From positions 992,001 through 1,056,000 of the forward strand of contig NZ_JAUSWJ010000001.1 of NCBI RefSeq assembly GCF_030815145.1: DNA of 64,000 nt, written 5' to 3'. Made by a program: the position numbers and the translations under genes. Within the stretch, counting starts at the first letter, position 1; the number at the start of each line of letters is the position of its first letter. The notes under the pieces were generated by a model, which saw only the letters and a program-made list of their open reading frames with translations, ran no database searches and was not told the origin of the DNA. The DNA comes from Kaistia geumhonensis (GTDB lineage: Bacteria > Pseudomonadota > Alphaproteobacteria > Rhizobiales > Kaistiaceae). Shown here one piece after another: positions 1 through 64,000 of the stretch.

Positions 1-1073
1 GCCGTCATGCCCTCGCCGAGCAGCAGGCCCTTGTGCTTGCGATCCTTGGTCATGTAGGCGAGGCCGGCCCGGATGGCCGCATGGACGTCCCCGGACGGCA
101 GTTCCTGGCCGCGCACCGCGACATGGCCGGAAAGGCGCGGCCGAAGTCCCACCACGGCCTCCATCAGCTCCGTCCGTCCCGAGCCGATCAGGCCGGAGAA
201 GCCGATGATCTCGCCGCGGCGGATCTCGAAGCTCGCTTCCTTCACGAACCCCGTCGACACCGAGCGGACGGAGAGCAGGATATTCTCGTCGATGTCCGGC
301 TCGTGCTTGGCCGGATAGAGGCTGGAAAGCTCGCGCCCGACCATCAGCTGCGCGATCGACTCGCCGTCCAGCACCTCCGTGCGCGCCGTCTTCACCCACT
401 GGCCGTCGCGCAGCACCGTGACCCGGTCGGTCAGCTCCATCACCTCGTCGAGCTTGTGCGAGACGAAGATGAAGCTGGTGCCGGCGGCGCGCAGCTTGCG
501 CACCTGGTCAAAGAGGACGCGGGTCTCCTCGCGCGAAAGAACGGCGGTCGGCTCGTCCATGATGACGACGCGGGCATCGCGGCTGATCGCCTTGGCGATC
601 TCGACCATCTGCTTGTCGGCGACCGCGAGGCTGCCGATAAGCGCGTTCTCGTCGACATGCGATCCGAGCATGTCGAGCACGCGCCGCGCCTCGGCGCGCA
701 TGAAGCGGCGGTCGAGCACGCCGAACCGCGTCACCTCGCGGCCGAGAAACAGACTCTCGGCCACCGTCAGATGTTCGGCGAGATTGAATTCCTGATGGAT
801 GATGACGATGCCAAGCGCCTCTGCGGCGCCGTTGGCCGGCAGCTTCACCGGGACGCCGTCGAGCAGGATCTCGCCCGAGGTCGGCTGTTCGAAGCCAGAG
901 AGAATCTTGACGAGGGTGGACTTGCCGGCGCCGTTCTCGCCCATGAGGGCATGCACCTCGCCGCGGCGCAGCTCGAAGTCGACGCTGAACAGCACCTGCA
1001 CGCCGCTGAACGACTTGCTGATGCGGCGCGCCGATAGAACGACGTCCGCTCCAGCCGGATCGGCAGACTTCAT
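1..1073 (-). CDS. Sugar ABC transporter ATP-binding protein (RbsA/MglA/XylG type), 3' end cut off by window
   Basis: This is the ATPase of a ribose/galactose/xylose-type ABC importer, carrying two fused ABC domains on one chain; the first 357 residues lie in the window. The first domain has a clean Walker A (GENGAGKST, about residues 45-53), a Walker B (VVIMDEPTAVL) and the degenerate signature typical of this family (SLAVADKQMVEIAKA). The second domain starts near residue 260 with a truncated P-loop (GLIGSGRTE), also normal for the family. I chose the ATG at 1073 because it starts just before the conserved 'ARRISKSFSGV' core. The gene is divergent from a LacI-type regulator, and two LacI-like operators lie in the gap. 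Permease and binding-protein genes presumably follow outside the window. The exact sugar is unknown. Confidence 0.93.
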   Translation of the reverse strand, partial: MKSADPAGADVVLSARRISKSFSGVQVLFSVDFELRRGEVHALMGENGAGKSTLVKILSGFEQPTSGEILLDGVPVKLPANGAAEALGIVIIHQEFNLAEHLTVAESLFLGREVTRFGVLDRRFMRAEARRVLDMLGSHVDENALIGSLAVADKQMVEIAKAISRDARVVIMDEPTAVLSREETRVLFDQVRKLRAAGTSFIFVSHKLDEVMELTDRVTVLRDGQWVKTARTEVLDGESIAQLMVGRELSSLYPAKHEPDIDENILLSVRSVSTGFVKEASFEIRRGEIIGFSGLIGSGRTELMEAVVGLRPRLSGHVAVRGQELPSGDVHAAIRAGLAYMTKDRKHKGLLLGEGMT

Positions 1074-1115
1074 GGACTCCCCCTCCACCCGCGGCCTCCA
1101 CCGCTTGAGGGGCAA

Positions 1116-1129
1116 TGTAAACCTTTTCA
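1116..1129. promoter_or_regulatory. LacI-type operator 1
   Basis: TGTAAACCTTTTCA is an imperfect 14-bp palindrome of the kind bound by LacI/GalR regulators (TGTAAA..TTTACA class). It lies 43 bp upstream of the sugar ABC ATPase start and next to the divergent LacI-family gene. Binding is inferred. Confidence 0.6.
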
Positions 1130-1137
1130 GTCGGCGA

Positions 1138-1151
1138 TGTAAAGGTTTTCA
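1138..1151. promoter_or_regulatory. LacI-type operator 2
   Basis: TGTAAAGGTTTTCA differs from operator 1 at only two central bases and lies 22 bp downstream of it, about two helical turns, so both sites would face the same side of the DNA. It sits in the divergent gap between the ABC ATPase and the LacI-type regulator, so it could control both. Confidence 0.6.
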
Positions 1152-1244
1152 TACCGCTGAATAGGCGCCCTTTCCGCGTCATGCTTTGATCGCAGGGTGA
1201 GTTTGTGTAGACTCCTTCGGAAGGGCGATCCGGGGCAGTCCAGA

Positions 1245-2276
1245 GTGTTTCATTCCACGCCAGCGACCATCGAGGATGTCGCGCGCATCGCGCAGGTGTC
1301 GATCGCGACGGTGTCGCGCGCGATCCACAATCCGGAGAAGGTCGCGAACTCGACGCGGCTCAAGGTCAATCAGGCGATCGCGATCACAGGCTACACGACC
1401 AACGCCATGGCGCGCAGCCTGCGCCTCGGCCGGTCGAACATGATCCTCGTCGTGGCGCCCGACATCGGCGATCCGAACTTCTCAAGCATCCTGATCGGGC
1501 TCGAAAACGAGGCCCGCGCCCATGGCTATGGCGTGCTGATCGGCCATACGCAGAACGACGCGCAGCGCGGCCTCGAGTATCTGAAGTTTTTCGATTCGAA
1601 CCAGGCGGCGGGTCTCATCCTCTTCACCGGCATCCTGCCCTTCGGCCACCAGACCATGATGGCACGGTTGCCGCCGAGCGTCGCCGTCTTCGAGCCGGTC
1701 TTCAACGGCGGCATCCCCTATGTCGGCGTCGACGAACATGCCGGGGCGCGCAAGGCGATCGACCTGCTCATCACGGAGGGTCACCGCAAGATTGCCTTCA
1801 TCGGCGACTCGCGCACCCGCCTCGCCTACAGCCGCCGTCGCGAAGGCTATGAGCAGGGCCTTGCCGCGGCACGGATCCCGCTCGATCCGCGCATGGTGCT
1901 GGAGGGCGACGGCACAAGCGAGAGCGGTCGCCTCGCGGTGGAGCAGCTGTTCATGCGCGACACGCTGCCGACGGCCTTCATGTGCGTCAACGACCAGACC
2001 GCGCTCGGCGTCATGACCGGCCTCGCGGCGCGCGGCTACACGATGCCGCGCGATTTCTCGGTGACCGGGTTCGACGACGTTCCGCAGGCCTCGTTCATGA
2101 CGCCGCCGCTGACGACAATCCGCCAGCCGCGCACGCTGATCGGAAAGCATGCCATGGCCCTGCTCCTGGAACTCCTGTCGGAAGGCCAGCCGGCCGAGAG
2201 CGAGCTGCTGCTCGTCCCGGACCTCGTCATCCGCAACTCCGTCGGCCCGCCCTCGCGGCAATGGGAGACGCGCTAG
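1245..2276 (+). CDS. LacI-family transcriptional regulator
   Basis: This is a LacI/GalR-type repressor of 343 residues. An N-terminal helix-turn-helix (ATIEDVARIAQVSIATVSRA) is followed by the hinge (NAMARSLRLGRSNMI) and a periplasmic-binding-protein-like effector domain to the C terminus. I prefer the GTG at 1245 because it leaves only a few residues before the helix-turn-helix and has GGGGCAG upstream; a GTG at 1197 in the same frame would add 16 residues. The gene is divergent from a sugar ABC ATPase with paired operators between them, so it most likely senses that transporter's sugar. A strong terminator follows. Confidence 0.92.
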   Translation: MFHSTPATIEDVARIAQVSIATVSRAIHNPEKVANSTRLKVNQAIAITGYTTNAMARSLRLGRSNMILVVAPDIGDPNFSSILIGLENEARAHGYGVLIGHTQNDAQRGLEYLKFFDSNQAAGLILFTGILPFGHQTMMARLPPSVAVFEPVFNGGIPYVGVDEHAGARKAIDLLITEGHRKIAFIGDSRTRLAYSRRREGYEQGLAAARIPLDPRMVLEGDGTSESGRLAVEQLFMRDTLPTAFMCVNDQTALGVMTGLAARGYTMPRDFSVTGFDDVPQASFMTPPLTTIRQPRTLIGKHAMALLLELLSEGQPAESELLLVPDLVIRNSVGPPSRQWETR

Positions 2277-2312
2277 GCGAGACCACCGACTGCGCAAACG
2301 GGCCGCAGAATC

Positions 2313-2347
2313 AAAAGGGCCGATGCATCGCCTGCATCGGCCCTTTT
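2313..2347 (+). terminator. Rho-independent terminator after the LacI gene
   Basis: A perfect 15-bp stem (arms 2313-2327 and 2333-2347, core GGGCCGATGCA) with a 5-base loop ends in a run of six T. The A-rich left arm would also give T residues on the other strand, so it could serve the convergent gstI-like gene too. Confidence 0.88.
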
Positions 2348-2403
2348 TTCGTCTTCACCCCGAAGCCGGGATGCCGTTGCTTCGCTGTGCCCGTCGCCAT
2401 CCA

Positions 2404-2601
2404 TTAGTGCTGACCGAGGCGGTCGTCTTCGGCGATGGCAGCGTCGTGGTACCAGCTGTCCCAGGCGATGGCCGGCATGGCCGCCTCGCGCTCGAGACTG
2501 GTCTCGCCAATATATCCGGCGAGACGACCTTTCACGCCGGCCCGTCCGCCGGCTGGAAACGCGTATATCTTCGCAGTTTCTCTTTGAACACTCGCAGTCA
2601 T
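2404..2601 (-). CDS. gstI: GstI-like small protein (DUF2735 type), glutamine synthetase translation inhibitor candidate
   Basis: This 65-residue protein starts MTASVQRETAKIYAFP, the pattern of the small DUF2735 proteins that include GstI of Rhizobium leguminosarum. GstI is known to lower GlnII synthesis at the translation level and is encoded divergently from glnII. The same arrangement is seen here: the gene points away from glnII across a 488-bp gap. I chose the ATG at 2601 over one 14 codons upstream because AAGGAC lies nine bases before it and the length then fits GstI (about 63 residues). Identification rests on the N-terminal motif, size and position, not on an alignment, so the inhibitor function is inferred. 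Confidence 0.72.
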   Translation of the reverse strand: MTASVQRETAKIYAFPAGGRAGVKGRLAGYIGETSLEREAAMPAIAWDSWYHDAAIAEDDRLGQH

Positions 2602-3089
2602 TTCAGTTGTCCTTCGCTGTGCGGCAAACCGCTCATCGAACAATGTAGTGACTCATACCATGGTTGCACACCGATTGCGCGCAAAAATGCGCCAAAGAGC
2701 AGCAAATGACTACAATTTGCTCAGTAATGGACTTTGATGGCTGGCTCGGCACCATGCTCGCGGTGATGAAACGCGTCGAAGGGCAGTCGCCGCCGCTGCT
2801 CTGAGCATTTTCTGGACACTGCTGCCTTTTCAGGCGCCATCGCGATTGCTTGCGATGAAGAATGCAGCATCTTCGGGCGTCGATATCGGTCGCGAGACCT
2901 GAGCGCGGTCATGCGGCGGCCGTCGCGATGCCGCGAAATTCGTCGCGCCTGCGGCAGTGCGCGCATAGCGGGCGGCGGCGTGGCATGCAAAATGCAAGAT
3001 CGAGGGCGGCGCTGGCGACCGATCGGGCGACGGCTCTGACAGGCGAAGGGTTCCGGGCGCGTCGCGTCATCACTGAACGAGAGACCTAA
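2602..3089. other. gstI-glnII divergent intergenic region
   Basis: This 488-bp stretch holds no convincing gene. It contains a sigma-54-type promoter for glnII at 2981-2996. I looked for palindromic NtrC sites (TGCAC..GTGCA type) and found only weak partial matches such as TTGCAC near 2664, so no enhancer is annotated. A 32-codon open frame at 2706-2804 has no support. Confidence 0.6.
2981..2996 (+). promoter_or_regulatory. Sigma-54 (RpoN) promoter for glnII
   Basis: TGGCATGCAAAATGCA matches the -24/-12 consensus TGGCACG-N4-TTGCW at 14 of 16 positions and has the obligatory GG-N10-GC spacing. Transcription would begin near 3008, about 80 bases before glnII. RpoN control with NtrC is established for glnII in rhizobia; here it is inferred from the motif. 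Confidence 0.75.
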
Positions 3090-4130
3090 ATGACAAAGTT
3101 CAAACTGGAGTACATCTGGCTCGACGGCTACACGCCCGTGCCGAACCTGCGTGGCAAGACGCAGATCAAGGAGTTCGACGTATTCCCGACCCTCGAGGAG
3201 CTCCCGCTCTGGGGCTTCGACGGTTCCTCGACGATGCAGGCCGAAGGCCGCAGCTCCGACTGCGTGCTGAAGCCCGTCGCGATCTATCCCGACCCGGCCC
3301 GCAAGGACGGCGCCCTGGTCATGTGCGAAGTCATGATGCCCGACGGCGTCACCCCTCATCCCTCGAACGCCCGCGCGACCATCCTGGACGATTCCGGCGC
3401 CTGGTTCGGCTTCGAGCAGGAGTATTTCTTCTACAAGGACGGCCGCCCGCTGGGCTTCCCGGCCGCCGGCTATCCGGCGCCGCAGGGCCCGTACTACACG
3501 GGCGTCGGTTTCAAGAATGTGGGCGACGTCGCGCGCGAGATCGTCGAGGAGCATCTCGACCTTTGCCTCGCGGCCGGCATCAACCATGAGGGCATCAACG
3601 CCGAAGTGGCGAAGGGCCAGTGGGAATTCCAGATTTTCGGCAAGGGCTCCAAGAAGGCCGCTGACGAAGTCTGGATGGCGCGCTACCTGCTGCTGCGCCT
3701 GACCGAGAAGTACGGCGTCGACATCGAGTTCCACTGCAAGCCGCTCGGCGACACCGACTGGAACGGCTCGGGCATGCACTGCAACTTCTCGACCGCCTAT
3801 ATGCGCGAAGTTGGCGGCAAGGACTATTTTGAGAAGCTCATGGCGGCGTTCGACAAGAACCTTCAGGAGCATATCGCCGTCTATGGACCGGACAACCATC
3901 TGCGTCTGACCGGCAAGCACGAGACGGCGCCGTGGAACAAGTTCTCCTATGGCGTGGCTGACCGTGGCGCATCCATCCGCGTGCCGCACTCGTTCGTCCG
4001 CAACGGCTACAAGGGCTATCTCGAGGATCGCCGCCCGAACTCCCAGGGCGACCCCTACCAGATCGCCTCGCGCGTGCTGAAGACGATCGCCGAGGTTCCC
4101 GTGGAAGGCAGCGCTTCGGCCGCCGCCTGA
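3090..4130 (+). CDS. glnII: Glutamine synthetase II (eukaryote-type GSII)
   Basis: GSII makes glutamine from glutamate, ammonia and ATP in the cytoplasm. The 346-residue length fits GSII rather than the roughly 470-residue GSI encoded by glnA. Visible signatures are LEYIWLDGY at the start, WGFDGSST near residues 42-49, the ATP-binding NHEGINAEVAKGQWEFQIF stretch near residue 165 and the GKHETAPWNKFSYGVADRGASIRVP block near residue 275. It is divergent from a gstI-like gene and preceded by a sigma-54 promoter, as in rhizobia, where GSII supplements GSI under nitrogen limitation. The Shine-Dalgarno is weak (GAGAG), which would suit translational control. A terminator follows at 4154. Confidence 0.97.
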   Translation: MTKFKLEYIWLDGYTPVPNLRGKTQIKEFDVFPTLEELPLWGFDGSSTMQAEGRSSDCVLKPVAIYPDPARKDGALVMCEVMMPDGVTPHPSNARATILDDSGAWFGFEQEYFFYKDGRPLGFPAAGYPAPQGPYYTGVGFKNVGDVAREIVEEHLDLCLAAGINHEGINAEVAKGQWEFQIFGKGSKKAADEVWMARYLLLRLTEKYGVDIEFHCKPLGDTDWNGSGMHCNFSTAYMREVGGKDYFEKLMAAFDKNLQEHIAVYGPDNHLRLTGKHETAPWNKFSYGVADRGASIRVPHSFVRNGYKGYLEDRRPNSQGDPYQIASRVLKTIAEVPVEGSASAAA

Positions 4131-4153
4131 TCCTGAGCAAGCTGGATACGATG

Positions 4154-4182
4154 ACGGCGCGGAGACCACTCCGCGCCGTTTT
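4154..4182 (+). terminator. Terminator after glnII
   Basis: An 11-bp stem (ACGGCGCGGAG, loop ACCA, CTCCGCGCCGT) is followed by a short T run, 24 bases after the glnII stop codon. It lies between convergent genes. Confidence 0.8.
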
Positions 4183-4200
4183 CATTGACGGGATCGTCGA

Positions 4201-4611
4201 TCAGGTGCCGCCGATCGACCACATGACGCCGAAGCTGTCGCGCAGCTGACCATAGCGGTCGCCCCAGAACATCGTCTGAAGGGGGTTCACGACGGTCAGG
4301 CCCGCGCCTTCCGCCCGGCGCCACCACATGTCGGGATCAGCGACCTGCAGATGCAGCGTGTAGCCCTGCGCCGCCTGCTTCTCGTGGCCATATTCGGGAT
4401 AGAAGTCGCACAGCATCACCGAGCCGCCATGGATGCGCAGATGGATGTGCATCGTCCGGCCCTTCTCGTCGAGCGGCTGCCGGGCGAGTTCCTCGGCGCC
4501 GAAGGCCCGCTTGTAGAGTTCGGCCGCCGCCACGGCGCCGTCGACACTGAGATAGGGCACGACCCCGGTGATGGTGTTGTTCGCCTGCTGGTGGACTGCC
4601 GTCTCGCTCAT
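4201..4611 (-). CDS. VOC-family (glyoxalase-like, PhnB type) protein
   Basis: This 136-residue protein has the PhnB-like vicinal-oxygen-chelate layout: TGVVPYLSVDGAVAAAELYKRAFGAEE at the start, MHIHLRIHGGSVMLCDFYPE in the middle and FWGDRYGQLRDSFGVMWSI at the end. The ATG at 4611 has GGAGGAACGGGA before it, so the longer upstream frame is not used. It lies just after the ECF42 sigma gene and has its own TGTCGGA-N16-CGTC promoter at 4668-4694. VOC proteins are frequent partners of ECF42 factors. The catalytic role, if any, is unknown. Confidence 0.88.
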   Translation of the reverse strand: MSETAVHQQANNTITGVVPYLSVDGAVAAAELYKRAFGAEELARQPLDEKGRTMHIHLRIHGGSVMLCDFYPEYGHEKQAAQGYTLHLQVADPDMWWRRAEGAGLTVVNPLQTMFWGDRYGQLRDSFGVMWSIGGT

Positions 4612-4667
4612 TCCCGTTCCTCCTTCGTGCAAAGCGGCAGCGCAGCTGCCTGACCCGACACAGCAAG

Positions 4668-4694
4668 GACGTTCGGGCGCCCGACGTTCCGACA
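4668..4694 (-). promoter_or_regulatory. ECF42-type promoter upstream of the VOC gene
   Basis: On the minus strand this reads TGTCGGA, 16 bases, CGTC. The same hexamer core, spacing and -10 element occur at three other sites in the window, all before genes linked to ECF42. Transcription would start near 4661, 50 bases before the VOC start codon. Confidence 0.75.
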
Positions 4695-4700
4695 GACCGC

Positions 4701-5972
4701 TCAAATCGCCGAAGCGGCGATGGCTCTCGGCGCCGCTTCGGCGGCGAGACGATCGAGATGGGAGCGGATATGGGCCGCCTCGGCAGGCGTTCGCGCCAGC
4801 GCGATCGCGCGATCGAAGGCCTGGCGCGCTTCCGCGGGTCGGCCAAGTTGCAGCAGCAGGTGACCCACCAGCCCGAAATAGTGGAAATAGCTCCCGAGCG
4901 GTCCGGCGAGCGGCTCGATCATGGCGAGTGCCGCGGCCGGTCCCGCGACCTTCGAAACCGCCACGGCCCGGTTCAGCGTCACGACCGGCGAAGGCTGGAG
5001 GTGCTCGAGCGTCGCATAGAGAAGATCGATCTGCTGCCAGTCCGTCTCCTCCGGCCGGGCGGCTCGCGCATGCAGAGCCGCGATTGCCGCCTGGATCAGA
5101 TAGGGACCGGGGCGGCGGTGGCGCATCGCCTTGTCGATGAGCGCGAGGCCCTCGGCGATCATGGCGCCGTTCCAGAGCGAGCGGTCCTGGTCGTCGAGCA
5201 GGATCAGCGCGCCGTCGGCGTCGAAGCGAGCCTCAAGCCGCGAGTGCTGAAGCAGCATCAGCGCGGCGAGGCCCATGATCTCCGGCTCGGCCGGGAAGAG
5301 CCGCAGCAGCAGCCGGGCGAGGCGGATCGCCTCATCGCAGAGCCGCGTCCGCGCGCCATCCACTGACGGTGCCGAATAGCCCTCGTTGAAGACGAGATAG
5401 ATCATCGTCGCCACGGCGGCGAGGCGCTCTGCCCGCTCGACGGGACCCGGCGTCTCGAACGGCACGCCCGCCTTGGCGATCCGGCTCTTGGCGCGCGTGA
5501 TGCGCTGCTCCATCGCCGCCTCGCTGACGAGGAAGGCTCGGGCGATCTGCGGCACCGTGAGGCCGGATACGATCCGGAGCGCAAGGGCGATCTGCTGCGT
5601 CGCCGAGAGGTCGGGATGGCAGCAGATGAACAGGAGGCGCAGGATGTCGTCGCGGTAATGGGCATCGTCGAGGCGGTCGGCAAGGCTGGCCTCGGCATCG
5701 CCGAGATCCGACAGCGCCGCCTCGTCGGGAAGTTCGGCCTCGCGGCTGCGCCGGCGCACCACATCGATCGCCGCGTTGCGCCCGACGAAAATCAGCCAGG
5801 CGGTGGGGTCCCGCGGCGGCCCCTTCTGCGGCCAGAGCGCCAGCGCCTTGAGGCAGGCTTCCTGAAACGCCTCCTCGGCGATGTCGAGATCGCGGAAATA
5901 GCGCAGCAGCGCGCTGATCGCCTTCGGCCGCGCCCCGGCGACGGCCGCCTCGATCCAGGCGATGTCGGTCAT
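4701..5972 (-). CDS. ECF42-group RNA polymerase sigma factor with long C-terminal extension
   Basis: This 423-residue extracytoplasmic-function sigma factor has a sigma-2 region at about 1-80 (RDLDIAEEAFQEACLKALALWP, PTAWLIFVGRNAAIDVVRR) and a sigma-4 region at about 105-165 (LSATQQIALALRIVSGLTVPQIARAFLVSEAAMEQRITRAKSRI). A helical, TPR-like extension of roughly 250 residues follows. That extension and an adjacent DGPF/YciI gene define the ECF42 group, which has no classical anti-sigma factor. The start overlaps the stop of the DGPF gene by four bases (ATGA), so the two are translationally coupled. Four matching promoters in the window suggest autoregulation and control of the VOC, SRPBCC and second DGPF genes. 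The inducing signal is unknown. Confidence 0.93.
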   Translation of the reverse strand: MTDIAWIEAAVAGARPKAISALLRYFRDLDIAEEAFQEACLKALALWPQKGPPRDPTAWLIFVGRNAAIDVVRRRSREAELPDEAALSDLGDAEASLADRLDDAHYRDDILRLLFICCHPDLSATQQIALALRIVSGLTVPQIARAFLVSEAAMEQRITRAKSRIAKAGVPFETPGPVERAERLAAVATMIYLVFNEGYSAPSVDGARTRLCDEAIRLARLLLRLFPAEPEIMGLAALMLLQHSRLEARFDADGALILLDDQDRSLWNGAMIAEGLALIDKAMRHRRPGPYLIQAAIAALHARAARPEETDWQQIDLLYATLEHLQPSPVVTLNRAVAVSKVAGPAAALAMIEPLAGPLGSYFHYFGLVGHLLLQLGRPAEARQAFDRAIALARTPAEAAHIRSHLDRLAAEAAPRAIAASAI

Positions 5973-6340
5973 GGCTTGCCCCCGCCCGGATGATAGACGC
6001 CGACCGGTCGGACTTCATAGGCGCCGCCGGGATTGGCCGCCGCGAGATCGCGCGTGACGTCGAGAATTTCTTCCAGTGAGCCGCCCTCGACGAGATAGAA
6101 GCCGAGAAGCTGCTCCTTCGTTTCGGCAAAAGGCCCATCGAGCACAAGCGGCGGGTCCTGATCCTTGCGCAGCGTCGTGGCGGCCGTCGTCGGCAGCAGG
6201 CGAGCCACCGGACCGAGCCGTCCGTCCCGCGCCAGCTTTTCGTGGACCACGGCGAGGCGCGCCATCACCGCGTCGTCTTCCTCCTTGGTCCAGGAGCCGA
6301 CGACGTCTTCCGAGTGGTAGCAAAGGATGGCGTAGAGCAT
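5969..6340 (-). CDS. DGPF-domain (YCII-related) protein, ECF42 partner
   Basis: This 123-residue protein carries the hallmark VLDGPFAETKEQLLGFYLVE segment (DGPF motif) of YCII-related proteins, which are the conserved genomic partners of ECF42 sigma factors. It is the first gene of a two-gene operon and overlaps the sigma gene by four bases. The start at 6340 is set by GGGAGAAAGCC just upstream, and the ECF42 promoter at 6364-6390 leaves a leader of only about 17 bases. The biochemical role of DGPF proteins is not established. A second one is encoded at 17333. Confidence 0.92.
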   Translation of the reverse strand: MLYAILCYHSEDVVGSWTKEEDDAVMARLAVVHEKLARDGRLGPVARLLPTTAATTLRKDQDPPLVLDGPFAETKEQLLGFYLVEGGSLEEILDVTRDLAAANPGGAYEVRPVGVYHPGGGKP

Positions 6341-6363
6341 GGCTTTCTCCCTGGTGCCTTGAA

Positions 6364-6390
6364 GACGAGCGGCGGCGCCCGGTTCCGACA
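6364..6390 (-). promoter_or_regulatory. ECF42-type promoter of the DGPF-sigma operon
   Basis: The minus strand reads TGTCGGA, 16 bases, CGTC, ending 23 bases before the DGPF start codon. It faces away from a second copy at 6441. If used by the sigma factor it transcribes, this is positive autoregulation. Confidence 0.75.
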
Positions 6391-6440
6391 CGGACTGCGC
6401 TCCGGACCATGCCAACCCGGTTTCGATTTTCGTGCAAGCA

Positions 6441-6467
6441 TGTCGGACAAGGGACCGAGCAAACGTC
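6441..6467 (+). promoter_or_regulatory. ECF42-type promoter of the SRPBCC gene
   Basis: TGTCGGA, 16 bases, CGTC on the plus strand, 32 bases before the SRPBCC start codon and back to back with the promoter at 6364. Confidence 0.75.
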
Positions 6468-6499
6468 CTCAGGCCGGTTCACGCAACAGGGAGACCGCC

Positions 6500-7018
6500 A
6501 TGACCGCCGACACTTCGATCGCCGAGAGCCAGACCACCGACAGCGCGGCCGAGGGGAGCCCCATCGCCGAGCGCGAACTCGTCATCACGCGGCTGATCGA
6601 TGCTCCGCGCACAGCGCTCTATCGCTGCTGGACCGAGGCCGAGCTTTTGAGGAAATGGTTCGCGCCGCAGCCCTGGACGACACCCGTCGCCGAACTCGAT
6701 GTCAGGCCCGGCGGTTCGTGCCGCGTCGTGATGCGCAGCCCTGAAGGCGAGGACTTTCCCAATCCGGGTGTCTATCTCGATGTGGTGCCGAACGAAAAGC
6801 TCGTCTTGACCGACGCTTTCGCCGAAGCCTGGGAGCCCTCGACCAAGGCCTTCATGGTCGCCACCGTCACCTTCGCCGACGAAGACGGCAAGACCCGCTA
6901 CACGGCCCGCGTGCAGCACTGGTCGGCGGAAGACCGCGCGGCCCATGAGAGCATGGGCTTCCACGAAGGCTGGGGACGCTGCGCAGACCAGTTGGCGGCG
7001 CTTGCCGCCACCCTCTGA
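6500..7018 (+). CDS. SRPBCC-family (AHSA1-like) protein
   Basis: This 172-residue protein has the START-like AHSA1 pattern: RELVITRLIDAPRTALYRCWTEAELLRKWFAP, then ELDVRPGGSCRVVMRSPEG, and a C-terminal FHEGWGRCADQLAALAA. These domains bind hydrophobic ligands in a deep cavity. The ATG at 6500 follows CAGGGAGACCGCC; longer upstream frames lack support and would cross the promoter. It is divergent from the ECF42 operon and has its own matching promoter, so it is probably a regulon member. The ligand is unknown. Confidence 0.9.
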   Translation: MTADTSIAESQTTDSAAEGSPIAERELVITRLIDAPRTALYRCWTEAELLRKWFAPQPWTTPVAELDVRPGGSCRVVMRSPEGEDFPNPGVYLDVVPNEKLVLTDAFAEAWEPSTKAFMVATVTFADEDGKTRYTARVQHWSAEDRAAHESMGFHEGWGRCADQLAALAATL

Positions 7019-7029
7019 CCACCCAACGG

Positions 7030-7070
7030 CGAGGACAAGGCGCCGCCCGACCGGTGGCGCCTTGTCCTCG
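7030..7070. terminator. Bidirectional hairpin between convergent genes
   Basis: A perfect 15-bp stem (CGAGGACAAGGCGCC with its complement, 11-base loop) lies between the SRPBCC gene and the convergent gene at 7078. It has no T run in either direction, so its terminator role is only likely. Confidence 0.55.
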
Positions 7071-7077
7071 AAAACCC

Positions 7078-7515
7078 TTAGGGGCAGACGTCCCAGAAGC
7101 CGCTCGTCTTGGCCGGGGTCGTGTAATACCAGCAATAGCCCGCCTTGGGCGGCTGGCCGGCGACCGAGACCGCGGCCGCACCGGCGATGAAGCCGATCGC
7201 CACGCCGGCCGCCACCGCGCCGCCAGGCGGCCAGTAGTAGCGGCCCGGATTGACCACCACGACACCAGGCGGACGATAGACCGGATGTCGGTAGACCGGC
7301 GCCGCGCGATAGACTGGCGCGGCCGGACGATAGGCCGGGCGCGTGGTGGCGCCAGCGGCGCATCCGCGCGGGCCGCAACCCGCCGCCGCGCAGCCGCGCG
7401 GGCCACAGGCCCCGGCCGCGCGCCGTGCCTCGGCAGGCGTCACCTGCGCAAACGGCGCGATGACTGTCGCGGCCGTACCGGCCACGAGAACCAGTGTCTT
7501 CAGGAAGTGTTTCAT
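7078..7515 (-). CDS. Secreted protein with CGPRGC repeats and Pro/Tyr-rich linker
   Basis: I do not recognise a family. The 145-residue product starts with a signal peptide (MKHFLKTLVLVAGTAATVIA, then a likely cleavage near AEA). It continues with two CGPRGCAA-type repeats (about residues 36-53), a RPAYRPAAPVYRAAPVYRHPVYRPPG segment with repeated PVYR units (about 59-85), a short hydrophobic stretch GGAVAAGVAIGFIAGAAAVSVAG (about 97-119) and a Cys/aromatic tail (YCWYYTTP...FWDVCP). Paired cysteines suggest disulfides or metal binding in the envelope. It stands alone between convergent and divergent neighbours. Confidence 0.85.
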   Translation of the reverse strand: MKHFLKTLVLVAGTAATVIAPFAQVTPAEARRAAGACGPRGCAAAGCGPRGCAAGATTRPAYRPAAPVYRAAPVYRHPVYRPPGVVVVNPGRYYWPPGGAVAAGVAIGFIAGAAAVSVAGQPPKAGYCWYYTTPAKTSGFWDVCP

Positions 7516-7679
7516 GTCTCTGCCTTCCCCCGTTGGCTAATCGAAGCTTATCACCACCACGCCGTCCGCCGCAGCGTCGTCGTCAACCGACCCCAGGCAA
7601 GGGCGGAATGGAGGCTGAGACTCGCCAGCGGATAAAATGCCTCTAGAATTGTGGCGCCTCTTCCGACGGAGCCCGATGC

Positions 7680-8138
7680 GTGAGCGAGACTGAAACAGAA
7701 TCCCCTTCCCTGCCCGCCAAGCTGGGGCGCGCAGTCCAGCCGACGCCCGACCGGTCTGCGATCCCCGTCATCCGCACCATCGCGATGCCGGCCGACACGA
7801 ATCCCGCCGGCGACATCTTCGGTGGCTGGCTCATGTCGCAGATGGATCTCGGCGCGAGCACGATCGCGACACGGCGCGCGCGCGGACGCACCGTGACCGC
7901 GGCCGTCGAGGCGATGTCGTTCATCTCCCCCGTCAAGGTCGGCGATGAGGTCACCATCTATGGCCGCATCGTCTCGACCGGCCGTACCTCGATCCGCGTC
8001 TTCGTCGAGGCCTGGCGCCGCAGCCGGGAAAGCGACGACGTCGCGCAGGTTACGCATGCGACTTTCACCTTCGTCGCCATCGATGCCGAGCGTAAGCCGC
8101 GGCTTCTTCCGGCGCTCGAGGCGGGTGTGGACGGCTGA
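7680..8138 (+). CDS. Acyl-CoA thioesterase (YciA-like hotdog)
   Basis: This 152-residue single-hotdog protein matches acyl-CoA thioesterases of the YciA/BACH type, which release free fatty acids from CoA. Key segments are RTIAMPADTNPAGDIFGGWLMSQMD (active-site Asp/Asn region and helix) and AVEAMSFISPVKVGDEVTIYGRIV. The start is a GTG at 7680 preceded by CGGAG; it overlaps an out-of-frame ATG. There is no obvious operon partner. Confidence 0.9.
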   Translation: MSETETESPSLPAKLGRAVQPTPDRSAIPVIRTIAMPADTNPAGDIFGGWLMSQMDLGASTIATRRARGRTVTAAVEAMSFISPVKVGDEVTIYGRIVSTGRTSIRVFVEAWRRSRESDDVAQVTHATFTFVAIDAERKPRLLPALEAGVDG

Positions 8139-8142
8139 GGCG

Positions 8143-8784
8143 TCAGCGAACGGAGATCTGGCTGGCTCCGAAGGCGACGATGCTATCGCCGCTCAGCAGA
8201 TAGTTGATGCTCTGGAAGGCCGTGAAGCCGCCCTTCATGGCCGCGCCCTGGTTGATATAGGCGACCATGCCGTCGCGCGGGCTTACCGGCCCATAGGCCT
8301 TTTCGAGATCGGCGAGGCTTCCGCCGAGCCCCGGCATCGGCGCCGCCGGCTGGGGGCTCGCGAGGCCGTTCGAAGGCGCATCGCAGACCGGATTCGGCTG
8401 CGCATAGGCCGCGGCGACGAGCGTCACCAGTTTCGAATCGCCGCCCGACTCGCCATCGGAAACGAACCAGACCAGTTCCGCCCGGCCGTCCGCGTCGAGC
8501 TGGTAACAGAGCCAATCCGCCGATGCGACGCCGTCCGAGGCATGATGAAGCGTTCCGCCGAAGGCCTCATGCAGGTCTGCGAGTGGCGTCTGGCCGAGAA
8601 TGATCGTCGCCGGGCCGGCGGCGATGGTCGGCGCAGGCGGATTGGGGATCTCGTGCTGCGTTCCCTCGGCGGCCGCGCCCGAGAGCAACGCCGCCGGAAC
8701 GCCGGTCAACCTCGCGCCGTCGTCGGCGAGCGCCGGCCCGGCGGTCATCAGAACGATCAGCGATGCGGCGGCGAACAGTCTCAT
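8143..8784 (-). CDS. Hypothetical secreted protein
   Basis: I do not recognise the family. The 213-residue product has a signal peptide (MRLFAAASLIVLMTAGPALA) and a mature domain with two halves containing similar phrases, TIILGQTPLADLHEAFGG and GLGGSLADLEKAYGPVSPRDG, which suggests an internal duplication. There are two cysteines (WLCYQ and PVCDAP). The ATG at 8784 is chosen because it begins the signal peptide. It is convergent with the thioesterase gene, four bases apart. Confidence 0.85.
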   Translation of the reverse strand: MRLFAAASLIVLMTAGPALADDGARLTGVPAALLSGAAAEGTQHEIPNPPAPTIAAGPATIILGQTPLADLHEAFGGTLHHASDGVASADWLCYQLDADGRAELVWFVSDGESGGDSKLVTLVAAAYAQPNPVCDAPSNGLASPQPAAPMPGLGGSLADLEKAYGPVSPRDGMVAYINQGAAMKGGFTAFQSINYLLSGDSIVAFGASQISVR

Positions 8785-8874
8785 GGCGGGCGTCCCGGAT
8801 TGGCGGCTCCGGCGAGTTCCGGGCAGCCATCGAAGACTATTGGAACCGCCAGGCGCGGTCCACAATGACGGCGA

Positions 8875-9573
8875 TCAAGCAGCGTTCGCGCCGTCGAGAG
8901 ACGCGACATGCCGCACCGAGAACGGTGCCCCGCGCTGCGGCTCGACGAAGAGCGCGAGACGATCAATGACGAGAGGCTTGCCGTCGAACGCCGCGAAATG
9001 GCGGCGAAGGGCCGTGTCGACCGCTTCTGCATCCTCGCGCGGGACGCGCCCCGTCAACGACAGGTGGAAGCGGAAGGCACCGAAGACATAGGGATAGCCC
9101 CAGCGCACGAGGTTGTTTTCCTCCTCGAGCGTGAGACCGGCGGCACGGCGGCGGGCCATGTCGGCCTCCGATATCGGCGCGCGAAACGAATCGAAATCGG
9201 CGACGATCCGTCCGGCCCATTCGTCCAGTTCATCGACCGGCTCGTTGGGGACCAGCGCGAAGAACCGGCCGAGCCGCCGCAGGACCAGTTCCGGAATGGC
9301 AATCGGGCGCGACGCCGCCGCGAAGGCGTCGAAGGCGGCCAGCAACTCGTCCTCGCTGCGACCATCAGCAAGCCCGAACGGTGCCTTCAGCGTGCCGTGG
9401 AAGCCGTATCGGGCGGGGTCGGCGAGATAGGCCTCGACCGTTTCGGGCGCCAGCCCCTCGACGGTGGGGAGCGGCAGGTCTGTGGCCCCGAAGGCGTCGC
9501 GGCCGAGCCAGGCAACGGCCGCGCGGGTCAGCGGATGATCGGGAGCGGGCGTTGCATAGATGGCGTAGCGCAA
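8875..9573 (-). CDS. DUF1045 protein, 2H-phosphoesterase-like
   Basis: This 232-residue protein matches DUF1045, a 2H-phosphoesterase-like family often linked to phosphonate (phn) loci. It starts RYAIYATPAPDHPLTRAAVAWLGRDAFG and has the paired motifs YGFHGTLKAPF and FRFHLSLTGRV, which fit the two H-x-T/S-x catalytic signatures. I chose a TTG start at 9573 because GAGGAC lies just before it and the core begins there; the longer frame to 9615 adds an Arg-rich, unlikely leader. No phn genes are nearby, so the role is open. Confidence 0.85.
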   Translation of the reverse strand: MRYAIYATPAPDHPLTRAAVAWLGRDAFGATDLPLPTVEGLAPETVEAYLADPARYGFHGTLKAPFGLADGRSEDELLAAFDAFAAASRPIAIPELVLRRLGRFFALVPNEPVDELDEWAGRIVADFDSFRAPISEADMARRRAAGLTLEEENNLVRWGYPYVFGAFRFHLSLTGRVPREDAEAVDTALRRHFAAFDGKPLVIDRLALFVEPQRGAPFSVRHVASLDGANAA

Positions 9574-9744
9574 GACAGTCCTCGGCCTTAGTCGAAGCGG
9601 GCGGCGTCTCATCATTACCCCGTCGCGCCGCCGGTGACGACGGCGATTGGTGATGGGCGGCGTTGCGGCGCAGGCAGTGGAAATGCCGGCCCCGATCGGG
9701 CATCATGGCGCGGTCGCCGGGCGCTCGACGAAGGAGAGACCATC

Positions 9745-10035
9745 ATGATCAGGATGCTGCGCTTGGCAGTCTTTGCCGCTCTGGCCTCTGTGTCGGTGGC
9801 CGTGGAGGCCGGCGCGTTCAGCTATTACGATGGCCACACCGCGCCCGTCCCGGACTGGCAGGTGTTCGGCTTTGACCTGACGACAGTCCCCGGCGACGTC
9901 GCCTCGCTGATGGCGTTCAAAGCCTCGCTGGACCCGCGCCTGCAACTTGCCGTCAACAACCGCTGCAAGCAGGACATCGTCTCGATGCCCTGGCGTTATT
10001 CGTCCAAGGTGCGGATGTTCTGCTGGGGCCACTAG
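9745..10035 (+). CDS. Small secreted protein, VFGFD/RYSSxVRxFC family (copy 1)
   Basis: A 96-residue protein with a signal peptide (MIRMLRLAVFAALASVSVAVEAGA). The mature part holds WQVFGFDLTT and ends NNRCKQDIVSMPWRYSSKVRMFCWGH. The next gene (10356) has the same two landmarks, so they are paralogues of a family I cannot name. AAGGAGAGACC precedes the ATG. Two cysteines at matching places in both copies suggest a disulfide. Confidence 0.85.
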   Translation: MIRMLRLAVFAALASVSVAVEAGAFSYYDGHTAPVPDWQVFGFDLTTVPGDVASLMAFKASLDPRLQLAVNNRCKQDIVSMPWRYSSKVRMFCWGH

Positions 10036-10355
10036 GGCGGGACCGGCTCCGCGAACGATTCGCCTTCCGCGGCTCGCTACAAATCGAAGCCTGACATCGC
10101 AGCGAGGGTCGTCTGGCATTCGGCTGCGACGACGTTCTGCCGTTCCTCTTCGTGAGTTACTCAACGGCGCTCCATGCGGCTGGCCGTCGAGCGCTGCGTC
10201 CGATCCTGCCCTTGGAACGAAAATCCGCTCCCGCCGTTTGCCTCCCGGAAGCTGCTGATGGTCTCGACAGACAAGAACATCGGCAGCGCCGGATAGGAAC
10301 AGAACTCATCAGAGAAGGTCTCCGGACGCTTCTCGTCGCATTCAGGGAGCTCAAG
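10036..10355. other. Intergenic region with EcfG promoter
   Basis: This 320-bp gap separates the two small secreted paralogues. Besides the EcfG-type promoter at 10214-10238 I see no gene, repeat or clear terminator. Confidence 0.5.
10214..10238 (+). promoter_or_regulatory. EcfG (general stress response) promoter
   Basis: GGAAC, 16 bases, CGTT is an exact match to the consensus recognised by EcfG, the general-stress sigma factor of alphaproteobacteria. It lies 118 bp before the start codon of the second small secreted protein. Confidence 0.68.
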
Positions 10356-10742
10356 ATGGCGTTTTACTCTTTCGGCAAGCTTGTGGCCGGTGGCCTTGTT
10401 CTTTCCGCGCTGGCATTCTCTCCTGCGTTGGCGCAGGATGCTCAGTCCGATACGCCGTCCGTCCAGCCGAACACCGGCGCCACGACGACGCCGACGACTC
10501 CGGGCACGCCCGACACCGCCAATCCGTCGAATGGCGTCTCGCCGGAATCGTCGAGCGAAGCCGACAAGCCGGGTGGTGCGATTGCCGATCAGGACGTGTT
10601 CGGCTTCGACATCTCGATGGGCACCGCCAAGCTGACGGCGGAGCAGATGATGGCGGCCAAGAACACCTGCCGCGATCAGGTCACGATCGACCCGACTCGC
10701 TATTCCTCGACGGTCCGCTCCTTCTGCGATCAGCTCAAGTGA
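10356..10742 (+). CDS. Small secreted protein, VFGFD/RYSSxVRxFC family (copy 2)
   Basis: This 128-residue paralogue of the gene at 9745 has a signal peptide ending in SPALA, a 60-residue Thr/Pro/Ser-rich low-complexity linker (ATTTPTTPGTPDTANPS) and the shared core QDVFGFDISMGT ... NTCRDQVTIDPTRYSSTVRSFCDQ. The ATG at 10356 follows CAGGGAGCTCAAG. An EcfG-type promoter upstream suggests induction in general stress. The 3' end overlaps the convergent recO gene by 13 bp. Confidence 0.87.
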   Translation: MAFYSFGKLVAGGLVLSALAFSPALAQDAQSDTPSVQPNTGATTTPTTPGTPDTANPSNGVSPESSSEADKPGGAIADQDVFGFDISMGTAKLTAEQMMAAKNTCRDQVTIDPTRYSSTVRSFCDQLK

Positions 10743-11497
10743 TCGCCCGGCGCGTCCACGAGCGCGCGCCTCAGCCTTGAAACGAATTCGCGCCGCGCGG
10801 CAGGCTCCTCCAGACCGCGCGGCGCGTAGACGTCGCGATCGAGGAAGTGACCGGTGAGCCGGAAGGCATCGTCGAGCGCTGCCGCAGCATCGTTGGCGCC
10901 ACGGCCGCCGATCAGCAAGCCCGGCAACGCCAGGAGTCGCTCCTCGTATCCCCGCGCGCCTTCGGCGCTAACCGCGCGGCCGCTGCGTGGCGAAACGAAA
11001 ACCAGCCCTTCCGTCATCCCGGTCACAGCGCAGCGAGAAAGATCGAGCCCGAAGCCGCTTTCCTCCAGGAAAGCGAGCTCGAAGCGCGCCATGAATGTTC
11101 CAATGTCGACAGGGTCGGGACCGATGACTGCCGCGAACCCGGCCATCGCGGCCTCCGCGGCGTCGTGGAGGCCCTGGTGGCTTTCCCGCTCGGCCAGCAG
11201 CCGCAAATGCCCCACCAGAACCTGAAGCGCGAAAAGCGCGAGCGGTCGGTCCATGATCGCACCCGCGCGAAGCGATGTCGGCTCGACGGTGAACACGCCG
11301 AGCTGGTCGTCCAGCCGGGCCCGCCAGGTTGCCACCACGCGATTACCGGGCTGCAGCACCGGCGCCAGTCGCTTCGAGCGACCGCCCCGGACGACCCCGA
11401 GCTGCCGGCCACGCTCGGCGGTCATCAGCTCGAGGATGACACTGGCCTCGCCGAGGCGGCGGACACCGAGCACGATGCCCTCATCGCTCCACTGCAT
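10730..11497 (-). CDS. recO: DNA repair protein RecO
   Basis: RecO anneals ssDNA and loads RecA with RecR in recombinational gap repair. The 255-residue protein starts MQWSDEGIVLGVRRLGEASVILELMTAERGRQLGVVRGGRSKR, the N-terminal OB-fold signature, and has the typical FELAFLEESGFGLDLSRCAVTG segment near residue 140. In many Hyphomicrobiales recO follows rnc-era; here it stands alone, about 47 kb from that operon in this window. Confidence 0.95.
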   Translation of the reverse strand: MQWSDEGIVLGVRRLGEASVILELMTAERGRQLGVVRGGRSKRLAPVLQPGNRVVATWRARLDDQLGVFTVEPTSLRAGAIMDRPLALFALQVLVGHLRLLAERESHQGLHDAAEAAMAGFAAVIGPDPVDIGTFMARFELAFLEESGFGLDLSRCAVTGMTEGLVFVSPRSGRAVSAEGARGYEERLLALPGLLIGGRGANDAAAALDDAFRLTGHFLDRDVYAPRGLEEPAARREFVSRLRRALVDAPGDHLS

Positions 11498-11609
11498 CGC
11501 CGCGTCCGTCCCGTTGCCCTCGTACCCGGTTGCCCCGCGTAGCTATTGCCAATCTGGTCATGCAAGCCGATCGACGCCAGCCTTCGGCGACAACACGGTT
11601 CAAAAAGCA

Positions 11610-11637
11610 AAAGGCCCGGCGTTTCCGCCGGGCCTTT
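11610..11637 (-). terminator. Terminator after the porin gene
   Basis: A 12-bp perfect stem (AAAGGCCCGGCG with complement, 4-base loop) lies 22 bases after the porin stop. On the minus strand it is followed by a T-rich run (TTTTGCTTTTT). Confidence 0.85.
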
Positions 11638-11658
11638 CCCATTCCCGTGAGGGAATGA

Positions 11659-12969
11659 TTACCAGGAGCGCTTCATCCAGAGGTTGACAGCCCAGACGTC
11701 GCCGTCCAGATCGCCACCGTCGAGGAGGTCGCGGTCGACATTCGCATGCGAATACTGACCGTCGAGCATCAGGTCGAGACCGGCAACCGGCGTCCAGCCC
11801 GTCGAAGCGACGAGGCGGTAGGCATCGATCGTCAGGTTGTCGTAGTAGCCATTGCCGTCATAGGCAGCGTAGCCGCCCGACACAGCCGACCAGACCGAGG
11901 GGGTCCAGACATGCTTGTACGAAGCGAGGGCCGACCAGCTGGAGCCCGGAGCGACGGCGAAGTTGAGCGTGTTGTCAGCCGCGACGATGCCGTTGCCGAC
12001 GAGACCCGCAACCGACGTACCGCCGGCGATGCCGGTGTACGAGTTGGCGTTGTCGCCATACGAAGCCGTGACGAAGAACTTGTCGCCGGCCGAGAAGCTG
12101 TCGAGAGCGAACTCGACGCTACCGCCGATGGCCCAGCCAGTCTGCGCGCTGAAGTCATACGGGTCGAGCAGCGTGCCCGAGCCCGAACGGTCGACAGCGT
12201 TGTTCACGTAGGCAGCGGCCAGCTTCGTCGAGAAGATGCCCGAGGCGTAGGTGATCGCACCGACGACGTCCGGAATGTTGTTCTGGCCACCGTAGTAGTA
12301 GATGTCGTCGGCCGGATTCAGCGGGTCGCCAGAATTGGTGACCTGAAGGCCGTCGAGGCCCGGGGCGGCGCCACGGTCACGCTGGTCTTCGATCGACAGG
12401 GCGAGACCGAAGCCGTTGATGGCATAGGTCGCCTGGATGTGATCGGTCGAGGTGTCCGAACCGAACACGCCGGTGTCGGTGTAGCCACGGCCGAAGTCGA
12501 ACAGCGAAGTGAAGCGACCAGCCTTGATCGGCCCGATCGACAGCCAGGCGCTGTCAACATAGGCCGAATTGGTGGCCGAGTTGACGATCTGCGCAGCCGA
12601 CTGCGAGAAGTTGCCGGCGTTGCCGGTCTGGGCGCGGAAGTCCAGGAAACCGGTGAGGTTGCCGAACTCGGTGACCGACGAAGCGGTCAGCTGGATCGAA
12701 GCTTCCGTGTAGAAGTTCGACCAGTTCGAGGTCGGGTAGTAGCCGTTGTAGACGCCGAAGTCGGTGTCACCGAAAGCGGTGCCGAACTTCACGTAGCCAC
12801 CGACCTTGATGCAGGTGTCGGTGCCGGGCGAGTAGAAGAAGCCCGAACCAAACGCGTCGCAGACCTTCACGTAGTCAACCGGCTCGGCGACCGTGAGATC
12901 CGCCGCCTGAGCGCCACCGGCCACGATCATCGCAGCGGCAGAGCCGAGGAGAAGGGTCTTGAAGTTCAT
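11659..12969 (-). CDS. Outer-membrane porin (Porin_2 family)
   Basis: This 436-residue general porin of alphaproteobacteria (Omp2b/RopA-like) forms a trimeric beta-barrel in the outer membrane. A signal peptide (cleavage after GGAQA) is followed by the family hallmark VDYVKVCDAFGSGFFYSPGTDTCIKVGGYVKF, with two cysteines, and the chain ends in an aromatic residue (WMKRSW) as barrel proteins do. GGAGGTCAGGAT precedes the ATG, a near-perfect ribosome binding site that fits high expression. It is a single-gene unit with its own terminator. Confidence 0.96.
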   Translation of the reverse strand: MNFKTLLLGSAAAMIVAGGAQAADLTVAEPVDYVKVCDAFGSGFFYSPGTDTCIKVGGYVKFGTAFGDTDFGVYNGYYPTSNWSNFYTEASIQLTASSVTEFGNLTGFLDFRAQTGNAGNFSQSAAQIVNSATNSAYVDSAWLSIGPIKAGRFTSLFDFGRGYTDTGVFGSDTSTDHIQATYAINGFGLALSIEDQRDRGAAPGLDGLQVTNSGDPLNPADDIYYYGGQNNIPDVVGAITYASGIFSTKLAAAYVNNAVDRSGSGTLLDPYDFSAQTGWAIGGSVEFALDSFSAGDKFFVTASYGDNANSYTGIAGGTSVAGLVGNGIVAADNTLNFAVAPGSSWSALASYKHVWTPSVWSAVSGGYAAYDGNGYYDNLTIDAYRLVASTGWTPVAGLDLMLDGQYSHANVDRDLLDGGDLDGDVWAVNLWMKRSW

Positions 12970-13371
12970 ATCCTGACCTCCAAAAGGTTAAACCAGGAGA
13001 TATTTCTTTCTTCTCGTCGCCACCGGATCGATCTTTCGATCTTTCCGTCAGTCGGCTCGCTCGAAGTCCGTCAAATCCCCGTTCGGCTGCATCTGCCTTT
13101 TGATTGTCCCCCACCCCTGGGTGACAGGCGCAACAGCGGGAACCGTTTTGCGATTCCGTGAAAGTGATCATACCGAAAGCCGCCGATGCCGCTATGACGG
13201 AATTGCAACACTACCGACCGTCGTCACGACTTCGCGATTAAGGTCTTCGAAAGAAGTGTTAACGCGCTGGCCCGCATCGACTTTTCCCGACAGGCGGCGC
13301 CCGCGCTTGTACCTTCGGCGGCACCGGAGCATGGTGCCGCCCCTGTTCCAGCCCTGCAAGGATCGGATTTC
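12970..13371. other. Porin-mrp divergent intergenic region
   Basis: This 402-bp gap must hold the divergent promoters of the porin and mrp genes, but I cannot place a -35/-10 pair with confidence. Its one clear structure is an inverted repeat at 13317-13341 (GGCGGCACC, 7-base loop, GGTGCCGCC) in the probable mrp leader, 31 bases before its start. The stretch is AT-richer than the neighbouring genes. Confidence 0.5.
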
Positions 13372-14499
13372 ATGGCCCCCATCGAACGCGACGCGATTCT
13401 GGCGCGACTCGCCACCATCCCCGGACCGGACGGCTCAGGCGACATCGTCTCGCTCGGCCTCGTCTCGGACATCGTCGTCAATGCCGGCAAGGTCATGTTC
13501 TCGATCACCGTCGATGCGGCCCGCGCCGCGGCGATGGAGCCGCTGCGCGCCCGCGCGGCCGAAGCGGTCAAGACGCTGCCCGGCGTCGAGAGCACGCTCG
13601 TGATCCTGACGGCGGAGCGGAAGGGCGGCGCGGGTCAGACGGCTCCTGCTCCGCCGCGCGCCCCCGCTCAGCCCGCGGCCTCGGCGAGCGGCAAGCCGGG
13701 CATTCCCGGCGTTGGGGCCATTGTCGCCGTCGCATCGGGGAAGGGCGGCGTCGGCAAATCGACCACGGCTGTCAACCTCGCGCTCGGGCTCGCCGCCAAC
13801 GGGCTCAAGGTCGGCCTGCTCGACGCCGATATCTATGGTCCGTCGGTGCCGCGCCTGCTGGGTCTCTCCGGCCGGCCGCAGACTCAGGACGGGCGCACGC
13901 TCGTCCCGATGCAGGCCTTCGGCATCAAGGCGATGTCGATGGGCTTTCTTGTCGAGGAAGACACGCCGATGATCTGGCGCGGCCCGATGGTCATGTCGGC
14001 GCTGACGCAGATGCTGCGCGAGGTGGCCTGGGCGCCGCTCGACATCCTCGTCGTCGACATGCCGCCCGGAACCGGCGACGCTCAGCTCACCATGGCGCAG
14101 CAGGTGCCCCTCGCCGGCGCGGTGATCGTCTCGACGCCGCAGGATCTCGCGCTCATCGACGCCCGAAAGGGCCTCGGCATGTTCCGCAAGGTCAATGTGC
14201 CTGTGCTCGGGATCGTCGAGAACATGAGCTACTTCCTCTGCCCGCATTGCGGCGGACGGTCGGACATCTTCGGCCATGGCGGCGCCCGCCACGAGGCGGA
14301 GAAGCTCGACATTCCCTTCCTCGGCGAGATCCCGCTCGAACTCGCGATCCGCGAGACCTCGGATGCCGGCACGCCGATTGTGGCGACCGCCCCCGAGAGC
14401 GCCCATGCCGCCGTCTACCGGACGATCGCCGGACGAATCGCGGCGGCAGTCGCCGGCGGCGCCGGGGCGAAGCCGGCGCCGCGCATCGTTATCGAATAG
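13372..14499 (+). CDS. mrp: Mrp/ApbC-family iron-sulfur carrier ATPase
   Basis: This 375-residue P-loop protein carries and transfers [4Fe-4S] clusters to target enzymes. Residues 1-80 form the MIP18-like (FeS_assembly_P) domain. After a Pro/Ala linker, the ParA/MinD-type ATPase begins with a deviant Walker A ([17 protein letters not shown], about 121-137), followed by [10 protein letters not shown] and [12 protein letters not shown]. The cluster-binding CPHC motif (YFLCPHCGG) is intact. AAGGATCGG lies before the ATG. It is a monocistronic housekeeping gene. Confidence 0.95.
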
Positions 14500-14500
14500 G

Positions 14501-15385
14501 TCAGGCCGCCTTGAGCGCCGCCGCGTTAGCGGTGAGGAAGTCCTGCACCGAGCCAGGCTCGCGGCCCGTCCAGTCCTTGACCACCGATGTCGTGATCGCG
14601 TGGAAGCCTTCGGCGGCCGCGACGTCGAAGGCGACGAGACCTTCGACCATGCCGGGCGGCAGGCCGGCCGCGGCGAGGCCCTGCTTCATCGCCTCGGCCG
14701 GCAGCGCCACATGCGCGACCGGCCGGCCGGAGATCTCCGAAGCGAGCGCGGCGAGTTCGTTCTGCGTCACCGGCGCAGGCCCCGTCACGTCGAGGACCGA
14801 CTGACCGGTCGCACGCGCCAGAACGGCAGCGGCGGTCCGGGCGCAATCGGCGCGCAGCACATAGTTGCGGCCGCCCGTTCCGGTCGCGGTGTAGAGCGTT
14901 CCGGTCGCGATCGCGTGCGGCAGGCCGAACAGCAGATAGTCCGTATAGATATGGTCGCGCAGCAGCGTGAAGTCCGCGCCGGACGCGACCACCGCCTGTT
15001 CGGTCCAGAAATGATCGCCGATGAGGCTCGGCTCGGCCGTCGGATAGGGCGCGGGGGCCGAGAGATAGGCGATATGGCCGACGCCGGCCGCAACCGCGGC
15101 GGCGACGGCCGCGCGATGCTGCGCGAGACGGCGACCGGGAACGTCGAGCGCATCGGTCGAGACCAGCAGCATCCGGTCGGCGCCCTTGAAGGCGGCGGCG
15201 AGCGTTTCGGGACGGTCGAAGTCGGCGGCGCGGATTTCGGCGCCCTTCGCGGCGAGGTCGGCGAGCTTCGAGGGATCGCGGGTGGTGCCGATCACCTTGC
15301 CGGCGCCCGATTCGAGCAGCGTCTCGACGACGATGCGGCCGAGATGGCCACCGGCGCCGGTGACGAGGAGTGTGGGTTGGCTCAT
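14501..15385 (-). CDS. NAD(P)H:quinone oxidoreductase 2-like (NmrA/SDR family, YtfG type)
   Basis: This 294-residue atypical short-chain dehydrogenase has the NAD(P)-binding TGAGGHLGRIVVETLL motif at residues 9-24 and the NmrA-like features ATRDPSKLADLAAKG and HIAYLSAPAPYP. It resembles E. coli YtfG/QorB, which reduces quinones. It is divergent from an HxlR-type regulator like E. coli ytfG/ytfH, which supports a role in the response to quinones or other electrophiles. A GTTAC-N5-GTAAC palindrome lies in the shared promoter region. Confidence 0.9.
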   Translation of the reverse strand: MSQPTLLVTGAGGHLGRIVVETLLESGAGKVIGTTRDPSKLADLAAKGAEIRAADFDRPETLAAAFKGADRMLLVSTDALDVPGRRLAQHRAAVAAAVAAGVGHIAYLSAPAPYPTAEPSLIGDHFWTEQAVVASGADFTLLRDHIYTDYLLFGLPHAIATGTLYTATGTGGRNYVLRADCARTAAAVLARATGQSVLDVTGPAPVTQNELAALASEISGRPVAHVALPAEAMKQGLAAAGLPPGMVEGLVAFDVAAAEGFHAITTSVVKDWTGREPGSVQDFLTANAAALKAA

Positions 15386-15442
15386 GGGTCGCTTTTCCTG
15401 GTGTCCTGGGCCGGGTCACGGCGGCCTTGACGGCACCGCCCG

Positions 15443-15457
15443 GTTACACATCGTAAC
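15443..15457. promoter_or_regulatory. Candidate HxlR/QorR operator
   Basis: GTTACACATCGTAAC is a 15-bp inverted repeat with perfect 5-bp arms (one more flanking base pair does not match). It lies 58 bp upstream of the quinone reductase start in the gap shared with the HxlR regulator. Binding is inferred from position and symmetry. Confidence 0.55.
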
Positions 15458-15562
15458 TAGGCGCTTGAACTGCCGCCGTGAAGAACGCATCTTGCCGGCA
15501 CCAAGGCACATGGTCGGAACCGCCGGGCGTATGGCCAGTGCAGGACGGCGAACGGAGATGCG

Positions 15563-16042
15563 ATGATGGATCGGCTGGACGACGGCGCCGTTGCCATGGC
15601 GGCGGAGACGCAGGGCTTCGAAACGTCCGGATCGTCGTTTGCGGCCTGCGCGCCCGAGATCGCGACGCTCGAGTCGGGTTTCGGCGCGGCCGCCCTCTCG
15701 GCCGAGGATTGTCCGGTGCGCGACGTGCTCGACCGGCTCGGCGATGCCTGGAGCTTTCTCGTCGTGTTGCGGCTGGCGGACGGGCCGCAGCGTTTCAACG
15801 CACTGAAGCGCCGGGTCGGCGGTGTGTCGCAGCGGATGTTGACCGTAACGCTGCGCAGCCTCGAGCGCGACGGGCTCGTGTCCCGCACGGTCTATCCGAC
15901 GACACCGCCGATGGTGGAATACCGCCTGACGCCGCTCGGCGAGTCGCTCGTCGAGCCGATGGCGGCGCTGACGCGATGGGCCGCGCGCCACCATGACAGT
16001 GTCCGCGCGGCGCGATCGCGCTACGATTCGTCGGCGGCCTGA
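15563..16042 (+). CDS. HxlR-family regulator (QorR/YodB type)
   Basis: This 159-residue winged-helix protein contains the family motif [78 protein letters not shown]. Cys50 in DCPVRDVL is at the place of the redox-sensing cysteine of YodB/QorR proteins. The first 45 residues are a non-conserved extension; translation could begin at either of two adjacent ATGs. The divergent quinone reductase is the likely target. Confidence 0.92.
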
Positions 16043-16058
16043 GCCGGCCGCCGCGCAA

Positions 16059-16454
16059 TCACTTGCCGCACTTCATGTTCCAGGTGCCGGCAACCGCGAC
16101 GCCCTTGGTCGAGGTGTCGCGCTTCAGCCGCATGGTGACGGTCGCACCCTCGACCAGCTCGGCGGCGCCGGAATTCAGCACCACCTCACCCTTGCTGCCG
16201 ACCGTGCTCCTGTATTCGATGATGAGCATGGCATCGGCCGGAACGCCGCCGACCCCGACGCGCCAGACGTGATTCTCCGGCGACTGGATGATCACGGCCT
16301 CGCCCTCGCTCATGCCCTGAGGAACCTGCAGCGACCAGCGCGTCTGCTTGCAGGCCGGATCCTTGGCGGCGAAGGCCGCGGCCGGGCCGAAGACCGCCGC
16401 GGCGGCGATGGCAGCGGCGGCGAGGCGGGTGAAACGTCGGGTCGTCGTGGTCAT
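16059..16454 (-). CDS. Hypothetical secreted protein
   Basis: I do not recognise a specific family. The 131-residue product has a signal peptide (ARG-rich start, then LAAAAIAAAAVFGPAAAFA) and a beta-rich mature part with VWRVGVGGVPADAMLIIEYRSTVGSKGEVVL and two cysteines (DPACKQ near the start and NMKCGK at the end), likely a terminal disulfide. It stands alone, convergent with the HxlR gene. Confidence 0.8.
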   Translation of the reverse strand: MTTTTRRFTRLAAAAIAAAAVFGPAAAFAAKDPACKQTRWSLQVPQGMSEGEAVIIQSPENHVWRVGVGGVPADAMLIIEYRSTVGSKGEVVLNSGAAELVEGATVTMRLKRDTSTKGVAVAGTWNMKCGK

Positions 16455-16550
16455 GATGGTCGCTCGTCCGTGGCGCGCGGGCCGGGCCCGGCGGTGGCTG
16501 GAGGGATGGCCATCAGAGATACAGCAATGACGGCCGCCGCCAAACGCCGA

Positions 16551-17141
16551 TTAGCGCCGCATCAGCCCTTTCAGCGCGACATAGTGGAGAAGCATGATCG
16601 TCTTCGCGTCGCAGATGCGGCCATCGAAGCTCATGGCGAGCGCCTCCGCGAAGGGAAGCTCCAGCACCTCGATATCCTCGCCCTCCGCTTCGTGGCCGCC
16701 GCCCGTGCCGTGGCGATCGCCGGGCCGGTAGCGTGCAACGAAGAGGTGAAGTTTCTCGACCACGCTGCCCGGAGACATGAAGCTGACGAGGACTTCCTCG
16801 GGTGTATCGATGGTGACGCCCATCTCCTCCTCGGCTTCCTTGCGGATGCAGGTGACCGGGTCGTCGGCGTCGAGCAGGCCGGCGCAAGCCTCGATCAGCG
16901 GCTCGCCATGGCCCCGCTTGTAGGCCGGAAAGCGGAACTGGCGGATGAGCAGGACCGTGCTGCGATCGGGGTCATACGCGAGCACGGCGGCGCCGTCGCC
17001 GCGGTCATAGGTCTCGCGGGTCTGGCGCTGCCAGATCCCGTCAGAGCGCTGGTAGTCGAAGACATTGCGATCGAGCTTGCCCCAGTTGCGCGAGAGGGGC
17101 GTCGTCTCGACGATGCGCACGCGGTCGTTCCAATCGGTCAT
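16551..17141 (-). CDS. nudK: GDP-mannose pyrophosphatase NudK (Nudix)
   Basis: This 196-residue Nudix hydrolase resembles E. coli NudK, which splits GDP-mannose to GMP and mannose-1-phosphate. Matching segments are RQTRETYDRGDGAAVLAYD, VLLIRQFR, LIEACAGLLDADDPVTCIRKEAEEEMGV (the Nudix box), FMSPGSVVEKLHLFVARY and EDIEVLELPFAEAL. The ATG at 17141 (MTDWNDRV) is preferred; one at 17153 adds four residues. It is divergent from a DGPF-protein gene. Confidence 0.92.
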   Translation of the reverse strand: MTDWNDRVRIVETTPLSRNWGKLDRNVFDYQRSDGIWQRQTRETYDRGDGAAVLAYDPDRSTVLLIRQFRFPAYKRGHGEPLIEACAGLLDADDPVTCIRKEAEEEMGVTIDTPEEVLVSFMSPGSVVEKLHLFVARYRPGDRHGTGGGHEAEGEDIEVLELPFAEALAMSFDGRICDAKTIMLLHYVALKGLMRR

Positions 17142-17253
17142 TCCAGATCCCATGATGCGGAGGCGCCCGAAGGCCGTCTTGTCGTGTGCATTGATACCGC
17201 ATCGCACGAACAAATCACGTCCGTGCGGGGCGCGGCGAACGGAGTACGAAGAA

Positions 17254-17280
17254 TGTCGGATCGCGACGCGCCCATTCGTC
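17254..17280 (+). promoter_or_regulatory. ECF42-type promoter of the second DGPF gene
   Basis: TGTCGGA, 16 bases, CGTC, identical in both elements and spacing to the three copies around the sigma gene 11 kb away. The start codon is 53 bases downstream. Confidence 0.75.
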
Positions 17281-17332
17281 ATTTCGAAGAGCCGGCCACC
17301 ACCGGCCGCCGAAAATCCATGGGAGACAAGCA

Positions 17333-17752
17333 ATGCGCGTGATGGTGATCGTCAAGGCGACGAAGGACAGCGAGGCCGGCGCCATGCCGTCGCCTGAACT
17401 GATCGAGGCGATGGGTCGCTTCAACACGGAGCTGATCACGGCCGGGATCATGAAGGCCGGCGACGGGCTGAAGCCGTCCTCCTTCGGCAAGCGCGTCGCC
17501 TTCGACGGCGCCAGCCGCCTGGTCATTGATGGCCCCTTCGCCGAGACCAAGGAGCTCATCGCGGGCTATTGGCTCTGGGAAGTGGCCGACATGGACGAGG
17601 CGGTGGCTTGGGTGAAGCGCTGCCCCAATCCGATGCCGGGACCGAGCGAGATCGAGATTCGCCCGCTGATCTCGATGGAAGATTTCGCGGAAGTCATGAC
17701 GGAGGAAGGCGCCGCCATCCACGAAGGCAACCGCATCCGCCTCGAGGGCTGA
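17333..17752 (+). CDS. DGPF-domain (YCII-related) protein, second copy
   Basis: This 139-residue protein has the DGPF signature (LVIDGPFAETKELIAGYWLWEV) and an otherwise typical YCII-related fold with RVMVIVKATKDSEAG at the start. GGGAGACAAGCA precedes the ATG. It is a stand-alone gene, but its promoter matches those of the ECF42 locus, so it is likely controlled by the sigma factor at 4701-5972. The two DGPF proteins differ clearly outside the motif. Confidence 0.93.
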   Translation: MRVMVIVKATKDSEAGAMPSPELIEAMGRFNTELITAGIMKAGDGLKPSSFGKRVAFDGASRLVIDGPFAETKELIAGYWLWEVADMDEAVAWVKRCPNPMPGPSEIEIRPLISMEDFAEVMTEEGAAIHEGNRIRLEG

Positions 17753-17756
17753 CCGG

Positions 17757-18650
17757 TCAGGCGGCGCGCCCGCCCGTCGCCGCGATCTCGCGCTTCAGCC
17801 AGTCGCGGAAGAGGCGAACCTTGCGGCTGCGCGCCGAGGCGGCGGTCGTCACGAACCAGTAGGCGAGGCAACTCTCGACGGCGATGTCGAATGGGCGGAC
17901 CAGGCGGCCGAGCGCCAGCGCGTCGGCCACCACCATGTCCCAGGCGAGCATCACCCCCTGCCCCGCCATCACCGCCTCGAGCGCGAGGATCGGATCGGAA
18001 AAGCGCGGACCGGCCAATTCCCGCATCTCGAGGCCGGCCGCCTCGAACCAGTCGCGCCAGGCGACCATCGTGCCCTCGTCATGGATGATCGGCACGTTCG
18101 CGAGATCGGCTGGCGCCTTCAGCCGCTCCGCCCATTCCGGCGTGGCGACCGGAAAGAACGGTTGCGCCAGCAGTTTCTCGGCCTCGACATCCGGCCAGTC
18201 GCCCTTGCCGAGGCGAATCGCGCAGTCGATGTCGCTGTGGTTGAGGTCGACCAGCGTGACCGAAGCGGCGAAGCGGATCTCGATCTCCGGATGCTCGCGC
18301 GTGAAGCGGCCGAGTCGCGGGACGAGCCAGCGCGCGGCGAAGGCCGGCGCGGCGGTCAATGTGAGCGTGCCGCTATGGCTCTGCTCGATCGCGGCGATTC
18401 CGTCCGCCAGAGCCCGAAAACCCTGACGGAAATGCGGCAGCGCCGCCTCCAGGGCCGCGGTCGGCCGCATTCCCTCGCGGGTCCTCTCGAAAAGGACATA
18501 GCCCAGCCGCTCTTCGGCCCGACGGATATGTTGACTTACGGCTCCCGGCGTCACCCCGAGCTCGGCGGCCGCCAAAGACAGAGTGCCGTCGCGACCGACA
18601 ATTTCTATCGCACGAATAGCGTTGAGCGGCACCTTGAAGGGATTAGCCAT
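17757..18650 (-). CDS. LysR-family regulator (GcvA type)
   Basis: A 297-residue LysR-type activator. The N-terminal winged helix reads PLNAIRAIEIVGRDGTLSLAAAELGVTPGAVSQHIRRAEERLGYVLFER, close to GcvA proteins, followed by a type-2 periplasmic-binding fold (LTLTAAPAFAARWLVPRLGRF, DIDCAIRLGKGDW). It is divergent from a tiny gene at 18744, its most likely target by position. The effector is unknown. Confidence 0.92.
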   Translation of the reverse strand: MANPFKVPLNAIRAIEIVGRDGTLSLAAAELGVTPGAVSQHIRRAEERLGYVLFERTREGMRPTAALEAALPHFRQGFRALADGIAAIEQSHSGTLTLTAAPAFAARWLVPRLGRFTREHPEIEIRFAASVTLVDLNHSDIDCAIRLGKGDWPDVEAEKLLAQPFFPVATPEWAERLKAPADLANVPIIHDEGTMVAWRDWFEAAGLEMRELAGPRFSDPILALEAVMAGQGVMLAWDMVVADALALGRLVRPFDIAVESCLAYWFVTTAASARSRKVRLFRDWLKREIAATGGRAA

Positions 18651-18743
18651 AGAGAAAATCTATAGTGTGACCGAGATCATGTCGATAGGGAGCGGTCCGG
18701 TCTATCTCCATATTCGGTGGCGTCGCAGCCTGGGAGAACGACC

Positions 18744-18926
18744 ATGATCATCACCAGCCTCTATCGCGCCATCATCCAGTGGGCGGCGCGCCCCGCGCTC
18801 GCCCATGACAACGAGAATGCGCTGTGGCGCATGAGCGCCCACGACTTGGCCGATCTGCCGATCGGCCCCGAACCTGACAATGAAGGGGCCGCCTTCGAGG
18901 CGGCCCGCCGCGACCGCTGCGCCTAG
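18744..18926 (+). CDS. Small protein, weakly DUF1127-like
   Basis: This 60-residue protein starts MIITSLYRAIIQWAARP and contains WRMSAHDLADLPIG, which weakly resembles the LSDxELADIGI segment of DUF1127 proteins. GGGAGAACGACC precedes the ATG. It is divergent from a LysR gene, an arrangement often seen for DUF1127 genes in alphaproteobacteria. The following 57-codon gene starts 29 bases later, so the two may be cotranscribed. Confidence 0.68.
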   Translation: MIITSLYRAIIQWAARPALAHDNENALWRMSAHDLADLPIGPEPDNEGAAFEAARRDRCA

Positions 18927-18955
18927 GCGGTCCGGAAATCCCCGAGGAGAGAGCC

Positions 18956-19129
18956 ATGTCGTTGCGTGAGGCCACGCTTCTGCGCCGTGAGGACATCGAG
19001 GGCCGCGAGCGCCTTCAGGACCACTACAAGACGCTGAATCCGCATCTGCGAGCCGCCCTCATCCATGCGCGCGTGGCCGAGCGCCGCGAGCGGCCGGAGC
19101 CCTGCGGCGGCGATTCCGACATGGACTGA
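18956..19129 (+). CDS. Very small hydrophilic protein (57 aa)
   Basis: A 57-residue, highly charged frame (MSLREATLLRREDIEGRE...) lies directly after the 60-residue gene and has one of the best ribosome binding sites in the window (GAGGAGAGAGCC). A hairpin follows eight bases after its stop. The strong start signal, operon position and terminal hairpin make it a likely real gene. No family is recognised. Confidence 0.62.
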   Translation: MSLREATLLRREDIEGRERLQDHYKTLNPHLRAALIHARVAERRERPEPCGGDSDMD

Positions 19130-19136
19130 AAGAAAT

Positions 19137-19162
19137 CGTCGCGCGGAACGATCCGCGCGACG
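19137..19162 (+). terminator. Hairpin after the small-gene pair
   Basis: A perfect 11-bp stem (CGTCGCGCGGA, loop ACGA, TCCGCGCGACG) eight bases after the 57-codon gene. It lacks a T run, so termination is likely but not certain. Confidence 0.5.
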
Positions 19163-19184
19163 GGAGGATGCCGCAGTCGCTTGC

Positions 19185-19420
19185 GGCGCTCCCCCTCCCT
19201 CACCCTCCCCGCGCTTCGCGGGAGAGTGAATCGCCTGTGTCTGGGAGAGGATGGCGAACCTCGAGATGACCCGCCCTCGATGCCGCGCTCACCCCGGCCC
19301 TCTCCCCTCGTGGGGGAGAGATTGAGAGGGCGGCGGACGGCTGGGACAGGTTTCGTCCAGCCGGTTAACGCGACTGCGAGGCCCCTGAACCCTCCCCCGC
19401 TTCGCGGGAGAGGGAGTACC
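19185..19420. repeat. REP-like palindromic repeat cluster
   Basis: Three related GC-rich palindromes fill this intergenic stretch: 19204-19226 (CTCCCCGCG..CGCGGGAG type), 19300-19320 (CTCTCCCC..GGGGGAGAG) and 19390-19414 (CCCTCCCCCG..CGGGAGAGGG). The same motif family recurs at 38219-38286. Such intergenic elements can form hairpins that stop or stabilise transcripts. No gene is seen here. Confidence 0.72.
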
Positions 19421-19424
19421 CGCC

Positions 19425-21434
19425 TCAACCGTTGTCGAGCCAGGCGATCTGGTCGGGCGTCAGGCGAATGTCGAGGGCCGAGAGGCTGTCCTCGAGTTCG
19501 GCCAGCGTGCGCGGCCCGATGAGCGGCACCACCGGGAAGGGCTGGGCCAGCACATAGGCAAGCGCGACATGGATCGGGCTGCGGCCGAGCTTGCCGGCCA
19601 GTTCGATCGCGCGGTCGCGGCGGTCGAAGTTCTTCTCCGAATACCAGCAGCGCACGATCTCCGCATCGTCCATCTTGCCCCGGCCAGCGCGGTCGGTGAA
19701 GAACCCGCGGCCCTGGCTCGACCAGGCGAAGTTCGGAATCTGCCGCTCCTTGAGCCAGCTCTTCCATTCATCGTCCGAGGCATGGACGCAGCCGGCCCAG
19801 ATCGGGTCGACCATCTCGGCGAGCGAGAAGTTGTTCGAGAGCGCACCCGGCCGCGTCTTGCCGGTCTTGTCGGCATAGGCGATCGCCGCGTCGAGACGCT
19901 CGCGCGTCCAGTTGGAGCCGCCATAGGGACCGCGGATGCGGCCGGCCTTCACCTCGGCATCCATGGCATCGACGAATTCGCCGACCGGGATCTCCGGATT
20001 GTCGCGATGCATGAAATAGACGTCGACATAGTCGGTCTTCAGCCGGTCGAGCGTCTGCGTCAGCTGCTTGGCGATGATGTCCGGATAGACGAGCGGGGAA
20101 TGCGCGCCCTTGCCGATGACGACGAAATCGTCGCGGGCGATGCCGCGCGAGGTCTGCCACTCGCCGAACAGAGCTTCCGTCTTGCCGCCGCCATAGATGA
20201 AGGCGGTGTCGAACAGGTTGCCGCCCGCCTCGAAGAAGGCGTCGAGCAGGATCGAGGCGCCGGAGAAGTTCGGGAAGAACTCGAAGCCGAGCGCGACCAG
20301 CGACGTGTCACGGGCGACGCCGGGCAGCGCGCGCTTCGGAATGCCGGCCGGGCGCTTTGCGATGACGCGGCCCGCGACCGTGCGCGGACGGTTGGCGGCC
20401 TTCTCGATATCGTATTCGAGGCCGATCGCCGCGCGCCACTTGTCGAGCACCGCGAGATTGCCGAGCGTGTCGGCCCAGCTCATGCCGGGCGTCGCGAACT
20501 CGGTCTTGCCGGCGCGGATCGCCTCGCCGGCCGCATCGGCCTCAAACGAGTACAGCCAGCCGGGTTCGGCGACCTCGACCGTCTCGACCGAACCGTCCGG
20601 ACGATGGATCGAGATCACGCCGGTGCCGCCCTCACGGCCGCCGGCAAACCAGAAATCCTTGACCTCGATGCGGCCCGTCGTGCCGAGAATGCGCAGCACA
20701 TTGTCCTGCGCCAAGGAGACGGAGCAGGAGACCTCCGCAAGGATGTCGCCGGGGAACTTCAGCAGCGCCGAGGCCCACTCGTCGACGCCCGACTTGCCGA
20801 GATGGCCGATGCCGAAGACCTGCTCCGGCTCGGCGAAAGGCTTGCCAGACGCCGCGCCGGCGATGAGGCGCGACATGGAGACCGGATAGCAGCCGACATC
20901 GAGGATGCCGCCGCCGGCCAGTTCGTTGGCATAGAGGCGGTGCGACGCGTCGAAGCGCGGCATGGCGAAGCCGAAGCTCGACTTGATCGCGCGCACTTCG
21001 CCAATCGTGCCGGCCTTGACGAGTTCGACCAGCTTCGCCGTCTGCGGGTGCAGGCGATACATGAAGGCCTCGCCGGCAAAGGTGCCGGCCTTGCGCGCGG
21101 CGTGGAACACCGCGTCGGCCTCGAAAGCGGTCAGCGCCAGCGGCTTCTCGACCAGCACATGCTTGCCGGCCTCGGCCGCCTTGATCGCCCATTCGGCGTG
21201 GCTCGGATGCGGCGTGGCGATGTAGATCGCCTCCACCTCCGGATCGGCGAGCATCGCATCATAACCCTCAATGATGCGCGCGCCCGGGAATGCGTCGGCG
21301 AGGCCGGGCTTCTGCGGATCGCGGGTCGCGATGGCAACCAGCTTGCCGGTACGGGAATGTGCGACGCCGTCGGCAAAGGCGCGGGCGATGCCGCCGGGGC
21401 CGATTATGCCCCAGCGCAGGGGTTGCGAAGTCAT
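19425..21434 (-). CDS. Fused Gfo/Idh/MocA dehydrogenase and aldo/keto reductase
   Basis: This 669-residue protein joins two oxidoreductases. Residues 1-345 are a Gfo/Idh/MocA dehydrogenase: the Rossmann motif WGIIGPGGIARAF, the EKP motif at 96-98 and the AGGGILDVGCYPVS helix near 173-186. Residues 365-669 are an aldo/keto reductase with the full catalytic tetrad visible: Asp409 and Tyr414 in FDTAFIYGG, Lys442 in VVIGKG and His476 in VYFMHRD. It is the last gene of a sugar ABC operon, so it probably oxidises and re-reduces an imported sugar or polyol, perhaps via a keto intermediate. The pairing implies cofactor recycling or epimerisation, which is inference. Confidence 0.92.
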   Translation of the reverse strand: MTSQPLRWGIIGPGGIARAFADGVAHSRTGKLVAIATRDPQKPGLADAFPGARIIEGYDAMLADPEVEAIYIATPHPSHAEWAIKAAEAGKHVLVEKPLALTAFEADAVFHAARKAGTFAGEAFMYRLHPQTAKLVELVKAGTIGEVRAIKSSFGFAMPRFDASHRLYANELAGGGILDVGCYPVSMSRLIAGAASGKPFAEPEQVFGIGHLGKSGVDEWASALLKFPGDILAEVSCSVSLAQDNVLRILGTTGRIEVKDFWFAGGREGGTGVISIHRPDGSVETVEVAEPGWLYSFEADAAGEAIRAGKTEFATPGMSWADTLGNLAVLDKWRAAIGLEYDIEKAANRPRTVAGRVIAKRPAGIPKRALPGVARDTSLVALGFEFFPNFSGASILLDAFFEAGGNLFDTAFIYGGGKTEALFGEWQTSRGIARDDFVVIGKGAHSPLVYPDIIAKQLTQTLDRLKTDYVDVYFMHRDNPEIPVGEFVDAMDAEVKAGRIRGPYGGSNWTRERLDAAIAYADKTGKTRPGALSNNFSLAEMVDPIWAGCVHASDDEWKSWLKERQIPNFAWSSQGRGFFTDRAGRGKMDDAEIVRCWYSEKNFDRRDRAIELAGKLGRSPIHVALAYVLAQPFPVVPLIGPRTLAELEDSLSALDIRLTPDQIAWLDNG

Positions 21435-21474
21435 TTGGGGGGTCTCCTCAGTCGATCGATAGAAGCCTGGAAAT

Positions 21475-22554
<1,080 letters not shown>

Positions 22555-22564
22555 GATGGGTTCC

Positions 22565-23377
22565 TCATTTGACCGCTCCCAGCATTCCCTGCACGAACTG
22601 CCGCTGCAGGACGAAGAAGATGACGAGCGTCGGAGCCGTGGCGAGCACGGTGGCGAGCAGGATGACGCCGTAATCCGGCGTATAGGCCGCCGTGAGCGTC
22701 GAGATCACGAGCGTGATCGTCTTGTTCTCCGGCGTCTGGAGCACGATCAGCGGCCAGAGATAGTTGTTCCAGGCATTCATGAAGATGATGATCGTCGCCG
22801 CCGCATAGGTCGAGCGCATGGTCGGCATGTAGACGAAGAGGAAGATCTGCCATTCCTTCAGCCCGTCGACGCGGGCGGCGTCGCGCAGTTCGCGCGGGAA
22901 CGCCTTCGTGGCCTGGCGGAAATAGAAGACGATGAAGATCGACGCGATGCCCGGCAGGATGACCGCCGTGAAGGTGTTGTTGAGCTGAGCGCGCGAGATC
23001 ATCACGAACAGCGGCACCATCAGCGCGGCGAACGGGATCGACAGCAGCAGGAGCAGGAGCTGGAAGATGCGCTCCCGGATCCGCGAGCGGAACATCTCGA
23101 AGCCGTAGCCGGCGAAGGACGAGATGACGAGCGTCAGCACCGTCGAGACGACGGCGATCAGGAACGAATTGCCGAAGACGCGCGGCAGGTCGACCTGGGT
23201 CATCAGATGCTGGAAATTAACCAGGAGATTGCTGCCGATACCCAGCTTGCCGCGGACGATGTCGGGCGACTGGTTCGTCGAGCCGACCGCCATCCAGTAG
23301 AACGGGAACACCGACAAGAAGGTGGCGACCGAAAGAAAGACATAGACAACGCCGCGGCGCAGGAGAGCGAGGCTCAT
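22565..23377 (-). CDS. Sugar ABC transporter permease (MalG/LacG type)
   Basis: A 270-residue CUT1 inner-membrane permease with about six hydrophobic segments. The EAA loop reads RELRDAARVDGLKEWQIFLFVYMP, where it contacts the ATPase. It overlaps the upstream permease gene by four bases and is spaced 10 bases from the ATPase gene, so the units are translated together. Confidence 0.94.
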   Translation of the reverse strand: MSLALLRRGVVYVFLSVATFLSVFPFYWMAVGSTNQSPDIVRGKLGIGSNLLVNFQHLMTQVDLPRVFGNSFLIAVVSTVLTLVISSFAGYGFEMFRSRIRERIFQLLLLLLSIPFAALMVPLFVMISRAQLNNTFTAVILPGIASIFIVFYFRQATKAFPRELRDAARVDGLKEWQIFLFVYMPTMRSTYAAATIIIFMNAWNNYLWPLIVLQTPENKTITLVISTLTAAYTPDYGVILLATVLATAPTLVIFFVLQRQFVQGMLGAVK

Positions 23378-24264
23378 GTTGCCCTCCTCCGGTCGCGGGC
23401 GATCATGAACTGGATGAAGCTCAGGACCGCGACGATCACGACGATGACCCAGGAGACGGTGGCCGAATAGCCGAAGCTGGGCATCATGCGGAAGGTCAGG
23501 TTGTAGATATACATCGAGAGCGTCAGCGTGGCGTTGCCGGGACCGCCCTGCGTGATGTTGTTGACCTCGTCGAAGAGCTGCAGCGTTCCGATGGTCGACA
23601 GGATCGTCGTGAAGAGGATCACCGGCTTCAGCATCGGGATCGTGATGCGCGTGAAGCGCGCCCAGGCCGGAATGCCGTCGATGCGGGCGGCCTCGTAGAT
23701 CGACTTGTCCACGTTCTGCAACGCGGCCAGGTAGAAGATCATGTTGTAGCCGGTCCAGCGCCAGGTGATGGCGGTGATGATGACGACGCGCGACCAGAAC
23801 GGGTCGGTCAGCCAGGGGATCGGCGTCCCGATCACATGCAGCGTCAGCAGCGCCTGGTTGATGATGCCGTCGGTCGAGAACATCGACTTGAACAGGCTCG
23901 AATAGGCGATGAGCGACGTGACGCAGGGCAGGAACAGCGCGGTCCTGAACAGACCCCGGAACTTCAGCGTCGGATCGTTGAGGGCGACTGCCAGAAGCAG
24001 CGCCAGAACGATCATGATCGGCACCTGGATGAAGAAGAAGATGGTGGTGTTGGTCAGCGCCTTGATCAGCAGGGCATCATTGGCGAGGCGCTGGATGTTC
24101 GCCAAGCCGCCAAAGCTGAAATTCGCGCCGCGACCGACCTGGAAGCTCATCCAGAGCGACCAGATGATGGGGTAGATCATGAAGAGGCCGAGCAGCACCA
24201 GCGCAGGCATCACGAAAGCCCAGCCGTTGATCTGCTCGCTGCGGTCCAAACGCGTCTTCGCCAT
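23374..24264 (-). CDS. Sugar ABC transporter permease (MalF/LacF type)
   Basis: A 296-residue CUT1 inner-membrane permease with six predicted membrane helices, beginning with WAFVMPALVLLGLFMIYPIIWSLWMSF. The EAA loop is YEAARIDGIPAWARFTRITIPML. It pairs with the permease encoded next (four-base overlap). Confidence 0.94.
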   Translation of the reverse strand: MAKTRLDRSEQINGWAFVMPALVLLGLFMIYPIIWSLWMSFQVGRGANFSFGGLANIQRLANDALLIKALTNTTIFFFIQVPIMIVLALLLAVALNDPTLKFRGLFRTALFLPCVTSLIAYSSLFKSMFSTDGIINQALLTLHVIGTPIPWLTDPFWSRVVIITAITWRWTGYNMIFYLAALQNVDKSIYEAARIDGIPAWARFTRITIPMLKPVILFTTILSTIGTLQLFDEVNNITQGGPGNATLTLSMYIYNLTFRMMPSFGYSATVSWVIVVIVAVLSFIQFMIARDRRRAT

Positions 24265-24337
24265 GCGTCCTTCCGATCATGAATGCCGCAAGACCACGGC
24301 GTGGCCACGAGCCTCGCCGGGAAGAGACTGACGGAGC

Positions 24338-24361
24338 GGGGCGGGCCCGAGAGCCCGCCCC
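24338..24361 (-). repeat. Intra-operon hairpin downstream of the binding-protein gene
   Basis: A perfect 9-bp GC stem (GGGGCGGGC, 6-base loop, GCCCGCCCC) lies 19 bases after the binding-protein stop and before the permease gene. In ABC operons such hairpins often protect the binding-protein mRNA and lower permease expression. Confidence 0.6.
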
Positions 24362-24380
24362 CATGGGAAAGGACTTTTGG

Positions 24381-25682
24381 TTACTGCATCTGCTGGCGCA
24401 GCTGCGCGTCGATCGCCTTCAGCGCTTCGTCGATGTCGCCGCCATTGGCGATGTTCGGGATCTGCGCGCGGACTGCCATGCGGGCCTCCGGCGTGAAGGT
24501 GCCGTAGTCGACGGTCGGGACCTTCGCCAGCCAGTCGGAGAAGTTCTGCCAGACCGGCTCGCCGTTGAAGAACGGATCGCTCTCCTTGTAGGCGGCGCCT
24601 TCGCGGGCGGCCAGCAGCGAACCGACAGCGCCCTGGTTGATCAGGATGCCCTGGTAGAAGTCGACGTCGCCGCCCCACACGGTCTTGAGGAAGTCGACGG
24701 CCTCGTCCTGATGCTTGGACGAGGCGAGCACGTACCAGCTCGAGCCACCATTGTTGGTGAAGTGGGTCGCCCCTTCCACGCCCTCGAGGATCGGCATCGG
24801 CGCCACGCGCCACTTGCCCGACTGGTCGGGCACCGACTTGATCGTGCCGGTGATCCACACACCCTGCGGCACCGCGGCGACCTGGCCGGAGGTGAATGAC
24901 CCTGTGTAATCGGTCCAGCCCGAGACGGACTTGATGATGCCCTCCTTCGCCATGGTCTGGAAGGTCTGGAGCGCGGCCTTGAGAGCCGGGTTGCCGATGA
25001 TGTTCGGCTCCTTGCCGTCCTTCAGGTACCACTGGCCGGTCGACTGCATCATGAGGACGATGAGGTCGTCGCCATTGTAGTCCATGCTGACCAGCGGGTG
25101 ACCCGTCTTGGCAAGAACGTCCTTGCCGATCTCGATCAGCTTGGCCCAGGAGATGTTCTGAAGGTCCTCGGGCTTGTAGCCGGCCTGCTCCAGATAGTCG
25201 GTGCGATAGAAGAGGCCCGCGACACCGGAATCGAAGGGCAGCGAGTAGGACTTGCCGTCATGGGTCGCGGCGGCGACCTTGTACTGCGCGAACTTCGACA
25301 TATCGATCGAGTCCGACAGCGGCACAAAGGAGCCGGGGAACGACTGCAGGAAGCGCTGGATGTTGTCGTCCTGGATGAGGACGATGTCCGGCAGGCCGTC
25401 GGTGACACCGGCGAGGAACTGCGTCTGAAGCTTCTGGTTGATCTCGTCCTGCGTGATGTTGGCGATGGTGAAGGTCGTGTCGGGATGCGCCTTGGTGTAG
25501 CGCTCCGTCGCGTCCTTCATGGCCGGAATGTTGAAATTGGGGTCCCAGCACCAGACCGTCAGCTCGGCGGCCGAAGCCGCGCTGACGAAGGCGGCGCTTG
25601 CCATCATCGCCGCGCCGACCAGGGCCGCCGCGAAGCGACCGCCTGCACGCACGCCTGAACCCAGTTGCTTCATCCTTGTCAT
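24381..25682 (-). CDS. Sugar ABC transporter substrate-binding protein (CUT1)
   Basis: This 433-residue periplasmic binding protein has a signal peptide (cleavage near SAASA) and the extracellular solute-binding protein family 1 pattern: ELTVWCWDPNFNIPAMKDATERYTKAHPDTTF, LPDIVLIQDDNIQRFLQ and KHQDEAVDFLKTVWGG. GGGAGGACCTT precedes the ATG at 25682. It is the first gene of a five-gene operon (binding protein, two permeases, ATPase, fused oxidoreductase). The substrate is unknown. Confidence 0.94.
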   Translation of the reverse strand: MTRMKQLGSGVRAGGRFAAALVGAAMMASAAFVSAASAAELTVWCWDPNFNIPAMKDATERYTKAHPDTTFTIANITQDEINQKLQTQFLAGVTDGLPDIVLIQDDNIQRFLQSFPGSFVPLSDSIDMSKFAQYKVAAATHDGKSYSLPFDSGVAGLFYRTDYLEQAGYKPEDLQNISWAKLIEIGKDVLAKTGHPLVSMDYNGDDLIVLMMQSTGQWYLKDGKEPNIIGNPALKAALQTFQTMAKEGIIKSVSGWTDYTGSFTSGQVAAVPQGVWITGTIKSVPDQSGKWRVAPMPILEGVEGATHFTNNGGSSWYVLASSKHQDEAVDFLKTVWGGDVDFYQGILINQGAVGSLLAAREGAAYKESDPFFNGEPVWQNFSDWLAKVPTVDYGTFTPEARMAVRAQIPNIANGGDIDEALKAIDAQLRQQMQ

Positions 25683-25997
25683 AAGGTCCTCCCGCTATGC
25701 CCGGATCCCGCCCGGCGCGCCGGGCGGAATGGCCTTCGCCATCTCCTCCCGCTCGGCACGCAGGGCGCATTCATCCGCCTCAATTCCGGTATCATTAGCG
25801 AGAGCATGCGACGCTTTGTCAAGCGCGCCTGGATCGCTTTTGCCAGAAGCGGGAAAAAGTGCGCTATCGCGCTGACTTTGCTCCATGATTCTATCAGTTG
25901 GAGCATGTTTGCTGCGGCGCACGCAGGCGCCACAGCGATCATGATATTACGATCCCGCAATCGAGCTAACAATACGGGAAGCGCTGTTCAGCAGTGT
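25683..25997. other. Leader/promoter region of the sugar ABC operon
   Basis: No gene is supported in this 315-bp stretch. It holds a perfect 20-bp GC palindrome at 25708-25727 in the operon leader and an inverted repeat TGCTCCA..TGGAGCA at 25879-25905 that could be an operator. No regulator gene is adjacent, so control may come from elsewhere. Confidence 0.45.
25879..25905. promoter_or_regulatory. Inverted repeat, candidate operator of the sugar ABC operon
   Basis: TGCTCCA and TGGAGCA are perfect 7-bp inverted arms 13 bases apart, about 200 bp upstream of the binding-protein gene. Symmetry and position suggest a regulator site; nothing identifies the protein. Confidence 0.35.
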
Positions 25998-26582
25998 TCA
26001 GGCGCCGGGCCAGCGGCCGTGGAAGGCGAAGTCGGCGACCTTGCGGCGCGTGCGCGGCTCCCGCTCGCGTGCCTCGCCCTCCCCGAGCACCGCAGGGTCG
26101 CCGGCATAGCCGATGGCGAGCCCCGCGACGGGCTCGAAATCGCCCGTAATTCCGCCCGCGGCCATGACCTTGTCGCTGTCGAAGCCGCCGAAGGGATGGA
26201 CGGCGAAGCCGTTGGCCGTCGCTTGCAGCAACAGATAGCCAAGCGCCATGCCCGTATCGTGGCGATTGTGCCAGAGCGCGCGACCGCTGTCGGAATGGAG
26301 GCGGGCGACCGAATAGGCGAGCACCGAGGCGCGCTTGACCCATGCCTGGTTGCCGGGGACTGCCGCGTCGAGAAGCGCTTCGAAGGCCGGCTCGCCGCGG
26401 AAGGCATAGACGAAGCGCCAGGGCTGGGAATTGCTCGAAGACGGCGCCCAGCGCGCCGCTTCGAACAGCGGCAGCAGATCCGCCTCTGTCATGTTCCGGT
26501 CCGGATCGAAGGCACGCGGGCTCCACCGCTCGGCGATCACATCGAGAATGGGGGCGTCGGTCTCGGCGCGCTTGCGCATCAT
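25998..26582 (-). CDS. Nitroreductase-family protein
   Basis: This 194-residue flavoprotein of the nitroreductase family has the N-terminal RWSPRAFDPDRNMTEADLLPLFEAARWAPSSSNSQPWRFVYAF motif, in which Arg and Ser residues bind FMN, and a C-terminal GYAGDPAVLGE region. It would reduce nitro compounds or quinones with NAD(P)H. The ATG pair at 26582/26579 follows CAGGAAG; the longer frame to 26708 adds an unlikely leader. Confidence 0.9.
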   Translation of the reverse strand: MMRKRAETDAPILDVIAERWSPRAFDPDRNMTEADLLPLFEAARWAPSSSNSQPWRFVYAFRGEPAFEALLDAAVPGNQAWVKRASVLAYSVARLHSDSGRALWHNRHDTGMALGYLLLQATANGFAVHPFGGFDSDKVMAAGGITGDFEPVAGLAIGYAGDPAVLGEGEAREREPRTRRKVADFAFHGRWPGA

Positions 26583-26754
26583 GGCTTCCTGAGGCTGTCG
26601 TTCGGGGAGCGGCGTGGCCGCGACGAGAGGATAGAGCGGGCAGGGCCGTCCGGCCATCATCGAGAGACATCGAACAGGCTGGCGGGCGATCCGATGTCGC
26701 GCCATCATCGCGGCCGCCGCGGCGCCGGATCAGGGCCGCGCAAGTGGAGGACGC

Positions 26755-27402
26755 ATGATGAAGACGGTGCTCGCCTATGGCGACTCCAACACATGGGGCG
26801 CGGCCACAGTCGCCCGGCCCGACGACCGATACGCCTGGGAGGAGCGCTGGCCAGGCGTGATGGCGGCGGCACTAGGCGAAGGCTGGCGCGTGATCGAGGA
26901 AGGCCTTCCCGGCCGCACGACGGTGCACGACGACCCGGTCGAAGGCGCCTACATGAACGGCAAGACCTATCTGATGCCGTGCCTGCGCAGCCATCGCCCG
27001 CTGGACGTGGTCGCGATCATGCTCGGCTCGAACGATCTCAAGGCCCGCTTCGCGGTGCCTGGCTCCGACATCGCCGCCGGTGCGGGCGAGCTCGTGAAGG
27101 TGGTCAAGCAGGCGGAAGCCGGCCGCAATGGCGACGTGCCGAAGATCCTCCTGATCGCCCCGGCGCCGATGCTGAACCACACCGGCGAGCGGCCCGACAT
27201 CGGGCGCATGTTCGTGGGCGGCTACGAGAAGTCGCTGGAGCTGGCGCCGCTCTATCGCGCGGTCGCTGAGGCGCATGGCGTCGCCTTCCTCGATGCGGGG
27301 ACGGTCATGCGATCCAGCGCTTATGACGGCCTGCATCTCGATCCCGACGCGCATCAGGCTCTGGGCAAGGCGGTAGCGGTCGCGGTCGCCGGAATCGCCT
27401 GA
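26755..27402 (+). CDS. SGNH/GDSL hydrolase (arylesterase-like)
   Basis: This 215-residue esterase has the block-I nucleophile motif AYGDSNTWG (Ser11), the block-III motif MLGSNDLK and the catalytic Asp/His in DGLHLDPDAH. It resembles the Agrobacterium/Mycobacterium arylesterase group, including the early Trp (TWGA). There is no signal peptide, so it is cytoplasmic. GTGGAGGACGC precedes the ATG at 26755. The substrate is unknown. Confidence 0.93.
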   Translation: MMKTVLAYGDSNTWGAATVARPDDRYAWEERWPGVMAAALGEGWRVIEEGLPGRTTVHDDPVEGAYMNGKTYLMPCLRSHRPLDVVAIMLGSNDLKARFAVPGSDIAAGAGELVKVVKQAEAGRNGDVPKILLIAPAPMLNHTGERPDIGRMFVGGYEKSLELAPLYRAVAEAHGVAFLDAGTVMRSSAYDGLHLDPDAHQALGKAVAVAVAGIA

Positions 27403-27408
27403 AACGCC

Positions 27409-29622
27409 TTAGCGGCTCCAGGGCAGCGCAATGGCCTGCGGGACCGTCGAATGCAGGAAACTGCCGGCGGCCTCCGCGGACATCGGTCGCGCGAAGGCAT
27501 AGCCCTGCAGGAAATCGCAGCCAGCCTGGCGCAGCACGGCCGCCTCGCGCTCCGTCTCGACGCCCTCGGCCGTCACCTTGAGGTCGAGGGCGCGGGCAAT
27601 AGCTATCGTCGCCTCGCAGAGTTCGCGCGCCCGCTGGTCGGTTGTGATGCCGATCACGAGCGAGCGGTCGAGCTTGAGCTTGTCGAAGCTGAAACGCCGC
27701 AGATAGCCGATCGATGAATAGCCTGTGCCGAAGTCGTCCAGCGATACCGCGACGCCGCGCGCTCGGAGACTGGCGATGATCGACTGCGCGCGCTCGGGAT
27801 TGGCCACGAGATGCGTCTCGGTCATCTCGATCTCCAGCCGCTCGGGCGGAAAGCCGATCTCGGCGAGCTGGCCCGCGAGAATGGAATCGAAGGCCGGATT
27901 GCGGAACTGGACCGGCGAGACATTCACAGACAGGCGGACGCCGGGCCAGTCGAGCGCGTCGCGGCAGGCCCTCTTCATGACGAAGGAGCCGATCTGGTCG
28001 ATGAGGCCGCTTTCCTCGGCGATCGGCACGAAGATATCGGGCGGCACCAAGCCGATCTCGGGATGCAGCCAGCGCACCAGCGCCTCGACCCCGCTCGGCT
28101 GCATCGTCGCGGCATCGAAGATCGGCTGATAGACGACCGCGAGCCGACCCTCCTTGAGCGCCTCGCGCAACTGGTCCGCGAGGCGCATGCGCTCGGCGCG
28201 GGCGGCATCGATCGACGGGTCGTAGAAGGCGACGCGGTTGCGGCCGAATTCCTTGGCGAGATACATCGCGACATCGGCACGGCGCAGCAGTTCCTCGGCG
28301 CCGATCGCCTCGTCGTCGGCGAGCGCGACTCCGATGCTGGTGCCGATCTGCACGAAGCGACCGTTGAGCGCGACCGGATCGTCCAGGAAACGGACCAGAC
28401 GGTCGCTGATTTCTGCGGCGCGCTTCACGGTCTCCGGCTTGTCGAGCACGACGGCGAATTCGTCGCCGCCGACACGGGCAAGCAGACCCGAGCCTTCGCA
28501 GATCTCGGCGAAACCCTTGGCGACATGGCGCAGCAGATAGTCGCCGGACTCGTGGCCATAGGTGTCGTTGACCTCTTTGAAGCCGTCGAGATCGAGATAG
28601 ACCAGCCCGACCGCCGTGCCCTCGCGCCGCCGCGTCTCCACCGCCGCCTCCAGTGCCCGTGCGAGCGAGGTTCGGTTGGGAAGTCCGGTCAGAGCATCGT
28701 GATTGGCGGCGAAGACGGCCTGCTGTTCGCGCTTGCGCAACTCCACCAGGTTGAAATAGCCGATCGCCATCAGGAACAGCATGGTCAGGCAGACGAGGCC
28801 CACGGCGAGATAGGCGGTGGGCAGAACCCGCCGGAAGGCGGCGTAACCCTCGCGCGGCGAGGCCCAGCTGACGAACGCGATCTGCTTCCCGGTCGGATCG
28901 GTGATCTTCAACCCGCCCGCGGCCGCGGCCTGCTGGCGCGAGAGGACGAGTCCATCGAGGACGAACTCGCGGGAGATGCGGGCGAGCGCCGCGGCGTCGA
29001 GTGCGCGACCCAGCACGAGCAGGCGCGGCTTGCCGAGCGGCGCCGGCATCGTGGCCGAGGACGGGAGGATCGACCCGACCGCGAGGGCATGGATATCGCC
29101 CGATGGGTCCTCGACGAAAGCGGTGACCGCGTCGAAGGGGCCCGAGCGCTGCCGAACCCTGGCGACCATGGCGTCGAGCGCGGCTCCGTATTCAGCGCCC
29201 GCGCTGCGCAGAGCGGGTTGGCCACGGCTGAAGCCGAACACGGTGCGCTCGTTCTCGTCCAGCAGATAGACGGTATCGAAAAGGATTGCCTGTCTCGTCG
29301 AGTCCTGGAGATTGGTCGAGACGAAAGTCGGATCGATCTTGTCATAGAGATTGGCGACGGCATCGTCCCAAACGGCATAGTCGCCATGCGTGTCCTGCAG
29401 CCGCAGCAGGAAGGAGTTGAGGGCCGCATTGACGGAGCGCTCGATGCTGCGCGTCTCGCTGCGATCTACTTCGCGCGCCATGTCGGAAAGGATGAGCTGG
29501 CCCGCGAAGATGGCGGCAGCGACGATCAGCAGGGCGGGAAGTGCCACCTGGACCGCGAACCGTGCCGTGGGTCGCCGAAAGATATTCATCGCCGCCAAGG
29601 TTTCCGCAGACGCTTCATCCAA
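27409..29622 (-). CDS. CHASE4-GGDEF-EAL cyclic-di-GMP protein (1)
   Basis: This 737-residue inner-membrane protein probably makes and/or breaks cyclic-di-GMP. After a first membrane helix (about 24-46) comes a periplasmic CHASE4-type sensor (HGDYAVWDDAVANLYD near 82-98), a second helix near 265-290, a GGDEF domain (LTGLPNR to about 465) and an EAL domain (VYQPIF to about 720). The RVGGDEF active site is intact but the RxxD inhibitory site upstream of it is absent. The EAL signatures VEALVRW, DDFGTG and AEGVET are intact. An ATG at 29589 is an alternative start. A second protein of the same build is encoded at 30961. Confidence 0.94.
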   Translation of the reverse strand: MDEASAETLAAMNIFRRPTARFAVQVALPALLIVAAAIFAGQLILSDMAREVDRSETRSIERSVNAALNSFLLRLQDTHGDYAVWDDAVANLYDKIDPTFVSTNLQDSTRQAILFDTVYLLDENERTVFGFSRGQPALRSAGAEYGAALDAMVARVRQRSGPFDAVTAFVEDPSGDIHALAVGSILPSSATMPAPLGKPRLLVLGRALDAAALARISREFVLDGLVLSRQQAAAAGGLKITDPTGKQIAFVSWASPREGYAAFRRVLPTAYLAVGLVCLTMLFLMAIGYFNLVELRKREQQAVFAANHDALTGLPNRTSLARALEAAVETRRREGTAVGLVYLDLDGFKEVNDTYGHESGDYLLRHVAKGFAEICEGSGLLARVGGDEFAVVLDKPETVKRAAEISDRLVRFLDDPVALNGRFVQIGTSIGVALADDEAIGAEELLRRADVAMYLAKEFGRNRVAFYDPSIDAARAERMRLADQLREALKEGRLAVVYQPIFDAATMQPSGVEALVRWLHPEIGLVPPDIFVPIAEESGLIDQIGSFVMKRACRDALDWPGVRLSVNVSPVQFRNPAFDSILAGQLAEIGFPPERLEIEMTETHLVANPERAQSIIASLRARGVAVSLDDFGTGYSSIGYLRRFSFDKLKLDRSLVIGITTDQRARELCEATIAIARALDLKVTAEGVETEREAAVLRQAGCDFLQGYAFARPMSAEAAGSFLHSTVPQAIALPWSR

Positions 29623-29673
29623 ACCATTCGAACTTTAAGGACAGATGAAGCCTGTCTCGCGGATTCAAGCCGA

Positions 29674-30909
29674 TCAATCGGAAAGCCGGGCGGCAAGCAA
29701 GCTTGCCACAGGGTCGGCACCGGTCACGGCTATGCCATCGAGGTCGAGCCAGGCGGCGAGATGGCGCAACTCATCGGCCAGCGCCGCCAGCACGGGCTCG
29801 GCCTTTCGCACCCGCTGTTCCAGAAAGACGCCGGGCACGCGCAACACGGAAGCGGGGCGGTCGGCCTTGAGGTCGACGCGGCCGACGAGCCGGCCGCGAT
29901 AGAGGAACGGCATCACGAAATAGCCGAATACCCGCTTCGGGCCCGGTGTGTAGAACTCGAGCCGGTAGTGAAAATCGAAGATCCGCTCCGTTCGGGGTCT
30001 ATGCCAGACGAGCGGATCGAAAGGCGAGAGCAGCGCTGTGGCGTTGACCGGCTTCGCCGCGCCCGCGGCAGCGTCGAGGAAAGCCGGCTGTCGCCATCCC
30101 TCGACGGTCGCCGGCAGCAGCGTTCCATCCTCGACGAGATCGGCCAGCGCCGCCTTGGTCTCCGCCACGGGAAGGCGGAAATAGTCGCGCAGATCGATTT
30201 CGGTCGCGACGCCGAGCGCACGGGCGGATTGCGCGAGCAGGCGACGGATCGCCTCCGCCTCGCCGGGATCGGGCAGAGCGAGGATGTCCGCCGGCAGGAC
30301 GCGCTCCGGGCGGTCGTAGACCCTCTCGAACCCGCGCCGAGAGGCGCTCGTCACCTGACCGGTCCAGAACAGATATTCAAGCGCCGTCTTGCCCTTGTGC
30401 CAGCCCCACCATGGACCGCTGCGCTCGCCGGGATCCTCGAGCTCCGAGGCCGCCAGCGGCCCGCGACGATCGAGTTCCTCAAGGACCGCCTCGACATATC
30501 CCGCATTCTCGACCGCGAAGCGATGCACGCCGCCATAGATGCCGACGCCTTCCAAGGCCCGGCGCATGCGCCAGCGCATCAGCGGCTGCAGTTCGAGCGG
30601 CAGCAGCGAGGCCTCGTGCGCCCAGTATTCGAAGAAGCTGCGACGTCTGCCAGCTTCGAAGGCGCGAGCATCGAGCGCCGCGCGGGAATAGGCGCCGATG
30701 CGGCTGAACAGCGGCAGATAATGGGAGCGGACGAGGACATTGACGGAATCGATCTGTAGGAGACCCATCCGCCGGGCAGCAGCCTCGGCTTTCGGCCAGG
30801 CCGAGGGCGTCGCCGAGCGGCGCGCGGAGAACCCCTGCGCGCCGAGGAAGAGGTTGCGGGCCTCGGCGGCGGACAGATCGACGCCGGCGTGCGCGGGAAG
30901 TTCCGTCAT
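29674..30909 (-). CDS. YcaQ/AlkX-type DNA glycosylase (winged-helix, HTH_42)
   Basis: This 411-residue protein belongs to the winged helix-turn-helix glycosylases (YcaQ/AlkX), which unhook interstrand crosslinks and remove alkylated bases. Visible features are LLQIDSVNVLVRSHYLPLFSRIG with the QxD catalytic motif (near residues 52-54) and the C-terminal LVWHRPRTERIFDFHYRLEFYTPGPKRVFGYFVMPFLYRGRLVGRVDLKADR block. It lies between two GGDEF-EAL genes on the same strand; that context does not explain its role. Confidence 0.9.
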   Translation of the reverse strand: MTELPAHAGVDLSAAEARNLFLGAQGFSARRSATPSAWPKAEAAARRMGLLQIDSVNVLVRSHYLPLFSRIGAYSRAALDARAFEAGRRRSFFEYWAHEASLLPLELQPLMRWRMRRALEGVGIYGGVHRFAVENAGYVEAVLEELDRRGPLAASELEDPGERSGPWWGWHKGKTALEYLFWTGQVTSASRRGFERVYDRPERVLPADILALPDPGEAEAIRRLLAQSARALGVATEIDLRDYFRLPVAETKAALADLVEDGTLLPATVEGWRQPAFLDAAAGAAKPVNATALLSPFDPLVWHRPRTERIFDFHYRLEFYTPGPKRVFGYFVMPFLYRGRLVGRVDLKADRPASVLRVPGVFLEQRVRKAEPVLAALADELRHLAAWLDLDGIAVTGADPVASLLAARLSD

Positions 30910-30960
30910 GGCGATCGACCGTTTCCTGCGCGCGGATCCAAGTCCGGCGCGGTGCGAGGA

Positions 30961-33171
30961 TCAGTTCGTCCTCTCGGCCGCATAGCCGGAGTCGGCGCCG
31001 CCGGCAAACATTCGTCGTCCCTCGCCGAGCCGGGCGAGCAAAGCCGTCACGTCCGACGCGCTCATGGGCTTCGCCAGGTGATAACCCTGCACGAACTCGC
31101 ATTGCAGCAGCCGAAGCAGTTTTAGCTGCTCCGGCGTCTCGATGCCTTCCGCCACGACGGCAATGTCCATGGCGTCGCCGAGCGCGATCATCGACTGGAT
31201 CAGGGCGTTGGCGGTCGGGTTCGTACCGAGTTCGGACACGAAGGACTTGTCGATCTTCAGCCAGTCGAACGGGAACTGGCGCAGATAACCGATCGAGGAG
31301 AAGCCGGTGCCGAAATCGTCCAGCGACAGGCCGAAGCCCATGGACTTCAGGCGGGCGAGCTTGCGCTTGGCGATGGTCGGGTTCCGGACGAGCAGACCCT
31401 CCGTGAGCTCCAGCTTGAAGCGGTTGGGGACGACGCCGTTGCGACGCGCGATGGCGGCGAGGTCATTGGCGAAGTTCGGGTCGCGGAGCTGCACCGGCGA
31501 GACATTGACCGAGATCTTGAGGCCCGGCCACGCGGCGAGATCCTCGCAGGCGCGCTGGAAGACGAAGCGGCCGATATCGTGGATGACGCCGGTTTCCTCC
31601 GCGACGGGGATGAAGTCGGCCGGAGAAACACGGCCGAACTCCTTCGAATCCCAGCGTACCAGCGCCTCCAGCGAGACGACGGCGAGGTCGCTCGCGCGGA
31701 CGATCGGCTGGTAGACGACCGAGAGCTGCTGTTCCTCGATCGCGCTCCGGAGCGCGAAGCCGAGACGCTTCTTGTGCAGGGCGCCGGTCTCGAGGCCGGA
31801 ATGATAGGGCACCGCGTCGCGCTCGGCCGAGTTCTTGGCCTGGTACATCGCGAGATCGGCGCGGCGCAGCAGCTCGGCCGGGGTCATCTCCTCGCCCTCG
31901 GCGACCGCGTAGCCGACGGCCGCGGTCACCTGGAACTGGAAGCCGCCGACCGTGAAGGACTGGTCGAGCGAATGCACCATCGCCGATGCAACGCCGGCCA
32001 CGGCCTGCGGCGCCGCGCGGCCGACGAGCGCGAGCGCGAACTCGTCGCCGCCGACCCGGGCGAAGGACGCGTCCGGCGGCATGATCATCGACAGCCGCTC
32101 GGCGAGGCGGCGGACGAGTTCGTCGCCGCCCTGGTGGCCGATGGAATCGTTCACGGCCTTGAAGCCGTTGACGTCGAGATAGACGATGGCCGCCTCGCCG
32201 CGGCGGCAGGCGTCGGCGAAGGTCGGGCTCTCGCTGATCTCGCTGAAGCCGAAGCGGTTGGTGAGGCCGGTGAGGCTGTCGGTCCGGGCCGCGACGACCG
32301 CCTGCTGCTCGCTTTGCGCCTGCAGCAATGCGAGGCGCCGGGCGCGGATCGCCGTCCCCATCGCGATCAGGCAGAAAAGCGCCAGCACGACGCCGACCGG
32401 CGGGAGTACGTTGCGCAGCACGGCCGTACCCGGTGCAGGCGGTGTCCAGACGAGATGCCCGATTGTGTTGCCGAAGATATCGACCATCGCGGGGAAGGTC
32501 GAATCCTGATCGACGCTCGTATAGTCGAGATGAAGGTCGTTGATGAGGAAGGTCCTGCCGAGATCAGCGAGCCGTTCGCCGTCGATATAGAAGCCCATGG
32601 CGAGCAAGGGCAGCTTCGAGGGGTCGGCACTCTCGGCCTTCGAAACCGGCGCGACGCGCGACACTGCGAACAGCAGGGTGCCCGCCTTGGTAACGAGATA
32701 GCCCGACCGCGCGGCGTTGTTCTCGACCGGCGCGCTCCGGATCAGCTCCTCGATCCGCTCGATGGTCGCCTCGTTCAGGACATCCTTCGGGCGCGGAGCG
32801 GATTCGGGCGTCCACCAGTCATAGGCCACCTTGCCCTCGGGCGAGATGATCGCAAGGAAATCGGCGATCTGCGTGTCGACGATGCCTGTTCCGATATTGG
32901 CCTCGATCCAGGCGCCGTCGCCGCGCTGATAGGCGTCGTAAGCCTCCTCCCACCAGGAATAGTCGTTGGCGAGGCCCTGGACACGGGTGTGCATCGCATC
33001 GATGCCCCCCATGACCATCGTCCGGGTTCCTTCGGCTGCCTGATCGTTCTGGCGATGCGCCATCCAGGCGATGCCCGCGATGACCGTCACCACCGTGATG
33101 ACGATGCCGGCCACCAGATTCAGCGTGATCCGCCCGGCGATGGGATTCGACATTCCGATCGTCCAACTCAT
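30961..33171 (-). CDS. CHASE4-GGDEF-EAL cyclic-di-GMP protein (2)
   Basis: This 736-residue membrane protein has the same build as the one at 27409: helix (about 19-38), CHASE4-like periplasmic domain (NDYSWWEEAYDAYQRGDGAWIEANI near 69-93), second helix near 255-275, GGDEF and EAL domains. GGDEF (RVGGDEF) and EAL (LEALVRW, DDFGTG, AEGIET) signatures are intact and the inhibitory RxxD site is missing. The sensor domains of the two proteins differ strongly, so they likely read different signals. An ATG at 33153 is an alternative start. Confidence 0.94.
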   Translation of the reverse strand: MSWTIGMSNPIAGRITLNLVAGIVITVVTVIAGIAWMAHRQNDQAAEGTRTMVMGGIDAMHTRVQGLANDYSWWEEAYDAYQRGDGAWIEANIGTGIVDTQIADFLAIISPEGKVAYDWWTPESAPRPKDVLNEATIERIEELIRSAPVENNAARSGYLVTKAGTLLFAVSRVAPVSKAESADPSKLPLLAMGFYIDGERLADLGRTFLINDLHLDYTSVDQDSTFPAMVDIFGNTIGHLVWTPPAPGTAVLRNVLPPVGVVLALFCLIAMGTAIRARRLALLQAQSEQQAVVAARTDSLTGLTNRFGFSEISESPTFADACRRGEAAIVYLDVNGFKAVNDSIGHQGGDELVRRLAERLSMIMPPDASFARVGGDEFALALVGRAAPQAVAGVASAMVHSLDQSFTVGGFQFQVTAAVGYAVAEGEEMTPAELLRRADLAMYQAKNSAERDAVPYHSGLETGALHKKRLGFALRSAIEEQQLSVVYQPIVRASDLAVVSLEALVRWDSKEFGRVSPADFIPVAEETGVIHDIGRFVFQRACEDLAAWPGLKISVNVSPVQLRDPNFANDLAAIARRNGVVPNRFKLELTEGLLVRNPTIAKRKLARLKSMGFGLSLDDFGTGFSSIGYLRQFPFDWLKIDKSFVSELGTNPTANALIQSMIALGDAMDIAVVAEGIETPEQLKLLRLLQCEFVQGYHLAKPMSASDVTALLARLGEGRRMFAGGADSGYAAERTN

Positions 33172-33565
33172 TCGACGACGCGAGGCTAGTGCATGGACTT
33201 TTATACGGACTTAATGATTTTCGATCGAATTTTAGCCATCGCTCTGTTTGCCCGCCGCACCGCTGCTTTTCGGCCCCTGTCCCCAGGCGGGCGCCTCTGC
33301 TTCGCGCATCTTGCCAGCAGGCAGGTTCAACCTGACCTGGCGCCTGCGATGACACTACCTTCACGAGTATCATAAAGATCCTCGCAGTCGGGATCCGGTT
33401 ATGGTGGATCGACTCAACTCATTGGATTTCCTTAAGTTTCTCGAATCGGCCACGCGCGTCGGCTCATCCGAAAGACGGATGATATAGTTGACAAATCGTT
33501 AATGCTCGGCTCCTAATGCAGCGCTTTGGTTGTGTTGTGTTTGCGTTTCGTCGCTTGGGGGCGTC
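33172..33565. other. Divergent intergenic region with sigma-70 promoter
   Basis: This 394-bp gap is AT-richer than its surroundings and holds no supported gene. It contains the sigma-70-like promoter at 33488-33517 for the rightward operon and must also carry the promoter of the leftward GGDEF-EAL gene, which I could not place. Confidence 0.5.
33488..33517 (+). promoter_or_regulatory. Sigma-70 promoter of the unknown-SET-MFS operon
   Basis: TTGACA, 18 bases, CCTAAT gives a perfect -35 and a 4-of-6 -10 element. Transcription would begin near 33524, about 42 bases before the first start codon. Confidence 0.55.
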
Positions 33566-34516
33566 ATGTCAGTCGTGTCGCGTCATGCGCCGGCCGGTTC
33601 CGAACCGGTCGCCGCATCCGGTTGTCCGTTCCCGCACGGATCGAACAGCCTCCACCCGTTCAATTTCGACGACTGGCTCGAAAATGATCTGAGATGCTCC
33701 GCGGGAAAGCGCGAGTTTCAGCTCGGCCGCTATGTCGTCGCCCATGTCCGTAACGGCTATCAGTTTTCGGAAGCCTTCGACCGCTTCGCCGACAATGTCG
33801 CGCTCTATCGCAAGGTCGGGTTCCTGGCGATCGTGCAGACGAGGCAGCGCTTCATCGATTCGGCCTCGGAGCTGCGGCTGCTCGGCGACATCATCGTCGA
33901 TGCCGGCTATGCCGACAGCGCCGGCGCGCTGATCCGCAGCGAAACCGTCGCGATTCCCGTCGAGATCGACTGCCCTGTGACCGGGCTGCCGACGCGATAC
34001 GAGTTCTTTCCGGTCGCGTTCTGCTGCCATGCGGCCGATCCCGCCGATCCGCTCTACGATCCCTCGCTCAGCGCGCCGTTCCTCGCCATCAACACGACTT
34101 CCGATGCCTTCGCCTTCGGCATGCTGGTGCGCGACCTTTCCATCCGCCATTTCGGCCGCCCGCCCCACGAGATTGTCCGGCGGGAGGATTTTGAGCGGCT
34201 GCTGATGCGCTGCGCGGGCGCCTGGCAGAACATGTCGGTCAACACCATCAACGCCTACAACAAGGTTTCCGTCCGGGCCGAACGCGCGGTGAGTCTTTCG
34301 GAAGATCAGAGCGTCTGGTACGCGCCACACAACGATCCGGTCTTCGCCGAACTGGTGAAGGAGCGTCACAGCCACGAGATGCCCGTGGTCTATGCCCGTC
34401 GCCTCGCCGAAAAATGGTCGGCGGCGCTCTATGACGGCGTCCGCTCCTCCAGCAACCGCGACGGCCAGTCCGGCGGCATTCCGGCCTTCGATACGATGGG
34501 ATGGGCGAGCCTATGA
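33566..34516 (+). CDS. Unknown protein, first gene of the SET/MFS operon
   Basis: I do not recognise this 316-residue protein. It has no signal peptide or membrane helix. Notable parts are SGCPFPHGSNSLHPFNFDDWLENDL near the start, IDCPVTGLPTRYEFFPVAFCCHAADP near 130-155 (with three cysteines) and IRHFGRPPHEIVRREDFERLL. The ATG at 33566 follows TTGGGGGCGTC. Its stop overlaps the start of the SET-domain gene by four bases (ATGA), so the two products are probably made together and may act on each other or on one substrate. Confidence 0.88.
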   Translation: MSVVSRHAPAGSEPVAASGCPFPHGSNSLHPFNFDDWLENDLRCSAGKREFQLGRYVVAHVRNGYQFSEAFDRFADNVALYRKVGFLAIVQTRQRFIDSASELRLLGDIIVDAGYADSAGALIRSETVAIPVEIDCPVTGLPTRYEFFPVAFCCHAADPADPLYDPSLSAPFLAINTTSDAFAFGMLVRDLSIRHFGRPPHEIVRREDFERLLMRCAGAWQNMSVNTINAYNKVSVRAERAVSLSEDQSVWYAPHNDPVFAELVKERHSHEMPVVYARRLAEKWSAALYDGVRSSSNRDGQSGGIPAFDTMGWASL

Positions 34517-34926
34517 GCTACACCAACGACGACTTCGTCGAGGTCCGCGCCATCAGCGAGGACCACAGCGCGATCTATGCGAGGACGGCGATCCCCAAGG
34601 ACGCCCTGATCGGCTTCTTCGACGGCAAGGCGCTGCTGATCGATCTCGACCGCGCCGACGAACTCGACGATTTCTGGTGGCGGCAATCGGTGCATCTGAA
34701 GCTGATCGGCCGCAAGCTGCTCTGCTTCCTGCCGACCGAGACCCCCGCCGGCGTCGACTTCCTCAACCATTCCTGCCGCCCCAACACCCGCGTCGAGGAC
34801 CAGATCTATGTCTTCGCGACGCGCGACATCGCGCCGGGCGAGGAACTGACGGCCGACTACCGGACCTTCAACCTCGTTCCGGAGGGCAAGAAGTGCTGGT
34901 GCCCCGAGCCGCTGTGCGAAATCTGA
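34513..34926 (+). CDS. Minimal SET-domain protein (lysine methyltransferase-like)
   Basis: This 137-residue protein is a bare SET domain with the key motifs in order: DFLNHSCRPNTRVED (SAM/knot motif NHSCxPN, about residues 84-98), EELTADY (catalytic Tyr region) and a post-SET-like cysteine cluster (KCWCPEPLCE). SET enzymes transfer a methyl group from SAM to protein lysines; bacterial examples are few in target and mostly uncharacterised. It is translationally coupled to the unknown gene upstream and followed after 10 bases by an MFS gene. The substrate is unknown. Confidence 0.9.
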   Translation: MSYTNDDFVEVRAISEDHSAIYARTAIPKDALIGFFDGKALLIDLDRADELDDFWWRQSVHLKLIGRKLLCFLPTETPAGVDFLNHSCRPNTRVEDQIYVFATRDIAPGEELTADYRTFNLVPEGKKCWCPEPLCEI

Positions 34927-34936
34927 CCGCCGCCGC

Positions 34937-36100
34937 ATGACAGCCAAGCGCTTCTGGCCGGTCGCCGGCGTCCTGCTGCTCATCGGCATCGAGGCGCTCC
35001 TCTTCGGCTACAGCTATCCCTTCTTCTCGCTGGCGCTGGAATCGAAGGGCATCGCCACCTGGCTGATCGGCCTCAACGCCTCGCTGGCCGGCGCGGGCAT
35101 CCTCATCTTCGGCCCGTTCCTGCCGGCGCTGATCGATCGACTGGGCCTCAAGTTCCTGGTCGCGGCGCAGTTCGCGCTGTCATTCCTGTCCTTCGCGGCG
35201 ATCCTCGCCTTCGACCATCTCGCCGTCTGGTTCGTCGCCCGCTTCGTGATGGGAACCTGCTTCTCCGCGCTCTGGACGACGACCGAGATCTGGCTGAACG
35301 GCGTCGTGGACGACCGCAATCGCGGCCGCATCGTCGGCGCGTCGGGCACGCTCTATGCCGCCTGCCAGTTCGTCGGCCCGCTGATGCTCTCGGCGACCGG
35401 ATCGACCGGCAGCCTGCCGCTCATCGCCGCCATGGCGCCGCTTGCGGTGGGCGTCGCCGTCGCCCTGTCGATCCGCTCGGCCGTCGGCGAGACCGACGAG
35501 GAGGAGACGGGCAGCGCAGCGACGCTCCGCACCGCGCTCGGCCTTGCCGGCGCGCTCATTGCCGCCGCCTTCCTGACCGGGGTGGGCGAGACCGCCATGC
35601 AGAGCCTGCTGCCGCTCTACGGGCTGGCGCACGGCCTTTCCGAGGCCGCCGCCTCGCGGCTCGTCGCGGTCTTCAGCCTCGGCGAGGCGATCCTCGTCGC
35701 GGTGCTCGGCTGGATGGCCGATCGCTACGGACGGCGGCTGACCCTCATCGGCTGCGCGGCGCTGGCCGTCGTCAGCACGCTCGCCCTCCCCTTCGTCATG
35801 GGCAGGGGCCTCATCCTCGAGCCGGTGCTCTTCATCGCCGGCGGCACGGTCTCGGGGCTCTACACGCTCGGCATCGTGCTGATCGGCCAGGACTTCCGCG
35901 GCCAGCGCCTCGCCGTCGTCTCGACGGGGTTCGCCATGGCCTATTCCGCCGGCTCGGTCGTCGGCGCGACACCGATCGGCTACCTGATCGATCTCTTCGG
36001 CGTCGAGGCGCTGCCGCTCACCGTGGCGCTCGGCTTCCTGGCGCTGATGGCCTTCCTGGTCCGGCCGCGCCGACGCATCGAACTCGCCGCAGAAGACTGA
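34937..36100 (+). CDS. MFS transporter, third gene of the SET operon
   Basis: This 387-residue protein has about 12 membrane helices and the MFS signature between helices 2 and 3 (PALIDRLGLKF) and between 8 and 9 (GWMADRYGRRLTLIG). It resembles MFS sugar/drug transporters of the YcaD type. It starts 10 bases after the SET gene, so an export role for something the first two proteins make or modify is possible but unproven. Confidence 0.92.
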   Translation: MTAKRFWPVAGVLLLIGIEALLFGYSYPFFSLALESKGIATWLIGLNASLAGAGILIFGPFLPALIDRLGLKFLVAAQFALSFLSFAAILAFDHLAVWFVARFVMGTCFSALWTTTEIWLNGVVDDRNRGRIVGASGTLYAACQFVGPLMLSATGSTGSLPLIAAMAPLAVGVAVALSIRSAVGETDEEETGSAATLRTALGLAGALIAAAFLTGVGETAMQSLLPLYGLAHGLSEAAASRLVAVFSLGEAILVAVLGWMADRYGRRLTLIGCAALAVVSTLALPFVMGRGLILEPVLFIAGGTVSGLYTLGIVLIGQDFRGQRLAVVSTGFAMAYSAGSVVGATPIGYLIDLFGVEALPLTVALGFLALMAFLVRPRRRIELAAED

Positions 36101-36103
36101 GAC

Positions 36104-36901
36104 TCACCGCGCCTGCCGGTCGAGAAAGTCGATCAGCGCCGCGTCGAAGGCGGCGGGCTGCTCGATCGGCGCCATATGGCCGCTGCGCTCTATCACGACG
36201 AGGTCCGAATCAGGCGTCAGCCCGTCCAGTTCCGCCATCGCCGCCACAGAAGCGAAAGGATCGCGGTCCGCGGCGATGAAGCGGACGGGCACCTTGGTCC
36301 GCGCGAGGGCCGGCCGGTAATCGACCCGATATCCGGACCGGAAGGCACGCCTGAGCGCCGCCTGGTCCATGCCGGCGCGCCAGACGACGAAGCGCTCGAC
36401 CGCCTCGGGATTCTCCGCCGCATAGTCTTCATGCCAGATGGCCGCTGCCTGCTCGCGGGCGAAGGCGAGCGGGCCGAGTGTCGTCGCCCGGGCCAGCATC
36501 ACCTCGGTGCCCGCTTCCCCGCCCGGCGTCGCATGAACCGCGCAGCAGGCGATCAAAGCCGCTGCGAGTCTCTCTTCCGCCTTGCCGATCATGGCCGCGG
36601 CCACGATGCCGCCGAGCGAGAAGCCGGCCACCGCGAAGCGCGGGGTCGACAGCGCGTCCATCAGCGCCAGCATGTCCTCGGCATAGAGATCGATCGCATA
36701 GGGCATATCGGGCTTGTCGGTGGCGCCCATGCCGCGAAGATCCGGCGCCACGACACGGTAGCCTTCTGCGGCGAGGCGCGCGATCTGGCCCTTCCACAGG
36801 CTGTGATCCCAGCCAAGCCCGTGGATGAGGAGCACGGGCGGGCCGTCCTCCGGTCCTGCGATAAGGACTTCGTGTCCGATGCCGTTGGCGACCAGGCGCA
36901 C
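36104..36901 (-). CDS. Alpha/beta hydrolase
   Basis: This 265-residue alpha/beta-hydrolase has the oxyanion motif LLIHGLGWDHSLW, the nucleophile elbow AGFSLGG (Ser near 95) and a C-terminal catalytic His (RSGHMAPIEQP). It is close in type to 3-oxoadipate enol-lactonase and related esterases. It is convergent with the MFS gene and divergent from an ABC importer operon (171 bp apart). Confidence 0.91.
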   Translation of the reverse strand: MRLVANGIGHEVLIAGPEDGPPVLLIHGLGWDHSLWKGQIARLAAEGYRVVAPDLRGMGATDKPDMPYAIDLYAEDMLALMDALSTPRFAVAGFSLGGIVAAAMIGKAEERLAAALIACCAVHATPGGEAGTEVMLARATTLGPLAFAREQAAAIWHEDYAAENPEAVERFVVWRAGMDQAALRRAFRSGYRVDYRPALARTKVPVRFIAADRDPFASVAAMAELDGLTPDSDLVVIERSGHMAPIEQPAAFDAALIDFLDRQAR

Positions 36902-36958
36902 TGTGCCTTCTCCTGCTCAAATCTGATCCATCTGCCGCAATCTTCGCCAGAGACGAGG

Positions 36959-36971
36959 ATTATCGGCAAAA
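36959..36971. promoter_or_regulatory. Possible GntR half-site upstream of the ABC operon
   Basis: ATTATCGGCAAAA matches the ATTATCGACAATC element of the GntR locus at 10 of 13 positions and lies 102 bp before the binding-protein start. It hints that the importer shares the regulator encoded at 45121. Confidence 0.4.
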
Positions 36972-37072
36972 TGGTATTTTGTAGAAAGTCGGCTTTCCGC
37001 GAAAGCCCCGTGGCACAGAGCTTGCTGATGTCCTTTCGGTCCCTTCCAGCGAGAACGCCAGAAAGGCAGTCC

Positions 37073-38164
37073 ATGACCGACAAGACCCGCAAGCCCGCTT
37101 CCGGCAAGGCCACGGCCGACAAGGTCGTCCTCGCCGTGCCGACCCTCAACCTCAATCGCCGCTCGCTGATGAAGGCAGGCGGTGGATTGCTCGCCGGCGT
37201 GTTCCTGGCGCCCGGCGCCATGACCTTCGGCCCGCGCACCGCCTATGCGGCCGACAAGTTCGTGCACCAGCTCGGCTGGATCAAGTCGATCCAGTTCGGC
37301 GGCCATTTCGCGGCGATCGATCAGGGCTACTTCGCCGACGAGGGCATTGAGGCGGAGTTCCTCGCCGGCGGTCCCGGCACGGACGGCACGGCGCTCGTCG
37401 CCAGCGGCCAGGTCATGACCAGCGACAGCGATGTCGAAGGCGTCATCCGCAACCGCATCAGCGGCGTCCCGGTCAAGGCCTTCGCCGCGATCATGCAGAA
37501 GGCGCCCGGCGCGATCATGTCGCTGCCGTCGAAGCCGATCCGCACGCTGCAGGACTTCCCGGGCAAGACCATCGCGCTTCCGAACGCGACCCGCCCGCAG
37601 GTCGACATCCTGCTGAAGTCGGCCGGCATCGACCCGTCGACGGTCAACTACGTTCCGGTCGGCACGGATCCCGGCATCCTCGCCGCCGGCCAGGTCGACG
37701 GCTATTACGGCTGGGCGACCAATCAAGGCGTCATGCTCAAGGAGCGCGGCGTCGACATCGTCGTCGCCTACATGAACGATCTCGGGCTGCCGGGCTATGC
37801 CGGCGTGCTCTACGCGACCGACGAGTCGATCGACACCAAGTCCGACCTGATCACGCGCTGGCTGAAGGCCGAGATCAAGGGCTGGCAGTGGTTCCTCGAC
37901 AATCCCGACGCGATGGCGAAGCTGATGGTCGACAAATACGGCCAGCGCGGGCTCGACCTGAAGGCCCAGACGGCCGAGGCCGGCGTCTACAAGGACTTCA
38001 TCCCGGTCGGCGACGCGGCGAAGAACGGCCTGCTCTGGATCGAGCCTTCGGTCTTCCAGCAGGGCATCGAGTTCTCGATCAAGGCCGGCGATCTCAAGGA
38101 AGGTCAGGTCAAGGTCGAGGACGTCGTCACGCAGAAGCTGATCGCGGCCGCGCACGGCAAGTGA
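37073..38164 (+). CDS. ABC transporter substrate-binding protein (NMT1/SsuA-like, Tat signal)
   Basis: This 363-residue periplasmic protein has a twin-arginine signal (LNRRSLMKAGGGLLAGVFLAPGAM) with likely cleavage near AYA. The mature part has the NMT1/SsuA/ThiY-type layout: LGWIKSIQFGGHFAAIDQGYFADEGIEAEFLAGGPGTDG near 66-105 and GKTIALPNATRPQVDILLKSAGI near 170. GAAAGGCAGTCC precedes the ATG. Related proteins bind sulfonates, nitrate or pyrimidine-like compounds. It heads an importer operon with one ATPase and two permease genes. Confidence 0.92.
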   Translation: MTDKTRKPASGKATADKVVLAVPTLNLNRRSLMKAGGGLLAGVFLAPGAMTFGPRTAYAADKFVHQLGWIKSIQFGGHFAAIDQGYFADEGIEAEFLAGGPGTDGTALVASGQVMTSDSDVEGVIRNRISGVPVKAFAAIMQKAPGAIMSLPSKPIRTLQDFPGKTIALPNATRPQVDILLKSAGIDPSTVNYVPVGTDPGILAAGQVDGYYGWATNQGVMLKERGVDIVVAYMNDLGLPGYAGVLYATDESIDTKSDLITRWLKAEIKGWQWFLDNPDAMAKLMVDKYGQRGLDLKAQTAEAGVYKDFIPVGDAAKNGLLWIEPSVFQQGIEFSIKAGDLKEGQVKVEDVVTQKLIAAAHGK

Positions 38165-38218
38165 GCGAGCGCCGGGTGGGGGGCCCGCGAAAGGCCCTCA
38201 CCTGCCTTCCACTCTGCT

Positions 38219-38286
38219 CTCTCCCTTGCGAGAGGCTAAGGCCGGACCCGCCTGGATCTTCCCCTCTCCCGGCTCGCGGGAGAGGG
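38219..38286. repeat. REP-like palindromes inside the ABC operon
   Basis: Two palindromes (around 38219-38236, and 38262-38286 with CCCTCTCCCG and CGGGAGAGGG arms) plus a flanking GGGTGAGGG match the repeat family at 19185-19420. They lie between the binding-protein and ATPase genes, where they could protect the upstream mRNA. Confidence 0.65.
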
Positions 38287-38342
38287 CCTGGGTGAGGGTC
38301 TTTCCGGCAAGCGCGCGAGCGCGACGGAGTTTGGACTGATCC

Positions 38343-39125
38343 ATGACCGAGATCCTGATCGACCATGTGGTCAAGGACTTCGAGATCGACCGCCGGTCGG
38401 TGCGCGCGATCGACGACATCTCGCTCACCTTTCCCTCTGGCAGCTTCTCGGCGCTGATCGGGCCGTCGGGCTGCGGAAAGTCGACGCTGCTCAGGCTCGT
38501 CGCCGACATTCTCGCGCCCACCACCGGCACCATCCGCGTCGGCGGGCTCCCTCCGGGCGAGGCGAGGCTCCGCCACGAGATCGGCTTCGTCTTCCAGGAT
38601 GCGAGCCTTCTTCCCTGGCGCACGGTGCTCGAGAACATCCAGTTGCCGCTCGAGGTGGCCGGCGGGCCGATCGGTGACGGGCCGAGGCCGGAAAACCTCA
38701 TCCGCCTCGTCGGCCTCTCAGGCTTCGAGAATGCGAAACCGGCCCAGCTTTCCGGCGGCATGCAGCAGCGCGTCTCGATCGCCCGCGCCCTGACGCTGCG
38801 GCCGAAGGTGCTGCTGCTCGACGAGCCGTTCGGCGCGCTCGACGAGATCACCCGGCAGCGCATGAACATGGAACTCCTGCGCATCTGGCAGGAGACGGGA
38901 ACGACGGCGATCCTCGTCACGCACACGATCGGCGAGGCGGTGTTCATGGCCGATCGCGTCCATGTGCTCGCCGCGCATCCCGGCCGCCTCGTCACCTCGA
39001 TCGAGGTCGACCTGCCCCGCCCCCGCGAACTGGCGATGCTGCAGACGCCCGCCTTCAACCATTTCGAGAACGCCGTCAGGGCGGCCCTGTTCGGCGACGA
39101 ACTGAAGGCGGTCGCAGGTGGCTGA
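38343..39125 (+). CDS. ABC transporter ATPase (SsuB/TauB type)
   Basis: A 260-residue ATPase with Walker A GPSGCGKST (about 39-47), the Q-loop FVFQDASLLPW, signature LSGGMQQRVSIARAL, Walker B VLLLDEPFGALD and the switch histidine in VTHTIGEAVFMADRV. Sulfonate/nitrate/taurine-type importers have this build. It overlaps the next permease gene by eight bases. Confidence 0.95.
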   Translation: MTEILIDHVVKDFEIDRRSVRAIDDISLTFPSGSFSALIGPSGCGKSTLLRLVADILAPTTGTIRVGGLPPGEARLRHEIGFVFQDASLLPWRTVLENIQLPLEVAGGPIGDGPRPENLIRLVGLSGFENAKPAQLSGGMQQRVSIARALTLRPKVLLLDEPFGALDEITRQRMNMELLRIWQETGTTAILVTHTIGEAVFMADRVHVLAAHPGRLVTSIEVDLPRPRELAMLQTPAFNHFENAVRAALFGDELKAVAGG

Positions 39126-39933
39126 GGGAGCCACCCTTCCGGCCCGACGCGCGGCTCTCGCCATGCTCGGTGGCGTGGCGGCGCCGGCAGCGATCGTCTT
39201 GGTTCTCGTCGCGTTGTGGCAGGGCGCCAAGATGGGCGGGCTGCTGCCGATCACCGTACCCGCGCCGAGCGAAATCGCCGAGGCCTTCGGCCGGTCGTGG
39301 TCGGATCTCCTCTATCACATGGTGCCGACGGTCCTTTCTGCGCTGGCCGGCTTCGTCCTCGCGACGCTGATCGCGCTGGCGCTCGGCGCGATCGCCATCT
39401 CCTGGCGCCGCTCCGAGGCGACGATCCTCAAGCTCGGCATCGTCGTCGATTCGATCCCGCTGATCGCGCTGACTCCGATCCTGATGGTCTGGCTCGGCAA
39501 TGGCATGTCGTCGCGTGTCGTCATCGCAACGATCGCGGCGCTGTTCCCGCTGCTGGTCGGCGTCGTGCAGGGCTTCAAGGCGGTCGATCGCAACGTATCC
39601 GAGCTCTTCCACATCCTTGCCGCATCGCGCTGGCAACGGCTGAGGAAGCTCGCCTTCCCCTCGGCCCTCCCCTACCTCTTCTCGGCCTTGAAGATCGCCG
39701 CGCCGCTTTCCGTGCTCGGCGCGCTGATCGCCGAATGGGTCAGCGCCGATCGCGGCCTCGGCATCATGATGATCTATGCGCTGTTCTCCTTCGACGTGCC
39801 GCTGGCCTGGCTGACCATCCTCGCGGTGTGTTTCGTCGCGACGCTGGCCTACGGGCTCGTGGCACTCGCCGAGCGGATCGTGCTCGGCGGCCCGCAGGAT
39901 CCGATCGGAGCGACAGGAGGCGGCCATGGCTGA
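39118..39933 (+). CDS. ABC transporter permease (SsuC type)
   Basis: A 271-residue BPD_transp_1 permease of the SsuC/NrtB group with about six membrane helices and the EAA-like loop HILAASRWQRLRKLAFPSALPYLFSALK. The start is a GTG at 39118 overlapping the ATPase gene. A second permease gene follows with an eight-base overlap, so the transporter probably uses a heterodimer. Confidence 0.93.
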   Translation: MAEGATLPARRAALAMLGGVAAPAAIVLVLVALWQGAKMGGLLPITVPAPSEIAEAFGRSWSDLLYHMVPTVLSALAGFVLATLIALALGAIAISWRRSEATILKLGIVVDSIPLIALTPILMVWLGNGMSSRVVIATIAALFPLLVGVVQGFKAVDRNVSELFHILAASRWQRLRKLAFPSALPYLFSALKIAAPLSVLGALIAEWVSADRGLGIMMIYALFSFDVPLAWLTILAVCFVATLAYGLVALAERIVLGGPQDPIGATGGGHG

Positions 39934-40708
39934 GGCGGTTGCCGCATCCAGGGAGCGGCGCAAGCTGTCGTTCGGCGGCCTCGTCGCGCCGCTCGGCTTC
40001 GCCGTCGTCCTGATCGGGATCTGGAAGCTGCTCGTGACGGCATTCTCGGTGCCGGCCTATATCATGCCGCCGCCAGAGGCGGCGCTCGCGGCGTTCCAGG
40101 CCAGTCCTGGCAAGATCGGCCTCGCGGTGTTCTATACGCTGCGCAACGCCGCGGCGGGCCTCGCGGTCGCCTTCGTGATCGCCATCTCGCTCGCGGCCGC
40201 CTTCGTCAATTCGAAGGCCGTCACCCGGGCGGTGCTCCCCATCGTGATCGGCCTCCGGACGGCGCCGGTTCTCGCCATCGCGCCGATCCTCATCATGGTG
40301 TTCGGGCGCGGCATCGGCACGGCGATCGCGGTCGTCGTCATCGTCTCGTTCTTCCCGATCATGGTGAACGCCATGAAGGGGTTCTCGTCGACCCGCAAGA
40401 ACGCGCTCGAACTGATGCATGTGCTCGGCGCGAGCGGATCGGCGACCTTCATCAAGGTGCGGCTCCCCTTCGCGCTGCCCTTCATCTTCGCCGGGCTCCG
40501 CAGCGCTGCCACGAGCGCGATCCTCGCCGCGATGCTCGCCGAATGGCTGTCCGGTGCGCCGGGCCTCGGCACCATGATCCTCGACGCCGCGTCCTATCGG
40601 AAGAACGACCTGCTCTGGGCGGCCGTCATCGTCTCGATGGTGCTCGCCTATCTCATCTTCTCGCTTACCACGGCCGTCGAGCGGCGCCTCACCTCCTGGC
40701 GCGGCTGA
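39926..40708 (+). CDS. ABC transporter permease (SsuC type), second subunit
   Basis: This 260-residue permease is a homologue of the preceding one, with about six helices and the loop LMHVLGASGSATFIKVRLPFALPFIFAGLR. Overlapping starts and stops along the operon point to coordinated translation with the first permease. An SDR gene follows 11 bases later and is probably cotranscribed. Confidence 0.93.
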   Translation: MAEAVAASRERRKLSFGGLVAPLGFAVVLIGIWKLLVTAFSVPAYIMPPPEAALAAFQASPGKIGLAVFYTLRNAAAGLAVAFVIAISLAAAFVNSKAVTRAVLPIVIGLRTAPVLAIAPILIMVFGRGIGTAIAVVVIVSFFPIMVNAMKGFSSTRKNALELMHVLGASGSATFIKVRLPFALPFIFAGLRSAATSAILAAMLAEWLSGAPGLGTMILDAASYRKNDLLWAAVIVSMVLAYLIFSLTTAVERRLTSWRG

Positions 40709-40719
40709 CGGCGGAGACC

Positions 40720-41508
40720 ATGCTCATGAGGCTTCAGGATCGCGCTATCCTCGTCACCGGCCCCGCCAAGGGCATGGGCGGCGCCATAACGCTCGCCATC
40801 GCGGCGGCGGGCGGCGACCTCGTGCTGATCGGACGCGACATGGGGCCGATCGAGGCCGTCGCCGAAGATGTGCGTGCGCTCGGCCGCGACGCGCTTGTCG
40901 TCAGGGCCGACATCACGGACGAAACGGAGGTGCATGCCGCCGTCGCCGCAGCCTCGGCGTATTTCGGGCCACGCCTCTACGGTGCCGTCAATGTCGCCGG
41001 CGTCTCGGGTCCGACCGGCAAGACGCTGTGGGAGCATTCGGTCGAGGATTTCCGCGAGCTGTTCGATGTGAACGTGCTCGGCACCTTCCTCGTCATGAAG
41101 GCGATGCTGCCGCAGCTGATCGCTCGTCAGGCGGGGTCGATCGTCAATATCGGAGGCACCTTCGGCTTCAAGGGCGTGCGCAAGGCCTCGCTCTATGGCG
41201 CCACCAAATGGACGCTGCGCGGGCTGACCAAGTCGGCCGCGCTCGAAGCCGGAGGCGCCGGCGTGCGCGTCAACATGGTCTCGCCCGGCGGCGTCGAAGG
41301 ACCGCGCCTCACCCGCCAGCTCGGTGAGGAGGCCGCGATCGAGGGCATCACCTTTGACGAGCGCCTCGCCCGCTTTGCGACCACCAGCGCGCTCGGCCGC
41401 ATGAGCACCGCTGACGACATCGCCGAGGCCGTGCTGTTCCTGCTCTCCCCCGCCGCCCGCAACATCACCGGCCAGGACCTCCTCGTCGACGGCGGCACGA
41501 TCGTCTAG
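40720..41508 (+). CDS. SDR-family protein with atypical catalytic site (1)
   Basis: This 262-residue short-chain dehydrogenase has an unusual glycine-rich motif TGPAKGMG (about 13-20) in place of the normal TGxxxGIG. The YxxxK pair is intact (Tyr159, Lys163) but the expected catalytic Ser, 13 residues before the Tyr, is Gly146 in NIGGTFG, with Thr147 next to it. The SDR at 47848 shares all three features, so they form a pair. CGGAGACC precedes the ATG; an ATG six bases on is an alternative. It is the last gene of the importer operon and overlaps the convergent amidohydrolase gene by four bases. Confidence 0.9.
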   Translation: MLMRLQDRAILVTGPAKGMGGAITLAIAAAGGDLVLIGRDMGPIEAVAEDVRALGRDALVVRADITDETEVHAAVAAASAYFGPRLYGAVNVAGVSGPTGKTLWEHSVEDFRELFDVNVLGTFLVMKAMLPQLIARQAGSIVNIGGTFGFKGVRKASLYGATKWTLRGLTKSAALEAGGAGVRVNMVSPGGVEGPRLTRQLGEEAAIEGITFDERLARFATTSALGRMSTADDIAEAVLFLLSPAARNITGQDLLVDGGTIV

Positions 41509-42422
41509 CGGGCGGTCGTCGCGGGCGAGAGACGCTCAAAAGGCTGGATTAGATAGAGCCGTCGCGCCGTCCCCGCGAACATCTGCGCCTGCTCGTCGTC
41601 GGAAAGATGTGCCACCGCCTCCGCGAATGTCTCGAAGGCGCGGGCGAAGGGCACCGTGCGGTCGTGCACCGGAAAGTCGCTCGCGAAGGCGAGGCGCGAA
41701 GGACCGAACCAGTCGACGAGCTCGCGGATGGGCTCCGCGAGGCGCGCATCGGTCCAGCCCGGCATGCGGCAGTGAAGCGCCGAGATCTTGACAGCGATAT
41801 TGGGCAGCGCCGCGGCCGACCGCATCGCCTCGCGCCACAGTTTCGTGCCGTCCCCCGAAGCGAAATCCGGGCTGCCGGCATGCTCGATGACGAATTGCAG
41901 CTCGGGCAGGCGCCGCGCCAGCTCCAGCGCATCGGTCATCTGCCAAGGCTCCAGCATCATGTCGAAGACGAGGCCGCGACGGGCGAGTTCGGCGAGCCCT
42001 GCCGCGAAGGCCGGACGGCGCATCAGATCCGGCGCGCGGGCGAAGGACGGATGCCCCGGCCGCACCGCGACGATGTCGCGGATGCCTGCGAGCCGCGGCG
42101 TGGCGGCGGCTAGCTGGTCGAGCCGCCCGGCGATGTCCGGAGCGTCGAGCGGCGCATGCGCGACGATCGCGGTGGCGATGCGCGGATCGACGCGGTGAAG
42201 CTCCTCCGCCGCTTCCGCCTCAGCCAGCGGATCGCGCGCCACGGCCTCGATCCAGACCGTCGCGACGACGTCGAGGCCGTCGGCGGCGGCGTGATAGTCG
42301 GCGGGCTCCATGTCGTCGGCGAGCGCCTCGTTGCCGGCGCCGGCAAGCCAGGGGATGGTCGCGTGGCCACGCTGCCAGAGATGGTGATGCGCATCGACGA
42401 CCGGCCCGCTATAGCTCGCCAT
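41505..42422 (-). CDS. Amidohydrolase (COG3618, lactonase-like)
   Basis: This 305-residue TIM-barrel metal hydrolase of the amidohydrolase-2 group begins VVDAHHHLWQRG (metal-binding HxH) and has FVIEHAGSPDF and LAFASDFPVHDR near residues 160 and 245. Relatives are rhamnonolactonase, fuconolactonase and 2-pyrone-4,6-dicarboxylate lactonase. It is the last gene of a leftward operon after a Gfo/Idh dehydrogenase and a cyclic amidohydrolase, so a lactone or cyclic imide step in that pathway is likely. Confidence 0.9.
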   Translation of the reverse strand: MASYSGPVVDAHHHLWQRGHATIPWLAGAGNEALADDMEPADYHAAADGLDVVATVWIEAVARDPLAEAEAAEELHRVDPRIATAIVAHAPLDAPDIAGRLDQLAAATPRLAGIRDIVAVRPGHPSFARAPDLMRRPAFAAGLAELARRGLVFDMMLEPWQMTDALELARRLPELQFVIEHAGSPDFASGDGTKLWREAMRSAAALPNIAVKISALHCRMPGWTDARLAEPIRELVDWFGPSRLAFASDFPVHDRTVPFARAFETFAEAVAHLSDDEQAQMFAGTARRLYLIQPFERLSPATTAR

Positions 42423-42425
42423 CGG

Positions 42426-43469
42426 CTAGTCCAGACGAACCGGCCGGCCGCTCGCGAGCGATGCCTCTGCTGCTTCGGTAAGCCGCACCGCCCTCAGCGC
42501 ATCGTCGAGCCCGACAACCGGGGGGGTTCCGTCGGCGATCATGGCGATGAAGGCCGAGTCCTCCTCGGCGAGCGCGCCGGTGACCCTTCCGTGAAGGATC
42601 GGCTGGTGGCGGATGCCGGCGGCGCGGAAGCCGGCCGCCTCGTCGAAGGCGATCAGCTGCTGGCCTCTGAGGCTCATGTCGTTGGAGATCATGCCGGTGG
42701 CGCCGAACACGTCGAGCCGGTTGTTGCCGGCCGGCGACCATCCCTCGGGGCTGGTGAAGACGCCATAGGGCTGCGGCAGCGTCCAGGCGCTCTCGACGAG
42801 CCCGACGGCGCCGTCGGCGAAGCGCAGCGTCGTCACGACATGGTCGTCGAGCCCTGTCTCCTCATAAACGCGGCCACGGCCGCTCGCGGCATAGACCTCG
42901 ACCACCGGCACCGGATGCACCCAGGAGACGAGGTCGAAATCATGCACGCCCAGGATGCGCAGTGTCGTCGAAAGCCCACGGAAACGCGGCGTATCGGCGG
43001 CGACGAACTGCCGGCGCGCCGCGACCGTCACGACCCGTCCACAGACGCCCTGCGCGACGGCGGCCTTGAGAGCGGCCGAGCCGATCTCGAAGCGCTCGAC
43101 ATGGCCGGCCATCACCGCAACCCCGGCCGCCTCGGTGACGGCCCGGATCGCCTCGACGCCCGCGGGATCGGGCGCGACGGGCTTCTCGATCAGCATCGGC
43201 ACGCCAGCCTCCGCGGCGAGGCGCGCATGCTCGCCATGGACGCGCTCGGGGCTCGCGATGATGACGCCGTCCGGCGCCGCATCGGCGAAGAGGTCGACGG
43301 CATCGACGAAAGGCTTGGCGCCGTAGCGACTGGCCAGCACCGAAGCGCGACCGGCGTCGCTGTCACAGACGGCGGCGAGAACCGCATCCCGGCGCTCGGC
43401 CACGATCCGCGCGTGCCATGCGCCGATGGCCCCTGCGCCGATGAGGCCGATGCGGAGGGGGGCCGTCAT
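42426..43469 (-). CDS. Gfo/Idh/MocA-family dehydrogenase
   Basis: A 347-residue NAD(P)-dependent dehydrogenase with the Rossmann motif IGLIGAGAIGAWHARIV (about 7-23) and the EKP motif (MLIEKPVAPDP, near 93-104); GHVERFE and GVHDFDLVSWV mark the C-terminal domain and its usual HxxD catalytic pair. It lies three bases from the amidohydrolase gene and 70 bases after the cyclic amidohydrolase gene on the same strand. Product and substrate are not deducible, but oxidation of a hydroxyl to feed the lactonase-like hydrolase is plausible. Confidence 0.92.
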   Translation of the reverse strand: MTAPLRIGLIGAGAIGAWHARIVAERRDAVLAAVCDSDAGRASVLASRYGAKPFVDAVDLFADAAPDGVIIASPERVHGEHARLAAEAGVPMLIEKPVAPDPAGVEAIRAVTEAAGVAVMAGHVERFEIGSAALKAAVAQGVCGRVVTVAARRQFVAADTPRFRGLSTTLRILGVHDFDLVSWVHPVPVVEVYAASGRGRVYEETGLDDHVVTTLRFADGAVGLVESAWTLPQPYGVFTSPEGWSPAGNNRLDVFGATGMISNDMSLRGQQLIAFDEAAGFRAAGIRHQPILHGRVTGALAEEDSAFIAMIADGTPPVVGLDDALRAVRLTEAAEASLASGRPVRLD

Positions 43470-43539
43470 GCGCCGGTCCTCGGCGGAATCTCGGGAAGGC
43501 GGAAGGCAGCCAGCCGAAGTTCCGTCGGAAGCAAGGCCG

Positions 43540-44991
43540 TCACCATGGCTTCTGGCCCGGCTCGAGGATCGCCTTCATCGTCGTGGCGAGGTTGCGCGGC
43601 GCCGGGGCCGCCATCTGCGGCCGCACCATCGCGCCCCATCCGCGCTCCGCGACGACCTCGCCGTCCTTGGCGACGAGGCGGCCGCGCACATAGGTGCGCA
43701 CCGGGCCGCCCCTGACCTCCATGCCCTCATAGGCCGAGACCTTGCCGCGCGAATGCAGGGCTGCCGCCGTCAGCCGCTGGCGCTTCGTCAGATCGACGAC
43801 CGCGAAATCGGCGTCGGCGCCGACGCGGATGACGCCCTTCCTGCCATAGAGGCCGAAGGCCCGCGCGGGCGCCGCGCTGGTGATCGCCGCGACCCGCTCG
43901 AGCGACAGGCGGCCATTGGCGACCGCGTTCAGCATCAGCGGCACCAGAGTCTCGACGCCGGGGAAGCCGCAGGCGAGGTTCCAGACATTGTCGCCGTATT
44001 TTTCCTCGACCGCATGCGGCGCATGGTCGGTGGCGATCATGTCGATTGTGCCGTCGGCAAGCGCCGCCCAGAGCGGCTCCTGCTGCGCCGCCTCGCGGAT
44101 CGGCGGGTTCATGCGCAGAACCTCGCCGCCCGGCGCCAGCATCATCTCGGCCGAAAGATAGAGATATTGCGGCAGCGTCTCGACCGTGAGGTCGACGCCG
44201 CGCTCCTTCCAGAAGCGGATGAAAGGCAGGCTGCGGGCCGAGCTCTCATGCACGATATGGATGCGGGCGCCGGTCCAGTCGGCGAGCGTGCAGGCGCGGT
44301 TGAGCGCCTCGACCGCGACGACGTCGGTGCGGGCGGCGAGATGGGCGAGCACATCGTTGCGCCCCGCCGCCTTCAACCGGTTCTGCCGCCAGAACAGGAT
44401 CGGCGAATTCTCGGCATGGATGGAGCAGCGCAGGCCGAGCCCCGCGAGGATCTCGAAGCCTTCCAGCACCGCACCGTCGCTCGGACAGGGCAGGTCGCCG
44501 GTCGTATTGCCGAGGAAGAGCTTGAAGCCGATCGCGCCCGCTTCGGCGAGCGGCTCCAGATGATCGAGATTGTGCTCGCCGAGCAGGCCGTAGAGCCCGA
44601 AATCGACGATCGACTTCGCCTCGGCGGCCGCCTTCTTGAGCTCGAAATGCGCGACCGTGTCGGTCGGGGGCACCGTGTTCGGCATGTCGAAGACGGTGGT
44701 GACACCGCCGACCGCCGCGGCATCGCTGCCGGTCCCCCAGTCTTCCTTCTGCGGCATGCCCGGCTCACGGAAATGCACATGCACGTCGATCGCGCCTGGG
44801 AGGACATGCAGCCCGGCGAGCGAGACCCGCTCGCGTGCCGGCGGCATCAGCCGGTCCTCGCCGATGGCCACGATCCGCCCGCCAGCGACGGCGATCGAGG
44901 CGGCGACCGTACCGTTCTCGTTGACGACGAGGCCGTCGGCCAGCACCATGTCCACAGTCTGGGGTTGCGGATCGGTCATCGGGGCTGGCAT
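43540..44991 (-). CDS. Cyclic amidohydrolase (dihydroorotase/allantoinase/hydantoinase type)
   Basis: This 483-residue enzyme has the dihydroorotase-like first metal motif GAIDVHVHFREPG (His71 and His73), the carbamylated lysine in GFKLFLG (Lys157) and the second-site motif ATDHAPH. Such enzymes open cyclic amides such as dihydroorotate, allantoin or hydantoin. The ATG at 44991 follows GTGGAGA and is preferred over 45021. It heads the leftward operon divergent from the GntR gene, with a GntR-type palindrome 31 bases before the start. Which ring it opens is unknown. Confidence 0.88.
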   Translation of the reverse strand: MPAPMTDPQPQTVDMVLADGLVVNENGTVAASIAVAGGRIVAIGEDRLMPPARERVSLAGLHVLPGAIDVHVHFREPGMPQKEDWGTGSDAAAVGGVTTVFDMPNTVPPTDTVAHFELKKAAAEAKSIVDFGLYGLLGEHNLDHLEPLAEAGAIGFKLFLGNTTGDLPCPSDGAVLEGFEILAGLGLRCSIHAENSPILFWRQNRLKAAGRNDVLAHLAARTDVVAVEALNRACTLADWTGARIHIVHESSARSLPFIRFWKERGVDLTVETLPQYLYLSAEMMLAPGGEVLRMNPPIREAAQQEPLWAALADGTIDMIATDHAPHAVEEKYGDNVWNLACGFPGVETLVPLMLNAVANGRLSLERVAAITSAAPARAFGLYGRKGVIRVGADADFAVVDLTKRQRLTAAALHSRGKVSAYEGMEVRGGPVRTYVRGRLVAKDGEVVAERGWGAMVRPQMAAPAPRNLATTMKAILEPGQKPW

Positions 44992-45021
44992 TGGGTCTGT
45001 CTCCACTGGAACGAGCCGCAC

Positions 45022-45036
45022 GTTGATATTATCGAC
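45022..45036. promoter_or_regulatory. GntR operator before the hydantoinase operon
   Basis: GTTGATATTATCGAC is an imperfect palindrome containing the ATTATCGAC core that recurs three times before the Pcp operon. It lies between the divergent GntR and cyclic amidohydrolase genes. Confidence 0.6.
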
Positions 45037-45120
45037 AAGGCGGCAGAGAATCCGAAGTCGCGGGATTTTCCACAGAATCGCGACAAGGCCAACCGGCCAT
45101 GCCGTCGGAAGGATCCATGC

Positions 45121-45813
45121 ATGACTGATGCCGCGACGCCGACCCCTTCCGAAGAAGCCGTATCAGCGGATGCCTTCCGCCTCCTGCGCGCCGATATCGT
45201 GTCGGGTGCGCTGCAGGCGGGCTCGCGTCTGCGCTTCGTCGAATTGCAGGCCCGCTACGGCATCGGCACCAGCCCGCTGCGCGAGGCGCTGTCTCGCCTC
45301 GCGGCTGATCGCCTCGTCGTGCAGGAGGTCAATCGCGGCTTCCGCGTGCCGCCGATCTCGATGGCTGATTTCGAGGATATCGCGACGCTTCGCATCACTC
45401 TGGAGCGCCAGGCGATCGAAGCCTCAACGCGGGCGGGCGACGAGGCGTGGGAAGAAGGCGTGGTCCTCGCACACCATCGGCTGCGTCGGCTCGGGCGGCA
45501 GGAGCAGGCGCCCGAGGAGGACGCCGTTCCGGAGGAATGGGAGATGCGCCACCGCGCCTTCCACAATGCGCTGATCGCCGCCTGCGGCTCGCCCTGGACC
45601 CTGCATTTCTGCGCCGTCCTGCATGACCAATTCGACCGCTACCGCCGTCTGGCCGGCCGCGACCCCGCCGCGCAGGTGACGCTCGCCCAGCAGCACGAGG
45701 AGCTTCTCGACGCCGCGATCGCCCGCGACGCCGAACGCGCCGGACGCGTGCTGGCCGCCCATATCGACCTCACCCGCAAGACCGTCGTCGAGCGCCTGAA
45801 GCGCCTGATGTGA
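45121..45813 (+). CDS. GntR-family regulator (FadR/FCD type)
   Basis: A 230-residue GntR regulator. The winged helix (FRLLRADIVSGALQAGSRLRFVELQARYGIGTSPLREALSRLAADRLV, about 15-60) is followed by the all-helical FCD domain with metal/ligand-binding residues (FEDIATLRITLERQAIEAST, EWEMRHRAFHNALIAACGS). GGAAGGATCC precedes the ATG. It sits between the leftward hydantoinase operon and the rightward Pcp-oxygenase operon, each preceded by related ATTATCGACAATC-type elements, so it is the likely pathway regulator. Confidence 0.93.
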   Translation: MTDAATPTPSEEAVSADAFRLLRADIVSGALQAGSRLRFVELQARYGIGTSPLREALSRLAADRLVVQEVNRGFRVPPISMADFEDIATLRITLERQAIEASTRAGDEAWEEGVVLAHHRLRRLGRQEQAPEEDAVPEEWEMRHRAFHNALIAACGSPWTLHFCAVLHDQFDRYRRLAGRDPAAQVTLAQQHEELLDAAIARDAERAGRVLAAHIDLTRKTVVERLKRLM

Positions 45814-45820
45814 CCATCAC

Positions 45821-45870
45821 ATTATCGACAATCAATTCGATTATCGAAGATCGTATCGATTGTTGATAAT
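45821..45870. promoter_or_regulatory. Triple GntR operator array
   Basis: Three 13-bp elements lie in 50 bp: ATTATCGACAATC at 45821-45833, ATTATCGAAGATC at 45840-45852, and the inverted copy ATTATCAACAATC at 45858-45870. The outer two form an inverted repeat with 12 of 13 pairs. The array stands just after the GntR gene and 155 bases before the Pcp-like gene. Confidence 0.68.
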
Positions 45871-46024
45871 TTGCGCAGCATGACCTGCTTTTGCGCAGGC
45901 CCGCCGTTTCAGGCCGTGTAATCTCCTCATCGCGCTGCTGGCACGGCTCTTGCCGACAAGAGCCCGTGATCGTGGCGGAGGCGTCGATGGGCAGAGCGGT
46001 TCTCACAACACGGGAGCAATGGCG

Positions 46025-46756
46025 ATGAAGGGTCCGATCGGCCTCGTCACCGGCTCGCGCCCCTTCGCCGGACTGCCGACCAACCCGGCGGAACTGGTGC
46101 TGCCCCATCTCGACGGACTCGTCGTCGAGGGCATCACCATCGTCGCGCGGCCGACGCCGGTCAGCCGCAACGGCCTGCCCACGCATCTACCCGAGCTGGT
46201 CGCGCGCTATCGGCCGGCCTTCGTGCTGGCGCTCGGCCTCGCGCTCGGCGCGCCGACGGTCCGCATCGAGACGATCGGCATCAACGCCATGCATTTCGGC
46301 ATTCCGGACAATGAGGGCGTGCGTCCGCTCGGCGGCGAACCGATCGATCCCTCGGGGCCGCCGGCCCGGGTCGCGACCTGGAATGCGGATGCGGTGGTCG
46401 CTGCCATCCTCGACGACGGCATTCCGGCCAGAACCTCGTTCCATGCCGGAACGCATCTCTGCAACCTGACGCTCTACATCTATCTCGGCGCGCTGGAGGC
46501 GGCGGGCCTCGCCAGCCCCTGTGGCTTCCTCCATCTGCCCTATCTGCCGGAACAGATCGTCTGGATGATGCGCCAGCAGTCCGGCCACCCCGGCAGTGCG
46601 CTCGCCGCCAATCTCGAGCTGCCGTCGATGGCGCTCGAAACGCAGATCCGAGCCGTGAAGGCCGCGCTCGGCGCCATGGCGCGCCAGGCGGTCGCCGCGC
46701 CCACGATCACCACAGGGAACCGAACCAGCCAACCTCCAGAGGATCACACGTCATGA
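46025..46756 (+). CDS. Pyroglutamyl-peptidase I-like protein (peptidase C15)
   Basis: This 243-residue protein matches peptidase family C15, which removes 5-oxoproline from peptide N termini. The start reads GLVTGSRPFAG and the triad is visible: Glu82 (VRIETIGINAM), Cys146 (GTHLCN) and His170 (GFLHLPYLPEQ). In this pathway it may act on a small 5-oxoproline-like amide rather than a peptide, which is inference. The ATG at 46025 is better spaced from CGGGAG than one at 46019. It overlaps the oxygenase gene by four bases. Confidence 0.9.
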   Translation: MKGPIGLVTGSRPFAGLPTNPAELVLPHLDGLVVEGITIVARPTPVSRNGLPTHLPELVARYRPAFVLALGLALGAPTVRIETIGINAMHFGIPDNEGVRPLGGEPIDPSGPPARVATWNADAVVAAILDDGIPARTSFHAGTHLCNLTLYIYLGALEAAGLASPCGFLHLPYLPEQIVWMMRQQSGHPGSALAANLELPSMALETQIRAVKAALGAMARQAVAAPTITTGNRTSQPPEDHTS

Positions 46757-47763
46757 CGATCGCCGATCTCCCCAAGGCCTATGAGAAGGCCAAGAGCGTC
46801 GATGTCGCCGATATCCCGATCATCGATTTCGCGCCCTTTCTGAACGGCACGCCCGAGGAGCGCCGGGCGGTGGCCGACGCCATCGGCAAGGCCTGCGAGG
46901 AGGTCGGCTTCTTCTATCTCGCCAATCACGGCGTGCCGCAGGAACTGATCGACGCCACCTTCGAGGCTTCGAAGAGCTTCTATGCGCAGCCCTTCGCCGG
47001 CCGCATGAAGTCGGCGGCGACGCTCGAGCACTGGCGCGGCTATGTGCCCTCTAAGCTCGAGGCGGAAGGCGGCACGGTGGGCGGTGCCATCGAGACCTAT
47101 CGCTTCATGCTCGACCTCGCGCCGGACGATCCCGACGTGCTGGCCGGCAAGCCGCTGCATCTGCCGAACCGCTGGCCGGACGACCTGCCGGCCTTCAAGC
47201 CGACCGTCGAGGCCTATTTCGACGCGGTGATGGGGCTTTCCAAGAATCTCCGCGCCGCCTTCGCGATGGCCCTCGGCCTGCCGGAGGACTATTTCGAGCC
47301 CTATTACCAGAAGCCCGTCGTCCAGCTCTCGCTGCTGCATTACCGCCCGCCGGCGTCGCTGCGCGAGGAGGATATCGAGATCGGTGCCGGCGAACATCGC
47401 GACACCGGCGCCTTCACGCTGCTGATGCAGGACGATACCGGCGGCCTGGAAGTACAGCGCAAGGACGGCGAATGGATCGGCGCGCCGCCGGTCAAGGGCG
47501 CCTATGTGATCAATATCGGCAATGTCATGATGAAGTGGACCAATGGCCGCTTCGTCTCGACTATGCACCGGGTGGTCAACCGCGCGCTGAAGCCGCGCTA
47601 TTCGATCCCCTTCTTCGCCAATCCCGACTACGACGTCACCATCGCCCCGATCGCCGAGATCATGAAGCCCGGCGAAAAGGCGGAGTTCGAGCCCTTCGAG
47701 AACGGCCCCTATATGCGCGACTTCTACGACAAGGGCATGGCCTATCTCCGCAAGGGCCAGTAA
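46753..47763 (+). CDS. Isopenicillin-N-synthase-family Fe(II)/2-oxoglutarate oxygenase
   Basis: A 336-residue non-haem iron oxygenase. The N-terminal DIOX_N part reads VADIPIIDFAPFLNG and VGFFYLANHGV. The iron ligands are His215, Asp217 (GEHRDTGAFTLL) and His272 (STMHRVVN), and the 2-oxoglutarate-binding RxS is Arg282/Ser284 (RYSIPFF). It is translationally coupled to the Pcp-like gene. It probably hydroxylates or ring-modifies a small molecule such as a pyrimidine or lactam; the substrate is unknown. Confidence 0.93.
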   Translation: MTIADLPKAYEKAKSVDVADIPIIDFAPFLNGTPEERRAVADAIGKACEEVGFFYLANHGVPQELIDATFEASKSFYAQPFAGRMKSAATLEHWRGYVPSKLEAEGGTVGGAIETYRFMLDLAPDDPDVLAGKPLHLPNRWPDDLPAFKPTVEAYFDAVMGLSKNLRAAFAMALGLPEDYFEPYYQKPVVQLSLLHYRPPASLREEDIEIGAGEHRDTGAFTLLMQDDTGGLEVQRKDGEWIGAPPVKGAYVINIGNVMMKWTNGRFVSTMHRVVNRALKPRYSIPFFANPDYDVTIAPIAEIMKPGEKAEFEPFENGPYMRDFYDKGMAYLRKGQ

Positions 47764-47847
47764 CAAGCGCCGGCGCGCCGGCAGCGAGCCCGGCGCGCCC
47801 TGCCCTCTGGGCAGCGATTTCCTGATTCCGAGAAGCAGCGAGCCACG

Positions 47848-48639
47848 ATGGACCTCGATCTCAAGGGCAAGGTCGCCCTCATCACCGGCCCGGCCAAGGG
47901 CATGGGCGCAGCCGTCAGCCGGGCCTTCGCCGCCGAGGGCTGCTCCCTGTTGCTGCTCGGACGCGACGTCGCCGCCATTGCGCCCGTTGAGGCGGAGATC
48001 GCCGCGGCCGGCGGAGCGGTCTCGGTCGCGCGCTGCGACGTGACGGTGTCGGACGACTGCGAGGCTGCGGTCGCGACCGCGCAGTCGCTGTTCGGTCGGG
48101 TCGATATCCTCGTCAATGTCGCCGGCGGCACCGGGCCGATCGGCAAGACGGGGGCGCAGACCACGACGGAGGAGTTCCGCGACATCATCGACGTCAACAT
48201 GACGGGCTGCTTCAACATGATCCGCGCGGCGGCGCCGGTCATGGTCGCGCAGCGCTCGGGCAAGATCGTCAATGTCGGCGGCACGTTCGGCATGCGCGGC
48301 CGCGCCGGGCGCGTCGCCTATTCCTCGTCGAAATGGGGTCTCCGCGGCCTCACTAAGAGCTTCGCGCTCGAGCTCGGTCCGCACAATATCAACGTCAACT
48401 GCGTGGCGCCGGGCATGGTCGACGGCCCCCGCTTCCGCGACAAGGTCTGCCGCGACATGGCCGAGAAACTCGGCATCAGCGTCGAGGAGGCCGCGCGGCG
48501 GCATGCCGAAGACTATGCGCTGAAGCGCGTCTCGACCGATGCCGACGTCGCGCATGCCTGCCTCTTCCTCGCCAGCGACGTGTCGCGCCAGATCACCGGT
48601 GTCGACCTGCCGGTCGACGGCGGCTGGGCTGCGCTCTAG
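47848..48639 (+). CDS. SDR-family protein with atypical catalytic site (2)
   Basis: A 263-residue paralogue of the SDR at 40720, sharing the rare TGPAKGMG nucleotide motif (13-20) and NVGGTFG, where the catalytic Ser is replaced by Gly145; Tyr158 and Lys162 of YxxxK are intact. It lies 84 bases after the oxygenase gene and 31 bases before the dehydratase gene, so it is probably in the same operon. Whether it reduces a ketone or does something else is open because the Ser normally positions the substrate. Confidence 0.92.
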   Translation: MDLDLKGKVALITGPAKGMGAAVSRAFAAEGCSLLLLGRDVAAIAPVEAEIAAAGGAVSVARCDVTVSDDCEAAVATAQSLFGRVDILVNVAGGTGPIGKTGAQTTTEEFRDIIDVNMTGCFNMIRAAAPVMVAQRSGKIVNVGGTFGMRGRAGRVAYSSSKWGLRGLTKSFALELGPHNINVNCVAPGMVDGPRFRDKVCRDMAEKLGISVEEAARRHAEDYALKRVSTDADVAHACLFLASDVSRQITGVDLPVDGGWAAL

Positions 48640-48670
48640 GCTGACCCTCTCTTTCGACGGATCCGACGCC

Positions 48671-49609
48671 ATGATCACGCTCGCCGATGTCGAGGCCGCC
48701 CGCGCGCGGCTCGACGGCAATATCCGCCGCACGCCCTTGATCGCGGCCGACAATCTCTCGGCGCCGATCAGCACGGCCGATCTCTATCTGAAGCTCGAAT
48801 GCCTGCAGGCCACAGGCTCGTTCAAGGCGCGCGGCGCGACCAACCGCCTGCTGGCCACGCCGCGCGAGCAGCTCGAGAAGGGCATCGTCGCGGCATCGGG
48901 CGGCAATCACGGCGTCGCCGTGGCCCGGACAGGGGCGCTCGCCGGCGTCCCCGCGCATATCTTCGTGCCGGAGACGATCGCGCCCTCGAAGCTCGCCAAG
49001 CTCCGGCAGTGGGGGGCGCATGTCGAGCTGGTCGGCCAGGTGTTCGACGAGGCCGACCGCGCGGCGCGCGCCTACGCCGCCTCGATCGGCGCCATCTATT
49101 TCCACCCCTTCGCCGACCCGCTCGTCGTCGCCGGCCAGGGCACGCTGGCGCTGGAGGTGCTCGACCAGCTGCCGGATGTCGATACCTTCCTCATCGCCAT
49201 CGGCGGCGGCGGTCTGATCGGCGGCATGGGCACCGCCATCCGCGCGCTGAAGCCCGGCGCGCGCATCGTCGGCATCGAGCCGGTCGGCTGCCCGACGCTG
49301 AAGGCCAGCCTCGACGCCGGTCATGTCGTGACGGTCGAGACCATCACGACGCGCGTGCCGACCATGACCTGCGCCCGCACCGACGACGCGGTGTTCGAGC
49401 TGGTGCGCTCCGTCGTCGACGACATCGTGCTCGTCGACGATGCGGCGATGGTCGATGCGGCGCGCTGGCTTTGGTTCGAACTCGGCATCGCGGCCGACCT
49501 CTCGGGCGCGGCGGCCGCGGCGGCGCTCATGACCGGCGCCGTGACCGTACGCCAGGGCGAGAAGGTCTGCGCCCTCGTCTGCGGCGCAGGGCCTGACGGA
49601 ATCGTCTGA
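48671..49609 (+). CDS. Threonine/serine dehydratase-like PLP enzyme
   Basis: This 312-residue fold-type II PLP enzyme has the Schiff-base lysine in ATGSFKARGA (about 55-64), the SGGNHGVAVA motif and the phosphate-binding GGGGLIGGMG loop. It resembles biodegradative threonine/serine dehydratases and lacks a regulatory ACT domain. Deamination of a hydroxy-amino acid released by the upstream enzymes is a reasonable role. The start at 48671 is an ATG after GACGGATCCGACGCC. It ends the rightward operon and is convergent with a DeoR gene. Confidence 0.92.
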   Translation: MITLADVEAARARLDGNIRRTPLIAADNLSAPISTADLYLKLECLQATGSFKARGATNRLLATPREQLEKGIVAASGGNHGVAVARTGALAGVPAHIFVPETIAPSKLAKLRQWGAHVELVGQVFDEADRAARAYAASIGAIYFHPFADPLVVAGQGTLALEVLDQLPDVDTFLIAIGGGGLIGGMGTAIRALKPGARIVGIEPVGCPTLKASLDAGHVVTVETITTRVPTMTCARTDDAVFELVRSVVDDIVLVDDAAMVDAARWLWFELGIAADLSGAAAAAALMTGAVTVRQGEKVCALVCGAGPDGIV

Positions 49610-49619
49610 ACCGGCGCCT

Positions 49620-50393
49620 TCAGGCGCGCTGGACGATGCAGCCCTCGGCGACGAACGCCGAGAGAATCGCCTCCGGCGCATCTTCCTCGACGACAAGCTG
49701 TGTGATCGACGCCGCGGGCGCGACCCGGTAGGGCGCAGCCGTGCCGACCTTGTCGGTCGTCGCGGCGACCACGAGGCCGGCGGCGTTGCGCAGCATGGCC
49801 CGCTTCACCTCCGCCTCGGCGCTCGAGAAGGCCGTGACCCCGGCCGCGGGATCGACGCCGCAGGCGCCGAGAAAGAGAAGATCCGCCCGCAGCCGGTCGA
49901 CGGCGGCGACGGTCTCCGGGCCGACCGAGGCGCCGAGCGAGCGATCGAACGGACCGCCGAGCAGGATGAGATCGGCTACAGGATGCGCGGCCACCACCGA
50001 TGCGACGGCGACGGCGTTGGTCGCGACGGTCACATGCATCGATGGCGGGATGGCGCGGGCGATGGCGAGATTGGTCGTTCCCGCATCAATGAAGACGAGC
50101 TGGCCCGGCGAAATCAGGCGCACGGCGGCGGCCGCGAGCCGCGCCTTGGCGGCGACGGCGATCGTCGCCCTCACCTCCGGCGGCGCCGCGACGGGCGCGA
50201 GTGGCACCGCCCCGCCATAGACGCGGCGACAGGCGCCGGCCCGCGCCAGCTCGCGAAGGTCGCGCCGGATCGTGTCCTCGGAAACACCGAAGCTGCTGGC
50301 GAGTTCTGTCGCGAGCACGCGGCCGTCGGCCGCGAGCCGGTCACGAATGACCCGATGCCGTTCCTCGGCAAGAACGTGAATGTTGACGCCCAT
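49620..50393 (-). CDS. DeoR-family regulator
   Basis: A 257-residue DeoR-type repressor: winged helix-turn-helix near the N terminus (RHRVIRDRLAADGRVLATELASSFGVSEDTIRRDLRELARAG) and the DeoRC sugar-phosphate sensor with GQLVFIDAGTTNLAIA and DLLFLGACGVDPAAGVTAFS. The ATG at 50393 is chosen, with 50411 as an alternative. The start lies between the arms of a perfect 11-bp inverted repeat. It is divergent from an MFS gene, its likely target. Confidence 0.91.
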   Translation of the reverse strand: MGVNIHVLAEERHRVIRDRLAADGRVLATELASSFGVSEDTIRRDLRELARAGACRRVYGGAVPLAPVAAPPEVRATIAVAAKARLAAAAVRLISPGQLVFIDAGTTNLAIARAIPPSMHVTVATNAVAVASVVAAHPVADLILLGGPFDRSLGASVGPETVAAVDRLRADLLFLGACGVDPAAGVTAFSSAEAEVKRAMLRNAAGLVVAATTDKVGTAAPYRVAPAASITQLVVEEDAPEAILSAFVAEGCIVQRA

Positions 50394-50409
50394 TGATGCA
50401 CGTTCTTGC
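50368..50409. promoter_or_regulatory. Perfect inverted repeat spanning the DeoR start
   Basis: GCAAGAACGTG (50368-50378) and CACGTTCTTGC (50399-50409) are perfect 11-bp inverted arms around the DeoR start codon at 50393. It may be an autoregulatory operator, or an mRNA hairpin that hides the start. Confidence 0.5.
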
Positions 50410-50497
50410 ATGGTTGGAGGCGCCGTGCAATATCTGAACACCCCTATCGGCTGCTGCTTCGGCCCGGCCCCGTCTCCTCCTGCGATCGAGTCGTTCC

Positions 50498-51718
50498 ATG
50501 TCCTTCGGCCTCCCCCTCGGCCCCCAGCATCGGGTTTACGCGGCCTTCACCATCTATGCTTTCAGCATGGGCAACATCTTCCCGCGCTTTCCCGACATCA
50601 AGGCAGCGATGGGCGTCCAGGAAGGCGCCTTCGGGCTCAGCCTGATCGGCACGCCGACTGGCACGCTCATCTCGCTCACGGTGGCTGCCCCGATCCTCGA
50701 GCGCATCGGCTTTCGCCGCGCGTTGCTCGCGCTGATCCCGCTGGTTGCGCTCACCTTCGCCATCGCCTCGCACGCGCCGAGCCCACTCACCTTCTTCGTC
50801 CTTCTCGTCCCCGTCGGCATCATGCTCGGCTGCGTCGAGATCATCCTGAACGTGGAGGCCGACCGGACGGAGTTCCTGATCGGCCGGCGCATCATGAACC
50901 GCGCCCATTCGTTCTGGAGCATCGGCTTCTTCAGCGCCGGCATCTTCGGCGGGCTGGTGGCACAGGCCGGCATCAGCCCGCAGGTGCATCTGGCGCTGAT
51001 CGTCCCGATCGCGATCGTCGGCGTCGCGCTCTTCCTAGGCGGCTACCAGCCTTCGCCGAAGCGCGAGGTCGCCTCCGATGGCGAGGCCCCCCGCTTCGTG
51101 CGCCCGACCATCGCCATCCTTGTCCTGGTCGGTACCACGCTGTCGGCGCTGCTGCTCGAAGGCGCCAGCCTCGACTGGTCGGCGATCTACATGCGCAACA
51201 TCTTCGAGTCCGGCCCGCTGATGGCCGCGCTGGCGGTAGCGACCTTCGCCTTCTGCCAGGCGACTACCAGGTTCTTCGCCGATGGCTTCGTCGAGCGTTA
51301 CTCGCCCTCGGGCGTCGCGCGCAGCATGACGGCGGTCATGGCGGTCGGCGTGCTGTTCGTCTACTTCTCGCCGCACCCGCTGGTGTCGCTCGCCGGCTTC
51401 GCCCTGCTCGGCATCGGCTCGGCGACCATCTTCCCGCTCGCCATCTCGGCGGCGGCCCAGCGCACGGATCGGCCGGGCGCGATCAATGTCGCCTCGCTCA
51501 CCCAGCTTTCCTTCGGCGCCTTCCTGCTCGGCCCGCCCCTTCTCGGCTTTGTCGCCGAACATTGGGGCATCCGCGCGGCCTTCGGCGTCGCCGTTCCGCT
51601 CGTCGTGCTGACCTTCATCGCGGCGCCTGCGCTTGGCGGACGGCCGATCCGCAAGGACGGACCGCCCGGCGACGGCGATGTCGTCGCCCGCGCCTCGGCT
51701 CATCAGGACTCGTACTGA
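50498..51718 (+). CDS. MFS transporter (YbjJ-like)
   Basis: A 406-residue protein with about 12 membrane helices. The build (GNIFPRFPDIKAAMGVQEGAFGLSLIGTPTGTLISL, ERIGFRRALL in loop 2-3, MNRAHSFWSIGFFSAGIFGGL) recalls the YbjJ/sugar-type MFS group. It is divergent from the DeoR gene, 105 bases apart, which suggests a DeoR-controlled sugar or sugar-derivative transporter. It is convergent with amn. Confidence 0.9.
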   Translation: MSFGLPLGPQHRVYAAFTIYAFSMGNIFPRFPDIKAAMGVQEGAFGLSLIGTPTGTLISLTVAAPILERIGFRRALLALIPLVALTFAIASHAPSPLTFFVLLVPVGIMLGCVEIILNVEADRTEFLIGRRIMNRAHSFWSIGFFSAGIFGGLVAQAGISPQVHLALIVPIAIVGVALFLGGYQPSPKREVASDGEAPRFVRPTIAILVLVGTTLSALLLEGASLDWSAIYMRNIFESGPLMAALAVATFAFCQATTRFFADGFVERYSPSGVARSMTAVMAVGVLFVYFSPHPLVSLAGFALLGIGSATIFPLAISAAAQRTDRPGAINVASLTQLSFGAFLLGPPLLGFVAEHWGIRAAFGVAVPLVVLTFIAAPALGGRPIRKDGPPGDGDVVARASAHQDSY

Positions 51719-51724
51719 CGGGCC

Positions 51725-53224
51725 TTACTGGAAGGCCGGCTCGGTGAACGAGCGCAGCTTGCGCGAATGGAGCCGCTCCGGCGCCATCTCGCGCAGCTTC
51801 TCCAGCGCGCGGATGCCGATCTCGAGATGCTGTCCGACCTGGGTGCGGTAGAATTCCGACGCCATGCCGGGCAGCTTCAGCTCGCCATGCAGCGGCTTGT
51901 CGGAGACGCAGAGCAACGTGCCGTAAGGAACGCGGAAGCGGAAGCCGTTGGCGGCGATGGTGGCCGATTCCATGTCGAGCGCGATGGCGCGCGACTGCGA
52001 GAAGCGCTGCACCGGCTCGCGATGGTCGCGCAGTTCCCAGTTGCGATTGTCGATGGTCGCGACCGTCCCCGTGCGCATGATGCGCTTCAGGTCGTAGCCC
52101 TCGAGCCCCGTCACCTCCTCGACCGCCTCCTCCAGCGCAACCTGCACCTCGGCGAGCGGCGGGATCGGAATCCAGCTCGGCAGGTCGGCGTCGAGCACAT
52201 GGTCCTCGCGCACATAGCCGTGGGCGAGCACATAGTCTCCCAGCGCCTGGCTGTTCCTGAGCCCGGCGCAGTGGCCGAGCATCAGCCAGGCATGCGGCCG
52301 AAGCACCGCGATGTGGTCGGTGATCGTCTTGGCGTTGGACGGGCCGACGCCGATATTGACCATGGTGATGCCGGAGCTGGCGCCGAACTTCAGGTGATAG
52401 GCCGGCATTTGCGGCAGGCGCGGCGGCGCGCGTCCCGAGACGGGCTCGGCATGGCCGGCCGGGGTGACGAGATTGCCGGGCTCGACGAAGGCCGAATAGC
52501 CGCCGCCGCCTTCGGCCATCAGCCGCCGCGCGCGGGAACAGAACTCGTCGATGTAGAACTGGTAGTTGGTGAAGAGCACGAAATTCTGGAAGTGCTCGGC
52601 GCTCGTCGCGGTGTAGTGCGCGAGGCGGAACAGCGAATAGTCGATGCGCGGCGCCGTGAAGGGTGCGAGCGGCAGCGGCGTGCCGGGCGTCGGCTCGTAG
52701 GTGCCGTTGACGATGGCGTCGTCCGTCACCGCGAGGTCGGGCACGTCGAACATGTCGCGCAGCGGCCGCTCGATCTTCTCCGCGAGCTCGCCTTCGACAT
52801 GGACGCCGCCGGGAAAGGCGAAATGCAGCGGGATCGGCAGGCTGGACGGCCCGACCACGACCGGGACTCCGTGATTGCGCAGCAGGAGGCGGATCTGGTC
52901 GGTGAGATAGGAGCGGAACAACTCCGGCTGCGTGATCGTCGTCGCATAGTCGCCCGGCCCCGAGACATGGCCATAGGCGAGTCGCGAGTCGATCTTGGCG
53001 TAGCTCGAGGTGCTGATCGCGATCTGCGGATAGGTGGCGCGCACCCGGCCCTTGGGCGGACGGCCATGCAGCAGATCAAAGAAGCGGTCGCGCAGATGCT
53101 TGGTATGCGCGTCGTAGATGTCGACGAGACGGGCGACCGCGCGGCCGGCATCGGTGAAGGCTTCGGTCGGGATCGGCTCCGGCAGATCGAAGAGGCTCGT
53201 CTCGCGCGGCAGGTCTCGTGTCAT
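51725..53224 (-). CDS. amn: AMP nucleosidase
   Basis: This 499-residue enzyme hydrolyses AMP to adenine and ribose-5-phosphate. The N-terminal AMP nucleosidase domain (PQIAISTSSYAKIDSRLAYGHVSGPGDYATTITQPELFRSYL) is followed by a phosphorylase-like catalytic domain (SSGITMVNIGVGPSNAKTITDHIAVLRPHAWLMLGHCAGLR, ALDMESATIAANGFRFRVPYGTLLCVSDKPLHGELK). The length matches E. coli Amn (484). The ATG at 53224 is preferred over a further upstream one. It stands alone. Confidence 0.95.
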   Translation of the reverse strand: MTRDLPRETSLFDLPEPIPTEAFTDAGRAVARLVDIYDAHTKHLRDRFFDLLHGRPPKGRVRATYPQIAISTSSYAKIDSRLAYGHVSGPGDYATTITQPELFRSYLTDQIRLLLRNHGVPVVVGPSSLPIPLHFAFPGGVHVEGELAEKIERPLRDMFDVPDLAVTDDAIVNGTYEPTPGTPLPLAPFTAPRIDYSLFRLAHYTATSAEHFQNFVLFTNYQFYIDEFCSRARRLMAEGGGGYSAFVEPGNLVTPAGHAEPVSGRAPPRLPQMPAYHLKFGASSGITMVNIGVGPSNAKTITDHIAVLRPHAWLMLGHCAGLRNSQALGDYVLAHGYVREDHVLDADLPSWIPIPPLAEVQVALEEAVEEVTGLEGYDLKRIMRTGTVATIDNRNWELRDHREPVQRFSQSRAIALDMESATIAANGFRFRVPYGTLLCVSDKPLHGELKLPGMASEFYRTQVGQHLEIGIRALEKLREMAPERLHSRKLRSFTEPAFQ

Positions 53225-53292
53225 CCGGTGGCCCCAAGCAATCCGGGTCCAACGAACCCGCAAGACGGTTGAAAGCGGGCGACTGTCGGCCA

Positions 53293-53321
53293 GCCGGCGT
53301 GCCCGGTCAAGGCACGCCGGC
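53293..53321 (-). terminator. Hairpin between osmC and amn
   Basis: A perfect 11-bp stem (GCCGGCGTGCC and complement, 7-base loop) 17 bases after the osmC stop. It has no T run, so it may be a Rho-assisted terminator. Confidence 0.5.
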
Positions 53322-53337
53322 GGCAGATCGGATCGGC

Positions 53338-53763
53338 TCAGACGAGCTTGGCGTCAAGCGAGATCGGCACGGCCTTCAGCGCCTTGGAGACCGGGCAGCC
53401 TTCCTTGGTGGCCGCAGCGATCGTGTCGAACTCGGCCTTGTCGATGCCGGGGATCTTCGCTTCCGTGACGAGCTGGATCGAGGTGATCTCGAAGCCGCCG
53501 GCGACCGGATCGACCTTCACCTTGGCGGTCGTCTTCACGCTCTCGACCGTGTGGCCGGCGCCGGAGAGGCCGGCGGACAGCGCCATCGAGAAGCAGGCCG
53601 CATGGGCAGCGGCGATCAGCTCCTCGGGATTCGTCCCGACGCCGCTCTCGAAGCGCGAGGAGAAATTGTACTGGCCCTCATAGGCGCCGCTGCCGAGCTT
53701 GACAGTGCCCTTGCCGGCCTTGAGATCGCCCTGCCATTCGGCGTCGGAAATACGTGTGGGCAT
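53338..53763 (-). CDS. osmC: OsmC-family peroxiredoxin
   Basis: A 141-residue thiol peroxidase of the OsmC/Ohr superfamily that reduces organic hydroperoxides. The two catalytic cysteines are in HAACFSMALSAGLS (about residue 57) and KEGCPVSKALK (about 122); SRFESGVGTNPEELIAAAHA supplies the active-site Arg and Glu. The chain begins RISDAEWQGDLKAGKGTVKLGSGAY, which fits OsmC rather than Ohr. GGGAGCGAAGA precedes the ATG. Confidence 0.93.
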   Translation of the reverse strand: MPTRISDAEWQGDLKAGKGTVKLGSGAYEGQYNFSSRFESGVGTNPEELIAAAHAACFSMALSAGLSGAGHTVESVKTTAKVKVDPVAGGFEITSIQLVTEAKIPGIDKAEFDTIAAATKEGCPVSKALKAVPISLDAKLV

Positions 53764-53899
53764 TCTTCGCTCCCGGTTCGGCCGGCGACGGGGAATGCGC
53801 CGGCTTCAAGACCCTCAAGCTAGGACTCGCGGACGACAACGCCAAGACGCCTTCGCACGGGCAATTTGCGTTCGCACGGCGCTGCGGAGGAGCAAAGCG

Positions 53900-55396
53900 T
53901 CAGTGGCCGGGGAAGACGTCGTCGCGCGGGCGGGCGTATCGCGGCAGGAAGAAGGTGAGGAACCCGACAAGGACGAGGGCCGCGGCGCCGAAACCCGTCG
54001 ACCAGACGAAGGCGCTGACGAAATCCTGGTTGGTGATGGCGAGCCGCCCGAAGAAGACGACGCCGGTGAGAGCGATGCCCATCGCCGTGCCGACCTGGCC
54101 GACGGCGCTGACGACGCCGGAGGCGGAGCCGGCATGGCGGACCGGCACGTCGACGAGCACGAAATTGAAAACCGGCGACACGATCAGGCCCATGCCGATG
54201 CCGCCGACGATGAGCGTGGGGATCATGTCCCAGGGCGTCATGGCGTGGCCGAGCAGGTCGGCCGTGAGGCCGAGCGCGCCGATCGACGCCGCGAGCACGA
54301 AGCAGCCGGTCGTCAGCACCAGCCGGCCGAAGCGTGGCACGAGCAGCGGTCCGGAGGCGCCGGCCGCGACAGCGACGCCGAGCGAGAAGGGAATGCCGGT
54401 GAGGCCCGCCTCGAGCACGGAGAAGCCGAGGCCGAGCTGCATGTAGAGCGTTTGCGTCAGGAAGAAGCCGCCAACGATCCCGAAGAAGCTGCCGGCGATC
54501 AGGATTCCGACCGTGAAGGAGCGGTAGTGGAAGAGACGCGGAACGACGAGCGGCGAGCCGTCGATCCGGTCGCGCCGCCGCTGGCTCCAGGCGAAGAGAA
54601 CGAAGGCCGGCAGCGAGAGCGCGATCATCGCGAAGCCCCAGAGCGGCCAGCCCTGCTCGCGGCCCTGGATCAGCGGGAAGGTCAGGAGGCTCATGGCGAG
54701 CAGCGCCAGGATCGTTCCGGCGATGTCCAGCTTCAAGGGATGTGGCGAACGCGCGGCCGGCAGCGTGAACCAGGCGACGATCATCGCGATGATACCGACC
54801 GGGACATTCACGAGGAAGATCATGCGCCAGCCGAGCCCGAACAGGCTGCTCGCCACCAGCAGCGCGCCGAGGATCGGCCCGAGCACGCTCGCCAGCCCGG
54901 CGATGCCGCCGTAATAGGCCGAGATATGCGCCCGCTCCTTCGGATCGACATAGAGGATCTGGATCATGGACATGATCTGCGGGACCATGATCGCCGCCAT
55001 CGCGCCCTGGAAGAGCCGCGCGGCCACCAGCCCGGTTCCCGTCGTCGAGAAGCCGCACAGCGCCGAGGCGACCGTGAACCCCGCCATGCCGATCAGGAAC
55101 ATGGTCTTGTAGCCGTAGATGTCGCCGAGCCTGCCGCCCGGGATCAGGAACAGCGCGAAGGTCAGGGCATAGCCGGCGACGATCCACTGGATCGACGCAT
55201 AGTCGGCGCCGATGCCGTGCTGGATCGACGGAATCGCGACATTGACGATCGTGCCGTCGAGGATGTCCATGAAGAACGCGGTGAGCACGACGAGAACGGC
55301 GATGCGGCGGGCACGGCCGGTCAGCAGCGGCTCCGGGCGATCCGGTTCCGGGGCTCGGGCTTGGGCTCGGGCTGGCCGGTTCGTCTGGGCGTCCAA
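53900..55396 (-). CDS. DHA2-family MFS drug exporter (EmrB/QacA type)
   Basis: This 498-residue protein has 14 predicted membrane helices as in DHA2 exporters. The helix-1 motif reads TAFFMDILDGTIVNVAIPSI and loop 2-3 has GGRLGDIYGYKTMFLIG; the motif-C-like GGIAGLASVLGPILGALL is also present. No ATG lies near the true N terminus; I chose a TTG at 55396 because GAGGAG lies nine bases before it and the longer frame to 55549 adds an Arg-rich leader. A partner membrane-fusion gene is not nearby. Confidence 0.9.
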   Translation of the reverse strand: MDAQTNRPARAQARAPEPDRPEPLLTGRARRIAVLVVLTAFFMDILDGTIVNVAIPSIQHGIGADYASIQWIVAGYALTFALFLIPGGRLGDIYGYKTMFLIGMAGFTVASALCGFSTTGTGLVAARLFQGAMAAIMVPQIMSMIQILYVDPKERAHISAYYGGIAGLASVLGPILGALLVASSLFGLGWRMIFLVNVPVGIIAMIVAWFTLPAARSPHPLKLDIAGTILALLAMSLLTFPLIQGREQGWPLWGFAMIALSLPAFVLFAWSQRRRDRIDGSPLVVPRLFHYRSFTVGILIAGSFFGIVGGFFLTQTLYMQLGLGFSVLEAGLTGIPFSLGVAVAAGASGPLLVPRFGRLVLTTGCFVLAASIGALGLTADLLGHAMTPWDMIPTLIVGGIGMGLIVSPVFNFVLVDVPVRHAGSASGVVSAVGQVGTAMGIALTGVVFFGRLAITNQDFVSAFVWSTGFGAAALVLVGFLTFFLPRYARPRDDVFPGH

Positions 55397-55592
55397 GTCG
55401 TCGTTCTCCTCGACTGCGGGCAATCGGGCGCTCCGCAAGCGCGGCAAGGCCGCGACGGATATATACGGATTTTGCGCCGCGCGCCTGTGGCTTCCATGCC
55501 GCGCCGGACCTCGGCAATCACAATCCCCTTCCCGGCGCCACCGGGGCATGGCGCACCTATCCTCGCGGCGCGTCTGCCACTAATCTCGCGCC

Positions 55593-56375
55593 ATGAAGAT
55601 CGCGACCTGGAATATCAACGGCGTCAGAGCCCGGATCGAGAATGCCGTCGCCTGGGTGCGCGAGGCGCAGCCGGACATCGTCGGCCTGCAGGAAATCAAG
55701 ACCGTCGACGAGGGCTTCCCCGCCGCGGCCTTCGAGGATCTCGGCTACAATGTCGCCGTGCACGGCCAGAAGGGCTTCAACGGCGTCGCTCTGCTCTCGA
55801 AGCTGCCCTTCGACGAGGTCAATCGCGGCCTGCCGGGCGATTCGACGGATGAGCAGGCGCGCTTCATCGAGGGCGTCTTCTCCGTGCCGTCCGGTGCGCT
55901 GCGCGTCGTCTCGCTCTATCTGCCCAACGGCAATCCGATCGGCACCGAGAAATTCGCCTACAAGCTCGCCTGGATGGAGCGGCTGCGGCGCTGGGCGGCG
56001 GAGCGTCTTCTGACCGAGGAGCCGCTGGTCATGGGCGGCGATTACAACGTCATTCCCGAGCCGCGCGACGCCAAGGACCCGTCGCTGTGGACCGGCGACG
56101 CCCTCTTCCAGCCGGAGAGCCGCCAGGCGCTGCGCGCCATCGAGAATCTCGGCTTCACGGAGGCGCTGCGCGCCACCACCGACGAGGGAGGCCTCTACAC
56201 CTTCTGGGATTATCAGGCCGGCGCCTGGCAGAAGAACAACGGCATCCGCATCGACTATCTGCTCCTGTCGCCACGAGCCGCCGACCGCCTCGTCTCGGTC
56301 GGCATCGACAAGCATGTGCGCGCCTGGGAGAAGCCGTCCGACCATGTCCCGGTCTTCGTGGAACTCGCGCTGTGA
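55593..56375 (+). CDS. xthA: Exodeoxyribonuclease III
   Basis: A 260-residue AP endonuclease/3'-exonuclease of base-excision repair. Signatures are MKIATWNINGVRARI (catalytic Asn), VGLQEIKTVDEGFP (metal-binding Glu), GGDYNVIPEPRDAKDP (Asp/Asn) and the C-terminal IRIDYLLLSP and SDHVPVFVEL (catalytic Asp-His). It overlaps the next gene by four bases. Confidence 0.96.
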   Translation: MKIATWNINGVRARIENAVAWVREAQPDIVGLQEIKTVDEGFPAAAFEDLGYNVAVHGQKGFNGVALLSKLPFDEVNRGLPGDSTDEQARFIEGVFSVPSGALRVVSLYLPNGNPIGTEKFAYKLAWMERLRRWAAERLLTEEPLVMGGDYNVIPEPRDAKDPSLWTGDALFQPESRQALRAIENLGFTEALRATTDEGGLYTFWDYQAGAWQKNNGIRIDYLLLSPRAADRLVSVGIDKHVRAWEKPSDHVPVFVELAL

Positions 56376-56779
56376 GCGAGCCGATCACCGGGGGCTGCCT
56401 CTGCGGGCGCATCCATTACCGGATCGACAAGCCCCCGCGCCTCGTCTGCCACTGCCATTGCCGGCTCTGCCAGCTCGCGGGCGGCGCGCTGTTCATCACC
56501 TGGGCGACCTTCGACGCGCCGGCCTTCCACCTGACGGCCGGAAATCCCGCGACGCACGAATCCTCCGCGCTCGGCCGCCGCCATTTCTGCGCCGATTGCG
56601 GCACGCCGCTCATGATGACCATGATCGACGACGACGAGCGGATCGACGTCACGCTCGCCTCGCTCGACGAGCCGGATGCCTTCTCGGTGCAGCACAATAT
56701 CTGGGTCGGCAGCCGCCGCGCCGCCGCGAAAGGCTTCGACGCAGAGCTGCCGTCGCATTATGACGAGCCCGAAGGCTGA
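56372..56779 (+). CDS. GFA/CENP-V-family zinc protein
   Basis: A 135-residue protein of the glutathione-dependent formaldehyde-activating (GFA) family. The zinc-binding cysteines are visible: GGCLCGRIHY (C-x-C), VCHCHCRLCQ and FCADCGTPL. The start is a GTG overlapping the xthA stop (GTGA), so the genes are translationally coupled. Most family members have no proven formaldehyde role. Confidence 0.92.
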   Translation: MSEPITGGCLCGRIHYRIDKPPRLVCHCHCRLCQLAGGALFITWATFDAPAFHLTAGNPATHESSALGRRHFCADCGTPLMMTMIDDDERIDVTLASLDEPDAFSVQHNIWVGSRRAAAKGFDAELPSHYDEPEG

Positions 56780-57047
56780 GCGCGGGTCCCGGCCGGTCGC
56801 GACCATGCGCGGCATCGGGCCGAAATCGGCGATCTGGCTCGGGGAGGTCGGGATCGCCACCGAAGCCGAGCTGCGCACGATCGGCGCGATCGGCGCCTAT
56901 CGCCGTCTCAAGCACCGCGACCCGCGCGGCGTAACCCTCAACATGCTCTGGGGCCTGCACTCGGCGCTCGAGGACATCCCCTGGACGGCGATCGACCGGG
57001 AGACGAAGGACAGGCTTCTGGCGGAACTTGCAGAAACGCCGTCCTAG
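56760..57047 (+). CDS. TfoX C-terminal-domain protein
   Basis: A 95-residue protein consisting of a TfoX/Sxy C-terminal domain: MRGIGPKSAIWLGEVGIATEAELRTIGAIGAYRRLKHRDPRGVTLNMLWGLHSALEDIPW, with the helix-hairpin-helix-like IGPKSAIWL motif. The N-terminal TfoX domain is absent. Its ATG at 56760 lies inside the GFA gene (20-bp overlap) and it is followed by the convergent antitoxin gene. It may bind DNA or protein; the role in competence is not implied. Confidence 0.85.
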   Translation: MTSPKAERGSRPVATMRGIGPKSAIWLGEVGIATEAELRTIGAIGAYRRLKHRDPRGVTLNMLWGLHSALEDIPWTAIDRETKDRLLAELAETPS

Positions 57048-57322
57048 GCGACCGCCTTCGCGACCATGTCAGGATGCTTGGCGATCACGCGGACATAGGC
57101 GATCGCGAAATCGGGGGGCGTGACCCTCGCCTGTTCCCAGTCGCGCAGCGTCCCGACCGGAACCCGAAACCTCTCCGCGAATCCGGCCTGGGACAAGCCG
57201 AGTTTCGTTCGTGTCATCCGGATGAGGCGGGCGCGCTGGGCACGATCCAGCGCCTCGGCCGTCACGTCGAAATCCTCGGCGTCAGCCGGATCAGAGGGCA
57301 GCACGATAAGCTCGTTCGTCAC
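57044..57322 (-). CDS. HTH-type antitoxin (XRE/BrnA-like role)
   Basis: A 92-residue protein with a helix-turn-helix of XRE type in its C-terminal half (RTKLGLSQAGFAERFRVPVGTLRDWEQARVTPPDFAIAYVRVI). It starts with a GTG after GAAGGAG and overlaps the upstream BrnT-like toxin gene by 32 bp, the usual toxin-first order of BrnT systems. It would neutralise the toxin and bind the CGGAATTTCCG palindrome in the promoter. Confidence 0.88.
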   Translation of the reverse strand: MTNELIVLPSDPADAEDFDVTAEALDRAQRARLIRMTRTKLGLSQAGFAERFRVPVGTLRDWEQARVTPPDFAIAYVRVIAKHPDMVAKAVA

Positions 57323-57557
57323 CGCTATTGCTCCTTCTCACCGATATGAAACGGGCATGCCCGTCACGCCAGACAAAGACGCCGGTGAACTGCTTTCCTG
57401 CAACCATTCCGACCACCTTGAACCGCTCCTCACCGTCGATCTCACGGATGGAGGGGATGATCAGACGGTTGTCATCCTCGAAGAGCCGATCGCCAAACGT
57501 CAGCGACACACCATGCTTCGCGCGATTGGCTGCGTCCTTGACGGGGTCGAAGCTCAA
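57291..57557 (-). CDS. brnT: BrnT-family toxin
   Basis: An 88-residue BrnT-type ribonuclease toxin: SFDPVKDAANRAKHGVSLTFGDRLFEDDNRL, GEERFKVVGMVAGKQFTGVFVWRDGHARFISVRRSNSGDERAY, with the conserved His, Arg and Glu residues. I prefer a TTG at 57557, eight bases after GGAGAG; a TTG at 57566 is too close to it. It lies upstream of the overlapping HTH antitoxin gene. BrnT toxins stop translation by cutting RNA. Confidence 0.9.
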   Translation of the reverse strand: MSFDPVKDAANRAKHGVSLTFGDRLFEDDNRLIIPSIREIDGEERFKVVGMVAGKQFTGVFVWRDGHARFISVRRSNSGDERAYRAAL

Positions 57558-57580
57558 CGCTGCCAACTCTCCGCAATATA

Positions 57581-57591
57581 CGGAATTTCCG
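57581..57591. promoter_or_regulatory. Toxin-antitoxin operator and promoter
   Basis: CGGAATTTCCG is a perfect palindrome just upstream of the toxin gene. On the minus strand TATATT, a good -10 box, follows two bases later. The overlap fits autoregulation by the antitoxin. Confidence 0.55.
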
Positions 57592-57641
57592 CAGAGACAC
57601 CAAGCCGCCAGACCGGAGTTTAGAATCGGGCCAACTCGGCC

Positions 57642-58595
57642 TCACCCGCGCGGGAACTCGATGCCCATTTCGCGGTAGCGCTCGGGGTCGTCGCCCCAGT
57701 TCTCGCGGACCTTGACGAAGAGGAAGAGATGGACCGGGCGCTCGGCCATCTCCTGGATCTCCTGCCGCGCCGCCATCGAGATCGCCTTGATCGTCTCGCC
57801 GCGACGGCCGATCACGATCTTTTTCTGGCTCTCGCGCTCGACATAGATCGTCTGCTCGATGCGCGCCGATCCGTCGGCCTGGTCCTTCCACGCCTCGGTC
57901 TCGACCGTGGAGGCATAGGGCAGTTCGTCATGGAGGCGCAGGAACAGCTTTTCGCGCGTGATCTCGGCGGCGAGCGCGCGCAGCGGCAGGTCGGAGATCT
58001 GGTCGTCGGGATAGAGCCACGGCCCGGCCGGGACCGCGTCGGCGAGATAGGCGAGCAGATCGGCGCAGCCGTCGCCGGTCAGCGCCGAGATCATGAAGGT
58101 GCGCTCGAAGCCGACCTTCGCATTGGCCTCCGCGGCGATCTCGAGCAGCGTGTCGCGGCGCACGGTGTCGATCTTGTTGATGACGAGGAGCTTCGGCTGC
58201 CGCACTTCAGCGAATTTCGCGAGGATCTCCGCCGTTTCGCCCGTGAGTCCACGCTCGGCGTCGACCAGCAGCGCGACCATGTCGGCGTCCTTGGCGCCGC
58301 CCCAGGCGGTGTCGACCATCGCGCGGTCGAGCCGGCGCTTGGGGCGGAAGATGCCGGGGGTATCGACGAAGATGATCTGCGACGCGCCCTCCATGGCGAT
58401 GCCGCGCATGATCGCCCGCGTCGTCTGAACCTTGTGCGTGACGATCGAGATCTTGGCGCCGACGAGCTGGTTGAGCAGGGTCGACTTGCCCGCGTTCGGC
58501 GCGCCGATCAGGGCGACGAAGCCGCAGCGCATCTCCTCGGGCCGGGTGGTTTCCGCGGTCGGCTCTTCGTTCGGCAAGGGGCTCTCATCCGCCAT
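57642..58595 (-). CDS. era: GTPase Era
   Basis: Era is a 30S-ribosome assembly GTPase. The 317-residue protein has the G1 loop GAPNAGKST (31-39), G3 DTPG, G4 NKID and G5 ISALTGDG, then a C-terminal KH domain (ESQKKIVIGRRGETIKAISMAARQEIQEM). Its start overlaps the rnc stop by 11 bases, as usual. recO, which often follows era, is not here. Confidence 0.97.
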   Translation of the reverse strand: MADESPLPNEEPTAETTRPEEMRCGFVALIGAPNAGKSTLLNQLVGAKISIVTHKVQTTRAIMRGIAMEGASQIIFVDTPGIFRPKRRLDRAMVDTAWGGAKDADMVALLVDAERGLTGETAEILAKFAEVRQPKLLVINKIDTVRRDTLLEIAAEANAKVGFERTFMISALTGDGCADLLAYLADAVPAGPWLYPDDQISDLPLRALAAEITREKLFLRLHDELPYASTVETEAWKDQADGSARIEQTIYVERESQKKIVIGRRGETIKAISMAARQEIQEMAERPVHLFLFVKVRENWGDDPERYREMGIEFPRG

Positions 58596-59295
58596 GGGTT
58601 TCGGGCCTCCAGACCCCTTCGGCGATCAGCATGGCCGTCGCCGCCTTCTGTTCGGCTTCGCGCTTGGAGCGCCCGGCGCCGATGACGGCCGGCATGTTCT
58701 CGACGGCGACCGCGACGCGGAAATTCGGCGCATGGTCGGGCCCCGATCGCTCCACGATCGCATAGGTCGGGGCAGCGAGGCCACGGCCCTGCACCCATTC
58801 CTGCAATGTCGTCTTGGCGTCGCGCTGCGGACCGCTCCAGTTCTCCATGCGGCCGCGCCAATGCGCCGTCACGAATCGCTGCGCCGTGGGCAGGCCGCCA
58901 TCGAGGAACAGCGCCCCGATCACCGCCTCGCAGACATCGCCGAGGATCGCCACCTTGCGGCGGCCGCCCGACTGCAACTCGCTGCCGCCGAGGCGGATCC
59001 AGTTGCCGAGCCCGGTCTCGATCGCGACTTCCGCGCAGCTCTCGTTGCGCACGAGGGCCGTCAGCCGCCGCGCCAGTTCGCCTTCTTCCGCGTCGGGAAA
59101 GGCTTCGAGCAGCATGTCGGCGATGACGAGCGCGAGCACGCGGTCGCCGAGGAATTCCAGCCGCTGATAGCTTTCCGAATGCGCGCCGTTGGCGTCGGCC
59201 ACCGCGCTCGCATGCGTCAGCGCGCGTTCCAGCAGCGTCGCATCGGCGAAATGATGCGCCAGGATCTCCTCGAGCGGCGCCAGTCCCTGTGGCAT
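58585..59295 (-). CDS. rnc: Ribonuclease III
   Basis: A 236-residue dsRNA endonuclease for rRNA and mRNA processing. The signature ERLEFLGDRVL appears as QRLEFLGDRVL (near 44-54), the second acidic motif is ILGDVCEAVIGALFLDGG, and the C-terminal dsRNA-binding domain starts DAKTTLQEWVQGRG. The ATG at 59295 is preferred; the longer frame to 59439 is a Ser/Arg-rich artefact that runs into lepB. Confidence 0.96.
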   Translation of the reverse strand: MPQGLAPLEEILAHHFADATLLERALTHASAVADANGAHSESYQRLEFLGDRVLALVIADMLLEAFPDAEEGELARRLTALVRNESCAEVAIETGLGNWIRLGGSELQSGGRRKVAILGDVCEAVIGALFLDGGLPTAQRFVTAHWRGRMENWSGPQRDAKTTLQEWVQGRGLAAPTYAIVERSGPDHAPNFRVAVAVENMPAVIGAGRSKREAEQKAATAMLIAEGVWRPETHGG

Positions 59296-59308
59296 GGGAT
59301 CGGCCCTC

Positions 59309-60061
59309 TCAGATGAGCTTGAAGATGCGGTCGAAGCGGACCGTCCACGGCCAGCGCCAGAACTGCCAGGCCGGCTCGCCTTCCTTGACCGAGAAGAAGA
59401 CGATCTCGGCCCGGCCGACGAAATTCTCGAAGGGGACATAGCCGACCGCGCCGAGCACGCGGCTGTCGGTCGAGTTGTCGCGATTGTCGCCCATCATGAA
59501 GTAATGGCCGGCTGGAACCTCGAACACGGGCGTGTTGTCGGAGAAGCTGTGCGGGTCGAGGTCGAGCACCTCGTAGCTGACGCCGTTCGGCAGCGTCTCG
59601 CGATAGCGCGCGACGCGGGTCTCGCCGAATTCGTCGGTCGTCACATAGTCGTCGATCTTGACCTTGGGCACCGGGGTGCCGTTGATCTGCAGCACGCCGT
59701 CGATCATCTGGATCTTGTCGCCGGGCAGGCCGATCACGCGCTTGATATAGTCGACGGAGGGATCGCGCGGCAGCTTGAACACGGCGACGTCGCCGCGTGT
59801 CGGCGGCTCGGCCCAGATACGCCCGGAGAAGATGTCGGGAGAGAAGGGCAGCGAATAACGGCTGTAGCCATAGGCGTATTTCGAGACGAACAGATAGTCG
59901 CCGACCAGCAGCGTGTCCTTCATCGAGCCCGAGGGGATGGTGAAGGGCTGGAAGAGGAAGGTCCGGACGATGAGGGCAAGGATCAGCGCCTGGACGATGA
60001 TCTTGACGGTCTCGCCGAAGCCGCCGCGCTCCGATCCATATCTGTCGCCGGCCACGCTCAT
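59309..60061 (-). CDS. lepB: Signal peptidase I
   Basis: A 250-residue membrane protease that removes signal peptides from exported proteins. One N-terminal membrane helix (KIIVQALILALIVRTFLF) is followed by the catalytic serine in PSGSMKDTLL (Ser46), the lysine in DYIKRVIGLPGD (Lys107) and the conserved MGDNRDNSTDSR box. It lies 13 bases before rnc in the conserved block. Confidence 0.97.
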   Translation of the reverse strand: MSVAGDRYGSERGGFGETVKIIVQALILALIVRTFLFQPFTIPSGSMKDTLLVGDYLFVSKYAYGYSRYSLPFSPDIFSGRIWAEPPTRGDVAVFKLPRDPSVDYIKRVIGLPGDKIQMIDGVLQINGTPVPKVKIDDYVTTDEFGETRVARYRETLPNGVSYEVLDLDPHSFSDNTPVFEVPAGHYFMMGDNRDNSTDSRVLGAVGYVPFENFVGRAEIVFFSVKEGEPAWQFWRWPWTVRFDRIFKLI

Positions 60062-60149
60062 GCGTCCTTCCGATCCTGTGCAAGCCGCCCCGGCGGCGGT
60101 TGGTTCTTAACGGCTTCCCGTCCGCCGCGCAACGCGGCGCGGATCGCCG

Positions 60150-60554
60150 TCAGGGAACGATCGGCAGTGCCTCGATGACGACGAAGGCCTGCGCCATCGG
60201 GTATTCGTCGGTGATGGTGAGGTGGATGGCGGCGCGGTGCCCTTCGGGCAGAATCCGCGCCAGATGCTCGGCGGCGCCGCCGGTGAGGCGCATGGTCGGC
60301 GCGCCGCTCGGCAGGTTGACGACGCCCATGTCTCGCCAGAAGACGCCATGGCTGAGTCCGGTGCCGAGCGCCTTGGAACAGGCCTCCTTGGCGGCGAAAC
60401 GCTTGGCATAGGAGGCGGCGCGCTCCTTGCGCCGCTCCGACTTGGCCTTCTCGACCTCCGTGAACACACGGTCGATGAAGCGGTCGCCGAAGCGCTCGAT
60501 CGTCTGCTCGATGCGGCGGATGTCGATCAAGTCGCTGCCGAGGCCGATGATCAT
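60150..60554 (-). CDS. acpS: Holo-[acyl-carrier-protein] synthase
   Basis: A 134-residue phosphopantetheinyl transferase that activates acyl carrier protein. Signatures are [15 protein letters not shown] (metal-binding Asp) and [18 protein letters not shown]. It overlaps pdxJ by four bases and precedes lepB. Confidence 0.96.
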
Positions 60555-61321
60555 GCGCGCGCCTCCGCCGCGGCACGCGCAGCTTCCATGGCCCGGCGCA
60601 TCTCGCGGATCGCGCCGTCGAGACCGCGGAAGATCGCCTCGCCGATCAGGAAATGGCCGATATTGAGCTCGCGCACCATCGGCAGAGCCGCCACCGGGCC
60701 GACCGTTTCATAGGAAAGGCCGTGGCCGGCATGGATCTCGAGGCCGAGCGCCGCGCCATGGCGGGCCGCCTCGGCGATCCGCCGGCTCTCGGCGGCGAAG
60801 GCTTCGGCGCTTTCCTCGTAGGCCTCGCAATAGGTACCGGTATGCAGCTCGACCACCGGCGCGCCGAGCGCCGCCGCCGCATCGAGCTGGCGCGGATCGG
60901 GGGCGATGAACAGCGAGACGCGGATGCCGGCTGCGGAGAGTTCGCCGACGATCGGGCGCAGCATCGCCATCTGGCCGGCGGCGTCGAGACCGCCCTCCGT
61001 CGTCCGCTCCTCGCGCCGCTCGGGAACGATGCAGGCGGCATGCGGGCGGTGTCGCAGCGCGATCGCCACCATCTCGGACGTCGCGGCCATCTCGAAATTG
61101 AGCGGAATCGGGATCGCCGCCTTCAGCCGCGCGATATCGTCGTCGCGGATATGACGGCGATCTTCACGCAGATGCGCCGTGATGCCGTCCGCCCCCGCTT
61201 CCGCCGCGACCAAAGCCGCGCGGATGGGGTCGGGATGGATGCCGCCGCGCGCGTTGCGGACGGTGGCGACGTGGTCGATGTTGACGCCGAGGCGGAGCGG
61301 CTCGAAGGCCATCGCTGTCAT
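60551..61321 (-). CDS. pdxJ: Pyridoxine 5'-phosphate synthase
   Basis: A 256-residue TIM-barrel enzyme making pyridoxine 5'-phosphate in vitamin B6 synthesis. Signatures are [32 protein letters not shown] and [12 protein letters not shown]. An ATG at 61312 is an alternative start. It is coupled to acpS (four-base overlap) as in many alphaproteobacteria. Confidence 0.97.
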
Positions 61322-61344
61322 GCCTTTCGCTCAGGGTCCGGGCC

Positions 61345-61917
61345 CTAAGGCCGGCTGCCATGCAGTTCGCGGCGGCGGATGGCGAAGCGCTCGCGCCGCG
61401 ACGACTGGAAGGCTTCGGCCGCATAATAGACGGCCACATAGGAAATGCCGCCGGCGACGATGGCAATCGGGATCGATCCGATCAGCATCGGCTCGAACAC
61501 CGGCCAGATATTGTGGAAGGAATCCGTCAGCAGCCGGTGCGCGAGTTCCTCGGCGGTCTTGGCGTGGCCGGCGCGGCCAAAGAGGCCGAGCACGGCGTTG
61601 CCCGTCTCAAAGGTCAGGAACCAGATGAACGGAAAGGTCAGCGGGTTGCCGATCGTCGTACCGAGCACCGCGGCGAGGACATTGCCGCGCACCAGGAAAG
61701 CGGCGACGAAGCAGAGGAGATAATGGAAGCCGATGAACGGCGTCATGGCGAGCGCGACGCCGGCCGCGAAGCCGGCGGCGATCGAATGCGGCGTCCCCGA
61801 GAGCCTCAGGAGCCGCTTGCCGTAATAGCGCAGCGCCCGTCCCCAGCCGCGCTTCGGCCACATGAAATGATGCAGCTTCTGGTGAAGGCGCAGGGGATGG
61901 CGGCGGCGGAACAGCAT
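61345..61917 (-). CDS. DUF2062 membrane protein
   Basis: A 190-residue inner-membrane protein with about three hydrophobic helices and the DUF2062 pattern GTPHSIAAGFAAGVALAMTPFIGFHYLLCFVAAFLVRGNVLAAVLGTTIGNPLTFPFIWFLTFETG. The function is unknown, but its place between pyrE and pdxJ is conserved in Hyphomicrobiales. Confidence 0.92.
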   Translation of the reverse strand: MLFRRRHPLRLHQKLHHFMWPKRGWGRALRYYGKRLLRLSGTPHSIAAGFAAGVALAMTPFIGFHYLLCFVAAFLVRGNVLAAVLGTTIGNPLTFPFIWFLTFETGNAVLGLFGRAGHAKTAEELAHRLLTDSFHNIWPVFEPMLIGSIPIAIVAGGISYVAVYYAAEAFQSSRRERFAIRRRELHGSRP

Positions 61918-61940
61918 GAGGTGAACGACTACCCGCCCAT

Positions 61941-62519
61941 TCAGGAGAGATTGCGGCTGCCCGGCTTGACGGCCGGAATGCCCTGCAGCTCCGGCGGGAG
62001 CGCGTCGGCCGGATAGGCCGGGACCTTATACTCGGCCAGCGCCACCAGCGGAACCCCGACATCCGCCTCGCCGGCCGAACGGTCGATCAGGCAGGCGACC
62101 GCGACCACCTCGCCGCCGAGCGCGCGGATGGCCTCGATGGTCTCGCGGCTGGAAAGGCCGGTCGAGATGATGTCCTCGACGACGAGCACGCGGGCCTTCT
62201 CGGGCAGTTCGAAACGGCGGAGGCGGAAGACGCCGCCTTCCCTCTCCACCCAGAGCGCAGGTACGCCGAGATGCCGCGCGGTCTCGTAGCCTGGGATGAG
62301 CCCGCCCAGCGCCGGCGACACCACAATGTCGAAGTCGAGCCCGCTCGCGCGCACCTTCGCCGCCAGCGCCTTGCAGAGCTGCTCGGTGCGCTCGGGATAC
62401 ATGAACACTCGCGCCTTCTGCAGGAAGACGGGGCTGTGCAGGCCCGAGGACAGGATGAAATGGCCTTCGAGCAGCGCGCCGCAGGCGCGGAAGACGTCGA
62501 TGACCTCGTTTTGCTGCAT
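61941..62519 (-). CDS. pyrE: Orotate phosphoribosyltransferase
   Basis: A 192-residue enzyme joining orotate to PRPP in pyrimidine synthesis. The PRPP-binding motif is [26 protein letters not shown] (about 108-133) and [18 protein letters not shown] is conserved. It lies 28 bases after rsh on the same strand. Confidence 0.96.
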
Positions 62520-62547
62520 GATATGCCCCGGATGGATGCTGCGCCGT

Positions 62548-64000
62548 TCAGGCGTTGACGCGGTTGGCGGTGCTGACGACGTGGCGCTCGCGCAAATCGC
62601 TCAGCAGGCGGTTCAGGTGCTTCAGGTCCCAGACCTCGAGATCGATCTCGATCTGCGAGAAATCGGGCGCGCTGCGGGTGATCCTCAGATTGGAGATGTT
62701 GCCGTCATTGTCGGCGATGACCTGCGCGATCTGCGCGAGGCTGCCCGGCTCGTTGAGCGCCACGACCTCGACCCGCGCCGGGAAGCGTTCGCGATTGGCG
62801 GCGTCGATATCCCAGCGCACATCGAGCCAGCGGTCCGGCTCGTCGTCGAAATCCTTCAGCGCCGGCGACTGGATCGGATAGATCGTGATCCCCTCCCCCT
62901 GCGACATGATGCCGACGATGCGGTCGCCGGGGACCGCGCCGCCCTCGGGGGCGAAGCGCACCGGCATGTCGCCATGCAGGCCGCGGATCGGGATCGCATG
63001 CGCCGCGTCGGAGGGATCGCCGCTCGGCACGCGGAACATCATGCCGTTGCCCTTCTTGAGGCCGAACCAGCCGGCCTCGCCGCCAGTCGAGGCGCCGCCC
63101 TTCGGCATCGCCGTGGCGCGCTCCTCCTTGTGATCGGGATAGACGGCCTTCAGCACATTGACCGACGGGATTTCTCCGCGTCCGACCGAGGCGAGCATAT
63201 CCTCGATGTTCTGCTGCGCGAGCCGCGACAGCGCCGCCTTCAGCCGCTCCTCGGAATAGTCGCGGCCGGCGCGCTCGAAGGCCCGCTCCAGGATCTTGCG
63301 GCCGAGCCCGGCATATTGCTTGCGGATGGCGGCGCGAGCGGCACGGCGAATCGAGGCGCGCGCCTTGCCGGTGACGGCGATCGACTCCCAGGCGGGCGGC
63401 GGGATTTGCCCCTTCGAGCAGATGATCTCGACCTCGTCGCCGTTCTTCAATTCGCTCGTCAGCGGCATCATGCGGCCGTTGATCTTGCAGCCCACGCAGG
63501 TATCGCCGATGTCGGTATGGACGGCATAGGCGAAGTCGATCGGCGTCGCACCGCGTGGCAGCGCTATCAGGCGGCCTTTGGGCGTGAAGCAGAAGACCTG
63601 ATCGTGGAAGAGCTCGAGCTTGGTGTTCTCGAGGAACTCCTCGGGTGTGTCGCCCTCGGCCAGCATCTCGACCGTGCGGCGCAGCCAGGTATAGGCGCGG
63701 CTCTCGTCCGAGAGGCGCCCGCCGACCTTGTCCTTATAGAGCGAATGCGCTGCGATGCCGTATTCGGCGACCTCATGCATCTCCCAGGTGCGGATCTGCA
63801 ATTCGACGCGCTGGCGACCGGGACCGACCACAGTCGTATGGATCGAGCGGTAGTCGTTCTGCTTCGGCGTCGAGATATAGTCCTTGAAGCGTCCCGGAAC
63901 GGTTGGCCAAGCCATATGCACGATGCCGAGCGCGGCGTAGCAGTCGGCCCGCGTATCGACGAGGACGCGGAAGCCCAGGATATCCGACAGCTGCTCGAAC
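62548..64000 (-). CDS. rsh: (p)ppGpp synthetase/hydrolase (RelA/SpoT, Rsh), 5' part outside window
   Basis: This is the C-terminal two thirds of the bifunctional alarmone enzyme that sets (p)ppGpp levels in stringent response. The visible part begins inside the synthetase domain ([52 protein letters not shown]), then the TGS domain ([31 protein letters not shown]) and ends with an ACT domain ([26 protein letters not shown]). The reading frame is open to position 64000, so an internal start near 63921 is not the real one. The hydrolase domain is beyond the window. Confidence 0.97.

Follow-up and report, generated by a model that had tools for sequence, protein, structure and literature searches.

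A predicted ECF42 sigma factor regulon of the RpoE10 subgroup in Kaistia geumhonensis, and a possible link between residue 155 and the sixth base of the -35 box

The window, by which we mean the whole stretch of Kaistia geumhonensis DNA analysed (64,000 nucleotides; NZ_JAUSWJ010000001.1, positions 992,001 to 1,056,000), contains on its minus strand a two-gene operon made up of a YCII/DGPF protein gene (5969-6340) and, with a 4-base overlap, a sigma factor gene (4701-5972, 423 aa). The gene directly upstream of the sigma gene was assigned to the YCII family by PF03795 (64.7 bits) and by its sequence DGPFAETKE. The sigma factor carries the sigma-70 regions 2 and 4 of the ECF factors (PF04542, 42.7 bits, cut-off 24; PF08281, 35.4 bits, cut-off 25.7; TIGR02937, 47.2 bits, cut-off 42.9) and a C-terminal extension, about 200 residues long in ECF42, which matched PF20239 (DUF6596) with 120.1 bits (cut-off 27). 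The TPR matches reached 20-21 bits, below their cut-off, so the TPR part is weak. Note that ECF42 activity is reported to depend on the C-terminal extension, as cited in PMC8999054. Glu155, a residue of the sigma4 recognition helix, is encoded at 5508-5510 (minus strand); it is proposed below, from covariation and an alignment with solved sigma factors, to read base 6 of the -35 box. The operon is flanked by a VOC/glyoxalase-like gene (4201-4611, minus strand; PF00903) and a SRPBCC/AHSA1 gene (6500-7018, plus strand; PF08327), and a second YCII/DGPF protein gene lies at 17333-17752 (plus strand; PF03795). No anti-sigma gene was found in the operon, nor among the six regional proteins scanned with Pfam, the ORF at 7078-7515 lying outside that scan. 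An Rfam scan of 4000-8000 returned nothing at gathering score. The closest named relatives of the sigma protein (80-96% identical) come from an uncultured 'Bosea' bin, Mesorhizobium sp. BR1-1-16, Kaistia soli and Kaistia dalseonensis.

A preliminary description of this DNA had reported three copies of TGTCGGA-N16-CGTC (that is, TGTCGG-N17-CGTC with A as the seventh base) around the sigma gene, and a pattern search of the window recovered all three: at 4668-4694 (minus strand) before the VOC gene, at 6364-6390 (minus strand) before the YCII-sigma operon and at 6441-6467 (plus strand) before the SRPBCC gene, the identity of these genes being confirmed by the Pfam matches. The distance to the start codon, given there as 17-57 bases, was close to the 56, 23 and 32 bases measured from CGTC to the ATG, respectively. 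Moreover, a fourth copy was present at 17254-17280 (plus strand), 52 bases from the ATG of the second YCII gene. When the window was shuffled by dinucleotides, 0.08 copies were expected, and four were reached in none of 100 shuffles.

Searched as a single contig of 4,587,821 bases, the genome gave six exact matches. Besides the four in the window, these were a copy upstream of a DUF899 gene (L005) and another upstream of an SDR gene (L006). This total is not above chance, since the window shuffle rate, scaled up, gives about 5.7 copies, and a total that matches the composition was dropped as evidence; the reversed pattern, used as a control, matched once. With no clear excess in number, the evidence is the placement, and here the genome-wide check proposed in the preliminary description gave a non-random result. 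Under a mechanical rule that required an ATG 18-62 bases downstream, letters resembling a ribosome-binding site and an ORF no shorter than 100 aa, all six exact sites passed, as did 4 of the 19 TGTCGG-N17-CGTC sites with another seventh base. In the six exact sites the ATG, with a ribosome-binding site, follows after 23-56 bases. None of 30 sites passed when the spacer was one base longer (TGTCGG-N18-CGTC, the first 30 of 96 along the chromosome; Fisher test for 6/6 vs 0/30, 5e-7), and none of the six TGTCGA-N17-CGTC matches in the genome was start-proximal. Since TGTCGG-N18-CGTC occurs 96 times, perhaps through a codon-phase effect, which is our guess, the raw count of 25 for TGTCGG-N17-CGTC carries little meaning. 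The four additional passing sites precede YCII (L013), DUF1428 (L015), SMP-30 (L016) and MFS (L020) genes; at L016 the rule took a shorter overlapping frame, and the SMP-30 ATG lies 48 bases on. The base after TGTCGG is A in six of the ten start-proximal sites of the genome. With six exact sites and four start-proximal ones differing in the seventh base, the regulon looks wider than the three units originally proposed.

The sites are also present in relatives. In four congeners with an orthologue of the sigma factor, TGTCGG-N16-W-CGTC occurs 40 times, and 30 of these sites were read as loci. At 13 of these 30 the gene that follows is an orthologue (71-97% identical) of a target in this genome: the YCII-sigma operon (three), the SDR, DUF899 and SMP-30 genes (two each), and the VOC gene, the SRPBCC gene and two other YCII genes (one each). 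The remaining sites lie before more VOC-like genes and various other genes, and several resemble chance sites inside genes; no DUF1428 or MFS orthologue with a site was seen among the 30. The exact pattern TGTCGGA-N16-CGTC occurs 5, 6, 7, 8 and 10 times in the five congeners with an orthologue, and 0, 0, 1, 3, 3, 3, 3, 3 and 4 times in the nine without one (14 genomes; exact one-sided p 0.0005, reversed control p 0.29). A family-wide comparison of 28 genomes gave p 0.00016 (reversed control p 0.10); these comparisons cover 14 and 28 out of 101 genomes, with the other 73 outside them. A TGTCGG site was found at 76 of 80 named loci, all of the Glu type; since some of them apparently duplicate genomes used in the locus sets below, they are not an independent set. 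In 143 sites near these 80 loci the base after TGTCGG is A in 38% and C in 39%, and A was therefore rejected as a core base.

The promoter of the ECF42 group is TGTCGA / CG(A/T)C, unlike the TGTCGG -35 box found here. The Streptomyces venezuelae ECF42 factors (Liu 2018; Wu 2019) have DGPF neighbours. They also share with the window factor the ECF42 architecture with a C-terminal TPR extension, as cited in PMC8999054. A closer counterpart is RpoE10 (SMc01150) of Sinorhizobium meliloti, which is classed as ECF42 in PMC6180224; a table in that paper places TGTCGG-N17-CGTC before SMb20475, SMc01151 and SMc01149, with A after TGTCGG in one of the three. Since RpoE10, ECF42 according to its authors, shows TGTCGG too, we take the TGTCGA motif to be an average over the group, not a defining feature. 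Here, TGTCGG-N17-CGTC was found at the sigma factor's own operon and at the SRPBCC gene. RpoE10 of S. meliloti Ak57 is 74.6% identical to the window's sigma factor over 97%, with the same recognition helix AMEQRITRAK, and its locus likewise has a YCII gene upstream of the sigma gene and an adjacent SRPBCC gene. The Ak57 sites before these YCII and SRPBCC genes are identical in their letters to those tabled in PMC6180224. The window factor differs from RpoE10 in its six exact sites, two of which belong to DUF899 and SDR genes, and in the divergent orientation of the SRPBCC gene. What had been called an exact ECF42 promoter is the form of one subgroup, in which the seventh base A is dispensable. 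The proposal of one regulon read by the ECF42-type factor was supported by the placement, the presence of sites beside orthologues, the excess in congeners and the agreement of boxes and spacing with the RpoE10 promoters.

Over-expression of RpoE10 raised six genes, four of them at least 2-fold, and RpoE10-dependent induction was described for two of the three motif-bearing S. meliloti operons (PMC6180224). SMc01151, the first gene of the rpoE10 operon, is reported there as not raised, and positive autoregulation of the sigma operon, asserted in the preliminary description, is better worded as a prediction. In a limited text search, PMC6180224 was the only source found to give TGTCGG promoters for an ECF42 factor. 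Its text also places Pseudomonas putida ECF-10, which has a similar gene context, in ECF42; ECF-10 has been linked to antibiotic stress and biofilm. According to a 2024 toolbox paper (PMC10880074), the ECF26 switch alone differed between wild-type and ECF-free S. meliloti among those heterologous switches whose group also contains native factors, and native RpoE10 was thus without visible effect on the Xanthomonas ECF42 promoter. This fits subgroup-specific promoters, although RpoE10 may also have been inactive.

We then compared the promoter letters of different ECF42 factors, using a first set of 80 loci of relatives (most about 10 kb), taken from 84 matches outside this genome (G037:C6, G092, G093 and G094:C3 were left out), together with the two loci of this genome. 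Clades A and B were defined by score cut-offs against this genome's two factors, clade C being the remainder. Near the 21 clade-A loci (the window factor and its orthologues) TGTCGG-N17-CGTC occurred 39 times, compared with 0-6 times at each of eleven other spacings, and TGTCGA-N17-CGTC once. Near the 38 clade-C loci TGTCGA-N17-CGTC occurred 33 times (1-6 at other spacings) and TGTCGG-N17-CGTC once. The 23 clade-B loci, which include the genome's second factor, had no clear motif peak: at the fixed spacing we counted TGTCGA-CGAC 6, TGTCGA-CGTC 7, TGTCGG-CGTC 2 and TGTCGG-CGAC 7, and at other spacings TGTCGA-CGAC, TGTCGA-CGTC and TGTCGG-CGAC reached 8, 7 and 5, respectively. Four of the seven TGTCGG-CGAC matches are dyad-like TGTCGA...CGAC sites read in reverse; the Ala-type locus L162, for its part, does carry its own TGTCGG...CGAC site. 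The recognition helix reads AMEQRITRAK in 20 of the 21 clade-A factors and TMEQRITRAK in the remaining one, all with Glu155; in clades B and C residue 155 is Ala, Gly or Ser in 61 of 61.

The operon of the second factor carries TGTCGAA-N16-CGACA (L028:3373-3400, near 1293.4 kb), with mutually inverted boxes (TGTCG...CGACA), and similar sites were seen in L156, L159 and L164. The L028 site could be either a promoter or a dyad operator.

The prediction that Glu155 goes with TGTCGG, and Ala, Gly or Ser with TGTCGA, was recorded before 80 new loci were fetched. These were 80 of 123 listed matches, 11 of the 123 having been used before. Sixty belong to other orders in the class or phylum; the 20 belonging to the same order were picked by eye, with a preference for likely orthologues. 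The Glu155-TGTCGG prediction held in the new loci. At the fixed spacing, the 21 Glu loci gave TGTCGG-CGTC 32, TGTCGA-CGTC 2, TGTCGG-CGAC 1 and TGTCGA-CGAC 1, and the 53 Ala/Gly/Ser loci gave 3, 25, 1 and 20, respectively. The other six comprised four Leu loci, each with a TGTCGA site, one Gln locus (TGTCGG) and one Tyr locus with neither.

Both sets and seven plasmid loci (taken from 60 listed rows out of 250 records) were then used for a count restricted to the region upstream of the operon, in which 168 of 169 loci could be placed (L270 was dropped). The 42 Glu loci had TGTCGG in 35 cases, TGTCGA in none and neither in seven. The 122 Ala/Gly/Ser/Leu loci had TGTCGA-CG(T/A)C in 37 cases (one with an additional, odd TGTCGG...CGGC), TGTCGA...CGGC in one, TGTCGT in three and no site in 81. 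This strict pattern finds nothing at two thirds of the non-Glu loci, and the rule therefore concerns the letter used when a site is found. The two Gln loci were split, L202 having TGTCGG and L285 TGTCGA, and the single Thr and Tyr loci had no site in this region. Gln155 may or may not be an equivalent of Glu155, the letters of L202 and L285 pointing in opposite directions. If the count is extended to the whole locus, TGTCGG is scored for two non-Glu loci, one of the Ala type and one of the Gly type, and two of the seven Glu loci that had neither site upstream, L140 (clade A) and L246 (a distant Glu factor), have no recognisable site at all. Both factor types are encoded in 14 first-set genomes. 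In the five of these, including the present one, where each type has a site, the sites differ as expected, the differing letter being T, not A, in one of the five.

Several further observations came from these loci. A third letter at that -35 position, in TGTCGT-N17-CGAC, was seen upstream of the operon at three loci that are neighbours in the tree (L129, L259 and L261), all with Ala155. In the test set and the plasmid loci, the -10 box is CGTC near the Glu-type factors, while Ala-type factors from other orders and phyla often have CGAC nearby, a difference that may reflect a covarying sigma2 residue. Many Klebsiella/Escherichia plasmid records matched the DUF6596 part only (query 227-353), over a short stretch annotated as DUF6596, annotated as hypothetical protein or left unannotated. 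Finally, CP090106.1 (L279), which is 3.7 Mb long and entitled S. meliloti plasmid pSymB, has dnaA beside the ECF42 operon and looks like a mistitled chromosome.

How far does residue 155 itself account for the base? In a FastTree phylogeny built with the helix columns removed, 42 of the 45 Glu/Gln factors fall into one clade (support 100), so the change of residue and base is close to one event, and species were no longer counted as independent support. There are three independent pairs, typically with two agreeing, none opposed and one not differing (median sign test p 0.5). Residue 155 had the highest mutual information with the TGTCGG vs TGTCGA type of all 423 positions (0.904 bits), followed by R107 (0.893 bits) and A188 (0.888 bits). 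The contact residues Gln156, Arg157 and Arg160 show little or no variation in either type; Thr159 also differs between them. The sigma4 segment alone matched nothing useful among solved structures by sequence. A profile of 19 ECF42 proteins aligned the helix with VRSRIFRA of 6in7_B, an RNA polymerase sigma-H factor that we take to be a sigma-E relative, with residue 155 on the first Arg; the sigma-E/-35 complex 2h27 was also matched. By this alignment residue 155 would correspond to the -35-contacting sigma-E residue R171. The sigma-E contacts are with the template-strand G at -31 for R171, the G at -35 for R176 and position -34 for S172 (PMC6713349). If Arg160 is assumed to read the G in second place in TGTCGG, an offset of four bases would bring residue 155 to base pair 6 of the -35 box. 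In a chemically sensible scheme, the template C would donate a hydrogen bond to Glu155, and with Ala there would be room for the thymine methyl.

On balance, we lean slightly towards the idea that position 155 (Glu versus Ala/Gly/Ser/Leu) sets the sixth -35 base (G versus A) across ECF42 and helps to separate paralogous regulons within a genome. The main competitor, that Glu155 and TGTCGG are linked by shared ancestry only and that other clade-specific residues set the base, is a serious if lesser possibility: the Glu/Gln clade is nearly one event, with few independent pairs; R107 and A188 separate the types almost equally well; and a Streptomyces factor with Gln155 has a TGTCGA site. It has to be set against the first rank of residue 155 in mutual information, its alignment with R171, and a separate Gln155 factor (L202) that has TGTCGG where its nearest tree row, with Ala155, has TGTCGA. 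From the sequences compared, the residue-base rule appears well supported and phylogenetically shallow. An earlier residue-base analysis of ECF promoter specificity (Todor 2020) reportedly links sigma4 residues to -35 bases. The promoter type was already known from RpoE10; the link between residue 155 and base 6 is put forward here and may already be in print.

Taken as a whole, the explanation that an ECF42 factor of the RpoE10 subgroup uses the sites as its promoters, with Glu155 as the proposed reader of base pair 6 of the -35 box, is one in which we have good confidence. The sites would be the -35 and -10 elements (TGTCGG, 17 bases, CGTC) for the factor encoded at 4701-5972, which we infer to bind them and, with RNA polymerase, to start transcription at its own YCII-sigma operon. 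Further targets would be the flanking VOC and SRPBCC genes, the second YCII gene 11 kb away and the distant DUF899 and SDR genes; the additional YCII and SMP-30 genes are probably targets, and the DUF1428 and MFS genes possibly so. Glu155 would read a G:C pair at the sixth -35 position, where the Ala/Gly/Ser/Leu subgroups mostly use A:T.

It is improbable that the genome's second ECF42-type factor (at 1294 kb), or both factors together, read the sites. This other factor is also a DUF6596 sigma, and both lie behind a YCII gene; however, its own operon has TGTCGAA-N16-CGAC and not TGTCGG-CGTC, a pattern that stays at background near the 23 clade-B loci (2, compared with 0-9 at other spacings). 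Moreover, TGTCGGA sites are fewer in congeners that lack a Glu-type factor, and the sites of the two types differ in the five genomes where both have one upstream. Slightly less probable still is that the sites bind another regulator, a repressor or activator, and are not sigma factor promoters. In favour of this reading, three sites cluster at one locus, and the S. meliloti YCII-sigma motif overlaps the putative start site in an operon given as unresponsive to RpoE10 (PMC6180224). Yet the fixed spacing, the orientation toward the gene and the similar ATG distances fit promoter boxes, and in S. meliloti two of the three counterparts respond to RpoE10 and are located upstream of mapped starts (PMC6180224). 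Chance, in the form of common boxes coinciding in a G+C-rich genome, can practically be dismissed: the six genome copies are about what composition gives, but the placement (6/6 vs 0/30), the four window copies where 0.08 were expected and the recurrence of the sites next to orthologues across many genomes, some of them from other orders, argue against it. The three identical sites are very probably the sigma factor's own promoters.

The sites in the window are very probably a real ECF42 promoter set of the RpoE10 subgroup, ordinary in kind. They provide a predicted regulon, open to testing, for a widespread and poorly understood group of sigma factors, and add DUF899, SDR and more YCII and VOC genes as candidate targets to those known for RpoE10. 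If true, the prediction of one base from one residue could help in inferring regulons from sequence or in designing orthogonal switches.
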